Shown one piece after another: positions 1 through 39,757 of a stretch of DNA of 39,757 nt. Source of the stretch: Mogibacterium sp. (lineage in GTDB: Bacteria; Bacillota; Clostridia; Peptostreptococcales; Anaerovoracaceae); assembly GCA_017505405.1 (NCBI GenBank), contig JAFVPI010000061.1, positions 1 to 39,757 of the forward strand. The letters are read 5' to 3'. The translations under genes were made by a program, and so were the position numbers. The number at the start of each line of letters is the position of its first letter. Positions within the stretch are counted from its first letter, which is position 1. Under the pieces are notes generated by a model, which saw only the letters and a list, made by a program, of their open reading frames with translations, did not search any database and was not told the DNA's origin.

Positions 1-1
1 C

Positions 2-220
2 AGATACCCCGGCGGAGAATCGTTTTTTGATGTGGCAGCCAGAGTCTTTCCGCTGATAAAGGAACTGGACGGGGCAAACGCTCTTCTTGTTACCCATGGC
101 GGCGTTTGCAGGATAATCCGAAGTTATTTTGAAGATATGGGTAACGAAGAATTTGTATGATTCTCTCAGGGGAACTGCGAGGTCAGAATGTACAGCAATA
201 CAGCAGATCCTATAAGATAA
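2..220 (+). pseudogene. Histidine phosphatase (phosphoglycerate-mutase-like) C-terminus, interrupted by an in-frame TGA
   Basis: Only the C-terminal part lies in the window; the gene enters from the left edge. The frame reads RYPGGESFFDVAARV, then LLVTHGG with the second catalytic-type histidine of the histidine phosphatase superfamily, then NEEFV followed by TGA at 158-160. The same frame then continues without a break as FSQGNCEVRMYS to a TAA at 218-220. The GNCEVR stretch matches the conserved end of this family, so the TGA falls inside the normal coding length. TGA is used as an ordinary stop elsewhere in the window. I therefore read this as a nonsense mutation or a sequence error. The truncated product would lose about 20 residues and might still fold. 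Substrate cannot be told from this fragment. Confidence 0.65.
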
Positions 221-248
221 ATTCGTATATGGAAAGGAACAGCATTCA

Positions 249-1409
249 ATGAAGATCGCATGGTTCTGTATTCCGGCGCACGGACATACCAACCCAACGC
301 TCGGACTCGTTAAGACACTTGCTGAAGCCGGACATCAGGTCTGGTATTTCTCGTTTGAAGAATTCCGGCAAAAGATAGAAAGTGCCGGCGCAACTTTCAT
401 TAGCTGTGACGGATTCGATTTTGAAATGGAAGATAAGGACAACGCTGACCGTGTCGGCAAGGATAAAGTCTTTGCGACCGAGCTGCTTGTTTCATCGACC
501 CTTGCGCTTGATGAGATGACTGCACGTGTTATAGGGGAGATAAGACCGGATGTGGTGGTGTCTGACTCTGTAGCGTTCTGGGGCAAACTTGCAGCCATGA
601 AACACGGCCTGCCGTATGTTTCCTCGACCACGACTTTTGCTTTTAACCGGTATTCGGCAAAGTACATGCAGGAGAGCGCCTGGGACATCGCAAGGATGCT
701 CTGGGCAATGCCGCGCATCAACAGGCAGCTGAAACGCCTTCGTGAAAAAGGCTACCCGGTGAAGAGCCTGCTCGACATAGTTCAGAACGACAACGATACT
801 AATACCATAGTGTATACATCGAAGTACTTTCAGCCATGCTCCGAAACCTTTTCTGACAGGTATCACTTCATCGGTCCGTCCATAAGGCCAATCACAGATC
901 CCGTAGAAAAGACTGCGGAGAAGACAGTTTATATCTCGATGGGAACCGTAAATCAGAACAGGCAGTTTTACCGCAACTGCATCAATGCGCTTGCTCCTAC
1001 AGGCTGGCAGGTGATCATATCAATGGGAACAAATACCGATCATTTCGATGATCTTCCGGAGAACATCCAGGTGCATGAGTCAGTTGATCAGATGGCAGTG
1101 CTGTCGATCGCCGATGCATTCATAACTCACTGCGGCATGAATTCCGCATCTGAAGGGCTGTACTATGGCGTGCCGCTCGTGCTTTTTCCGCAGACTCCGG
1201 AACAGGATGCCGTGGCAAAAAGAACTGAGGAGCTTGGTGCAGGCGTCAGGCTGAAATCGATATCCGAAGAGGATGTTCTTGATGCGTTGACCACGGTCAT
1301 TAACGAACCGCAGTATAAGGAGGGTGCAGCGAGGGTAGCTGAAAGCTTCAAAAGCAGCGGCGGGATGGCTGAGGCAAAAGCCTTCCTTGAGATGATCGCT
1401 GCCGGATAA
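249..1409 (+). CDS. MGT-family glycosyltransferase (macrolide/UDP-glycosyltransferase-like)
   Basis: 386 residues, the usual length for bacterial GT1 MGT-type enzymes, which move a sugar from a nucleotide sugar to a small hydrophobic acceptor. The N-terminal acceptor-binding half opens with AWFCIPAHGHTNPTLGL, whose His11 and His13 sit where the family's catalytic histidine lies. The C-terminal nucleotide-sugar half has HCGMNSASEGLYYGVP near residue 294 and FPQTPEQDAVAKR after it, the UDPGT signature region. No signal peptide or membrane segment is seen, so it is probably cytoplasmic. A GGAAAGGA sequence precedes the ATG. It stands alone between a broken gene and a regulator, so the neighbours give no hint of the acceptor; lipids, antibiotics or other xenobiotics are all possible. 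Confidence 0.85.
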   Translation: MKIAWFCIPAHGHTNPTLGLVKTLAEAGHQVWYFSFEEFRQKIESAGATFISCDGFDFEMEDKDNADRVGKDKVFATELLVSSTLALDEMTARVIGEIRPDVVVSDSVAFWGKLAAMKHGLPYVSSTTTFAFNRYSAKYMQESAWDIARMLWAMPRINRQLKRLREKGYPVKSLLDIVQNDNDTNTIVYTSKYFQPCSETFSDRYHFIGPSIRPITDPVEKTAEKTVYISMGTVNQNRQFYRNCINALAPTGWQVIISMGTNTDHFDDLPENIQVHESVDQMAVLSIADAFITHCGMNSASEGLYYGVPLVLFPQTPEQDAVAKRTEELGAGVRLKSISEEDVLDALTTVINEPQYKEGAARVAESFKSSGGMAEAKAFLEMIAAG

Positions 1410-1502
1410 AAGAAGCGCTTCCTGCAACGAAGAAACAGAAGCAGCTGTCTGATGCTGAATGACTCGGGCCGGCACCTGACCAGGTTCTCTACTGAGCGTA
1501 GG

Positions 1503-1531
1503 TTGTTCATCGTGCTTTCACACATTATCCT
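1503..1531 (+). promoter_or_regulatory. Possible promoter of the XRE-desulfoferrodoxin gene
   Basis: TTGTTC at 1503-1508 and TATCCT at 1526-1531 are separated by 17 nt. The -35 is weak; the -10 is the same hexamer proposed for the SCIFF gene. The intergenic stretch 1410-1555 holds nothing else I recognise. Confidence 0.35.
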
Positions 1532-1555
1532 GAAATCAAAAAGGAGGTAATACCT

Positions 1556-2143
1556 ATGAATCAGTATGTGACAGGAACGATGATCAGACGCCTGCGCGAA
1601 AGCAAGGGCCTGACCCAGCATCAGCTGGCTGAAAAAATCAGCGTAAGCGATAAAGCAATATCAAAATGGGAGACCGGCAGGGGGTATCCGGATATTTCCC
1701 TCATCGAACCGCTGGCTGAGGCTCTGGGAGTATCAATAATAGAGCTGTTTTCCGGTGAGGATGTAGCAAACACAAACAGGTCGTTTAACATGCAGAGAGT
1801 AAAGCTGCATGTGTGCCCGATATGCGGCAACATTATCCAGAGCACGGGAGAGGCCGTGGTCAGCTGCTGCGGGATTGTTCTGCCGGCACTGGAGGCGGAA
1901 CCGGAAGATGATGCTCATCATCTTCAGCTGGAGAAGGTCGAAGACGAGTACTTTGTAACGATCCCTCATGAAATGAGCAAAACTCATTTTATTTCGTTTA
2001 TCATGGCTGTGATGGATGATGGAAGTGAGATCCGGAAGCTGTATCCCGAGGGAAATGCAGAGGCGCGTTTCAAAATAAGCAGAACGAAGAGCTTCCTATA
2101 TTACTGTAATCAGCATGGACTGTTCAAAGTACCGGCCCGGTAA
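1556..2143 (+). CDS. XRE-family regulator fused to a desulfoferrodoxin-like domain
   Basis: 195 residues. Residues 8-65 are a Cro/C1-type helix-turn-helix (IRRLRESKGLTQHQLAEKI, then SDKAISKWETGRGYPD). Residues 83-190 resemble a whole desulfoferrodoxin. An N-terminal metal site has Cys87, Cys90 and the pair Cys104-Cys105. A superoxide-reductase-type centre has His122, His138-x5-His144 and Cys184-x2-His187. These spacings match the free desulfoferrodoxin at 7938-8315 (Cys8, Cys11, Cys27-Cys28; His47, His67-x5-His73, Cys116-x2-His119). The Glu-Lys pair just before the first histidine in the enzyme (Glu45-Lys46) is Ala-His here. Inference: a cytoplasmic DNA-binding protein that senses superoxide, redox state or iron rather than turning over superoxide. 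The start has a perfect AAGGAGGT at 1541-1548. An acetyltransferase follows 23 nt later, probably in the same mRNA. Similar XRE proteins with a CPxCGN...CCG tail are, as I recall, common in Firmicutes without assigned function. Confidence 0.85.
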   Translation: MNQYVTGTMIRRLRESKGLTQHQLAEKISVSDKAISKWETGRGYPDISLIEPLAEALGVSIIELFSGEDVANTNRSFNMQRVKLHVCPICGNIIQSTGEAVVSCCGIVLPALEAEPEDDAHHLQLEKVEDEYFVTIPHEMSKTHFISFIMAVMDDGSEIRKLYPEGNAEARFKISRTKSFLYYCNQHGLFKVPAR

Positions 2144-2166
2144 ACTGCAGCTTTACAAAAACGGAA

Positions 2167-2709
2167 ATGATTTACAGAGAACTGAGACCAGGTGAATATG
2201 AGCTTCTGAAGGATTTCACCTATGAAGCGATCTTTATTCCCGAAGGCGTGGAGCCGCCGGACCGCTCTATAATAGAGCTGCCCGAGCTTTCACTGTATTA
2301 TGATGACTTCGGCAGCAAGTCAGACGATTACTGCCTGGTCGCAGAGGATGAAGGTACTGTTGCCGGAGCTGCCTGGGTACGCATCATGAATGATTATGGC
2401 CATGTTGACGAACGCACGCTGTCACTTGCGATATCTGTTCTGAAGAGATACAGAGGACTTGGCACAGGAACACAGCTTCTGCAGACATTACTCGAAAAGC
2501 TGAAGAGCAAAGGATATGAGAGCGTATCGCTTGCGGTCCAGAAAGAAAACTACGCGGTCCGCATGTATAAACAGGCCGGCTTCAAAACTATAAGTGAAAA
2601 CGATGAAGAATATATAATGGTATGTGGTTTGAGCGAACCGGAAAAATGCGGTCTGAGTGAACCGGATCTCTCAGAGGAATATGGCAGTAATGAGTTATTA
2701 TCTGAATAG
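2167..2709 (+). CDS. GNAT-family N-acetyltransferase
   Basis: 180 residues with the GNAT fold. The acetyl-CoA motif A is RYRGLGTGTQLL at about residues 94-105, followed by NYAVRMYKQAGF at about 128-139, the usual motif B. The family transfers acetyl groups from acetyl-CoA to amines on small molecules or proteins; the substrate is not evident. The C-terminal 27 residues extend beyond the fold and carry a short duplication (CGLSEP at 153-158 and again at 161-166, also visible as a DNA repeat). The ribosome binding site is weak (ACGGAA), which fits translational coupling to the XRE-desulfoferrodoxin gene 23 nt upstream. It may act in the same response, but this is inference from position only. 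Confidence 0.8.
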   Translation: MIYRELRPGEYELLKDFTYEAIFIPEGVEPPDRSIIELPELSLYYDDFGSKSDDYCLVAEDEGTVAGAAWVRIMNDYGHVDERTLSLAISVLKRYRGLGTGTQLLQTLLEKLKSKGYESVSLAVQKENYAVRMYKQAGFKTISENDEEYIMVCGLSEPEKCGLSEPDLSEEYGSNELLSE

Positions 2710-2718
2710 TGATATAAT
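2710..2718 (+). promoter_or_regulatory. Extended -10 promoter element of the SPFH gene
   Basis: TGA directly followed by a consensus TATAAT (2713-2718), 35 nt before the ATG. The -35 region (ATGAGT at 2690-2695, 17-nt spacer) is poor. The start of transcription would fall within the palindrome at 2720-2734. Confidence 0.5.
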
Positions 2719-2719
2719 A

Positions 2720-2734
2720 TCGTTATATTAACGA
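2720..2734. promoter_or_regulatory. 15-bp palindrome at the predicted start of transcription
   Basis: TCGTTA-TAT-TAACGA: perfect 6-bp arms around 3 nt, one base after the -10 hexamer and just before the ribosome binding site AAAGGAGG at 2736-2743. A repressor bound here would block initiation. It is too short and AT-rich to be a terminator, and no poly-T follows. The regulator is unknown. Confidence 0.4.
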
Positions 2735-2753
2735 CAAAGGAGGCATAAAGAGT

Positions 2754-3914
2754 ATGAGCAATGTACCTAGAAATATCAGCAGACCGGTCGCGGCAAGTCC
2801 TGCTGTAAATTCTTCTGCGGCGTCATCATTTTTTATCGGCATCCTGGCAATAGCCGGAATGGTTGCTTCGATAATGAACGGAATGTGGTATCTGGCGGTT
2901 GCGGTACTGGTTTTATGGGCTATAGTGGCAAATATAAGGATCGTGCCGCAGGAGCATGCGTATATCATAGAAAGGCTCGGAAAGTTTAAAGCTGTCTGGT
3001 ATGCGGGTCTTCATGTGAAGATCCCTATAATTGACAATATTGTTAATAAGATCTCCCTGAAGGAGCAGGTCTTTGACTTTCCGCCTCAGCCGGTGATCAC
3101 TAAGGACAACGTATCGGTAAAAGTGGATTCGGTAGTGTTTTCAAAGGTCTTTGATCCTCAGAAGTATACATACGGCGTAGAAAACCCTATCGCAGGACTC
3201 CAGAATCTTTCAGCAACTACGCTGAGAAGCATCATCGGCGGAATGGAACTCGATACCACTCTTTCATCGAGAGAGTCCATCAACAGCCAGATGGAAGCGA
3301 TCCTTGACGAAGCAACGGATCCGTGGGGGATCAAGGTCAACAGAGTAGAGCTGAAAAACATCGATCCGCCTCCGGCTATCGAGGACGTCATGACAAAGCA
3401 GATGAGAGCTGAGCGTGAAAGACGTCAGACTGTACTCGAAGCTCAGGCTCATCAGGAGTCCGTAGTATCCAGGGCAGAGGGAGACAAGAGGGCGAAAGTC
3501 CTTGCGGCAGAAGCTGAAAAGGAAGCAAAGATCGCACTTGCTCAGGGTGAAGCCGAATCCATCAGACTGGTATATGAAGCACAGGCACAGGGTCTCGAAA
3601 AGCTCAGAGAAGCCCATATCGATGAAAGCGTTCTCAGACTCAAGGGCCTTGAAGCACTGAGAGATGTTGCAGACGGCAGGGCTACAAAGATATACATGCC
3701 TACGGATATCAGCAAGGTGGTTTCGACACTCGGAGTGGTTTCTGAATCCCTTGGAATAGGTGACTCGACACCTGTCGACAAGTCAGCTAAGCCGGTGAAA
3801 AAGATCGAAGCGGATCCTTGTCTGAATGAGGAAACGAGCAAGGAAGGACGCGCGGCAGCACACACAGGTGATGCCATAAGGGTCGATGTTGAGACCCGCA
3901 AAAGCGTGATTTGA
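2754..3914 (+). CDS. SPFH/Band 7 membrane protein (stomatin/QmcA-like)
   Basis: 386 residues. A hydrophobic stretch at about 24-60 anchors the protein in the membrane. The SPFH domain follows, beginning IVPQEHAYIIERLGKFK and including ISLKEQVFDFPPQPVITKDNVSV, which is the stomatin/paraslipin consensus. A charged helical region rich in Arg, Glu and Ala at about 220-290 should form a coiled coil and drive oligomerisation. The C-terminal 60 residues are low-complexity and poorly conserved. Proteins of this family build ring-like scaffolds in the inner leaflet and are linked to membrane microdomains and protein quality control. No NfeD partner lies next to it in the window. It has its own promoter candidate and a strong ribosome binding site. 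A LUD gene starts 34 nt downstream. Confidence 0.9.
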   Translation: MSNVPRNISRPVAASPAVNSSAASSFFIGILAIAGMVASIMNGMWYLAVAVLVLWAIVANIRIVPQEHAYIIERLGKFKAVWYAGLHVKIPIIDNIVNKISLKEQVFDFPPQPVITKDNVSVKVDSVVFSKVFDPQKYTYGVENPIAGLQNLSATTLRSIIGGMELDTTLSSRESINSQMEAILDEATDPWGIKVNRVELKNIDPPPAIEDVMTKQMRAERERRQTVLEAQAHQESVVSRAEGDKRAKVLAAEAEKEAKIALAQGEAESIRLVYEAQAQGLEKLREAHIDESVLRLKGLEALRDVADGRATKIYMPTDISKVVSTLGVVSESLGIGDSTPVDKSAKPVKKIEADPCLNEETSKEGRAAAHTGDAIRVDVETRKSVI

Positions 3915-3948
3915 CCCGTCGCCTGATACGGAACAGGGGAGGACTGAA

Positions 3949-4578
3949 ATGGACGAGATGATCACAAAGAGGAATGATCTGCTTTCGCAGAAAATAATAA
4001 AAGGGCTTGGATCCAGGAATATGAAAGGGTTCTATGCGCACAGCAGGGGAGAAGCCCTGCAGATCGCGCTCGGACTCATCCCGGAGGGGAGCTCAGTCAC
4101 GATGGGTGGATGTGTAAGCGCCAGAGAGATCGGACTTGTTGATACGCTGAAGGTCGGCGACTACAAATTCATTGACAGAGACCTGGCGGACAATAAGCGT
4201 GTAGCTGCTCTTGCTGCATACGATGTGGATGTATTTCTGGCGAGCTGCAATGCAATGACAGAAGACGGAGTCCTTATCAATATCGACGGCAATGCCAACA
4301 GGGTATCAGCCATTGCTTACGGACCGAGAAAAGTCATATTCATTGTGGGCATGAATAAAGTCTGCAAGGATGTCGACAGCGCAATAAAGAGGGCGCGCAA
4401 TACCGCAGCTCCGGTCAATGCTCAGAGGTTCGGCCTTGATACACCTTGCTGCAAGACCGGCTCCTGCATGGACTGCAAGTCGCCTGACACGATATGCTGT
4501 CAGTTCCTGATAACGAGATACTCAAGACACGATGACAGAATATTCGTGATACTCGTAGATGACAATCTCGGATTCTAA
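3949..4578 (+). CDS. LUD-domain protein (LutC/YkgG-like) with C-terminal cysteine cluster
   Basis: 209 residues of the LUD (lactate utilisation, formerly DUF162) fold: GSSVTMGGCVSAREIGLVD near residues 48-65, DVFLASCNAMTEDG at about 93-107 and GNANRVSAIAYGPRKVI at about 114-130 are typical. A cluster of six cysteines (167, 168, 173, 176, 183, 184) near the C-terminus could bind a metal or Fe-S cluster. LutC proteins work with LutA and LutB in lactate oxidation, but neither partner is nearby. Stand-alone LUD proteins of this size are common in Clostridia and their role is not established. The ATG has AGGGGAGG at 3935-3942. The next gene, a NifX/SlyD fusion, starts 22 nt downstream, so they are probably co-transcribed; both appear to bind metal. 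Confidence 0.8.
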   Translation: MDEMITKRNDLLSQKIIKGLGSRNMKGFYAHSRGEALQIALGLIPEGSSVTMGGCVSAREIGLVDTLKVGDYKFIDRDLADNKRVAALAAYDVDVFLASCNAMTEDGVLINIDGNANRVSAIAYGPRKVIFIVGMNKVCKDVDSAIKRARNTAAPVNAQRFGLDTPCCKTGSCMDCKSPDTICCQFLITRYSRHDDRIFVILVDDNLGF

Positions 4579-4600
4579 AAAACAATTGGAGGATTTTTAT

Positions 4601-5485
4601 ATGAAGATAGCTGTCACTTATGACAACGGAAATGTGTTTCAGCATTTCGGAAGAACAGAGAATTTCAAAATATACGAAGTGGAAGACGGAATGGTAGTTT
4701 CATCAGAAGTGATGAATTCCAACGGAGTAGGGCACGAGGCGCTGGCCTGGCTTCTGAAGGATAGCTCTATCGATGTGCTGATCTGCGGCGGAATGGGCCA
4801 GGGCGCTCAGGATGCTCTTGCTGAAGCGGGCATCGAGGTCTGCGCCGGAGCAGAAGGAAACACTGACGAGGCGGTCGCGGCATACCTTGCAGGCGAGCTC
4901 GTCAACACAGGTGTCAACTGCGATCACCACAATCATGAGCATGGTCATGAACACGATCACGGACATGCTCACGGCGAAGAGGGATGCAGCCCTCAGGACT
5001 GTGCCGGATGCGCAGGCTGCGGAGGAGGCGGGCAGTTTGAGCCGTTCTACTTCTTCGAAGGCACGAATGTCGGAAAAAGAGTCAAGGTCCACTATAAGGG
5101 TACTTTTGACGACGGGACTCAGTTTGATGCATCGTATGACCGCGGCATGCCGCTTGAGTTTGTCTGCGGAGCCGGCGACATGATCAGAGGATTTGACAAA
5201 GCTGTAGCAGAGATGTCTGTCGGAGACATCATAGATGTTCATCTGGAGCCTGAAGAGGCATATGGAATGCCGAATCCTAATATGGTAATTACTGTGCCGA
5301 AGGCCTCGATACAGGGCCTTGACGGGATCGAGACCGGTGATAAGGTAATGCTTCAGGACGAGCTGGGAAGGCCGTTTGATGCGCTTGTTACAGCTCAGGA
5401 CGAGGAGAGCATCACGTTTGACTGCAACCACGAGATGGCGGGCAAAGCTCTTAATTTTACCATCGAAATGCTGGAAATCATATAA
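4601..5485 (+). CDS. NifX/NifB-like cofactor-binding domain fused to a SlyD-like FKBP isomerase
   Basis: 294 residues in three parts. Residues 1-105 are a NifX/NafY-type domain (dinitrogenase iron-molybdenum cofactor family), with MKIAVTYDNGNVFQHFGR, then DVLICGGMGQGAQDAL and NTDEAVAAYLAGEL. Residues 107-145 are a linker with nine histidines (109-124) and five cysteines (107, 129, 134, 137, 140). Residues 146-294 are an FKBP-type prolyl isomerase of SlyD layout: KVHYKGTFDDGTQFDAS, the inserted-flap region around EEAYGMPNPNM, and CNHEMAGKALNF near the end. SlyD is a folding helper that also hands over nickel. Inference: a combined metal- or cluster-carrier and folding factor. The start was placed at this ATG, not further upstream, because GGAGG lies at 4588-4592 and the NifX fold begins exactly here. 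The ROK kinase gene begins 10 nt after the stop. Confidence 0.85.
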   Translation: MKIAVTYDNGNVFQHFGRTENFKIYEVEDGMVVSSEVMNSNGVGHEALAWLLKDSSIDVLICGGMGQGAQDALAEAGIEVCAGAEGNTDEAVAAYLAGELVNTGVNCDHHNHEHGHEHDHGHAHGEEGCSPQDCAGCAGCGGGGQFEPFYFFEGTNVGKRVKVHYKGTFDDGTQFDASYDRGMPLEFVCGAGDMIRGFDKAVAEMSVGDIIDVHLEPEEAYGMPNPNMVITVPKASIQGLDGIETGDKVMLQDELGRPFDALVTAQDEESITFDCNHEMAGKALNFTIEMLEII

Positions 5486-5495
5486 AGGAGCACCA

Positions 5496-6434
5496 ATGGG
5501 AAAAAAGTATCTGGGAGTAGATATAGGCGGCACCTTCATAAAGCTAGGCATCGTAGATGATGCCGGCAATGTAAGCATGCGGCGCGAGGTGCCGATCAAC
5601 AGAAGCGGCAGCGAGACTGTCATGGAAACGCTTATGCGCGGGATCGACGCGCTTCTTGCGGAAGCCGGCTTTGAGGCATCCGATTTTGAAGGCATCGGCG
5701 TATCAGCAGCAGGATGCATCGATACAACTAAGGGATGCGTTGCTGAAAACGGCGGCAACATCCCTGATTGGTCATTCACTCCTGTAACCGGACCTCTTTC
5801 AGAAAGATACGGCATCAGGGCAACAATAGCCAATGACGGCAACTGTGTAGCTCTTGCGGAGGCGTGGATAGGCGCTGCAAAGGGAGTCCGCGATGTTATC
5901 TGCGTTGTGCTGGGAACAGGCGTAGGCGGCGGCATTGTTTCGGGCGGCCGTCTTATTGAAGGCGCTCACGGATTCGGGGGAGAGATCGGACATTTTCCTA
6001 CTCACGCAGATCTGCTTCTTAAAGGCGGAGACAAGTGGAGCTCGCACTATGAGACTTTTGCGTCGACCGGAGCTCTGGTCAGAAGGGCTAAGGCGTCCGG
6101 AAAAGACTGGACGAACGGAAAAGAGATATTCGAAGCGGCTGCATCCGGAGATGAAGACGCATTAAATATCCTTGATGGCTGGACGGATGAGGTAACAGCC
6201 GGAATAACCGGACTGGTACATGTTTTCGACCCTGAAGTCGTGCTGATAGGCGGAGGAGTTTCGGCGCAGGAGGAGTTTCTCATAAAACCTGTGCGTGCCA
6301 AGACGCTTAAAACTGTCACTCCGGACATGGCAGCAGGTCTGCAGGTCAAATCTGCAGAGCTTGGGAACAACGCAGGCATGGTAGGCGCAGTGAAGTATTT
6401 CATTGACAGAAGTACATGGGAGCACACTTTATGA
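5496..6434 (+). CDS. ROK-family sugar kinase (probable glucokinase)
   Basis: 312 residues. The ATP-binding loop is GVDIGGTFIKLGIVDD at 7-22, the catalytic aspartate is in NDGNC (Asp114), and GTGVGGGIVSGG at 140-151 is the second phosphate-binding motif. ROK kinases phosphorylate glucose or related sugars in the cytoplasm; glucokinase is the best guess but the substrate is not proven. Odd feature: after GGEIGHF (His166) most ROK members have a zinc site of the form CxCGxxGCxE; here residues 170-188 contain no cysteine at all. AAAGGAG at 5484-5490 fixes the start. The TGA overlaps the next ATG as ATGA (6431-6434), so it is translationally coupled to the thioesterase gene. Confidence 0.82.
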   Translation: MGKKYLGVDIGGTFIKLGIVDDAGNVSMRREVPINRSGSETVMETLMRGIDALLAEAGFEASDFEGIGVSAAGCIDTTKGCVAENGGNIPDWSFTPVTGPLSERYGIRATIANDGNCVALAEAWIGAAKGVRDVICVVLGTGVGGGIVSGGRLIEGAHGFGGEIGHFPTHADLLLKGGDKWSSHYETFASTGALVRRAKASGKDWTNGKEIFEAAASGDEDALNILDGWTDEVTAGITGLVHVFDPEVVLIGGGVSAQEEFLIKPVRAKTLKTVTPDMAAGLQVKSAELGNNAGMVGAVKYFIDRSTWEHTL

Positions 6435-7162
6435 GTAAGGTGAACTGCAGCCTCACGGTACCCATGAGGGCGATGCCGAGCATGTGCGATGAGAATTCTC
6501 CCATGAGCATACCGGCCATCCTTGACATGTTTCAGGATATAGCAGGCATACACGCGGAATCGGTCGGCATAGGAGCGCTTGAACTCGAAGAGCATGGTCT
6601 GTTCTGGATAGTTTCAAAGCTAAGGCTCAGGATCAGCAGGCGGCCGCAGGTGCAGGAGATGCTTGACGCTGCTACCTGGATCCAGCCTGCGGAGAGGGTC
6701 AGCTGTGAAAGAGACTGGGCGCTCAGCAAAGGCGGCGAGCAGCTTGCCTATGTCAGAAGCATTTGGGCGGCGCTCAGAAGAGACAATTTCAGGCCGGGCC
6801 ACATGGCGGAATTCTATCCGGATTCGGATTTCAGCATCGCGCCGCCAGACGATATGCCATTCACCAGAATGGGAAAGAATTTTGAAGGCGCTGAGTTTAT
6901 AGGAGAATACCGTATAAGGTCCGTAGACATAGACAGGGGCGGCCACATGAATAATGTGAATTACGTGAGGGCCATGCTGGGATGCTTCAGCTGTGCTCAG
7001 CTCGCAGAAATGGATATAAAAGAGCTGGACATGCAGTTTCTTCTGCAATGCTACGAGGGTGAAACGATCAGATTCGTCAGGCGCCCATCAGAGGAAGGAC
7101 TCATGGAAGTCGGTGCTCTTAACGGAGAGGGCAAAGTCTGCTTCCTGGCAGCAGTAAAATAA
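6431..7162 (+). CDS. Acyl-ACP thioesterase (FatA/FatB family)
   Basis: 243 residues with two hot-dog folds in tandem, as in bacterial acyl-ACP thioesterases that release free fatty acids from acyl carrier protein. The N-terminal half has ILDMFQDIAGIHAESVGIG (30-48), the C-terminal half VDIDRGGHMNNVNYVRAML (165-183), which is the catalytic region. In the family this reads D-x-D-x-N-x-H-x-N-N; here the Asn is Gly170 while Asp166, Asp168, His172, Asn174 and Asn175 remain. The start is set by the ATGA overlap with the ROK gene; the upstream in-frame ATG lies inside that gene. A strong terminator follows, so this is the last gene of the operon. Confidence 0.82.
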   Translation: MSKVNCSLTVPMRAMPSMCDENSPMSIPAILDMFQDIAGIHAESVGIGALELEEHGLFWIVSKLRLRISRRPQVQEMLDAATWIQPAERVSCERDWALSKGGEQLAYVRSIWAALRRDNFRPGHMAEFYPDSDFSIAPPDDMPFTRMGKNFEGAEFIGEYRIRSVDIDRGGHMNNVNYVRAMLGCFSCAQLAEMDIKELDMQFLLQCYEGETIRFVRRPSEEGLMEVGALNGEGKVCFLAAVK

Positions 7163-7169
7163 GCAGCAA

Positions 7170-7195
7170 AAAAGCGGTTCGGCTGAACCGCTTTT
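7170..7195. terminator. Bidirectional intrinsic terminator
   Basis: An 11-bp perfect stem (7170-7180 with 7185-7195) and a GGCT loop. The arms start with AAAA and end with TTTT, so it can stop both the thioesterase mRNA and the convergent acetyltransferase mRNA. Confidence 0.85.
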
Positions 7196-7201
7196 ATCGT
7201 G

Positions 7202-7708
7202 TCAGAATTCCTTGCGCAGTATGTAGCGGCGCTTTCCGCCATACAGCTCTCTTTCATCGACTATATCGAAGTTCAGTACCAGGAAATTCCTGTAGCTGTA
7301 TGGGTTGTCAGGAGAGATGGTAGTCAGTGCTTCAGTAGCTCCCATCTCTGCGGCCATGCCGAGACGCAGCTTGTTGAAAATGCGCTGTATGCCGCGGCCT
7401 CTGTATTTAGGAGCCACCATTGTAAGATCCATGGATACGGTCTTTGCAAGCTGCTCCCTGTCATAGTTGAAGTATTTGCCGTAATTTTCCGGGCTGTCAG
7501 GGTCGTTCGGGATCATGACGGAATATCCTGCGACTTCACCGTCGCACTCTGCCATCATGCAGATATCGTGCTCAAGCTGGCCCAGTGATTCCTCTCTGGT
7601 GAAAGTCGCATACAGATCTTTATCCGGCAGCGCCTCTACGATCTCGTTCTGAAGAGCAATTACCTTGTCAAGGTCATCTACAGTGGCTCTTCTGAAATCT
7701 ATGAACAT
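7202..7708 (-). CDS. GNAT-family N-acetyltransferase
   Basis: 168 residues from the preferred start. The fold begins at once with FIDFRRATVDDLDKVIALQ. Motif A is VAPKYRGRGIQRIFNKL at about 98-114, and the C-terminal motif is NPYSYRNFLVLNFDIV at about 135-150. The substrate is unknown; the broad acidic surface loop with NDPDSPENY is not diagnostic. I chose the ATG at 7706-7708 because AAGGGAG lies 5-6 nt upstream and the fold starts there. An ATG seven codons earlier (7727-7729) is in frame but has no good site. Further upstream, an ATG with an excellent GGAGG starts in the same frame but meets TAG after eight codons (see 7733-7759). Confidence 0.75.
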   Translation of the reverse strand: MFIDFRRATVDDLDKVIALQNEIVEALPDKDLYATFTREESLGQLEHDICMMAECDGEVAGYSVMIPNDPDSPENYGKYFNYDREQLAKTVSMDLTMVAPKYRGRGIQRIFNKLRLGMAAEMGATEALTTISPDNPYSYRNFLVLNFDIVDERELYGGKRRYILRKEF

Positions 7709-7732
7709 AGGCTCTCCCTTGCCGTCCATAAC

Positions 7733-7759
7733 CTAAATTCTGAAAGGTAAAGTCTTCAT
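7733..7759 (-). other. Eight-codon upstream ORF, in frame with the acetyltransferase
   Basis: On the reverse strand GGAGG (7768-7772) lies 8 nt before an ATG that encodes MKTLPFRI and then TAG (7733-7735). The frame is that of the acetyltransferase whose possible ATG follows 3 nt later. It could be a leader peptide giving translational coupling, or a longer original N-terminus broken by a nonsense mutation. Confidence 0.4.
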
Positions 7760-7815
7760 TCTTAAGTCCTCCGTCTGTGTTTACAGTCTCCGTTTACGCT
7801 TCGATTTGATACACT

Positions 7816-7845
7816 AATTTACCACGCTAAAGCGACAGACGTCAA
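7816..7845 (-). promoter_or_regulatory. Promoter of the reverse-strand acetyltransferase
   Basis: On the reverse strand TTGACG (7840-7845) and TAAATT (7816-7821) are 18 nt apart. This gives a leader of about 100 nt that contains the small upstream ORF. Confidence 0.5.
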
Positions 7846-7865
7846 TAAAAAAGCTTGTCCTTTAA

Positions 7866-7894
7866 TTGCCCGTTCTGCCGTGCTATGCTAAAAT
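7866..7894 (+). promoter_or_regulatory. Promoter of the dfx-fprA operon
   Basis: TTGCCC (7866-7871), a 17-nt spacer ending in TGC, and TAAAAT (7889-7894): an extended -10 promoter. Transcription would begin near 7901, about 37 nt before the dfx ATG. I see no clear PerR- or Fur-type box. The -35 element of the divergent promoter lies about 20 nt away. Confidence 0.55.
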
Positions 7895-7937
7895 TATCAG
7901 GATGGACTAAAGGGTTATTTATACCGGGAGGATAATT

Positions 7938-8315
7938 ATGGAAATGAAATTCTATCAGTGCGCACATTGCGGACAAATCGTAGCGATCGTAAAGAAGACA
8001 GGCGTTCCTGTCATCTGCTGCGGAGAGCCTATGAAAGAGATCGTGGCCGGAACAACAGATGCTGCTGTTGAAAAGCACGTGCCTGTATTTGAAGTTAAGG
8101 GAGATGTTGTTGAGGTAAAGGTAGGAGCTGCAGAGCATCCGATGATCCCTGAACATTACATCGAATGGATCGCTCTGAAGACAAAGCAGGGCAACCAGAG
8201 GAAAGCTCTCAACCCGGGTGAAGCACCGGCTGCATGCTTCAGGATCTGCGAAGGAGATGAGGTTGAGGCGGTATATGCATACTGCAACCTGCATTCGCTC
8301 TGGAAAGCTGAATAA
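7938..8315 (+). CDS. dfx: Desulfoferrodoxin (superoxide reductase)
   Basis: 125 residues, the usual two-centre form. Centre I is the rubredoxin-like FeCys4 site with Cys8, Cys11, Cys27 and Cys28. Centre II is the superoxide-reducing Fe(His)4Cys site with His47 (in EKHVPVF), His67 and His73 (HPMIPEH), and Cys116/His119 (CNLH). The Glu45-Lys46 pair that assists catalysis is present. It reduces superoxide to hydrogen peroxide in the cytoplasm without making oxygen, using electrons from rubredoxin or a similar carrier. GGGAGGA at 7926-7932 is the ribosome binding site. The flavodiiron gene follows 23 nt later, so the pair forms an oxygen/superoxide defence operon typical of strict anaerobes. Confidence 0.95.
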   Translation: MEMKFYQCAHCGQIVAIVKKTGVPVICCGEPMKEIVAGTTDAAVEKHVPVFEVKGDVVEVKVGAAEHPMIPEHYIEWIALKTKQGNQRKALNPGEAPAACFRICEGDEVEAVYAYCNLHSLWKAE

Positions 8316-8338
8316 TTAAACCAAGGAGAAAACAAAGA

Positions 8339-9520
8339 ATGAAGATTTCAAATGATATCCTGTATGTTGGTGTCAACGATCATGACATCGATCTGTTTGA
8401 GGGCCACTACATCGTACCTGAAGGTATGGCATACAACTCGTATGTAGTAAAAGGTGAAAAGACTGCTGTCATGGATTCCGTTGACGCTCATTTTGCAGAT
8501 GAGTGGATCGGCAAGGTAAAGGAAGCAGCAGACGCTCCAGACTACCTGGTCATCCAGCACATGGAGCCTGATCATTCCGGATCGATAATGGGATTCATGG
8601 AAGCATTCCCTTATGCAAAGATAGTTTCTTCGCAGAAGGCATTTACTATGATGGCAAACTTCTTTGAAGGCGAAGACTTCGCTGACAGAAGAGTTGTCGT
8701 AAAGGAAGGCGACACGCTCGATCTCGGAGGCCGTGCACTGAGCTTCATCACCGCTCCTATGGTACACTGGCCGGAGGTCATAATGACATATGACGCAACG
8801 GACAAAGTTCTGTTCTCGGCTGATGCTTTCGGAAGATTCGGAGCGCTCGACGAGATCGGAGAGACCAGTGAAGAAGATGACGACTGGGCTTGCGAGGCAA
8901 GGCGCTATTATTTCGGTATCGTAGGAAAGTACGGTCCGCAGGTGCAGGCAGTACTGAAAAAGGCAGCAAAGCTCGATATAGAGACTATTTGCGCGCTCCA
9001 CGGTCCGGTCCTTGTTTCAGACCTCGGTTACTATCTCGGCCTCTATGACACATGGTCAAAGTATGAATCAGAGTCAAAGGGCGTAGTTATTGCGTACACT
9101 TCAGTATACGGCAATACAAAGAAGGCTGTCGAACTCCTTGCAGAGAAGCTTGAAGCAAAGGGAGTACCTGAAGTTGAAGTCACTGACCTCGCCAGGGATG
9201 ATATCGCTGAAGCAGTTGAGGATGCGTTCAGATATGACACGGTAGTTTTCGCTACCACGACTTTCAATAACGGCATCTTCCCGTTCATGAGAGAATTCAT
9301 TGATTCGCTGGTTGAGCGCAACTACCAGAACAAGAGACTAGCGTTCATCGAGAACGGATCATGGGCACCTCAGGCCGCAAAGGTCATGAAAGGCATGCTC
9401 GAGGGCTGCAAAAACATGACTTATTGCGAAAACGACGTAAAGATCGTATCTGCTCTCAATGATGACAGCAGGGCACAGCTCGAAGCGCTCGCTGAGGAGC
9501 TCGCAGCAGCATACAAATAA
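8339..9520 (+). CDS. fprA: A-type flavodiiron protein (FprA-like; O2 and/or NO reductase)
   Basis: 393 residues. The N-terminal metallo-beta-lactamase-like domain holds every diiron ligand: His74, Glu76, Asp78 and His79 (HMEPDHSG), His143, Asp162 and His221. The C-terminal flavodoxin domain begins near residue 249 with IAYTSVYGNT, the FMN phosphate loop. There is no extra rubredoxin or flavin reductase domain, so it is class A. The enzyme reduces oxygen to water and, in many relatives, NO to N2O, taking electrons from rubredoxin; neither activity can be chosen from the sequence. AAGGAG lies about 12 nt upstream. It is the last gene of the dfx operon and is followed by a strong hairpin. Confidence 0.93.
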   Translation: MKISNDILYVGVNDHDIDLFEGHYIVPEGMAYNSYVVKGEKTAVMDSVDAHFADEWIGKVKEAADAPDYLVIQHMEPDHSGSIMGFMEAFPYAKIVSSQKAFTMMANFFEGEDFADRRVVVKEGDTLDLGGRALSFITAPMVHWPEVIMTYDATDKVLFSADAFGRFGALDEIGETSEEDDDWACEARRYYFGIVGKYGPQVQAVLKKAAKLDIETICALHGPVLVSDLGYYLGLYDTWSKYESESKGVVIAYTSVYGNTKKAVELLAEKLEAKGVPEVEVTDLARDDIAEAVEDAFRYDTVVFATTTFNNGIFPFMREFIDSLVERNYQNKRLAFIENGSWAPQAAKVMKGMLEGCKNMTYCENDVKIVSALNDDSRAQLEALAEELAAAYK

Positions 9521-9540
9521 AACAAAACACAAAAAGAAAA

Positions 9541-9574
9541 AAGAACGGAGCATCAGCGATGATGTTCCGTTCTT
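9541..9574. terminator. Bidirectional terminator between fprA and csoR
   Basis: A 15-bp stem (9541-9555 with 9560-9574, one G-U pair) and a GCGA loop. An A-rich run precedes it on the + strand, which gives the reverse-strand csoR transcript a U-rich tail. For fprA the downstream TTTTTT lies about 15 nt further on. Confidence 0.75.
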
Positions 9575-9589
9575 CTGTGTACAGATTTT

Positions 9590-9994
9590 TTATCTGATGA
9601 ACTTGTCGATAGCCTTGTTAAGTTCTTCGATGGTGTCCAGGTCGTCCTTCCTGACGGCGTCGATGATGCATGTGGACATGTGCTCCTTAAGGATCACACG
9701 GCTGACGGATTTAATGGCTGATTCGATCGCCGAAAGCTGTATAAGCACTTCAGAACAGTCGCGGCCGTCCTCGACCATACGCTTGGTGGATTCCATGTGT
9801 CCGATGATGCGGCTCATCCTGTTGAGCACCGATTTTGTGTGCTCCGGCGAATGAACGTGACCATGATCATGGTGGTGCGCTCCGTCGCCGTGGACATGTG
9901 TATGAGTGAATTCGTGACCATTCTCATCTATATGTGTGTGTTCATGAAAATGCTCGTGAGTGTGAGTATGACCGTGTTCGTGATTATCTGACAT
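9590..9994 (-). CDS. CsoR/RcnR-family metal-sensing repressor with His-rich N-terminal tail
   Basis: 134 residues. Residues 1-52 form a tail with 20 histidines, mostly alternating with Glu, Thr or Gly. Residues 53-134 are the all-helical CsoR fold: SVLNRMSRIIGHMEST, then GRDCSEVLIQLSAI and ILKEHMSTCI. Cys80, His105 and Cys109 match the Cys-His-Cys copper(I) triad of CsoR, though the His tail suggests nickel, cobalt or zinc. Members bind DNA as tetramers and release it on binding metal. The start at 9992-9994 has GGGAGG six nt upstream; an earlier in-frame ATG lacks such a site. No metal exporter or chaperone gene sits beside it, so its target is not obvious; autoregulation through the repeat at 10061-10075 is likely. 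Confidence 0.87.
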   Translation of the reverse strand: MSDNHEHGHTHTHEHFHEHTHIDENGHEFTHTHVHGDGAHHHDHGHVHSPEHTKSVLNRMSRIIGHMESTKRMVEDGRDCSEVLIQLSAIESAIKSVSRVILKEHMSTCIIDAVRKDDLDTIEELNKAIDKFIR

Positions 9995-10032
9995 TTCAGC
10001 CTCCCGGTTCTGTGAATCTCTGATTAATATGC

Positions 10033-10061
10033 ATTGTAACAAATGAGTCACATAAAGTTAA
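10033..10061 (-). promoter_or_regulatory. Promoter of the CsoR-family gene
   Basis: On the reverse strand TTAACT (10056-10061) and TACAAT (10033-10038) are separated by 17 nt. The candidate operator at 10061-10075 abuts the -35 box. Confidence 0.5.
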
Positions 10062-10075
10062 CCCCGTGCCGGGGA
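10061..10075. promoter_or_regulatory. Candidate CsoR-type operator
   Basis: CCCCG-TGC-CGGGG (10062-10074), flanked by A on both sides. C-tract/G-tract inverted repeats are typical of CsoR/RcnR operators. It touches the -35 box of the csoR promoter and lies about 55 nt upstream of the glsA -10, so it could act on either or both divergent genes. Confidence 0.45.
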
Positions 10076-10106
10076 TTAATACCTGCGTATCTTTTATAAA
10101 ATGCCG

Positions 10107-10134
10107 TTTTGATGTACAATTAATTAACTATAAT
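10107..10134 (+). promoter_or_regulatory. Candidate promoter of the glsA operon
   Basis: A consensus TATAAT at 10129-10134, 68 nt before the glsA ATG. The best -35 candidate, TTTTGA at 10107-10112 with a 16-nt spacer, is weak. An alternative -10, TACAAT, lies at 10115-10120. Confidence 0.4.
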
Positions 10135-10202
10135 CTGATCGCATAAAGCATTGCTGACCGCTCTGCACGTAAGGCGCGGCAGCTGTAACATGGAGGTCAA
10201 AA

Positions 10203-11276
10203 ATGGCTGATAACACAAACGAAAAACTGCTTGCAAAAGAAACGATCACGATGGAGCCTGTCATAGACAAGCACTATCAGCTGATAGAAACGAAAAAGGC
10301 AGAGGAGATAATCGAAAGGGCGATGAACCTTGCCAGGGAGGAGATCCCGAAAGGCGCTGTGGCAACATACATCCCTGAGCTGGGAAAGATGGATCCGCAT
10401 CAGCTCGGCATATGTCTTTATCCTCTCAAGGGCGAAAAGATCTGCGTCGGTGATTATGATACAAGATTCACCATACAGTCTGTTTCAAAGGTGATCATGC
10501 TTATAGTCGCTCTTGAAGTATGCGGACTCAAGTCCGTGTTCAAAAAGGTAGGAATGGAGCCTTCGGGAGAAGCTTTTGACTCCCTTGTGGAGCTCGATGT
10601 CAGTAACTCGAAACCGTACAATCCTCTGATCAACTCCGGAGCCCTGGCTGTATGCGGACTCCTGCTGCCGGAGGTATCGTTCCAGGATATGCTCAGGTAT
10701 ACGAGAAACGTATGCTCGGACATGGGCATAGAGCTGAACGAGGCTGTTTTCGATTCAGAGATGAAGACCTGCTCACGTAACCGCTCCATAGCATATCTTC
10801 TCGAAAGCAAGGGCATAATAACGACCGATGTAGAGGACACTCTCAGGTTTTATACAAAGATGTGCTCCATGAATGTCACTGCCGAATCGCTGGCAAATCT
10901 CGGAAAGAAACTTGCCAATGACGGTGTATGCAGCATAGACGGAAAAAGATATATGTCGTCACGCACGGCCCGTATCGCCAAGACTCTGATGCTGACATGC
11001 GGCATGTATGACGGCTCTGGCACATTTGCCATCAAGGTGGGCATACCTACAAAGTCGGGAGTCGGCGGCGGACTGCTGTCAGTCTCTGATAAGCGTGCAG
11101 GCATCGGAGTATTCGGACCTGCGCTCGATGCTCAGGGAAACAGCATCGCCGGATGCAAGCTCCTGAGGGAGATATCCAACAAGCTCAGGCTCAATCTTTT
11201 CTATGACCCTGAGTGGGACAAGGAAAACGCAGAAGATACAGTGCTGAAGGATATGCAGGCAAGATCGGTAATGTAA
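10203..11276 (+). CDS. glsA: Glutaminase A
   Basis: 357 residues. The serine-dependent beta-lactamase-like fold shows the catalytic pair Ser93-x-x-Lys96 in FTIQSVSKV. PYNPLINSGAL (about 139-149) carries the conserved asparagine, and GGGLLSVSDKRAGIGVFGPALD near the C-terminus is characteristic. It hydrolyses glutamine to glutamate and ammonia in the cytoplasm. Family members are usually about 310 residues; this one has about 25 extra at the N-terminus and a similar tail. The ATG is supported by GGAGG at 10193-10197. Together with the glutamate dehydrogenase at 33613-34980 it would lead glutamine towards 2-oxoglutarate. The next gene starts on the base after the stop codon. Confidence 0.92.
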   Translation: MADNTNEKLLAKETITMEPVIDKHYQLIETKKAEEIIERAMNLAREEIPKGAVATYIPELGKMDPHQLGICLYPLKGEKICVGDYDTRFTIQSVSKVIMLIVALEVCGLKSVFKKVGMEPSGEAFDSLVELDVSNSKPYNPLINSGALAVCGLLLPEVSFQDMLRYTRNVCSDMGIELNEAVFDSEMKTCSRNRSIAYLLESKGIITTDVEDTLRFYTKMCSMNVTAESLANLGKKLANDGVCSIDGKRYMSSRTARIAKTLMLTCGMYDGSGTFAIKVGIPTKSGVGGGLLSVSDKRAGIGVFGPALDAQGNSIAGCKLLREISNKLRLNLFYDPEWDKENAEDTVLKDMQARSVM

Positions 11277-11858
11277 ATGAATATAACAGTATATTGCGGA
11301 GCAGCGGAAGGAATGGATCCTGAATACATCGCACGCGCAAGGGAACTTGGCGCGTGGATGGCATCAAAGGGCCACACACTCGTCTACGGAGCAGGAAACT
11401 CCGGGATGATGGGTGCTGTTTCGGATGCTCTGATCGAAGGCGGCGGCGAGGCTATAGGAGTCACGCCGCAGTTCTTTATTCTGGCTGAGGAGACGCGCGA
11501 CGACCTGACAGAAGTCGTGATCTCAGATGACATGTCAACAAGAAGGAACTGGATGATCGACAACGGAGATGCATTCATTGCTCTGCCGGGAGGAATGGGT
11601 ACTCTCGATGAGATCACCGAGGTCATGACATATAAACGTCTCGGACTCCTCGGCAAGGTAAACAAGCCGGTGATGATCTACAATGTGAACGGATATTACG
11701 ACCGTTTTTTCAGATTCCTCGACGACATGCTTGATCAGGGATTCTGCAGACAGCTCGACCGCGACAATGTGATAGAGGTCACCTGCCTGGAAGATATAGA
11801 GCGTGCTCTCGAGTGCGTAGGCAGCATAGATGAAACAAGGACTGTAAAGTACGACTGA
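11277..11858 (+). CDS. LOG-family protein (TIGR00730-type nucleotide 5'-monophosphate phosphoribohydrolase)
   Basis: 193 residues with a Rossmann-like fold. The N-terminus ITVYCGAAEG, the loop GAGNSGMMGAVSDALIEGGGE and the signature PGGMGTLDEITEV (about 104-116) mark the LOG/YvdD family, once misnamed lysine decarboxylases. Characterised members remove the base from nucleoside monophosphates or activate cytokinins; the natural substrate in Clostridia is not settled. The ATG directly follows the TAA of glsA and has no clear Shine-Dalgarno sequence, so it relies on translational coupling. The ABC exporter gene follows 3 nt after its stop. Confidence 0.88.
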   Translation: MNITVYCGAAEGMDPEYIARARELGAWMASKGHTLVYGAGNSGMMGAVSDALIEGGGEAIGVTPQFFILAEETRDDLTEVVISDDMSTRRNWMIDNGDAFIALPGGMGTLDEITEVMTYKRLGLLGKVNKPVMIYNVNGYYDRFFRFLDDMLDQGFCRQLDRDNVIEVTCLEDIERALECVGSIDETRTVKYD

Positions 11859-11861
11859 TAA

Positions 11862-13994
11862 ATGAAGAATCTCTTCAGAACACTGATACCTTATAAATGG
11901 ACTGCATTGCTTGTTCTGCTTCTTATGGCAGGACAGGCTTTTTGTGAGATGAATTTGCCTCAGTATACGCAGGCACTTATCGATACAGGCATCCAGAACA
12001 GAGGAATAGAGCACATAGTGCCTGAAGCGATAACCGGCAGGGAGTTCAATGCTGCTGAAGCCCGGATGACGGATGATCAGAGCGCTCTGTGGCATGATGC
12101 GTTCGGTATTTCCGCCGCAGATGCTGATGAGGTGTATTACAGAAGGGAACTGTCGGAAGAGGAGCTTGACTCGCTCGACGGATCGCTTCTGACTCCTCTG
12201 GTAGAGCGCTATGCGGAAAAAAACGGAGAGACGCTGTCGGATGCTGAGGCTGCTGCGGGAAGCGGCAGCGGAAATGTCTCGGTTATCAGCGGAAGAAGCC
12301 GCGAGATCAACAGCAACATGCTCGCGATGGGAATAGCCTATGCCGGCGACTGTGATAAGGAAGCGGGACTCGATATCCTGTCCATTCAGAATTCCTTCAT
12401 GTTCAGATGCGGCGGCCTCATGCTGCTCATGTCAGTATCAGTAATGATATTCACCACCTTGATATCTCTGCTGGCAGCCAGAGTAGGAGCCAGCATAGGG
12501 CGTGACCTCAGATCGCGGCTGTTCACTAATGTCATGTCTTTCTCAAATGCAGAGATGACAGAATTCAGGACATCATCACTGATCACCCGCGCCACCAACG
12601 ATATACAGCAGGTGCAGATGACATCAACGATGATGCTTCGCATGATGCTTTTTGCGCCATGCATATGCACATGGTCGATCATTAAGGTATACCAGACGCA
12701 TGCGCACATGAATTTCGTGATAGTGACCGGTGTCATAGCCATATTGCTCATGGCCGGAGCAATGTTCGTGATAGCGATGCCGAAGTTCAGGATAATGCAG
12801 TCCCTCATCGATGCGCTGAATGCAGTATCGAGGGAGATACTCACGGGAATACAGGTCATCCGCGCGTTCGGACGTGAAGATACCGAAGAGGAGCGCTTCG
12901 ACAAGGCCAATACTGATCTTTACAGAAACCAGCTCTTCGTGAACAGGGCCATGATCTCGATCACACCTATACTGATGATCATCATGTACGGGCTGTCGAT
13001 ATGGATCACCTGGGTCTCGGCAGGCCGCATCGACGCAGGAGGTCTTCAGGTGGGAACGATGACAGCGTTCATCGCATATGCTATGGAGATAGTGTTCTCA
13101 TTCCTTATGATCGCCAGCATGGCCATATTCATTCCAAGAGCGGGAATAGCGGCGGACAGGATCTATGAAGTCCTGAACACGGAAACCTCCATCAAAAATA
13201 AGGAGGACGCTGTCAGCCTGACAGCTGAAGGAGAGCGCGGCCACAGGAAAGGCGCAGAGATCAGGTTTGAGCATGTTACCTTCAGGTATCCGGATGCAGA
13301 GGAAGATGTTCTGACTGATATTGATTTCACCGCAAGACCGGGTGAGACGACCGCTATCATCGGCGCGACAGGCTGCGGAAAAACTACTCTTATAAACCTG
13401 ATACCGAGGTTTTTCGATGTAACTGAGGGACGGGTCACTGTAGGCGGCGTCGATGTAAGGGATATCCGGCTTGAGTCGCTGAGAGATGCCGTCGGATACG
13501 TGCCTCAGAAGGGCATCCTTTTCTCGGGCACTGTTGCTGAGAATATCCGCTGGGGCGATGAGAACGCAAGCGATGAAGAAGTAAGACTGGCTGCTGAGAT
13601 AGCTCAGGCGACCGAGTTCATAGATGAAAGACCTGAGGGATTCGACAGAGAAGTGTCGCAGGGCGGCGCCAATGTATCCGGCGGTCAGAAGCAGAGGCTT
13701 GCCATTGCAAGGGCAGTAGTCAAAAAACCTGCGATAATGCTCTTTGATGACTCGTTCTCGGCCCTTGACATGAAAACAGACGTGACTCTCAGAAAAGCAC
13801 TGGCTGAGCACATTACTGACAGCACACGCATCATAGTGGCGCAGAGAGTGGGCACGATACTCCATGCGGAGCAGATAATCGTGCTCGATGAAGGAAGGAT
13901 AGTAGGCAAGGGTACTCATAAGCAGCTTATGGAGACCTGTGAAATATACAGGGATACGGCGTTATCCCAGCTGTCGGAGGCAGCGCTCGCATAA
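11862..13994 (+). CDS. ABC exporter half-transporter with degenerate ATPase site (TM287/LmrC type)
   Basis: 710 residues: membrane domain, then nucleotide-binding domain. TM1 is at about 13-29 and TM2 at about 183-206. Between them lies a loop of roughly 135 residues, acidic and without membrane segments, expected outside the cell. The ATPase domain has Walker A GATGCGKTT (about 500-508) and signature VSGGQKQR. Walker B is MLFDDSFSALD with Asp where the catalytic Glu should be, and the switch His is Gln in VAQRVGTI. These changes define the non-hydrolysing half of heterodimeric exporters such as TM287/288 and LmrCD. The partner gene starts 3 nt downstream. The substrate is unknown; drugs or lipids are usual for the class. 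Confidence 0.9.
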   Translation: MKNLFRTLIPYKWTALLVLLLMAGQAFCEMNLPQYTQALIDTGIQNRGIEHIVPEAITGREFNAAEARMTDDQSALWHDAFGISAADADEVYYRRELSEEELDSLDGSLLTPLVERYAEKNGETLSDAEAAAGSGSGNVSVISGRSREINSNMLAMGIAYAGDCDKEAGLDILSIQNSFMFRCGGLMLLMSVSVMIFTTLISLLAARVGASIGRDLRSRLFTNVMSFSNAEMTEFRTSSLITRATNDIQQVQMTSTMMLRMMLFAPCICTWSIIKVYQTHAHMNFVIVTGVIAILLMAGAMFVIAMPKFRIMQSLIDALNAVSREILTGIQVIRAFGREDTEEERFDKANTDLYRNQLFVNRAMISITPILMIIMYGLSIWITWVSAGRIDAGGLQVGTMTAFIAYAMEIVFSFLMIASMAIFIPRAGIAADRIYEVLNTETSIKNKEDAVSLTAEGERGHRKGAEIRFEHVTFRYPDAEEDVLTDIDFTARPGETTAIIGATGCGKTTLINLIPRFFDVTEGRVTVGGVDVRDIRLESLRDAVGYVPQKGILFSGTVAENIRWGDENASDEEVRLAAEIAQATEFIDERPEGFDREVSQGGANVSGGQKQRLAIARAVVKKPAIMLFDDSFSALDMKTDVTLRKALAEHITDSTRIIVAQRVGTILHAEQIIVLDEGRIVGKGTHKQLMETCEIYRDTALSQLSEAALA

Positions 13995-13997
13995 CGG

Positions 13998-15911
13998 ATG
14001 AGCGAAGAACAGAAGCCGAAAACAGAATATGCGGAGCAGGCCGGTCAGGAAGCCGGAGAGCCTCAGACCGGGCAAGGCGACGGAAAGCGTCAGAGAAGGC
14101 GCGGAGGCGGACCGAGCAGCATACTTGCACCGGGTGAAAAGCCTAAGGATTTCCGCAAGGCTGTAGGTGACACGCTCAGATACATGGGCGGGTATAAATT
14201 TGCAGTGGCGGTAGTTATTGTGGTGTCTGCGATCGCTACGGTTTTTGAGACCGTCGGCCCTAAGGTTATGGGACGGGCGACAACGCTGCTCGCAGAGGGT
14301 GTAATGAACAAGATCCACGGCACCGGAGGCATTGATTTCGATGCCGTTGCCCGGGTCCTGCTCCTGACCATGGCGCTTTACTTCATAGGCGCGATCGCCC
14401 AGTACATACAGGCCCTCATAATGACGAACATAACGCAGAAGATCGTCTACAGGATGAGGCGCGACATCTCTGAAAAGATAAACCGCATGCCTATCGGATA
14501 TTTCGAGCGCGTGCAGACCGGTGAGATACTCTCAAGGATCACCAACGACGTGGATACGCTTGGGCAGTCACTAAGTCAGAGCATTTCGAACTTCATCTGG
14601 GCTATAATAAGCATGCTGGGGATCATAATAGTGATGCTTACCATAAACGTCACCATGACTCTGATCGCCCTCATGGTAATACCGCTTTCCGCTCTCGTGA
14701 TGGGAATGCTCATAAAGATATCCCAGAAGCATTTCGCTGCACAGCAGAAATACCTGGGCATCATAGACGGACAGGTCGAGGAGACCTTCTCGGGCCATCT
14801 GGTCGTAAAGGCCTTCAACAGGGAGGCTGCGGTCACTGAGGAATTCAACAGGTCAAACGAAAAGCTGTATGAATCCGCATGGAAATCGCAGTTCCTTTCC
14901 GGAATGATGAGACCGCTGATGAGGATAGTGAGCAACCTCGGATATGCTGCGGTCGTAGTCGCAGGAGGAGTCTTCTGCGTAAGAGGCGCGATAGGGGTAG
15001 GCGACATACAGGCGTTTGTGCAGTATGTCAAAAACATCGGCCAGCCTATACAGGACATCGCGCAGATAATGAACCAGGTGCAGTCCATGGCAGCTGCTGC
15101 GGAAAGAGTCTTCGAGTTCCTGAACGAGGATGAAGAACTCGATGCTCCGGGGGCAGACGAAGAGATGGGTGAGATAAAAGGCGCTGTCGAATTCAGGCAC
15201 GTGAGATTCGGATATAAGAAAGATCATCCGGTGATAAGGGACTTCAGCGCAAAAGTTGAGCCGGGTCAGAAGATCGCAATCGTAGGTCCTACGGGCGCAG
15301 GCAAGACAACTATGGTAAAATTACTTATGAGGTTCTATGATGTAGACGGAGGAGCCATACTTATTGACGGCCGTGACATCAGGGAATTCACCCGGAAGGA
15401 GCTTCGTGACAACTTCGCGATGGTGCTCCAGGATACATGGCTGTTCAGCGGCACCATCAGGGAGAACATAGCTTACGGCAGGGAAGGCGCTACGAACGAG
15501 GAGATCATCAGGGCTGCAAAGACGGCCAAGGCGCATCACTTCATAAAGGCGCTGCCTGGCGGATACAAAATGATGCTCAATGAGGACGCAACCAATATTT
15601 CCGAGGGGCAGAGGCAGCTCCTTACGATAGCGCGTGCCGTACTGGCAGACAAGAGACTTTTGATACTCGATGAAGCGACATCATCAGTAGATACACGCAC
15701 AGAAGAGGAAATACAAAAGGCGATGGATGCTCTGACTGAAGACAGGACGAGCTTCATCATCGCACACCGGCTCTCGACCATACGGAATGCCGACCTGATC
15801 CTTGTGATGGATCACGGCGACATCGTGGAACAGGGCACACATGAGGAACTGCTCGCAAAGGGCGGTGCCTACGCAGAATTATATAACTCGCAGTTTGAAG
15901 AAGTAGGTTAA
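13998..15911 (+). CDS. ABC exporter half-transporter with competent ATPase site (TM288/LmrD type)
   Basis: 637 residues. The first 50 are hydrophilic, with a basic run (KRQRRRGGG), and probably disordered. The membrane domain follows, starting near YMGGYKFAVAVVIVVSAIATV. The ATPase domain has Walker A GPTGAGKTTM (about 429-438), a complete Walker B LLILDEATSSVD with the catalytic Glu, and the switch His in IIAHRLSTI. Its signature motif is ISEGQRQ instead of LSGGQ. Paired with the upstream subunit this gives one working site (this Walker A/B with the partner's VSGGQ) and one dead site, the usual arrangement. GGAGG lies rather far upstream (about 17 nt), so translation is likely coupled to the first subunit. 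Confidence 0.92.
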   Translation: MSEEQKPKTEYAEQAGQEAGEPQTGQGDGKRQRRRGGGPSSILAPGEKPKDFRKAVGDTLRYMGGYKFAVAVVIVVSAIATVFETVGPKVMGRATTLLAEGVMNKIHGTGGIDFDAVARVLLLTMALYFIGAIAQYIQALIMTNITQKIVYRMRRDISEKINRMPIGYFERVQTGEILSRITNDVDTLGQSLSQSISNFIWAIISMLGIIIVMLTINVTMTLIALMVIPLSALVMGMLIKISQKHFAAQQKYLGIIDGQVEETFSGHLVVKAFNREAAVTEEFNRSNEKLYESAWKSQFLSGMMRPLMRIVSNLGYAAVVVAGGVFCVRGAIGVGDIQAFVQYVKNIGQPIQDIAQIMNQVQSMAAAAERVFEFLNEDEELDAPGADEEMGEIKGAVEFRHVRFGYKKDHPVIRDFSAKVEPGQKIAIVGPTGAGKTTMVKLLMRFYDVDGGAILIDGRDIREFTRKELRDNFAMVLQDTWLFSGTIRENIAYGREGATNEEIIRAAKTAKAHHFIKALPGGYKMMLNEDATNISEGQRQLLTIARAVLADKRLLILDEATSSVDTRTEEEIQKAMDALTEDRTSFIIAHRLSTIRNADLILVMDHGDIVEQGTHEELLAKGGAYAELYNSQFEEVG

Positions 15912-15927
15912 AGAAAGGCGGAGAAAC

Positions 15928-17634
15928 ATGAGAACTTACAGAGAAGAGTATGAGTACTGGCTTGCATCAGACGTAGTTGACGAAAAAACAAAAGAGGAAC
16001 TCAGAGCACTTGAAGGGAATGAGACAGAGATCGAGGGAAGATTCAAGGCAATGCTCACCTTCGGTACTGCAGGTCTGAGAGGCATTATGGGAGCCGGCAT
16101 CGGCATGATGAACGTGTATACCGTAAGATATGCCACACAGGGCCTGGCAAATCTCATTATCGCGAATGGCGGCCAGATTGGCGGAGATTCTGCTGAAGGA
16201 AACGGTGTCGCTATTGCACATGACTCAAGAAACAATTCAAGACTGTTCGCTGAAGAGGCAGCAGCCGTACTTGCTGCTAACGGCATAAAAGCCTACATCT
16301 TCGACGATATGCGTCCTACACCTGAGCTTTCGTTTGCAGTCAGAGAGACCGGTTCGATCGCAGGCATCAACATCACAGCGAGCCACAATCCGAAGGAATA
16401 CAACGGATACAAGGCATACTGGGCAGACGGCGCGCAGCTCGGACCTGAGCATGCAGACGTTGTATCTGCCGAGATAGCAAAGGTAGATATCTTCAAGGAC
16501 GTAAAGACAATGGACTATGATAAGGCTCTGGCTGAAGGCCTTGTTGAGATCCTCGGCGATGAGATGGATGAGACATACATCGGCAAGGTCATGGAGACTT
16601 CGATCACTCGCAAGTACATCGATCAGGTGGCAAAGGACATGAAGATCGTATTCACACCTTTCCACGGAGCAGGCTACAAACTGGTTCCTGAGATCCTCAG
16701 AAGACAGGGCTACGGAGCGATCATCCCGGTAGAGGAGCAGATGATACCGGACGGGAACTTCCCGACTGTAAAATCACCGAACCCGGAGAATACTGAGGGC
16801 TTTGCTCTCGCCATCGAGTATGCAAAGAAGAACGACGCAGAGCTGGTCATCGGCGTAGACCCTGACAGCGACAGATGCGGTGCGGTCGTAAAGGCTAAGG
16901 ACGGATATAAGATCCTCTCCGGAAATCAGGAGGCATGCCTCATGCTCGACTACATCTTCACAGTCAGAAAAGAGCTCGGCAAAATGCCTGAGAAGCCTTT
17001 CGTCTGCAAATCGATCGTTTCGACAGTAATGGCAGACAAGATAGCTGCGGACAACGGCGTAAAGATGTACGACGTGCTGACCGGATTCAAGTTCATCGGA
17101 GAGAAGATCAAGGACCTCGATGAGAACGGAGACGAGCACTTCCTCTTCGGATTTGAGGAGAGCATCGGATTCCTCGGCGGCTCATACGCAAGAGACAAGG
17201 ATGCAGTCTATGCAGCCATGATGATGGCTGAGATGGCCTGCTACTACAAGGCACAGGGAATGTCGGTCTATGACGGACTCATGGCCCTCTATGAGAAGTA
17301 CGGATATTTCGTAGAGAATACCGAATCCACAGTGTTTGCGGGATTTGACTCCGCTGAAAGAAGAGAAGCCGTAATGGCCCGCATCAGAGAGGACGCTCCT
17401 GAAGAGATCGGACTCAAGGTAGAAAGCGTAACGGATTACCTCGGAGATGTTCCGGGCTTCACAAAGAGCAACGTTCTCTTCTACAAGCTCGCGGACGGAT
17501 GCGCGGTAGCAGTCAGACCGTCGGGAACCGAGCCTAAGATCAAGACTTATGTAATGGCTCAGGGAGCAACGGCAGAAGAGGCTGAAAAGAACCGCAAGGC
17601 AGTAAGGGATGCTGTAGACAAGCTGCTTTCATAA
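15928..17634 (+). CDS. pgcA: Phosphoglucomutase / phosphomannomutase (alpha-D-phosphohexomutase family)
   Basis: 568 residues, the PgcA-type length. All four active-site loops are visible: TASHNPKEYNGYK with the phosphoserine at about 152, the metal loop DPDSDR at about 311-316, the sugar loop GFEESIGFLGG at about 409, and the phosphate loop RPSGTEPK near residue 530. It interconverts glucose 1- and 6-phosphate in the cytoplasm, feeding UDP-glucose for lipids and wall polymers. AAGGCGGAG lies 7-8 nt before the ATG. It follows the ABC exporter by 16 nt and may share its mRNA. The ROK kinase at 5496 could supply its substrate, although the two are not linked. Confidence 0.92.
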   Translation: MRTYREEYEYWLASDVVDEKTKEELRALEGNETEIEGRFKAMLTFGTAGLRGIMGAGIGMMNVYTVRYATQGLANLIIANGGQIGGDSAEGNGVAIAHDSRNNSRLFAEEAAAVLAANGIKAYIFDDMRPTPELSFAVRETGSIAGINITASHNPKEYNGYKAYWADGAQLGPEHADVVSAEIAKVDIFKDVKTMDYDKALAEGLVEILGDEMDETYIGKVMETSITRKYIDQVAKDMKIVFTPFHGAGYKLVPEILRRQGYGAIIPVEEQMIPDGNFPTVKSPNPENTEGFALAIEYAKKNDAELVIGVDPDSDRCGAVVKAKDGYKILSGNQEACLMLDYIFTVRKELGKMPEKPFVCKSIVSTVMADKIAADNGVKMYDVLTGFKFIGEKIKDLDENGDEHFLFGFEESIGFLGGSYARDKDAVYAAMMMAEMACYYKAQGMSVYDGLMALYEKYGYFVENTESTVFAGFDSAERREAVMARIREDAPEEIGLKVESVTDYLGDVPGFTKSNVLFYKLADGCAVAVRPSGTEPKIKTYVMAQGATAEEAEKNRKAVRDAVDKLLS

Positions 17635-17670
17635 AAAGGAAAAGGGTATTTTAAGGAGATCTGATCTTAT

Positions 17671-18753
17671 ATGAAAGAAGATAAGGCAATAACTGCTGTC
17701 GGTGTCCTTGCAGTGATACTGGGCCTGCTCATGATGTCGACCGGAAGGTTCATCATGGGCGGGATCACTCTGCTGCTTGCTTTCGGAATATTCTGGAACC
17801 GCGGCGGGGGCACGCGCAATGACCGCAGCATTTATGAAAAGATCATAAAGACCGACATGAGCATAGCCGGGATCTATGAAAAAATCAGGGATCTTGACAC
17901 TCCTCTCGGCAAACCGTGGATAGCTGAGCACAAGGGCTTTGAAGGTGACAGCATAGTATTCGGACCGTGCAGTTTCAAGGACTGCGTGGTCATATCGCGC
18001 GGCAGAAACTGCATCGATGTAAAGCATGTCACGAGGCTTGAAAACATCATCAGAAAAGAAGAGGATGAGTACAGGTTTGAGAATCTTGTAAATACACAGG
18101 AGGCTGAAGTGACTCCTGAAAGATACGCTGTATTTGCCGGCTTCAAACTGGCTTCAGTGATGCTGGTAAGGCATCTGGCGGAGCTGATAGAAAAACTGGA
18201 TGCGGAAAGAGATGCGAAGGTGCCTGAGACCCTCGACTTTTATAAATTCTATTATCACAATTCAGTCGAGGGATACTTCAGGGATTCAGACGGCAATAAC
18301 GTGCTCAGGGTAGAGACTTCTCTGAAACCTTTTACGGCAAAAGTGTTCGATACGGATGGCAACGAAATGGCATCCGTGGTTCCGCATGCCTTTGACAACA
18401 AGGGCTATGCTTCTGAATCGGCGGGTTTTGAACTGCTCTCTGACGGTGAACATTTCGGAGAGATAAGAAGGTTCAAAGATTCCCGCGGCGAAGGCTTCGA
18501 GGCGGATACCGATGCCGGTGTTTTCCTGATCAGACTCTTTCCGTCATGCATGAAGGCAAGGATATCCTGCAACTACATGATAGAGCACGAGGGGAAGCTT
18601 AAAGCAGTCATCGGAGGGTCTCCGAACCTTATCTTTGATCAGCACGGAAGGTGCAGGAATGACATTGTCAATTCATATGACGATGATTATCTTGTGCTTT
18701 ACGCGATCGCTGAAATTTTCATATTGACGAACAACAGCAAGTTCCTTAAATAG
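17671..18753 (+). CDS. Conserved-looking membrane-anchored protein of unknown function
   Basis: 360 residues; I do not recognise the family. The N-terminus has two short hydrophobic segments (about 7-23 and 26-43), probably a membrane hairpin. The rest is soluble and mixed alpha/beta. The middle (about 50-190) includes DIHG-free segments such as WIAEHKGFEGDSIVFGP and a long charged helix near 165-185. The C-terminal half (about 200-345) reads as beta-strand-rich, with alternating patterns such as SLKPFTAKVFDTDGNEMASV that recall tubby-like/LURP-one barrels; this is a weak impression only. Codon use resembles the neighbours, and the ATG has AGGAGAT about 10 nt upstream. It lies 36 nt after pgcA and may be the last gene of that operon. 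Confidence 0.75.
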   Translation: MKEDKAITAVGVLAVILGLLMMSTGRFIMGGITLLLAFGIFWNRGGGTRNDRSIYEKIIKTDMSIAGIYEKIRDLDTPLGKPWIAEHKGFEGDSIVFGPCSFKDCVVISRGRNCIDVKHVTRLENIIRKEEDEYRFENLVNTQEAEVTPERYAVFAGFKLASVMLVRHLAELIEKLDAERDAKVPETLDFYKFYYHNSVEGYFRDSDGNNVLRVETSLKPFTAKVFDTDGNEMASVVPHAFDNKGYASESAGFELLSDGEHFGEIRRFKDSRGEGFEADTDAGVFLIRLFPSCMKARISCNYMIEHEGKLKAVIGGSPNLIFDQHGRCRNDIVNSYDDDYLVLYAIAEIFILTNNSKFLK

Positions 18754-18763
18754 AATTAATAAA

Positions 18764-18778
18764 ATTGATAATATCAAT
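18764..18778. promoter_or_regulatory. 15-bp palindrome over the usp -35 box
   Basis: ATTGAT-AAT-ATCAAT: perfect 6-bp arms around 3 nt. It covers the whole -35 hexamer of the usp promoter (18765-18770), the position expected of a repressor site. Confidence 0.45.
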
Positions 18779-18794
18779 ATCAGCGTGCTACAAT
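18765..18794 (+). promoter_or_regulatory. Promoter of the universal-stress-like gene
   Basis: TTGATA (18765-18770), an 18-nt spacer ending in TGC, and TACAAT (18789-18794): an extended -10 promoter 41 nt before the ATG. Confidence 0.6.
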
Positions 18795-18835
18795 TAAACA
18801 GTTAAAATATTGGGAATAAAGAAGAGGATAAACTT

Positions 18836-19861
18836 ATGAAAAAGATACTTATCCCAATCGAAGAAACACAGCGCAGCCTGAAGGCACTCGCATATGTGAA
18901 GAAGAATTACACTCCTGAAGAGGCGGAACTCGTGCTCATGATGATAGACGAGAGACTGGGCTATTCCGTGAGGACTGATGTCGAGAGTGCAGCCTTAAAG
19001 GAGCTCGATGAGAAACTCGATCTCATTGCTGAAGCATTCGAGGGATACAAGCTGACAAAGCTGTCAGCTGTCGGCAAGGCAGGCGTCAGGATCACAAGGG
19101 CAGTACGCGAGACCGGAGCTGATCTCATTATCATGACAAAGTCTTCCAAGGAGGACATGCTGAACTCCATAGGAACGACTGCTGAGTATGTGATCAATAA
19201 TGCACCATGCGAAGTTATCATCGTAAGCGAGCAGGTCAATTCCCGCAATGAGTACAGAGGCCTTGTATACAGAACTGCAAAGGGCACGGTCAATCTAAGG
19301 GGACAGCTTGGCGATAAGCAGAGCGAGTGTCTGCTTCCGAGCGTAAATCAGGATTGCATTTACCACATAAATGTTACTGTCGGAAAGATCAGATTCTTCC
19401 ATACCGCATATAATCCGGATACCAGAAACTGGGATCTCCCGCCTATCCCGGGCCAGGAGGTTACTCTGGATATCGCAGCAGGAGAGACAAGAGACATTCT
19501 TGTCAAGGCGGACAGCACTGAAGGAAAGGCTGACAGGATCAGAATAGTCAACAGGGACATGAGAAAAGAGGCCGTGTTCGATTTCAGGATCACAGCCGCC
19601 CCTGCTCATCATGAGCCTGAACCGGTTTCCGAAGAGAAAAAGACACCTTTTGAGAACCGCGCAACACTCGAAGTTCCGAGAACGGGCATCCCTAAGAATT
19701 TCGAAGCTCCTGAAGTCCCTACATTCATTGCCGAAGCAAAGGCTGAATTCGACGCTCTTGAAAAAGAAATCGCGGATGCTGCTGTAGCGGCAGTAGAGGC
19801 CGTATCTTCAGAAACGAAGGTATACGATGCATCGGATTTTTCAGCTGAGATCAACAGCTAG
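18836..19861 (+). CDS. Universal stress protein domain with a novel C-terminal extension
   Basis: 341 residues. Residues 1-132 have the UspA fold: KKILIPIEETQRSLKALAYV at the start and ADLIIMTKSSKEDM, then IGTTAEYVINNAPCEVIIV at the end. In ATP-binding family members the loop is G-x2-G-x9-G(S/T); here the first two glycines are missing (KSSK), and only IGTT remains, so nucleotide binding is doubtful. Residues 140-260 are probably a beta-rich domain I do not recognise. The last 75 residues are low-complexity, rich in Ala, Glu and Pro, with a predicted helix. No signal peptide is seen. GAAGAGGA lies about 8-15 nt before the ATG. The gene has its own promoter and sits just upstream of the SCIFF peptide, with the peptide's own promoter between them. 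Confidence 0.78.
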   Translation: MKKILIPIEETQRSLKALAYVKKNYTPEEAELVLMMIDERLGYSVRTDVESAALKELDEKLDLIAEAFEGYKLTKLSAVGKAGVRITRAVRETGADLIIMTKSSKEDMLNSIGTTAEYVINNAPCEVIIVSEQVNSRNEYRGLVYRTAKGTVNLRGQLGDKQSECLLPSVNQDCIYHINVTVGKIRFFHTAYNPDTRNWDLPPIPGQEVTLDIAAGETRDILVKADSTEGKADRIRIVNRDMRKEAVFDFRITAAPAHHEPEPVSEEKKTPFENRATLEVPRTGIPKNFEAPEVPTFIAEAKAEFDALEKEIADAAVAAVEAVSSETKVYDASDFSAEINS

Positions 19862-19887
19862 CAAACCGCTGAGCCGCATGCCTCAGA

Positions 19888-19916
19888 TTGACAGAAGCGC
19901 GGCATAATGGTATCCT
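19888..19916 (+). promoter_or_regulatory. Strong promoter of the SCIFF peptide gene
   Basis: A consensus -35 TTGACA (19888-19893), a 17-nt spacer ending in TGG, and TATCCT (19911-19916). This is the best -35 in the window and fits high expression of a small peptide. Transcription would begin near 19923. Confidence 0.65.
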
Positions 19917-19950
19917 ACATATGGATCAAAACAGACGGAGGGCTACAAAA

Positions 19951-20100
19951 ATGAAGAGAATCAAAACTATCACAACAAGAGATATGGCTGAGTCCAAGGT
20001 CACAGGCGGATGCGGTGAGTGCCAGACTTCGTGCCAGTCTGCAAGCAAGACTTCCTGCAGCGTTGCAAATCAGCATTGCGAGCAGCGCAAGGAAAAGTAA
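19951..20100 (+). CDS. scfA: SCIFF ranthipeptide precursor, five-cysteine variant
   Basis: 49 residues. The N-terminal half (MKRIKTITTRDMAESKV) is the leader, and GGCGECQTSCQSASKTSCSV plus ANQHCEQ the core. SCIFF stands for six cysteines in forty-five residues; this peptide has five (21, 24, 28, 36, 43). The position that is normally the fourth cysteine is Ser32 (codon AGC), and the residue after Cys36, normally Thr, is Ser37. The maturase gene lies immediately downstream. SCIFF peptides are nearly universal in Clostridia; the final product and role are unknown. The ATG at 19951 is set by GGAGGG at 19937-19942. The gene was found by reading the frame, as it is short. Confidence 0.93.
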   Translation: MKRIKTITTRDMAESKVTGGCGECQTSCQSASKTSCSVANQHCEQRKEK

Positions 20101-20110
20101 GATGCTTACG

Positions 20111-20145
20111 GCGGCGCTGCATGATGCAGCGCCGCTTTTTCTTTT
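20111..20145 (+). terminator. Intrinsic terminator/attenuator between SCIFF peptide and maturase
   Basis: A 12-bp perfect inverted repeat (20111-20122 with 20124-20135; the innermost pairs open to form the loop) followed by TTTTTCTTTT. It lies 10 nt after the peptide stop and 21 nt before the maturase ATG, so partial read-through would give much more peptide mRNA than enzyme mRNA. Confidence 0.85.
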
Positions 20146-20165
20146 GCCTCACTTAAGGGAGAGTA

Positions 20166-21590
20166 ATGATACATAAATACAGATTAAACGGATTTAATAT
20201 GGTGGTAGATGCGGCCAGCGGCGCAGTACACTCTGTCGATGAGGTCGCCTATGATGCGATAGAAATGCTTGATGCAGAGATGCGCGGTTCTGACGTAGCT
20301 GCCGGATCAGTTTTCAGCAACAGTAAGATCATTGGAGAAATCGCATCAAAAATCGCGCAAAAGCACGGGATCACTGCAGAAGATGCAAATGAGACTCTGA
20401 GTGACATAGCTGAACTGCATGCCGGAGGTCTGCTCTGGTCGGAAGATCCTTTCGAGCAGGCTGCTGACGAGATCAAGATAAAGCAGTCAGTCCTGAAGGC
20501 GATATGCCTTCACGTTGCACATGGATGCAACATGGACTGTGAGTATTGTTTTGCCGGCAAGGGCGATTACAGCGGCAAGAGCGGCATCATGAGCGCTGAG
20601 GTCGGAAAGCGCGCCCTGGATTATCTGGTTGAGAATTCCGGTACGCGCAGGCATCTTGAGGTGGATTTCTTCGGAGGCGAGCCTCTCATAAACTGGGATG
20701 TATGCAAGGAGATAGTTGCATACGGAAGAGAGCTCGAGAAGAAGTACAACAAGATCTTCAATTTCACTCTTACAACCAACGGAGTGCTGATAGACGAAGA
20801 TGTCATAGACTTCACAAACCGCGAGATGGGCAATGTCGTACTCAGCATGGACGGCAGGCGCGAAACTCATGACAGGATGAGGCACAGCAAGACCGGAGGC
20901 GGCACCTACGACATGATAATGGATAATTTCAGGGCTCTGGTGGATTCGCGCCTTAAGAATGCTGAGAGATCGCCTGAATACTATATGCGCGGGACCTATA
21001 CCGCGTATAATAAGGATTTCGCTGCTGACGTGCTGGCCATGGCAGACCTTGGCTTCAGGGAGACTTCGATCGAGCCGGTAGTGTCAGATCCGGACGTCCC
21101 GTACGCCCTGCATGAAGAAGACCTGCCTCAGCTATATGAGGAGTATGAGAAGCTGGCGCTCGAAATGCTCGAGAGGGAGAAAAGAGGAGAAGGGTTCAGC
21201 TTCTACCACTATACGGTAGACCTGACAGGAGGTCCGTGCATATATAAGAGAGTCGCAGGATGCGGAGTCGCGACGGAATACCTTGCAGTAACGCCGACCG
21301 GAGATCTCTATCCATGCCACCAGTTTGTAGGTGATGATGACATGATAGTCGGCAACATATATGACGGGATCACACATCCGGAAACTGTTGACATATTCAG
21401 AAGCGGCAACAATATCTACACGCGTGACGACTGCAAAGACTGCTGGGCAAGGCTTTACTGCGCGGGCGGATGCGCTGCAAACAATTATCACTCAAACGGA
21501 GACATCAACAAGGTCTATCGCTTCGGCTGCAAGCTCCACAGAAAGCGCATTGAATGCGCTCTGATGATGGCGGCGGCACGTGAAAAATGA
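20166..21590 (+). CDS. scfB: SCIFF radical-SAM maturase (thioether-forming, SPASM domain)
   Basis: 474 residues. Residues 1-95 form the peptide-recognition (RRE-like) region, with FNMVVDAASGAVHSVDEVAYD. The radical-SAM domain has the cluster motif Cys121-x3-Cys125-x2-Cys128 (CNMDCEYC) and FFGGEPL at 168-174 for SAM binding. The C-terminal SPASM/twitch region holds cysteines 358, 366, 384, 423, 426, 432, 436 and 455, enough for two more Fe-S clusters. Enzymes of this family join cysteine sulfurs of the SCIFF core to carbon atoms of acceptor residues in the cytoplasm. All cluster ligands appear intact, although the peptide upstream is altered at the presumed cross-link site. AAGGGAG precedes the ATG. 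No dedicated exporter or protease gene is adjacent. Confidence 0.95.
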   Translation: MIHKYRLNGFNMVVDAASGAVHSVDEVAYDAIEMLDAEMRGSDVAAGSVFSNSKIIGEIASKIAQKHGITAEDANETLSDIAELHAGGLLWSEDPFEQAADEIKIKQSVLKAICLHVAHGCNMDCEYCFAGKGDYSGKSGIMSAEVGKRALDYLVENSGTRRHLEVDFFGGEPLINWDVCKEIVAYGRELEKKYNKIFNFTLTTNGVLIDEDVIDFTNREMGNVVLSMDGRRETHDRMRHSKTGGGTYDMIMDNFRALVDSRLKNAERSPEYYMRGTYTAYNKDFAADVLAMADLGFRETSIEPVVSDPDVPYALHEEDLPQLYEEYEKLALEMLEREKRGEGFSFYHYTVDLTGGPCIYKRVAGCGVATEYLAVTPTGDLYPCHQFVGDDDMIVGNIYDGITHPETVDIFRSGNNIYTRDDCKDCWARLYCAGGCAANNYHSNGDINKVYRFGCKLHRKRIECALMMAAAREK

Positions 21591-21596
21591 TACAAT
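21588..21596 (+). promoter_or_regulatory. Extended -10 element just upstream of rdgB
   Basis: TGA-TACAAT (TACAAT at 21591-21596), overlapping the scfB stop codon and ending 9 nt before the rdgB ATG. No -35 box is convincing. No Shine-Dalgarno sequence lies before rdgB, so initiation here would give a leaderless or nearly leaderless mRNA. Confidence 0.45.
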
Positions 21597-21605
21597 TAAT
21601 TAATT

Positions 21606-22262
21606 ATGAGAACAGCAATATTAGCATCACAGAATAAGAATAAGATCAAAGAAATAAGGGCCATTCTTGAGAAGTACGGGCTGGATGTCATCACGCGCGA
21701 TGACGCAGGCATACCGACTGACGACATAGAGGAAACCGGCACTACATTTGAAGAAAATTCACACCTTAAGGCGAGTGTGATCATGGACATGATAGCTGCC
21801 GATCCATCACTCGGAAAGTATCTGGACAGCCCGGTCATAGCAGATGACTCCGGCCTCATGGTGGATGCTCTTGGCGGTGAGCCGGGAGTTTACAGCGCCA
21901 GATATGCCGGAGAGGGCTGCACTTATGATGACAACAATACGAAGCTCCTTGCCGCGCTTGACGGCGTGCCTGAGAATGAAAGAACGGCAAAATTCGTAAC
22001 GGTGATCACTCTTATCTATCCTGATGAGAAGGGTGTTCCTGAAGAGGCCGTACCTCAGGACGGCAGGTATGTGCTTGTTGCAAGGGGTGAATGCAAAGGC
22101 CATATCGCCACAGAAAAAAAGGGTGAGGGAGGCTTCGGATACGATCCGGTTTTCATACCGGAGGGATACAGCAACTCCTTTGCGGAACTTGGGACGGATT
22201 TCAAAAATACTATTAGTCACAGGGCGAAAGCTCTTGAAGAACTGGAGAGACTGCTCGGCTGA
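21606..22262 (+). CDS. rdgB: XTP/dITP diphosphatase (RdgB/HAM1 family)
   Basis: 218 residues. The start TAILASQNKNKIKEIRAIL is the substrate-loop region, VIADDSGLMVDALGGEPGVYSARYAG (about 78-103) the catalytic core, and GGFGYDPVFIPEG plus KNTISHRAKAL near the end are the remaining family motifs. The enzyme cleaves non-canonical purine triphosphates such as XTP and dITP, keeping inosine and xanthine out of nucleic acids. About 20 residues longer than most homologues because of an acidic insert around 130-160. No ribosome binding site is visible before the ATG, yet the N-terminus agrees with the family, which supports leaderless translation. Confidence 0.93.
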   Translation: MRTAILASQNKNKIKEIRAILEKYGLDVITRDDAGIPTDDIEETGTTFEENSHLKASVIMDMIAADPSLGKYLDSPVIADDSGLMVDALGGEPGVYSARYAGEGCTYDDNNTKLLAALDGVPENERTAKFVTVITLIYPDEKGVPEEAVPQDGRYVLVARGECKGHIATEKKGEGGFGYDPVFIPEGYSNSFAELGTDFKNTISHRAKALEELERLLG

Positions 22263-22282
22263 CGCCGGCCAGATATGATCAT

Positions 22283-23422
22283 ATGAGTGAATTCTGGGAC
22301 AGCACATCTGACAATCCGGAACAGAAAAAACTCCATCTTACATGGAAAAGGGTTCTTAAAATCGGCTTCCACCTGTGGAGGCAGTTTGACGACCAGTATT
22401 ATGCGGGATTTGCTGCGCAGATCGCGTATTTCTTCTTTATGGCGTCGGTGCCTATGATGATCGTACTCACGCAGGTCCTTGGTATTTTTGATGTATCCAT
22501 GGACTTTATCAGGGACTGGCTGGAGATGCATCTTTCGACCGAGATGGGAAGCGTTCTGCAGAGACTGTTCTCGGCATCATCTACTGCATTGAGCAGCTTC
22601 TTCATGATAATCCTCGCTCTCTGGGCGAGTTCATCTCTTGCGTTTTCGCTTTCCAGACTGACGACATACACCATCAGTTACGGAAGATACAGATTCAGCT
22701 TTTTTACTGAAAGGCTCAAGGCTATTCCTATCGCGGCACTGTCAATTCTGGCGGTTGCCGTCACGCTGGTAGGATATGTATATGGAGAGCTTATAGCAAA
22801 GAGAATACTCCAGAACACATATATTGAGGGCCTCATTTCCGGACTGAAAACTCCTGTCCTGGTAATGCTGTTCTTTATAGTCATTCTTGCGAATTACTAT
22901 CTGCTGCCGCGCATACGCGTGCCGGTTACAGCGGTCCTGCCGGGAGCTGTTTTTGCTACTCTCGGCATACTTGCAGTTACCTGGATATACTCTGTGTATA
23001 TTGCGAGGGCTGCCAAATACAACGTTCTGTACGGCGCCTTCTCAAACATCGTAGCCATGATGCTGTGGTTTTATCTTATAAGCTGGGTGCTCTGCATAGG
23101 AATGATGTTCAACAAATCATGGGACATACACATGAGGCGCGGAAGACTCACTCCTGCAAAAATAAAGGAATACCTCATCAAGCAGTATGGCGCTAACGGC
23201 GAAGAGATGTGGCATAAGCTGATCATAGGCGAGTATGACATGGTGGACAGATCACTCGACAGCCTCGCCGTGAGAATGTCGAGGAAGTTCGATCCCGGCT
23301 ATGATGAGAAGCGTGAGAGGGAGATCGCGGAGCTTATTGAGACTATGCAGGTCCGCGAGAGGATCGAGCAGGAGATCGAGACGCGCAGAGCAGAACTGGA
23401 GTCATGGGACGACGATCAGTAA
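22283..23422 (+). CDS. YihY/BrkB-family inner-membrane protein
   Basis: 379 residues with about six membrane helices between residues 45 and 285. The opening helix has FAAQIAYFFFMASVPMMIVL, and ARAAKYNVLYGAFSNIVAMMLWFYLI near 250-270 is a hallmark of the YihY/virulence-factor BrkB family. The family was once called ribonuclease BN, but that assignment is regarded as wrong; its function is unknown, possibly transport. The last 90 residues are cytoplasmic, highly charged and helical, ending in a run of Glu and Arg likely to form a coiled coil. It begins 20 nt after rdgB. A weak ribosome binding site (about GCCAGAT) precedes the ATG. Confidence 0.88.
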   Translation: MSEFWDSTSDNPEQKKLHLTWKRVLKIGFHLWRQFDDQYYAGFAAQIAYFFFMASVPMMIVLTQVLGIFDVSMDFIRDWLEMHLSTEMGSVLQRLFSASSTALSSFFMIILALWASSSLAFSLSRLTTYTISYGRYRFSFFTERLKAIPIAALSILAVAVTLVGYVYGELIAKRILQNTYIEGLISGLKTPVLVMLFFIVILANYYLLPRIRVPVTAVLPGAVFATLGILAVTWIYSVYIARAAKYNVLYGAFSNIVAMMLWFYLISWVLCIGMMFNKSWDIHMRRGRLTPAKIKEYLIKQYGANGEEMWHKLIIGEYDMVDRSLDSLAVRMSRKFDPGYDEKREREIAELIETMQVRERIEQEIETRRAELESWDDDQ

Positions 23423-23451
23423 GGAACTTCACTTCCGGAGGTGACGGGATT

Positions 23452-24357
23452 ATGAACGATAGAAAGAAACTGCTGTTTATCATGAATCCGAAATCGGGAC
23501 TTATGCAGGCGCCAAAGTACATGGCTGAGATAATCGGGCGTTTTTCGGATTCGGGCTATCTGACGCAGGTACTGATGACAACAGGTAAGGGAGATGCCAG
23601 GGACTTCGCTGCGTGGTATGGCGGAACAGTCGATACCGTGGTGGTGTCGGGCGGAGACGGAACGCTTAACGAGGTCATAGACGGACTCATCAGCAGCGGC
23701 CTCAGGACACCGCTCGGATACATTCCGGCCGGTTCAACGAACGACTTTGCGAGTTCTGTAGGGCTTCCGAAGTCGATACCTGCCTGCGTGGAGAAGATAA
23801 TCAGCGGGACCCCGCATCCTGTGGATATCGGAAGTTTCAACGGACGCTATTTCAGCTATGTTGCAAGCTTCGGAGCGTTTACATCCACCACATACTCCGT
23901 GCCGCAGAATATAAAAAACATACTTGGCCACTCCGCGTATGTAATGGCAGGGATAAAGGAGCTGACTCACATAAAGTCCATACATGCCAGGATCACGCTT
24001 GAGAAGGGGACTCCGGATGAGGAAATACATGAAGGGGACTATGTCTTAGGCGGAGTATGCAATTCCAGATCCATAGGCGGGATAGTAAATCTTCAGAAGC
24101 TGGACGTCGATATGAACGATGGCCTCATGGAAGTGCTTCTGCTCAAAATGCCTAAGGATCTGATCGAACTCAGCGACATGACCGCGAGCATACTCAACGG
24201 AACATTCAAATCACATCAGATAGAAAAGTATTCGGCGCATAATGTGACATTCGAACTGGATGAAAATACGCACTGGACTCTTGACGGTGAGTACGAAAAG
24301 GGCAGCGGGGTATGCGAGATAAAGACGATCGAGTCGGCGATCTCGCTGATAAGCTGA
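23452..24357 (+). CDS. Diacylglycerol kinase-like lipid kinase (DgkB/YegS/BmrU family)
   Basis: 301 residues. The catalytic DAGK domain shows LLFIMNPKSGLM at the start, VVVSGGDGTLNEVIDGL (about 64-80) as the nucleotide loop, and GYIPAGSTNDFASSVGLP (about 91-108). The C-terminal beta-sandwich includes DGEYEKGSG, close to the usual DGE(K) motif. Members phosphorylate diacylglycerol to recycle it into phospholipid synthesis, or phosphorylate related lipids. I placed the start at 23452 because GGAGGTG lies at 23437-23443 and the fold begins there; the upstream in-frame ATG at 23404 lies within the YihY gene and adds residues not expected in the family. Probably co-transcribed with the YihY gene. 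Confidence 0.9.
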   Translation: MNDRKKLLFIMNPKSGLMQAPKYMAEIIGRFSDSGYLTQVLMTTGKGDARDFAAWYGGTVDTVVVSGGDGTLNEVIDGLISSGLRTPLGYIPAGSTNDFASSVGLPKSIPACVEKIISGTPHPVDIGSFNGRYFSYVASFGAFTSTTYSVPQNIKNILGHSAYVMAGIKELTHIKSIHARITLEKGTPDEEIHEGDYVLGGVCNSRSIGGIVNLQKLDVDMNDGLMEVLLLKMPKDLIELSDMTASILNGTFKSHQIEKYSAHNVTFELDENTHWTLDGEYEKGSGVCEIKTIESAISLIS

Positions 24358-24370
24358 AAAGGAGAACGCC

Positions 24371-25039
24371 ATGATCATAAAATACACAGGACATTCATGT
24401 TTTAAGATACTGGATGAAGAGACCGGATATTCGATAGTTTTCGATCCATATGAGCCGGGATCTGTCAAGGGTTTCGGAGACATTAAGGATGCGGCAAGCG
24501 AAGTGCTTTGCTCGCATGATCACTTCGACCATAATTACAGAAGTGCAATAATTATCGAGCCAAAGGAGGACAGCCCGTTTGAGGTGCAGTGGATAGATAC
24601 CTTCCACGACCCTGAAAAAGGCGCTCTCAGAGGAGAAAACAGGATATATGTCATAACACACAAGGCCACCGGAGAAAAGCTCGTACACTACGGTGACATA
24701 GGAGAGGTGCTCGATGATCTTCTGACAGAGGAAAACCTTGAGCTCCTTAAAAATGCAGACATCGCTCTCGTCCCGGTAGGCGGTGTTTATACGTATGACA
24801 AAAAGGAAGCACTCGACCTGATTGAAAGAACAACACCGAAACTGGTGCTTCCTATGCACTACAGATCGGAGTCCGCCGGTTTCGGTCTGCCGAACATCGG
24901 CAGCATTGAAGAATTTCTCATTGATGCTGCAGGCCGGGGGCATGGTATAAGCCTGGGACAGGTGTGGTTCATAAATACGGCTGAGTATGACATTGACGCA
25001 GACATACTCGTACTGCGTCCGCAGAATATGAAATATTGA
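24371..25039 (+). CDS. Metallo-beta-lactamase-fold hydrolase (UlaG-like)
   Basis: 222 residues. The metal-binding motif is SHDHFDHN (about 49-56, H-x-H-x-D-H type). Later ligands are in HYGDIGEVLDD, ALVPVGGVYTYDKKEA and VLPMHYRSE. The N-terminal KYTGHSCFKI is typical of the UlaG/YtnP group of soluble hydrolases, whose members cleave lactones, phosphodiesters or other bonds; the substrate here cannot be told. AAAAGGAG precedes the ATG by about 6 nt. It starts 13 nt after the lipid kinase gene, so the YihY, kinase and hydrolase genes probably share an mRNA. No signal peptide, so it is cytoplasmic. Confidence 0.88.
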   Translation: MIIKYTGHSCFKILDEETGYSIVFDPYEPGSVKGFGDIKDAASEVLCSHDHFDHNYRSAIIIEPKEDSPFEVQWIDTFHDPEKGALRGENRIYVITHKATGEKLVHYGDIGEVLDDLLTEENLELLKNADIALVPVGGVYTYDKKEALDLIERTTPKLVLPMHYRSESAGFGLPNIGSIEEFLIDAAGRGHGISLGQVWFINTAEYDIDADILVLRPQNMKY

Positions 25040-25073
25040 ATACCCTTTACGTTAAGGATCAAGGAGGACGTAT

Positions 25074-25337
25074 ATGTTTAAATTATTAGTAGTACTCGCG
25101 GTTGCTTACGTTGTACTGAAAGTGCTGAACACAAGAGCAAAATTCGCCGAAGCCGATGCCAGACGCGAGGCCGAAGAGCAGCGCCTGAGAGAGGAAGCAG
25201 ATGCTGAAGCCGAAGACGAGCTTACACGCGAAACAGCAGTTGACGTGGATGCGGAAGTGATCGAAAACACGGAAGAAGCTGCAGATCAGGTGATCGAAGA
25301 TGTGGCTGAAGCTGCTGTGGAAGAGATAGTAGAATAA
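25074..25337 (+). CDS. Small acidic single-pass membrane protein, unknown function
   Basis: 87 residues. A membrane helix at about 2-18 (FKLLVVLAVAYVVLKVL) is followed by a charged helix of mixed Arg/Glu (about 21-45) and then a strongly acidic Ala/Glu/Asp/Val tail. The order suggests an N-terminal anchor with a cytoplasmic coiled tail. I recognise no family. AAGGAGG about 6-7 nt before the ATG and the periodic pattern support that it is a real gene. It sits between the hydrolase and yicC, with 34 and 19 nt on either side. Confidence 0.75.
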   Translation: MFKLLVVLAVAYVVLKVLNTRAKFAEADARREAEEQRLREEADAEAEDELTRETAVDVDAEVIENTEEAADQVIEDVAEAAVEEIVE

Positions 25338-25356
25338 ACGATGGAGTTCTGACAAA

Positions 25357-26250
25357 ATGATAAGAAGCATGACGGGATTCGGCAGAGGCGAGTACTCTGA
25401 CGAGATCAGCAAGGTAACAGTAGAAATAAGATCCGTAAATCACAGATACCTGGACATTTATGTAAAAATGCCGAGGCGGTATTCATTCGCCGAGGAGACG
25501 ATCAAGTCTGCGATCAAGGAGAGGGTCCACCGCGGCAAGGTAGAGGTCAGCGTGAGCGTTGACAACGTAGGCAGGAGCGACAGCGATGTAAGGCTCGATA
25601 AAGAGCTTGCAGCCCGCTATTACAGCGTGCTTTCTGAATTAAGGGACAGCTTCGACTTCGGAGAGGAGTCGCGGGTCTCGCTCAGCCTTCTTTCAAAGAT
25701 GCCTGACGTCATAGTCACAACGCCGGCCGCTGAAGACGAGGAAGCCATGTCCAAAAGGCTTCTGGGCGCTACAGTAAAAGCGCTTGATGATTTCTGCAGC
25801 ATGAGAGAGACTGAGGGAGAGAAACTCGCGGCGGATCTTTCAGCAAGGGCAGATACCATACAGAATATCAGGGATCACATAGAGAAAAGAGCCCCTGAGA
25901 TCGAGAAGGAATATGCCGCTAAGTTCAAGGCCAGAGTCGAGGAAATACTCGGCGGCGTCTATGAGGTTCCCGAGGAGAGGATCGCTCTTGAGGCGGCGAT
26001 ATTTGCTGACAAAGCCAACATAACAGAGGAGCTTGTAAGGCTTGGAAGCCACATAAGCCAGCTGAGAAGCTTCCTGAAGTCAGACGGAAAGGAAGCCATC
26101 GGCAAAAAGATCGATTTCCTGATACAGGAGATGAACCGTGAAGCAAACACGATAGGCTCCAAGTCCAATGACAGGGAGATCACTTCAAACATGCTCGAGC
26201 TCAAGGCAGAGATCGAGAAGGTAAGAGAGCAGGTACAGAACATAGAGTGA
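25357..26250 (+). CDS. yicC: YicC-family endoribonuclease
   Basis: 297 residues. The start MIRSMTGFGRGEY and VEIRSVNHRYLDIYVKMPR are near-invariant in YicC/YloC proteins. The C-terminal domain (DUF1732) shows LGSHISQLRSFL, then IGKKIDFLIQEMNREANTIGSKSND. YicC is a metal-dependent endoribonuclease that takes part in RNA turnover. In Firmicutes it usually precedes remA and gmk. Here an SDF transporter gene overlaps its stop codon (GTGA at 26247-26250) and gmk follows that. GGAG about 10 nt upstream supports the start. Confidence 0.93.
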   Translation: MIRSMTGFGRGEYSDEISKVTVEIRSVNHRYLDIYVKMPRRYSFAEETIKSAIKERVHRGKVEVSVSVDNVGRSDSDVRLDKELAARYYSVLSELRDSFDFGEESRVSLSLLSKMPDVIVTTPAAEDEEAMSKRLLGATVKALDDFCSMRETEGEKLAADLSARADTIQNIRDHIEKRAPEIEKEYAAKFKARVEEILGGVYEVPEERIALEAAIFADKANITEELVRLGSHISQLRSFLKSDGKEAIGKKIDFLIQEMNREANTIGSKSNDREITSNMLELKAEIEKVREQVQNIE

Positions 26251-27458
26251 AGACTGTCTTCAAAAAAGAGAATCTGTTCATTAGGATAGCTATTGGCTTC
26301 GGAGCCGGGATCCTTCTGGGAACCTTGGCTCCGCAGTTTTCTGTTGAGGCAAAAATCATAGGCGATGTATACCTGAATCTCATAAAAATGATGGTCATAC
26401 CGGTGATCATCTGCGCTGTGATGACGGGAATAATCAATTCCTCAAATATGTCATCACTAAGGCGCGTAGCCGTCAAGACGGTATTTCTCTATGTGGTGAT
26501 GTTCCTGGCCTCATTTGCAGCCGCGTTCGCGGTGGCGATGGTAATAAGACCCGGCATAGGGATCGCATTTGAGAACCAGCCGGTTTATGAGGGGGAAATA
26601 GGAGGACCGGTACGCATTTCCGAGGTACTCCTTGGTATCCTGCCACACAGTTTTTCGGATGTTCTGTCAGCGAAATGCATACTGCCGGCGCTGATCCTCG
26701 CGCTGATACTTTCTGCTGTGATAGTTGCGGCAGGAGAGAAGGGGAAGCCGGTCACAGAATTCATAAACAGACTGACGGCGCTGGTTTTCCGCCTGCTTTC
26801 GATAATAATGGAAACATCGCCTGTAGGCGTCATGTCGCTGATGGCATTTTCGATAGCGCAATACGGGACCGGCCTTTTCATGGCCATAGGCAAATATATC
26901 ATGTGCTGCTGGCTTGCATGCATCACGGTATTCATAATCGTATTTTTCATCCCGGTGCGTCTTTATACTAAAAAAGACGCAGCTGCATTCCTGTCAGCAT
27001 GCGGCAAGGTCGCGCTTATGACGCTTTCCACAACAAGTTCGGCGGCTACTCTTCCTACCACCATCAGGGTGAGTGTTGAAGAACTGGGAGCTCCGGCTGA
27101 AATCAGCAACTTTACGCTTCCGCTGGGATGCACCATAAACATGTGCGGAGGGGCCTGCTCATTCTGCTGCCTTGCGGTATTTGTCTCAGACTTCTATTCT
27201 CTCGACCTGCCGATCGCTCAGTATGCCGCAATGGCTGTCATTGCAACGCTTCTGAACATGGCGGCTCCGGGCATACCGGGAGGAGGGATCATACTGATGA
27301 CATCATATCTCACCATATTCAATCTGCCGCTGGATCTTATCGGTCCTGTAGCAGCATTCTACAGGCTGCTCGACATGGCATTCACAACAATAAACGTTGA
27401 GGGAGATGTTGCAGCTAATCTGATAATTGCTAAGTCAGAGGAAAACATGATACAATAA
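26247..27458 (+). CDS. Dicarboxylate/amino acid:cation symporter (SDF/DAACS family)
   Basis: 403 residues and about eight membrane helices plus two re-entrant hairpins. The N-terminus has IRIAIGFGAGILLGTLAP, HP1 is in TLSTTSSAATLPTTIRVS, and HP2 in AAPGIPGGGIILMTSY. The substrate-site helix ends in TTINVEGDVAAN, with the usual Asp. The TM7 motif, NMDGT in glutamate transporters, is NMCGG here (298-302), within a cysteine-rich stretch. Glutamate, aspartate, serine or C4-dicarboxylates are possible substrates. The start is GTG, overlapping the yicC stop, so the gene is translationally coupled to yicC. An alternative later ATG would remove the first helix. Confidence 0.88.
   Translation: MKTVFKKENLFIRIAIGFGAGILLGTLAPQFSVEAKIIGDVYLNLIKMMVIPVIICAVMTGIINSSNMSSLRRVAVKTVFLYVVMFLASFAAAFAVAMVIRPGIGIAFENQPVYEGEIGGPVRISEVLLGILPHSFSDVLSAKCILPALILALILSAVIVAAGEKGKPVTEFINRLTALVFRLLSIIMETSPVGVMSLMAFSIAQYGTGLFMAIGKYIMCCWLACITVFIIVFFIPVRLYTKKDAAAFLSACGKVALMTLSTTSSAATLPTTIRVSVEELGAPAEISNFTLPLGCTINMCGGACSFCCLAVFVSDFYSLDLPIAQYAAMAVIATLLNMAAPGIPGGGIILMTSYLTIFNLPLDLIGPVAAFYRLLDMAFTTINVEGDVAANLIIAKSEENMIQ
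27427..27456 (+). promoter_or_regulatory. Candidate promoter of gmk inside the end of the transporter gene
   Basis: TTGCTA (27427-27432), 18 nt, then TACAAT (27451-27456) preceded by TGA. It overlaps the last codons and stop of the transporter gene. A GGGGAGG ribosome binding site follows at 27468-27474. Confidence 0.4.
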
Positions 27459-27479
27459 TAAGTCAGCGGGGAGGTACGT

Positions 27480-28103
27480 ATGAGCCGTAAAAAAGGCAGA
27501 CTATTTGTTATATCCGGTCCGTCGGGAACGGGAAAAGGAACGGTATGCCGTGAGCTCCTGAAGGAGATCGGCAACGAGTTTTCGGTATCAATGACCACCC
27601 GTGAGCCGCGCGAAGGCGAGGTCCACGGCAAGGACTATTTCTTTGTCACCAGAGAGACCTTCCTTGAGAATATCGAGGCCGGCAATTTCCTCGAGCATGC
27701 GACAGTGTTCGACAATCTATACGGAACACCGAAAGACATGGTGGTGAACCGTCTTGAAAGAGGCCGCAATGTGATACTCGATATCGACGTGCAGGGAGGC
27801 CTCCAGGTCAAGAAAGCCATGCCCGAAGCGGTACTCATATTCATACTTCCTCCAAGTCTCGCAGAGCTCAGAAGGCGCCTCGAAGGCCGGGGCACTGAGA
27901 CAGCCGAGAAAATCGAGAAAAGACTCGGTCAGGCTCTGAACGAGATCAGGCTCATAGGGGAATATGACTATTATGTAGTAAATGATGATCTGGATGAGGC
28001 CGTTGCGCTGGTCAAGTGCATAATGGCTGCCGAAGGAGCGAAGGTCCCTGAGGCTGTCAGGCCTGTCATCAGAGAATATGAAAATGAGTCTAAACAGAAG
28101 TAA
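27480..28103 (+). CDS. gmk: Guanylate kinase
   Basis: 207 residues, the standard length. The P-loop SGPSGTGKGTV is at about 13-23. The GMP-binding segment includes SMTTREPREGEVHGKDYFFV (about 37-56) and NFLEHATVFDNLYGTP. The enzyme makes GDP from GMP and ATP, an essential step in nucleotide synthesis. The gene-order link to yicC upstream and rpoZ downstream is conserved across Firmicutes and confirms the call. The GGGGAGG site 5-6 nt before the ATG is strong. rpoZ begins 24 nt after its stop. Confidence 0.97.
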   Translation: MSRKKGRLFVISGPSGTGKGTVCRELLKEIGNEFSVSMTTREPREGEVHGKDYFFVTRETFLENIEAGNFLEHATVFDNLYGTPKDMVVNRLERGRNVILDIDVQGGLQVKKAMPEAVLIFILPPSLAELRRRLEGRGTETAEKIEKRLGQALNEIRLIGEYDYYVVNDDLDEAVALVKCIMAAEGAKVPEAVRPVIREYENESKQK

Positions 28104-28127
28104 TCTAAGAAAGGGGAAAAACCAAAA

Positions 28128-28331
28128 ATGCTTCTTTATCCATCCATAAACAAACTCAGAGATAAGACGGACAGCAGGTATTCACTTGTCATCCTTACCG
28201 CAAAGAGGGCAAGGGACATTGTTGATGGAAAGCCTGCTCTTACAGAAGAAGAAAGCGAAAGGCCGGTAAGTCAGGCGGCAAAGGAGATCGCCGCTGACAT
28301 GATCACTTACACAAGAAGAGAAGAGGAGTAA
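28128..28331 (+). CDS. rpoZ: RNA polymerase omega subunit
   Basis: 67 residues. MLLYPSINKLRDKTDSRYSLVILTAKRARDI contains the conserved KRAR motif (the AKRAR segment at about 25-29) of omega, which clamps the C-terminus of beta' and helps assemble RNA polymerase. The charged end (ITYTRREEE) is short, as usual in Clostridia. AAAGGGG lies about 10 nt upstream. Its place right after gmk is the classic arrangement. gpmI starts 3 nt after the stop, so the two are co-transcribed. Confidence 0.95.
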   Translation: MLLYPSINKLRDKTDSRYSLVILTAKRARDIVDGKPALTEEESERPVSQAAKEIAADMITYTRREEE

Positions 28332-28334
28332 GTC

Positions 28335-29849
28335 ATGAAACACAGACCAACCATGCTGATGATCCTTGACGGATTCGGCTACAGAGAAGATTTTTACGGG
28401 AACGCCATCCTCAGAGCCAGGACGCCTGTACTCGATGAACTTTTTGATAATTATCCGTTCATCACTATCTATGCAAGCGGTGAGCCTGTAGGACTTCCTG
28501 CAGGCCAGATGGGTAACTCCGAGGTAGGGCATCTCAATATAGGTGCCGGAAGCGTCATCTATCAGAACCTTCTCAAGATCTCGAGATCCATAGATTCGGG
28601 AGAGTTCTTTGAGAATGAAGCTCTGCTGGCTGCCATGAAGAACGCAGCTGAAGGACATACCCTCCACATCATGGGACTCGTGTCTGACGGCGGTGTACAC
28701 AGCCATATGAAGCACCTCATGGCCACAATAAACATGGCCAAGAAAAACGGCGTCAAGGATGTAGCAGTTCACTGCTTCCTCGACGGAAGAGACGTTCCGC
28801 CAAAGAGCGCCATGACATGGCTCGGACCTCTTGAGGAATACCTGAAAGAGAACGAGGCAGGATGCATTGGCGTCATCTCGGGCAGATTCTACGCGATGGA
28901 CAGAGACAAGAGATGGGAGCGTCTCGTCAGAGCTTATGATGCACTCACACTCAGCGAAGGCCTCACTGCTTCAAGCGCTCAGGAGTGCATGGACAACTCC
29001 TATGCAAAGGATGAAGTGGATGAGTTCGTACAGCCTACAGTCATCAATCCTGTTCCTATCAAGGACGGCGATTCGGTGATCTTCATCAACTTCAGACCTG
29101 ACAGAGCCAGAGAGATCACACGCGCGCTGGTAGATCCTGACTTTGACGGATTCGAAAGAAAGTCCGCTCCAAAGGATCTTACATACGTATGCATGGCTGA
29201 GTACGATGCGACGATGCCGAATGTACTGGTAGCATTCCCGCCTCAGGACGTTGATCCGACTTTGGGAAAGACTATCGCAGACCTCGGACTGAAGCAGCTC
29301 CGTATTGCAGAAACTGAAAAGTATGCACACGTAACATTCTTCTTCAACGGCGGCGTTGAGGAGCCGAATGTCAATGAAGACAGGATCCTGATCCCTTCGC
29401 CTAAGGTAGCTACATACGACCTGCAGCCGGAGATGAGCGCTCCTGAAGTTGCGGCAACTGTCATCGACAGGATCAATAAGGATTTGTATGACCTCATCAT
29501 CCTTAACTTCGCAAACCCTGACATGGTAGGACATACAGGCGATTTCGATGCAGCTGTCAAGGCGATAGAGACCCTCGACGGTCTGATCGGACAGATACGC
29601 GATGCAATATTCGAGAAGGACGGACAGATCCTCCTCACTGCAGACCACGGCAATGCTGATACCATGCTTGATGAGAAGGGTGAGCCTGTAACAAAGCACT
29701 CCACTTCCAAGGTGCCGCTCTGCCACATCTGCAAGGAGCCTGTTCCTTTCAAGAAAAAATCCGGCAAACTGGCAGACATCGCGCCTACTATCCTGACCCT
29801 TATGGGTCTGGAAGTTCCGGCCGGAATGGAAGGCGATGTACTCGTATAG
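28335..29849 (+). CDS. gpmI: 2,3-bisphosphoglycerate-independent phosphoglycerate mutase
   Basis: 504 residues, alkaline-phosphatase superfamily. The phosphatase domain has MLMILDGFGYRED with the first metal ligand, and GQMGNSEVGHLNIGAG with the catalytic Ser62. The inserted transferase domain includes HCFLDGRDVPP and GRFYAMDRDKRWER. The end of the phosphatase domain is TADHGNAD and KHSTSKVP. It interconverts 3- and 2-phosphoglycerate in glycolysis and needs manganese. AGAGGAG lies close to the ATG. The codon choice is strongly biased, as in highly expressed genes. A strong terminator follows at 29884-29917, ending the gmk-rpoZ-gpmI transcript. Confidence 0.97.
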   Translation: MKHRPTMLMILDGFGYREDFYGNAILRARTPVLDELFDNYPFITIYASGEPVGLPAGQMGNSEVGHLNIGAGSVIYQNLLKISRSIDSGEFFENEALLAAMKNAAEGHTLHIMGLVSDGGVHSHMKHLMATINMAKKNGVKDVAVHCFLDGRDVPPKSAMTWLGPLEEYLKENEAGCIGVISGRFYAMDRDKRWERLVRAYDALTLSEGLTASSAQECMDNSYAKDEVDEFVQPTVINPVPIKDGDSVIFINFRPDRAREITRALVDPDFDGFERKSAPKDLTYVCMAEYDATMPNVLVAFPPQDVDPTLGKTIADLGLKQLRIAETEKYAHVTFFFNGGVEEPNVNEDRILIPSPKVATYDLQPEMSAPEVAATVIDRINKDLYDLIILNFANPDMVGHTGDFDAAVKAIETLDGLIGQIRDAIFEKDGQILLTADHGNADTMLDEKGEPVTKHSTSKVPLCHICKEPVPFKKKSGKLADIAPTILTLMGLEVPAGMEGDVLV

Positions 29850-29883
29850 AGACCGTTTTTTTACCCATATAAGATGATATCGT

Positions 29884-29917
29884 TGGCACAGGGGCAGATC
29901 CCCTGTGCCACTTTTTG
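29884..29917 (+). terminator. Intrinsic terminator after gpmI
   Basis: An 11-bp perfect stem (29884-29894 with 29900-29910), CAGAT loop, then CTTTTTG. The addA -35 box starts directly behind its T-tract. Confidence 0.93.
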
Positions 29918-29946
29918 TTGATAAGATCACCGGCGGCGGATAAAAT
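29918..29946 (+). promoter_or_regulatory. Promoter of addA, giving a leaderless mRNA
   Basis: TTGATA (29918-29923), 17 nt, TAAAAT (29941-29946). The ATG follows after only 6 nt (29953), so transcription should start at or next to the initiation codon. No Shine-Dalgarno sequence is present. Confidence 0.6.
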
Positions 29947-29952
29947 AAAATC

Positions 29953-32900
29953 ATGGCAAACAGATTTACTGAAGAACAGCTTAAAGCGATAGAAACACTT
30001 GATAAATCAGTGCTCGTTTCCGCGGCAGCGGGTTCGGGCAAGACTTCGGTGCTTATTGAACGCATAATAAGGATCATCCTCGAAGGCCGTGCCAATGTGG
30101 ATGAGATGCTTGTCGTGACCTTCACGAATGCAGCAGCTTCCGAAATGAAGCTGAGGCTTGCTGCTGCCATCAGAAAGAGGATGGAAGAGCATCCGGAAGA
30201 CATTCCGCACATGAAGGAACAGCTGGCAAGGCTGTATAAAGCATACATCTCGACGATCGACAGCTTTGCGCTCAGGGTCATAAAGGAATTCTTTCACATG
30301 ACAGACATGGAGCCGTCGTTCGCTGTTGCAGACGAAGTGCAGTGCGAACTGCTTAGACGAGAGGCTCTGAGCGAGCTCTTTGAAGAGGGATTTGAAAAAG
30401 ACGACCTCATTGAGGGCTGCGGCTTCAGGTCTTTTCTGAGGCTGTACAGCGAAGAGCGCAGCGATGACAAATTCATGGACGGAATGCTGGATGCGTACTC
30501 AAGGCTCAGAACGATGCCTGACTACTTTGACTGGGCATTCGGAAAGGCTGAACAGCTGAAAGTCACCCCGGAAACATTCGATGAGTCGGATTTTAAGAAG
30601 ATGATGTTTGCGGATGGCGAAGAGGCATTCAGAAGCGTCAGGGGAGCTTTTTCCCGGCTTAAGGAGCTGTTTGCGGGAGCAGGGATCCCTGAGATGTACG
30701 AGGCAAAGCTGGCAGCGCAGGAAGCCGCTGTAAACGCTGTATACGATGCGCTGATCTCCGGCGGGACAGGCATGGAGGTCATAAATGCAATCGAAGGAAT
30801 ACCTTCAACAAGAGTGGTGGCCGCCAAAGCGCAGAAGGAAGCCTATGAATCAATAAAGCCTGAGGTCAAGGATCTCAACGAGGCTCTCAAGAAAGAAATA
30901 GGAGATTTTAAAAAGAAATATCTGATACCTGATCTCGGGACCCGTCTGTCCGAGATGAACGCCACATATGAATATACTGTCTACTATCTTCGCATGCTTG
31001 AGGAGTTCGAGAGAAGATACGACGCTAAGAAGCGTGAGAAGAGGGTCATAGACTTTGCAGACATGGAGCATATAGCAGTCCGCATCCTGAAAAATGACGA
31101 GGCGGCAGACACGCTCCGCAGGAGATTCAGATTCATCTTTGTAGATGAATATCAGGATACGAATAACATACAGGAGAACCTGATCAGCCGCGTTGCGCGC
31201 CCTGACAATGTGTTCAGGGTAGGCGATGTGAAGCAGAGCATATACAAATTCAGGCAGGCTGAGCCTGAGATATTTGAAAGGCTGTACGCGCGCTATGCCT
31301 CAGGGCGCGAACCTGATGGAATTGCCATAGATTTAGGACGCAATTTCAGAACTAACGATGCAACGATCAGATACATCAACCATGTGTTCCGCAGTATCAT
31401 GGAAGGCTACGATGAGCGTTCAATGCTGTATACCGGAGTTGAGTGTCCGCCTGAATATGACTTCATCCCTGAAGTCCATGTTCTTCTCGACAATACCTCA
31501 GAGGAAGAGGATGACCCGGAAGAGGCCGCAGAGGGCGGGGCAGATGAAGAGATCGAGGAGCTCAGCAAGGAAGAGGCAGAAGCTGAGTATATCGCCGGGC
31601 TCGTGCAGTCGATCATAGGCACTGAATTCTACGACACAATGGCCGGCGTTGTGAGAAAAGCAAGTGCAAGAGATATAGCGATCCTTTTCAGAGCGGTCAA
31701 ATACAGAGGCGAGATCATGAGCCGCGCACTGAGGGATCACGCGATAGAAGCGCATGTCGAAGAGACTGAGGACCTATTCGATACCATCGAAATAGAAGTA
31801 GCTCTCGCACTCCTTACATGCATAGACAATATGAAGAGGGATGTGCAGCTCATCACCGTACTGCACTCTGAGGTGTTCGGATTCAGCCCCGATGAGCTGG
31901 CGCGTATAAGGATAGAGCACAAGAAGACGGTCAGGGAGCGCTCAGCCTACTGGGAAGCCTTCAGATGGTTTGCTGAGGAAGGCCCTGAAGGAGTCCTGAA
32001 AGAGAAGACAGCCGCTGCAATGAACGCTTTGCTGGAGTGGCGCAGGCTGTCACGCATACTTCCGCTCGGAGACTTCGTGTGGAAGGTGCTGGTAGATTCC
32101 GGCTACTACAGGATGGCCGGCGCGATGCCCGGCGGTGCGGCAAGGCAGGCCAATCTGATGACCCTCGCAGACAAAGCAGGCAGATTCAGTAAGGATACGA
32201 TCGCGACTCTGAGCTCGTTCATCTCTTTCCTCGAACTTCTTAAGAGCAAGAAGCTCAGGAACGGACAGGCTTCGATGGTAGGACGGGATGACGATGTTGT
32301 ACGCATATCAACGATCCATAAGAGCAAGGGACTGGAATACCCGTTTGTCATAGTCGGAGGTCTCGGACACAAATTCAGATACGATACAAACAGCAAGGAT
32401 CTCAGTTTTGATCCGGATGGCGGGGTAGGGCTTCCTTACGTGGATCCGGCGCGCAGATACTGGAGAAACACTGTGCTGCAGCGAGCCATAAACTCAAAAT
32501 CAAAGAATGACTCATATAAAGAAGAACTGAGACTCCTCTATGTTGCCATGACGAGAGCCCGCAATAAGCTCTATATGGTCGGTACATGCGGGAGTGAGGA
32601 GGAGCTTGCCAAATACCAGCTCCGCCCGGCAAACTTCCTGAAAGCAATGCAGGGCGTTCTGAAGAGCGGATTCAACAGACTGTACGTATCTCCTCTGATA
32701 CTTGCAAAAAGTGCAGACAGCGCGGGTACGGACAGCAGGATAAGCGCATACTTTGACAGGCCTCTGAACGCAGAAGAGCAGGCTATATACGATGAGATAG
32801 ACAGAAGGTTCAGCTACAGATATCCGGATGAGGATCTTCTTACCGAAAAGGCCAAGTACTCCGTCAGCGCCATCAGAAAGGAGGAGCTTGAAAAGGAGCG

Positions 32901-33513
32901 CATGAAGAAGAAGGAAGCTGTGGTTACATCGGATGATGAGGTAACACATCTCCGTACGGGAATAGAGAAGAGCAAGAGCGCATCCGCCGCAGACATCGGA
33001 ATAGCATATCACCGCATCATGGAATTTATCGACTTTTCGAAGGCCATGGATCCATACGGCGGGATCGATGCAGAGTATATCGAAGAACGCGCCGCATTCC
33101 TGAGGGATCATGACGCGATCGATACAGATGTATTCGCAGCTGTCGATCCCGGCCGCATAGCTGCATTCTTCAGCAGCGACCTGGGCAAAAGGGCTGCAGA
33201 TGCTGCTTTGAAGGGGACTCTCATGCGCGAGAAGCCTTTCACTCTCCGTACCGTGCGGAACGGACGCGATATGCTGGTACAGGGTGTGATCGACTGCTGC
33301 TTTGAGGAAGACGGCAAAATGATACTGATCGACTATAAGTCAAATTTCATAAGACCGGACAGACCGCACGAGGCAGAACTTGAACGCATAAGAGATGAAT
33401 ACAAAGTCCAGACAGACCTTTACAGTGAAGCGGTAGAAAAGGGTACCGGCATGGAAGTAGCTGAGGCATACCTTTACCTCTTTGCAAGCGGAGAAACGAT
33501 AAACATGATGTAA
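29953..33513 (+). CDS. addA: AddA helicase-nuclease subunit (ATP-dependent exonuclease)
   Basis: 1186 residues. The UvrD-type helicase begins with FTEEQLKAIETLDKSVLVSAAAGSGKTSVLIERI (split here by family knowledge: Q motif, then Walker A at about 22-31). Walker B is FVDEYQDTNN. ISTIHKSKGLEYPFVIVGG and LYVAMTRARNKLYMVG are helicase motifs V and VI. The C-terminal RecB-type nuclease has GVIDCCFEEDGKMILIDYKS near residues 1111-1130, with the Asp and Lys of the active site. With AddB it resects double-strand breaks to a Chi site for RecA loading. addB, usually next door, is not in the window. The N-terminus agrees with the family, so the ATG without ribosome binding site is credible. Confidence 0.95.
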   Translation: MANRFTEEQLKAIETLDKSVLVSAAAGSGKTSVLIERIIRIILEGRANVDEMLVVTFTNAAASEMKLRLAAAIRKRMEEHPEDIPHMKEQLARLYKAYISTIDSFALRVIKEFFHMTDMEPSFAVADEVQCELLRREALSELFEEGFEKDDLIEGCGFRSFLRLYSEERSDDKFMDGMLDAYSRLRTMPDYFDWAFGKAEQLKVTPETFDESDFKKMMFADGEEAFRSVRGAFSRLKELFAGAGIPEMYEAKLAAQEAAVNAVYDALISGGTGMEVINAIEGIPSTRVVAAKAQKEAYESIKPEVKDLNEALKKEIGDFKKKYLIPDLGTRLSEMNATYEYTVYYLRMLEEFERRYDAKKREKRVIDFADMEHIAVRILKNDEAADTLRRRFRFIFVDEYQDTNNIQENLISRVARPDNVFRVGDVKQSIYKFRQAEPEIFERLYARYASGREPDGIAIDLGRNFRTNDATIRYINHVFRSIMEGYDERSMLYTGVECPPEYDFIPEVHVLLDNTSEEEDDPEEAAEGGADEEIEELSKEEAEAEYIAGLVQSIIGTEFYDTMAGVVRKASARDIAILFRAVKYRGEIMSRALRDHAIEAHVEETEDLFDTIEIEVALALLTCIDNMKRDVQLITVLHSEVFGFSPDELARIRIEHKKTVRERSAYWEAFRWFAEEGPEGVLKEKTAAAMNALLEWRRLSRILPLGDFVWKVLVDSGYYRMAGAMPGGAARQANLMTLADKAGRFSKDTIATLSSFISFLELLKSKKLRNGQASMVGRDDDVVRISTIHKSKGLEYPFVIVGGLGHKFRYDTNSKDLSFDPDGGVGLPYVDPARRYWRNTVLQRAINSKSKNDSYKEELRLLYVAMTRARNKLYMVGTCGSEEELAKYQLRPANFLKAMQGVLKSGFNRLYVSPLILAKSADSAGTDSRISAYFDRPLNAEEQAIYDEIDRRFSYRYPDEDLLTEKAKYSVSAIRKEELEKERMKKKEAVVTSDDEVTHLRTGIEKSKSASAADIGIAYHRIMEFIDFSKAMDPYGGIDAEYIEERAAFLRDHDAIDTDVFAAVDPGRIAAFFSSDLGKRAADAALKGTLMREKPFTLRTVRNGRDMLVQGVIDCCFEEDGKMILIDYKSNFIRPDRPHEAELERIRDEYKVQTDLYSEAVEKGTGMEVAEAYLYLFASGETINMM

Positions 33514-33548
33514 TAAAAGGAAGAAAGAAAAGGGAACAGAAGGATAAT

Positions 33549-33580
33549 AAAAGAGACCGCCGGAGCGGTCTCTTTTTTGT
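33549..33580. terminator. Terminator between convergent addA and gdhA
   Basis: A 12-bp perfect stem (33549-33560 with 33565-33576) and a CGGA loop. TTTTTT ends the + strand and AAAA opens it, so it can also serve gdhA on the reverse strand. Confidence 0.9.
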
Positions 33581-33612
33581 GTTTTTTGAGGTTTTACACC
33601 TAAAGAGTCATC

Positions 33613-34980
33613 TTATACAAGGCCCTGAGCCATCATAGCTTCAGCAACTCTCTCGAATCCAGCGATGTTAGCACCAGCAACAAGAGCATTCTTGTCATTG
33701 TAGTACTTCTCGCCAGCCTTAGCGCAAGCGCTGTAGATGTTCTTCATGATCTGGTGGAGCTGATCATAAACAGCCTGGTGCTGGAATGCAGTGTGACCTG
33801 CGTTCTGGCCCATCTCGATGCAGGAGCAAGCAACGCCGCCTGCGTTAGCTGCCTTAGCAGGACCAACAGCGATCATGTTGTCCATGAGATACTTCAGAGC
33901 ATCGTTGGTTGTAGGCATGTTAGCGCCTTCGCAGTAGAACTTGCAGCCGCCCTCAACGATCTGCTTAGCATGCTCCATGTGAACGTCGTTCTGCATAGCG
34001 CATGGGATGAACATGTCGATCTTGCAGCCTGTATCCTGGAATACGCCCCAAGGCTTCTTTCCAGCGAAGAACTTAGCGTTAGGGAACTTCTCTGCGTATG
34101 GAGCGCAGATGTTCTTTCCGGATCCTCTGAGCTCGAGGAGGTAGTCAACCTTCTCCTGAGTTGTGATTCCGTCTGGATCATAGATATATCCGTCTGGTCC
34201 GGAGATTGTTACGCACTTAGCACCGAGCTCCCAGAGCTTCCATGCTGTACCCCAAGCAACGTTACCGAAGCCGGAGATAGCAACATTCTTGCCCTTGAAG
34301 TCTTCGCCGTTAGCCTTCAGCATTTCCTCAGCGTACCATACGATACCAAATCCTGTAGCTTCAGCTCTTCCGAGGAGTCCGCCGTAAGGGATTCCCTTAC
34401 CTGTGAGAACGCCTTCATACTTGTCAACGATTCTCTTGTACTGTCCGAAGAGATATCCGATTTCTCTTGCGCCAACACCGAGGTCACCAGCAGGAACGTC
34501 TGTGTTAGCTCCGATGTGTCTGTAGAGCTCTGTCATGAATGCCTGGCAGAATCTCATAACTTCAGCATCGCTCTTTCCGTTAGGATCGAAGTCGGAACCA
34601 CCCTTGCCGCCGCCGATAGGAAGTCCTGTCAGGGAGTTCTTGAAGATCTGCTCGAATCCAAGGAACTTAATGATTCCAGGATATACGTTTGGAGCAAATC
34701 TCAGGCCGCCCTTGTAAGGTCCGATAGCGCTGTTGAACTGATATCTGTAGCCCTTGTTGACCTGAACTTTGCCATTGTCGTCAACCCATACTACTCTGAA
34801 AGTAACTCCTCTTTCAGGCTCAACGAGTCTTTCAAGAAGTGCAGCTTCTTCATACTTTGGGTTAGCGTCCATTACAGGAGCCAGGGAAGTCAGTACTTCT
34901 TCTACAGTCTGGTGGAATTCTACCTCACCAGGATTGTTCTTCTTGCACTGCTCGATGACTCTTTCTACATAATTTGCCAT
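33613..34980 (-). CDS. gdhA: Glutamate dehydrogenase (hexameric, probably NADP-type)
   Basis: 455 residues, the length of the small hexameric enzymes. KGGLRFAPNVYPGIIKFLGFEQIFKN holds the substrate lysine region (split: KGGLRF at about 92). PIGGGKGGSDFDPNGKSD contains the catalytic-lysine motif, PAGDLGVGAREIGYLFGQY the catalytic Asp, and AISGFGNVAWG the dinucleotide loop. It interconverts glutamate with 2-oxoglutarate and ammonia. The start at 34978-34980 (ANYVERVIEQC) has AAGGAGAG upstream; an in-frame upstream extension would add 33 residues, overlap the promoter and not fit the family. Codons are strongly biased to a few choices, unlike neighbours, which suggests very high expression. It has its own promoter and a 5'-end hairpin. 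Confidence 0.96.
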   Translation of the reverse strand: MANYVERVIEQCKKNNPGEVEFHQTVEEVLTSLAPVMDANPKYEEAALLERLVEPERGVTFRVVWVDDNGKVQVNKGYRYQFNSAIGPYKGGLRFAPNVYPGIIKFLGFEQIFKNSLTGLPIGGGKGGSDFDPNGKSDAEVMRFCQAFMTELYRHIGANTDVPAGDLGVGAREIGYLFGQYKRIVDKYEGVLTGKGIPYGGLLGRAEATGFGIVWYAEEMLKANGEDFKGKNVAISGFGNVAWGTAWKLWELGAKCVTISGPDGYIYDPDGITTQEKVDYLLELRGSGKNICAPYAEKFPNAKFFAGKKPWGVFQDTGCKIDMFIPCAMQNDVHMEHAKQIVEGGCKFYCEGANMPTTNDALKYLMDNMIAVGPAKAANAGGVACSCIEMGQNAGHTAFQHQAVYDQLHQIMKNIYSACAKAGEKYYNDKNALVAGANIAGFERVAEAMMAQGLV

Positions 34981-35017
34981 GGGTATCACTCTCCTTATAA
35001 AACACTTAAAAAGTTGG

Positions 35018-35040
35018 CATGGGCATAAAAAAGCCCTATG
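35018..35040 (-). promoter_or_regulatory. Hairpin at the 5' end of the gdhA mRNA
   Basis: Reverse strand: CAT(A)GGGC, an 8-nt U/A loop, then GCCCATG: 7 bp with one bulge. The predicted start of transcription is near 35039, so the hairpin forms the very 5' end of the transcript. A terminal stem of this kind can protect mRNA from decay. Confidence 0.4.
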
Positions 35041-35045
35041 ACTAA

Positions 35046-35073
35046 ATTTTAACACTACGATGTAAAAAGTCAA
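35046..35073 (-). promoter_or_regulatory. Promoter of gdhA
   Basis: Reverse strand: TTGACT (35068-35073), 16-nt spacer ending in TGT, TAAAAT (35046-35051): near-consensus -35 with an extended -10. It gives a leader of about 60 nt. Confidence 0.65.
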
Positions 35074-35109
35074 CAACAAACGAGCTTGTGCATTTATTAA
35101 AACGAGCGG

Positions 35110-35230
35110 GTAAATAACGGCCGGGCAACCCGGAAACGCCGGTACCTGGAGACTGGCAAACCGGAGGTGCAGACAGAGCTCAGTACCGCTGCGTTCGAAT
35201 GTCAGCAGGAGCGTGCCCGGCGGTATTTAC
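35110..35230. ncRNA. Unidentified structured element (possible ncRNA) with long terminal inverted repeats
   Basis: The ends pair over 16 bp with one mismatch and one bulge: GTAAATA (35110-35116) with TATTTAC (35224-35230), CG with CG, then CCGGGCA (35121-35127) with TGCCCGG (35214-35220). Inside, CGGTAC (35140-35145) pairs with GTACCG (35183-35188). That helix encloses CTGG-CAAA-CCGG (35153-35164), and CTGC (35189-35192) pairs with GCAG (35205-35208). The result is a three-way junction. An alternative is the local hairpin CCGGG-CAA-CCCGG (35121-35133). It is much richer in GC than the flanking DNA and contains no ORF. I could not match it to any riboswitch, SRP, 6S, tmRNA or RNase P consensus on either strand. 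The strand is undecided. A miniature mobile element is the other possibility. Confidence 0.5.
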
Positions 35231-35241
35231 TCTTCCGGATT

Positions 35242-35270
35242 GTGACTATTGCCATAAAAAATGCTATAAT
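35242..35270 (+). promoter_or_regulatory. Promoter of pcrA, giving a leaderless mRNA
   Basis: GTGACT (35242-35247), 17 nt ending in TGC, and a perfect TATAAT (35265-35270). The pcrA ATG follows after 9 nt (35280), with no Shine-Dalgarno sequence between. Confidence 0.6.
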
Positions 35271-35279
35271 TAAATATCT

Positions 35280-37610
35280 ATGCGCAAGACTTTAAACAGT
35301 GAACAGAATAAGGCCGTGAGGCAGCTGGACGGTCCGGTCCTGATACTCGCCGGAGCGGGTTCGGGCAAGACTGCGACCATGACGCACCGCATGGCTTATA
35401 TGATAGAACAGGGCATCGATCCGCACAGCATCCTCGCCGTCACATTTACCAACAAGGCGGCAGGAGAGATGAGGAGCCGTGTAGAAGACCTGGCCGGTGA
35501 AGTATACGGCATGTGGATCATGACTTTCCATGCCATGTGCCTTCGCATGCTCAGATATTCGCCGGAAAGGCTCGGATATAAGACAGGATTCACCGTATAT
35601 GATGAAACCGACAAGAAGACTCTCGTAAAGGGGATTTGCAAGGAGCTCGACATAAACGACAAGATATCCTCGCCGGCCATGATCATTGCGGTGATCAGCA
35701 AGTGCAAGGAGAACGAGGAAGGGCCTGAAGAGTTCCTGGCTTCTGCCAGAGGACTGCTTTACGAAAAGCATATTTATGATGTGTACAGGCGCTATCAGGA
35801 AGAGCTGATGAGTGCAAATGCGATGGATTTCGATGATCTTCTGTGGAACGGCGTGAAGCTTCTTGAACAGAATCCCGACATCCTCGCTTACTACTCGAAC
35901 CGCTTCAGATACATAATGGTGGACGAGTACCAGGACACCAACTACCTGCAGTATAAGCTCATAAAAATGCTGGCATCTGCCCACGGAAACCTCTGTGTCG
36001 TCGGAGATGATGACCAGTGCATATATCAGTGGCGCGGAGCGGATATCCGCAACATACTCGACTTCGAGAATGATTTCCGCAATGTGCTGACGATAAGGCT
36101 CGAGCAGAACTACAGATCCGACGGCAATATTCTTAAACTCGCCAATTCGGTCATAAAGAACAACCGGGAGAGAAAGGCAAAGGCTCTCTGGACCGACAGA
36201 AAAGACGGGGAGAAGATCACATATAAAAGGCTCCAGGACGAAAAACAGGAGGCATGGTGGATCGGCTCCGAGATAGAGAGGCTAAGGGAGACAGAAGGCT
36301 ACAGCTATAAGGATTTCGCGATCCTCTACCGCAAGAATGCGCAGTCAAGAAGCTTTGAAGAGAAATTCAGCTTCCGCGGCATACCATACAGGGTGCTGGC
36401 GGGGCTCAGATACTACGACCGCAAAGAGATCAAGGACGTGATGGCATACCTCCGCCTGATCGAGAACCCGGGCGACAACGTATCGATGATGAGAGTGATC
36501 AATGAGCCGAAGCGCGGCATAGGCGGCAAGACTCTGGCAGGCATAGAAGAATACGCCAAAGCGTATAACATTACCATGTATGAGGCGCTGTGTGAAAGGG
36601 AACTCCTTGCGACATTCGGCCCGAAGCTGAGGGCGTCAGTAGAAGCATTTACAGGCATGCTGTCTGATATCAGGCAGGAGCAGGAAAACCTTACTCTGAG
36701 CGACCTGTATGACAATGTGCTCAACCGCTCAGGATATCTGAAAGCGCTCGAGGATGCAGGCACGGTCGAGGCCGAAAGCCGCATAGAGAACATAATGGAA
36801 TTCAAATCCGTCATAGCTGAGTTTGAAAAAGGGCTTGCTGACGGAAGCGCGCAGGCTCTGCGTGACGAGATCAGAGCGGAGAGGCTTGCCCTCATGGGTG
36901 AAAACATCGAAGCCGATGAGCCGTCTGATCTGTCAGCTTTCCTGGAACAGATCACGCTTATGGCAGACATAGACAATCATGACGAGGATGAGGATGCCGT
37001 AGTGCTTATGACTCTTCATTCCGCAAAGGGACTGGAATTCCCGGTCGTGTTCATGCCGGGAATGGAGAACGGGATGTTCCCGGGACTGGGTGCCTTTGAT
37101 GAAGAGCACGGCATGGAGGAGGAGAGAAGACTTTGTTACGTGGGAATAACCCGCGCGATGAAGAAGCTCTACCTTACCGGAGCGCAGGTGCGCACTGTAT
37201 ACGGACGGACGGATTTTCAGGTGGAGTCGAAGTTCCTCGACGAGATGGACAGGGAGTGCATGGACGGCGACACGCTTGTTAACGACAAGGTGAAAACAGG
37301 TTCCGGATTAAGAGGTGAGGGTTCGTATCTCGGTGACTATTATTTCGGAGGGCGCTCATACGGAACGGCGGACGGATATGCAGGCGAACCGGCATCAAGG
37401 CCGTTCGACAGTCTGTCAGCCTCACGGAGACAGACTGCAAACAAGGCAAAAATACATCAGGAATTCGCGAACGGGGATATCGTAAGGCATCCTAAGTTCG
37501 GAGAAGGCATGGTGATAGAACAGGACGATAAGACCATGACGGTAATGTTCGATGAATTCGGACAGAAAAAACTCGGAAAAGGCTACGTCAAGATGGAGAA
37601 AGTGGAATGA
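35280..37610 (+). CDS. pcrA: ATP-dependent DNA helicase PcrA (UvrD family)
   Basis: 776 residues. Helicase motifs in order: LNSEQNKAVRQLDGPVLILA (Q motif), AGAGSGKTAT (24-33), VDEYQDTNYLQYKL at about 215, GDDDQCIYQWRGAD, LEQNYRSDGNIL, TLHSAKGLEFPVVFMPG and LCYVGITRAMKKLYLTG. The C-terminal 50 residues (GDIVRHPKFGEGMVIEQD) form the Tudor-like domain that contacts RNA polymerase. PcrA translocates 3' to 5', takes part in nucleotide-excision repair and replication restart, and removes RecA. Its stop overlaps the ligA start as ATGA (37607-37610), the pcrA-ligA order common in Firmicutes. No ribosome binding site precedes the ATG. Confidence 0.96.
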   Translation: MRKTLNSEQNKAVRQLDGPVLILAGAGSGKTATMTHRMAYMIEQGIDPHSILAVTFTNKAAGEMRSRVEDLAGEVYGMWIMTFHAMCLRMLRYSPERLGYKTGFTVYDETDKKTLVKGICKELDINDKISSPAMIIAVISKCKENEEGPEEFLASARGLLYEKHIYDVYRRYQEELMSANAMDFDDLLWNGVKLLEQNPDILAYYSNRFRYIMVDEYQDTNYLQYKLIKMLASAHGNLCVVGDDDQCIYQWRGADIRNILDFENDFRNVLTIRLEQNYRSDGNILKLANSVIKNNRERKAKALWTDRKDGEKITYKRLQDEKQEAWWIGSEIERLRETEGYSYKDFAILYRKNAQSRSFEEKFSFRGIPYRVLAGLRYYDRKEIKDVMAYLRLIENPGDNVSMMRVINEPKRGIGGKTLAGIEEYAKAYNITMYEALCERELLATFGPKLRASVEAFTGMLSDIRQEQENLTLSDLYDNVLNRSGYLKALEDAGTVEAESRIENIMEFKSVIAEFEKGLADGSAQALRDEIRAERLALMGENIEADEPSDLSAFLEQITLMADIDNHDEDEDAVVLMTLHSAKGLEFPVVFMPGMENGMFPGLGAFDEEHGMEEERRLCYVGITRAMKKLYLTGAQVRTVYGRTDFQVESKFLDEMDRECMDGDTLVNDKVKTGSGLRGEGSYLGDYYFGGRSYGTADGYAGEPASRPFDSLSASRRQTANKAKIHQEFANGDIVRHPKFGEGMVIEQDDKTMTVMFDEFGQKKLGKGYVKMEKVE

Positions 37611-39571
37611 CCATCGAAGAAAAGAAAAACCGGATAGATACCCTCACGGAAAAGCTCAACGAGGCTTCACGTGCTTATTATACAGACGGCGTCGAGATGA
37701 TGACTAATTACGAGTACGATGCCATGTATGATGAACTTCTGGCGCTCGAGGATGAGACCGGATACATAAGGGACGACAGCCCGTCGATCAATGTCGGCTA
37801 TGAGACAGTTGCCGGGCTGCCGAAGATAGTACATGAAACAAAGATGCTCTCACTGAACAAGACCAAGGACAGGGATGAGCTGAAAGCATGGCTCGGCGAC
37901 CAGAAGGGGCTGCTCTCATGGAAGCTCGACGGCCTTACTGTGGGCATCACTTATGAGAACGGCAGACTCGTTCAGGGCGTCACCAGGGGAAACGGCGTTG
38001 AAGGCGAGCTCATTACAGCCAACGTGCTCGCATGCCGCAATGTTCCTAAAGCGATCCCGCATAAGGGCAGGACTGTGCTGAGGGGAGAGGCGGTCATCAG
38101 ATACTCGGATTTCGAAAAAATAAATGAAGCAATAGAGGATACAGACGCAAAATACAAGAATCCGCGCAATCTCTGCAGCGGAAGCATCCGTCAGCTCGAT
38201 CCCAAGGTGACAGCTGAGAGGAGCGTCAACTTCTATGCTTTCTCGCTGATGCAGTGCGATGGCCTGAATTTCGGTACAAGACATGAACAGATTGACTGGA
38301 TGAAGTCACAGGGCTTTGAAACAGTCGACTCCGTTCTGGTGGACAAAGAAAATCTTATTGACACCATCGATAAATTCGAAGCAGCTATCCCTGATTTTGA
38401 TATTCCATCTGATGGACTGGTCCTGAGCATGGATGACCTCGCGTATGCGGCGACCCTGGGTGAGACAGCGAAGTTCCCTAAAGACTCCATTGCGTTCAAA
38501 TGGCGCGATCAGCAGGCTGAGACCGTGCTCCGCGAGATAGAATGGAGCCCTTCACGCACCGGTCTTCTGAATCCGGTAGCGATTTTCGATCCTGTCGAGC
38601 TTGAAGGAACAACGGTATCCCGCGCTTCAGTGCATAACATCAATATAATGGAGGATCTTCAGCTCGGCATAGGTGACACTATACAGGTCTATAAGGCTAA
38701 TATGATAATCCCGCAGATCGCGGGGAACCTCACAAGAAGCGGAAATGTGGAAATACCGGATGTGTGCCCGGTATGCGGCGGACCGACCCGCATCAAGGAT
38801 GAAGAAGGCACTAAAACTCTCAACTGCACTAATCCGGACTGCCTGGCCAAGCATGTAAAGAAGTTCTCTCACTTTGTTTCGAGAGACGCTATGAATATAG
38901 AGGGGCTGTCTGAATCGGGACTTCTCAAGCTGATAGGGATAGGCGCGCTCAAAAATTTTGCCGATCTGTTCAGGCTCCGGGAGCATAAAAGTGATATTAT
39001 TGATATGGAAGGTTTCGGCGCAAAGTCGTATGATAACCTTATAGATTCCGCAGAAAGAGCATCCCGGACCACGCCTGCGAGACTGCTTTACGGTCTCGGA
39101 GTGCCGGGGATCGGAGTTGCGACTTCCAATATGATAGCGCGGTCCTGCCGTAATAAATGGAGTGACATCCGCGGTCTTGACGAGGAAGCTCTCAGGGATA
39201 TAGACGGTGTCGGAGCTGTTATGGCCCGTGACTATGCAGAGTTTTTTGCCGATGAAGATAATAAAGCTGCTGTAGACGACCTGATGAGCGTGCTTTCGGT
39301 AGATGAGAGTTATGAGGCCGCAGGCACAAGTCTTGAGGGAAAAACTTTCGTCATAACCGGAAGCCTTGAGCATTACGCTAACAGGAAGGACCTCAAGGCC
39401 GAGATCGAAGCAGAGGGCGGCAAAGTGGCCGGATCGGTATCCGCTAAAACGGATTACCTTATAACGAATGACCCGGGCTCAGGTTCTTCAAAGAACAAGA
39501 AAGCCCGTGAGCTGGGAGTGGCAATAATCACCGAAGAAGATATAATAAATATGCTGTCCAAAGATATCTGA
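37607..39571 (+). CDS. ligA: NAD-dependent DNA ligase
   Basis: 654 residues. Domains in order: the NAD-binding Ia region (YYTDGVEMMTNYEYDAMYDEL), and adenylation with the nucleophile Lys106 in SWKLDGLTV. The OB fold and a Cys4 zinc finger (about 387-410, CPVCGG then CTNPDC) follow. The helix-hairpin-helix region has LYGLGVPGIGVATSNMIA, and the C-terminal BRCT domain starts LEGKTFVITGSLEHY. It seals nicks in replication and repair using NAD. Two consensus stretches differ from the E. coli type: SWKLDG instead of EPKIDG, and TRGNGVEGELIT instead of TRGDGxxGEDVT. I recall similar variants in other Clostridia. The ATG overlaps the pcrA stop. Confidence 0.95.
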   Translation: MTIEEKKNRIDTLTEKLNEASRAYYTDGVEMMTNYEYDAMYDELLALEDETGYIRDDSPSINVGYETVAGLPKIVHETKMLSLNKTKDRDELKAWLGDQKGLLSWKLDGLTVGITYENGRLVQGVTRGNGVEGELITANVLACRNVPKAIPHKGRTVLRGEAVIRYSDFEKINEAIEDTDAKYKNPRNLCSGSIRQLDPKVTAERSVNFYAFSLMQCDGLNFGTRHEQIDWMKSQGFETVDSVLVDKENLIDTIDKFEAAIPDFDIPSDGLVLSMDDLAYAATLGETAKFPKDSIAFKWRDQQAETVLREIEWSPSRTGLLNPVAIFDPVELEGTTVSRASVHNINIMEDLQLGIGDTIQVYKANMIIPQIAGNLTRSGNVEIPDVCPVCGGPTRIKDEEGTKTLNCTNPDCLAKHVKKFSHFVSRDAMNIEGLSESGLLKLIGIGALKNFADLFRLREHKSDIIDMEGFGAKSYDNLIDSAERASRTTPARLLYGLGVPGIGVATSNMIARSCRNKWSDIRGLDEEALRDIDGVGAVMARDYAEFFADEDNKAAVDDLMSVLSVDESYEAAGTSLEGKTFVITGSLEHYANRKDLKAEIEAEGGKVAGSVSAKTDYLITNDPGSGSSKNKKARELGVAIITEEDIINMLSKDI

Positions 39572-39627
39572 CAGCAGCAACAGCAATAAGCGAATACAGA
39601 ATAGAAGCCGGAAAGGAGGACAGACCA

Positions 39628-39757
39628 ATGGAGAATGTAAACATGGTTCCAGATATGGATCAGGCATACGAGGATTCTTATTACAAAATAATAGAACTTC
39701 TTGAAACAAAAAAATATTTCCATGCCAGAGATGAACTCCTTAAGCATAATGAAGTCG
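39628..39757 (+). CDS. Partial CDS, probable magnesium transporter MgtE N-terminus
   Basis: The window ends inside this gene; 43 codons are visible. AAGGAGGA at 39613-39620 lies 7 nt before the ATG, so it is clearly a gene start. The visible part ends with a helix IIELLETKKYFHARDELL followed by KHNEV. That resembles the first repeat of the MgtE N domain, in which (I)xxLLExKKYxxLRxxLxxMNPVDIA is typical. The cytoplasmic N and CBS domains of MgtE sense magnesium and gate the channel. The identification rests on about 25 residues and is only probable. Confidence 0.6.
   Translation, partial: MENVNMVPDMDQAYEDSYYKIIELLETKKYFHARDELLKHNEV

Follow-up and report, generated by a model that had tools for sequence, protein, structure and literature searches.

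Analysis of a contig of 39,757 nucleotides from Mogibacterium sp., referred to as the window in its full length, revealed a SCIFF-family precursor peptide in which residue 32, the sulfur donor of the thioether in characterised members of the family, is a serine. The loss of this donor sulfur is certain for the clade to which the window belongs. We propose that the locus represents a five-cysteine variant of the SCIFF ranthipeptides, vertically inherited and fixed in one Anaerovoracaceae-like gut clade, whose maturase would still act on the peptide from another cysteine, a reading to which we give about an even chance.

Translation of positions 19951-20100 gave MKRIKTITTRDMAESKVTGGCGECQTSCQSASKTSCSVANQHCEQRKEK, with C21, C24, C28, S32, T34, C36, S37 and C43 as key residues, so that the cysteines number five (C21, C24, C28, C36 and C43); the precursor numbering matches the published CteA numbering at Cys21. 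In profile searches the peptide scored 76.3 bits against TIGR03973 (cut-off 50) and 74.4 bits against PF13165 (cut-off 27), and a SCIFF maturase starts 65 bases past its stop codon on the same strand. Both profile scores, the Shine-Dalgarno sequence and the recurrence of this peptide next to a maturase in numerous further assemblies establish the precursor as a real gene. The name SCIFF refers to six cysteines in about 45 residues, and with five cysteines only and Ser at position 32 the precursor was classed as a homologous five-cysteine variant rather than as a typical SCIFF. The sequence-only reading of this DNA had described five cysteines together with Ser32 and Ser37, which the translation bears out, both codons being AGC. 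A profile search of the source genome, a 2.31-Mb draft of 148 contigs, returned a single TIGR03973 match and hence no second, canonical SCIFF; as far as a draft assembly allows, relaxation through such a second copy was rejected on this ground. The coordinates of all features are compiled in Table 1.

Table 1. Features of the SCIFF locus in the window.
Feature	Position	Strand	Remark
Shine-Dalgarno sequence GGAGGG of the precursor gene	19937..19942	+	8 bases 5' of the ATG
SCIFF-family precursor peptide gene	19951..20100	+	49 aa, five cysteines, Ser32/Ser37
Codon 28, TGC (Cys)	20032..20034	+	Cys in 64/64 distinct Ser32 core DNAs; putative replacement donor
Codon 32, AGC (Ser)	20044..20046	+	donor Cys position in characterised SCIFFs
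Codon 34, ACT (Thr)	20050..20052	+	acceptor as reported from an E. coli co-expression study
Codon 37, AGC (Ser)	20059..20061	+	Thr if canonical, Gly in the sister clade
Strong terminator-like hairpin, 12 bp followed by a T tail, in the gap between the two genes	20110..20136	+	
SCIFF maturase, radical SAM/SPASM	20166..21590	+	474 aa; TIGR03974, CteB alignment
Maturase Val368	21267..21269	+	two residues past SPASM Cys366

According to two reviews (PMC8326336, PMC8172795), Tte1186a and CteA were linked from Cys32 to Thr37 in vitro, while co-expression in E. coli gave CteA with a link from Cys32 to the gamma carbon of Thr34, and the conflict between the two acceptors stands open there. A single thioether is reported even though six cysteines are conserved in SCIFFs. 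Compared with CteA of Clostridium thermocellum (thermocellin), its residues taken as described in these reviews, the window peptide belongs to the same family and carries Ser32 in place of the donor Cys32 and Ser37 in place of Thr37. Tte1186a of Caldanaerobacter subterraneus is likewise a SCIFF precursor, acted on by the radical SAM maturase Tte1186 (PMC8326336, PMC8172795), and its reported thioether joins two residues, Cys32 and Thr37, neither of which is present here. Because the reported bond uses the Cys32 sulfur, a thioether of the CteA/Tte1186a type should be unable to form in the window peptide. Ranthipeptides are characterised by a thioether that a radical SAM enzyme builds onto a carbon other than the alpha carbon, sactipeptides by one at the alpha carbon.

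The substitution extends well beyond the window. Among 36 genomes of the host genus, including the source genome itself, 33 contained a precursor match, and all 33 peptides (one of them split across two contigs) carry Ser32, followed by Ser37 in 32 cases and Ala37 in one. This agrees with the sequence-only reading, which had argued against a read error and had named closest relatives uniformly endowed with six cysteines and Thr37 as the observation that would speak against its view, an expectation that these 33 peptides contradict. The relatives include Mogibacterium sp., uncultured Clostridiales, Candidatus Crickella, Baileyella and Alterileibacterium, many of them from goat or sheep intestine and several labelled Anaerovoracaceae in the tree output; Baileyella intestinalis (L089) and Alterileibacterium massiliense are named strains with the Ser32 form.

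On a wider scale, TIGR03973 matches were found in 108/148 genomes of the host family, 138/148 of the order and 163/196 of a class sample. Peptides were taken from part of these matches, comprising the best-scoring loci and weak-scoring ones picked deliberately, and 80 extra class-level peptides were added in rank order, blind to residue state, yielding 60 Cys32/Thr37, 20 Cys32/Gly37 and zero Ser32 peptides. Across 325 distinct genomes, the residues at positions 32/36/37 were C/C/T in 199, C/C/G in 67, S/C/S in 56, S/S/S in two and S/C/A in one, and the combinations Cys32 with Ser37, Ser32 with Thr37 and Ser32 with Gly37 were absent from the peptides surveyed. Ser32 thus occurs in 59/325 genomes from 18 genera, all within the host family (f1), where 138 genomes divide into 59 with Ser32, 40 with Thr37 and 39 with Gly37, leaving Cys32 in 79; outside this family, all 187 genomes from 71 families have Cys32. 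The Gly37 type, which retains Cys32, spans 18 families, and Thr37 is missing from 126/325 genomes in total (67 Gly37 and 59 Ser32). Counted by rows, which include duplicates where a genome is present in two collections and from which two half peptides were excluded, position 32 is only ever Cys or Ser (201 Cys and 111 Ser in 312 rows; Cys in 80/80 of the class-level set), and the Ser32 codon is AGC or AGT in 111/111 rows, one base off TGC or TGT. Thr34 is present in 392/392 rows (312/312 and 80/80) and, like Cys21, Cys24 and Cys28, is unchanged in every complete row surveyed, while C21, C24, C28 and C43 are invariant across the Ser32 rows. Cys36 is replaced by Ser in two Ser32 loci, L094 and L096 (codons TCA and AGC), and is retained in all 266 Cys32 genomes.

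Two further observations concern gene copies. Tandem precursors with two leader-core units in one reading frame occur at L129, L293, L295 and L319, all of the Gly37 type and from four families. A single metagenome-assembled genome, present in two collections as G149 and RGIG2439, shows two separate Ser32 precursor-maturase loci (L188 and L194; L090 and L095), which may be two copies or a mixed bin.

These counts bear on the claim of the sequence-only reading that donor and acceptor had both been changed. The donor is indeed lost, while the statement on the acceptor depends on Thr37, and Thr34, the acceptor reported in E. coli, is kept throughout. They also bear on an alternative that we regard as unlikely, albeit worth weighing, namely that the Cys32-Thr thioether seen in vitro and in E. 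coli is only a partial or minor product and no essential feature of SCIFF peptides, that the cysteines serve in metal or Fe-S binding, in disulfides or in a tie to the maturase, and that the bond is dispensable. A dispensable bond would fit the report of one thioether despite six conserved cysteines, the acceptor varying between studies, the frequency of Gly37 and of Ser32 among the 325 genomes, and the retention of C21, C24, C28 and C43 in Ser32 rows; the constancy of Cys32 in every genome outside the host family argues that this residue matters there.

The order of the changes was addressed with a maturase tree of 87 rows (IQ-TREE). The Cys32/Thr37 rows lie on one side of a branch with support 100/99, the Gly37 rows form a clade (support 100/99) that is sister to the Ser32 rows, and the latter form a clade with support 93/88. 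On this tree, position 32 requires one change, position 36 two and position 37 three; the two Cys36 losses are separate, as the respective sisters of L094 and L096, namely L093 and L098, both retain Cys36. The other maturase trees likewise gave one change at position 32. The occurrence of Thr37 throughout the class makes a root among the Thr37 rows probable. The loss of Thr37 would then date back to the ancestor shared by the Gly37 and Ser32 clades, and Cys32 would have disappeared later, on the Ser32 stem alone. With the root placed in this way, Ser32 probably arose once, in a clade already without Thr37; the Gly37 genomes, which still have Cys32, likewise suggest that Thr37 went first. The view of Ser32 and Ser37 as simply one linked change is contradicted by these Gly37 genomes, and a paired compensating change was rejected as stated, given that Thr37 was probably gone earlier and the association amounts to one event on the tree. 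The sister clade thus resembles the window peptide in lacking Thr37 and differs from it in retaining Cys32 and with it six cysteines, as opposed to five. As a side observation, the Gly37 maturases form one clade despite coming from genomes of many families, a hint of horizontal transfer.

For selection analysis, pN/pS was determined from pairs sharing no rows, with maturase identity above 75% and redundant rows removed. The core gave 0.009 for Ser32 (25 pairs), 0.014 for Gly37 (10 pairs) and 0.005 for Thr37 (21 pairs), and the corresponding maturase values were 0.170, 0.181 and 0.151. Synonymous variation affects 21 of 22 codons in the set of 64 distinct Ser32 core DNAs, with the encoded residues mostly constant. 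Purifying selection acts on the Ser32 core as stringently as on the canonical core, and the low ratio together with the synonymous variation indicates that the variant is maintained and not decaying. The earlier suggestion of a system losing its link consequently stands for the Cys32 link and falls as far as decay is concerned. A sequencing error or a decaying pseudogene has virtually no chance of accounting for the pattern: one locus, L030 (with L105 alike), has an altered peptide tail and an interrupted maturase frame, as decay would produce, whereas 59 Ser32 genomes, the 64 distinct core DNAs and the core ratio of the clade led us to reject both explanations for the clade as a whole. L030 and L105 are probably the same genome in different collections, the maturase frame being broken in two, and either genuine loss of the system or misassembly may explain the damage.

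The maturase is correspondingly well preserved. The window protein scored 670.8 bits against TIGR03974 (cut-off 425) and 512 bits against CteB (PDB 5wgg; see also 5why), a homologue aligned over query residues 1-470 that shares the radical SAM/SPASM cysteines; for a putative N-terminal leader-binding (RRE) region, the alignment begins at residue 1. The CxxxCxxC motif and the SPASM domain are represented by C121, C125, C128, C358, C366, C384, C423, C426, C432, C436 and C455, in line with the sequence-only reading that all cluster cysteines are kept. Among 108 Ser32 maturase rows, the radical-SAM cysteines 121, 125 and 128 and the SPASM cysteines 358, 366 and 384 are present in all, Cys423, 426, 432 and 436 in 107 (one gap) and Cys455 in 102 (six gaps). 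The gene lies directly 3' of the precursor in 110/111 Ser32 rows, the remaining row stopping at a contig end. As a separate observation, precursor and maturase are distant or on separate contigs in two canonical genomes of one family (G038, G049).

Differences from CteB comprise Val368, Tyr347 and Tyr349, where the alignment shows Ser, Phe and Phe in CteB. Val368 occurs in 108/108 Ser32, 0/45 Gly37 and 2/120 Thr37 maturase rows (L308 and L321) and, at the thresholds used, is the single column that is invariant within the Ser32 clade and specific to it. The SPASM match starts at C366, and the stretch around C366 and Val368 presumably contributes ligands to the auxiliary cluster, which lies close to the active site. 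CteB is described as having an open site at its auxiliary cluster. This site reportedly bound Cys21 of CteA. Val368, beside the first SPASM cysteine, may represent an adjustment on the enzyme side. We do not claim it as proof of co-adaptation, because control clades of 20-110 rows have 0 to 7 clade-specific columns, which makes one column on the Ser32 stem ordinary, and two Thr37 maturases share the valine; Ser32 and Val368 fall on one stem, and an association that arose in one event carries no statistical proof. Tyr347 and Tyr349 are found in 45/45 Gly37 rows and in 102 and 106 of 108 Ser32 rows, respectively, whereas Phe is present at each of the two positions in 116/120 Thr37 rows, including L278, the Thr37 row adjoining the Gly37/Ser32 clade. 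As the Gly37 and Ser32 clades share Tyr and L278 has Phe, the exchange at 347 and 349 probably occurred on the branch on which Thr37 was lost. Val368 and the Tyr347/Tyr349 pair are each a single event at heart, and their relevance on the enzyme side is suggestive only. An extra cysteine, Cys180 (20703-20705), was also observed in 92/108 Ser32 maturase rows, against 3/45 Gly37 and 1/120 Thr37 rows.

A conserved maturase could do something other than cross-linking. In one version of this idea, which we hold to be quite improbable, it no longer cross-links and either oxidises Ser32 or another residue, for example serine to formylglycine in the manner of anSME, or serves as a peptide-binding partner only. 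The protein does match the anaerobic sulfatase maturase profile TIGR03942 (94 bits, below the cut-off of 349), and position 32 being only Cys or Ser would leave a hydroxyl that could be used; the core is almost wholly invariant, however, which renders a constant Ser32 unremarkable.

If the maturase is still a cross-linking enzyme, as we propose, it would bind the leader, abstract a hydrogen from the core and close a ring from another cysteine, with Cys28 as the best single guess for the replacement donor, because C21, C24, C28 and C43 are invariant in Ser32 rows, two of which do without Cys36. A serine at position 37 has no gamma carbon, and a gamma thioether at this position is impossible. 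For this reason, and because Thr34 never varied in the survey, Thr34 would be the best guess for the acceptor. Both Cys28 and Thr34 are also kept in canonical peptides, so that neither is marked out by its invariance. The sequence-only reading had offered Cys36 as a further candidate donor, and Cys36 reacting with Thr34 or Ser32 would have the merit of being the closest cysteine left to Thr34. This option is weakened by the two losses of Cys36 within the Ser32 clade, where the cluster cysteines of the maturase are intact, and by the lack of any such loss in the 266 Cys32 genomes; Cys36 cannot be the donor in all members, and we consider it a very unlikely one. Even less credit is given to the Ser32 oxygen replacing the Cys32 sulfur in a Ser-O-Thr ether. 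The ring geometry would be unaltered, Thr34 is kept, and radical SAM enzymes are known to form ether cross-links, as described for darobactin (PMC9055067); on the other hand, the literature consulted gave no precedent for an ether in ranthipeptides, and a hydroxyl would be a poor ligand for an auxiliary cluster proposed to bind cysteine.

Another point of comparison is the ranthipeptide freyrasin (PapA/PapB), in which Cys-X3-Asp links are described (PMC9413430). The window maturase is distantly homologous to PapB (266 bits against NF047865, below the cut-off of 340), and Cys28-X3-Ser32 has the spacing of the freyrasin links as described (PMC9413430), but the window core differs in having no Asp or Glu at the X3 spacing after Cys28.

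In the intergenic region, the hairpin has a z value of -3.66, and sites of this kind number two in 2 kb against 1.3 expected. Such hairpins are found at 90/110 Ser32, 57/120 Thr37 and 17/47 Gly37 loci, compared to 1-3% of shuffles (2% of mononucleotide shuffles for the Ser32 baseline), and the hairpin possibly sets the ratio of peptide to enzyme. The genes flanking the pair in common with close relatives encode a phosphoglucomutase, a 360-aa protein, a Usp protein, Ham1, BrkB and a diacylglycerol-kinase-like protein. Of these, the 360-aa protein (17671-18753) has no Pfam match and lies beside the Usp-domain protein upstream of the SCIFF pair, a position kept in close relatives. None of the flanking genes was present in the available flanks, some of them short, of the deeper Ser32 loci L093, L094, L096 and L098, on which basis a dedicated extra modification gene in the flanks was rejected, the precursor-maturase pair alone being seen throughout.

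In the PMC full-text literature searched, we found no description of the Ser32/five-cysteine clade or of the Gly37 clade, and the four core peptide strings did not occur in the full texts searched. A study on pig isolates states that all its SCIFF-like precursors carry the six-cysteine motif (PMC7738495); Baileyella intestinalis, described in the same paper, has five cysteines (L089), and may or may not be among the strains counted there. All clear ScfA homologues have been stated to appear functionally equivalent (PMC5300114), and the Ser32 clade is a reason to test this equivalence.

SCIFF precursors are widespread in the class, and the reviews consulted leave their function and true acceptor open. 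The present data amount to a partial natural mutagenesis, with one clade without Thr37, one without both Cys32 and Thr37, and two lineages of the latter also without Cys36, all with conserved maturases. For the lineages with Cys32, these natural variants point to Thr34 rather than Thr37 as the native acceptor, because Thr37 is missing in so many genomes and Thr34 in no row; this favours Thr34 and is no proof, since the Ser32 clade keeps Thr34 without having the donor and the core is near-invariant throughout. That Thr34 is the native SCIFF acceptor and, in addition, that the Ser32 clade makes a ranthipeptide-like product of new topology or chemistry, be it through a thioether that joins Thr34 to Cys28 or to a different N-terminal cysteine, or through reaction of Ser32 itself (ether or formylglycine), is a combination we put forward as tentative and somewhat doubtful. 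In the Ser32 clade the staple is probably made differently or is less important than thought, and the role of the Cys32 bond can be tested in the named Ser32 strains Baileyella intestinalis and Alterileibacterium massiliense.
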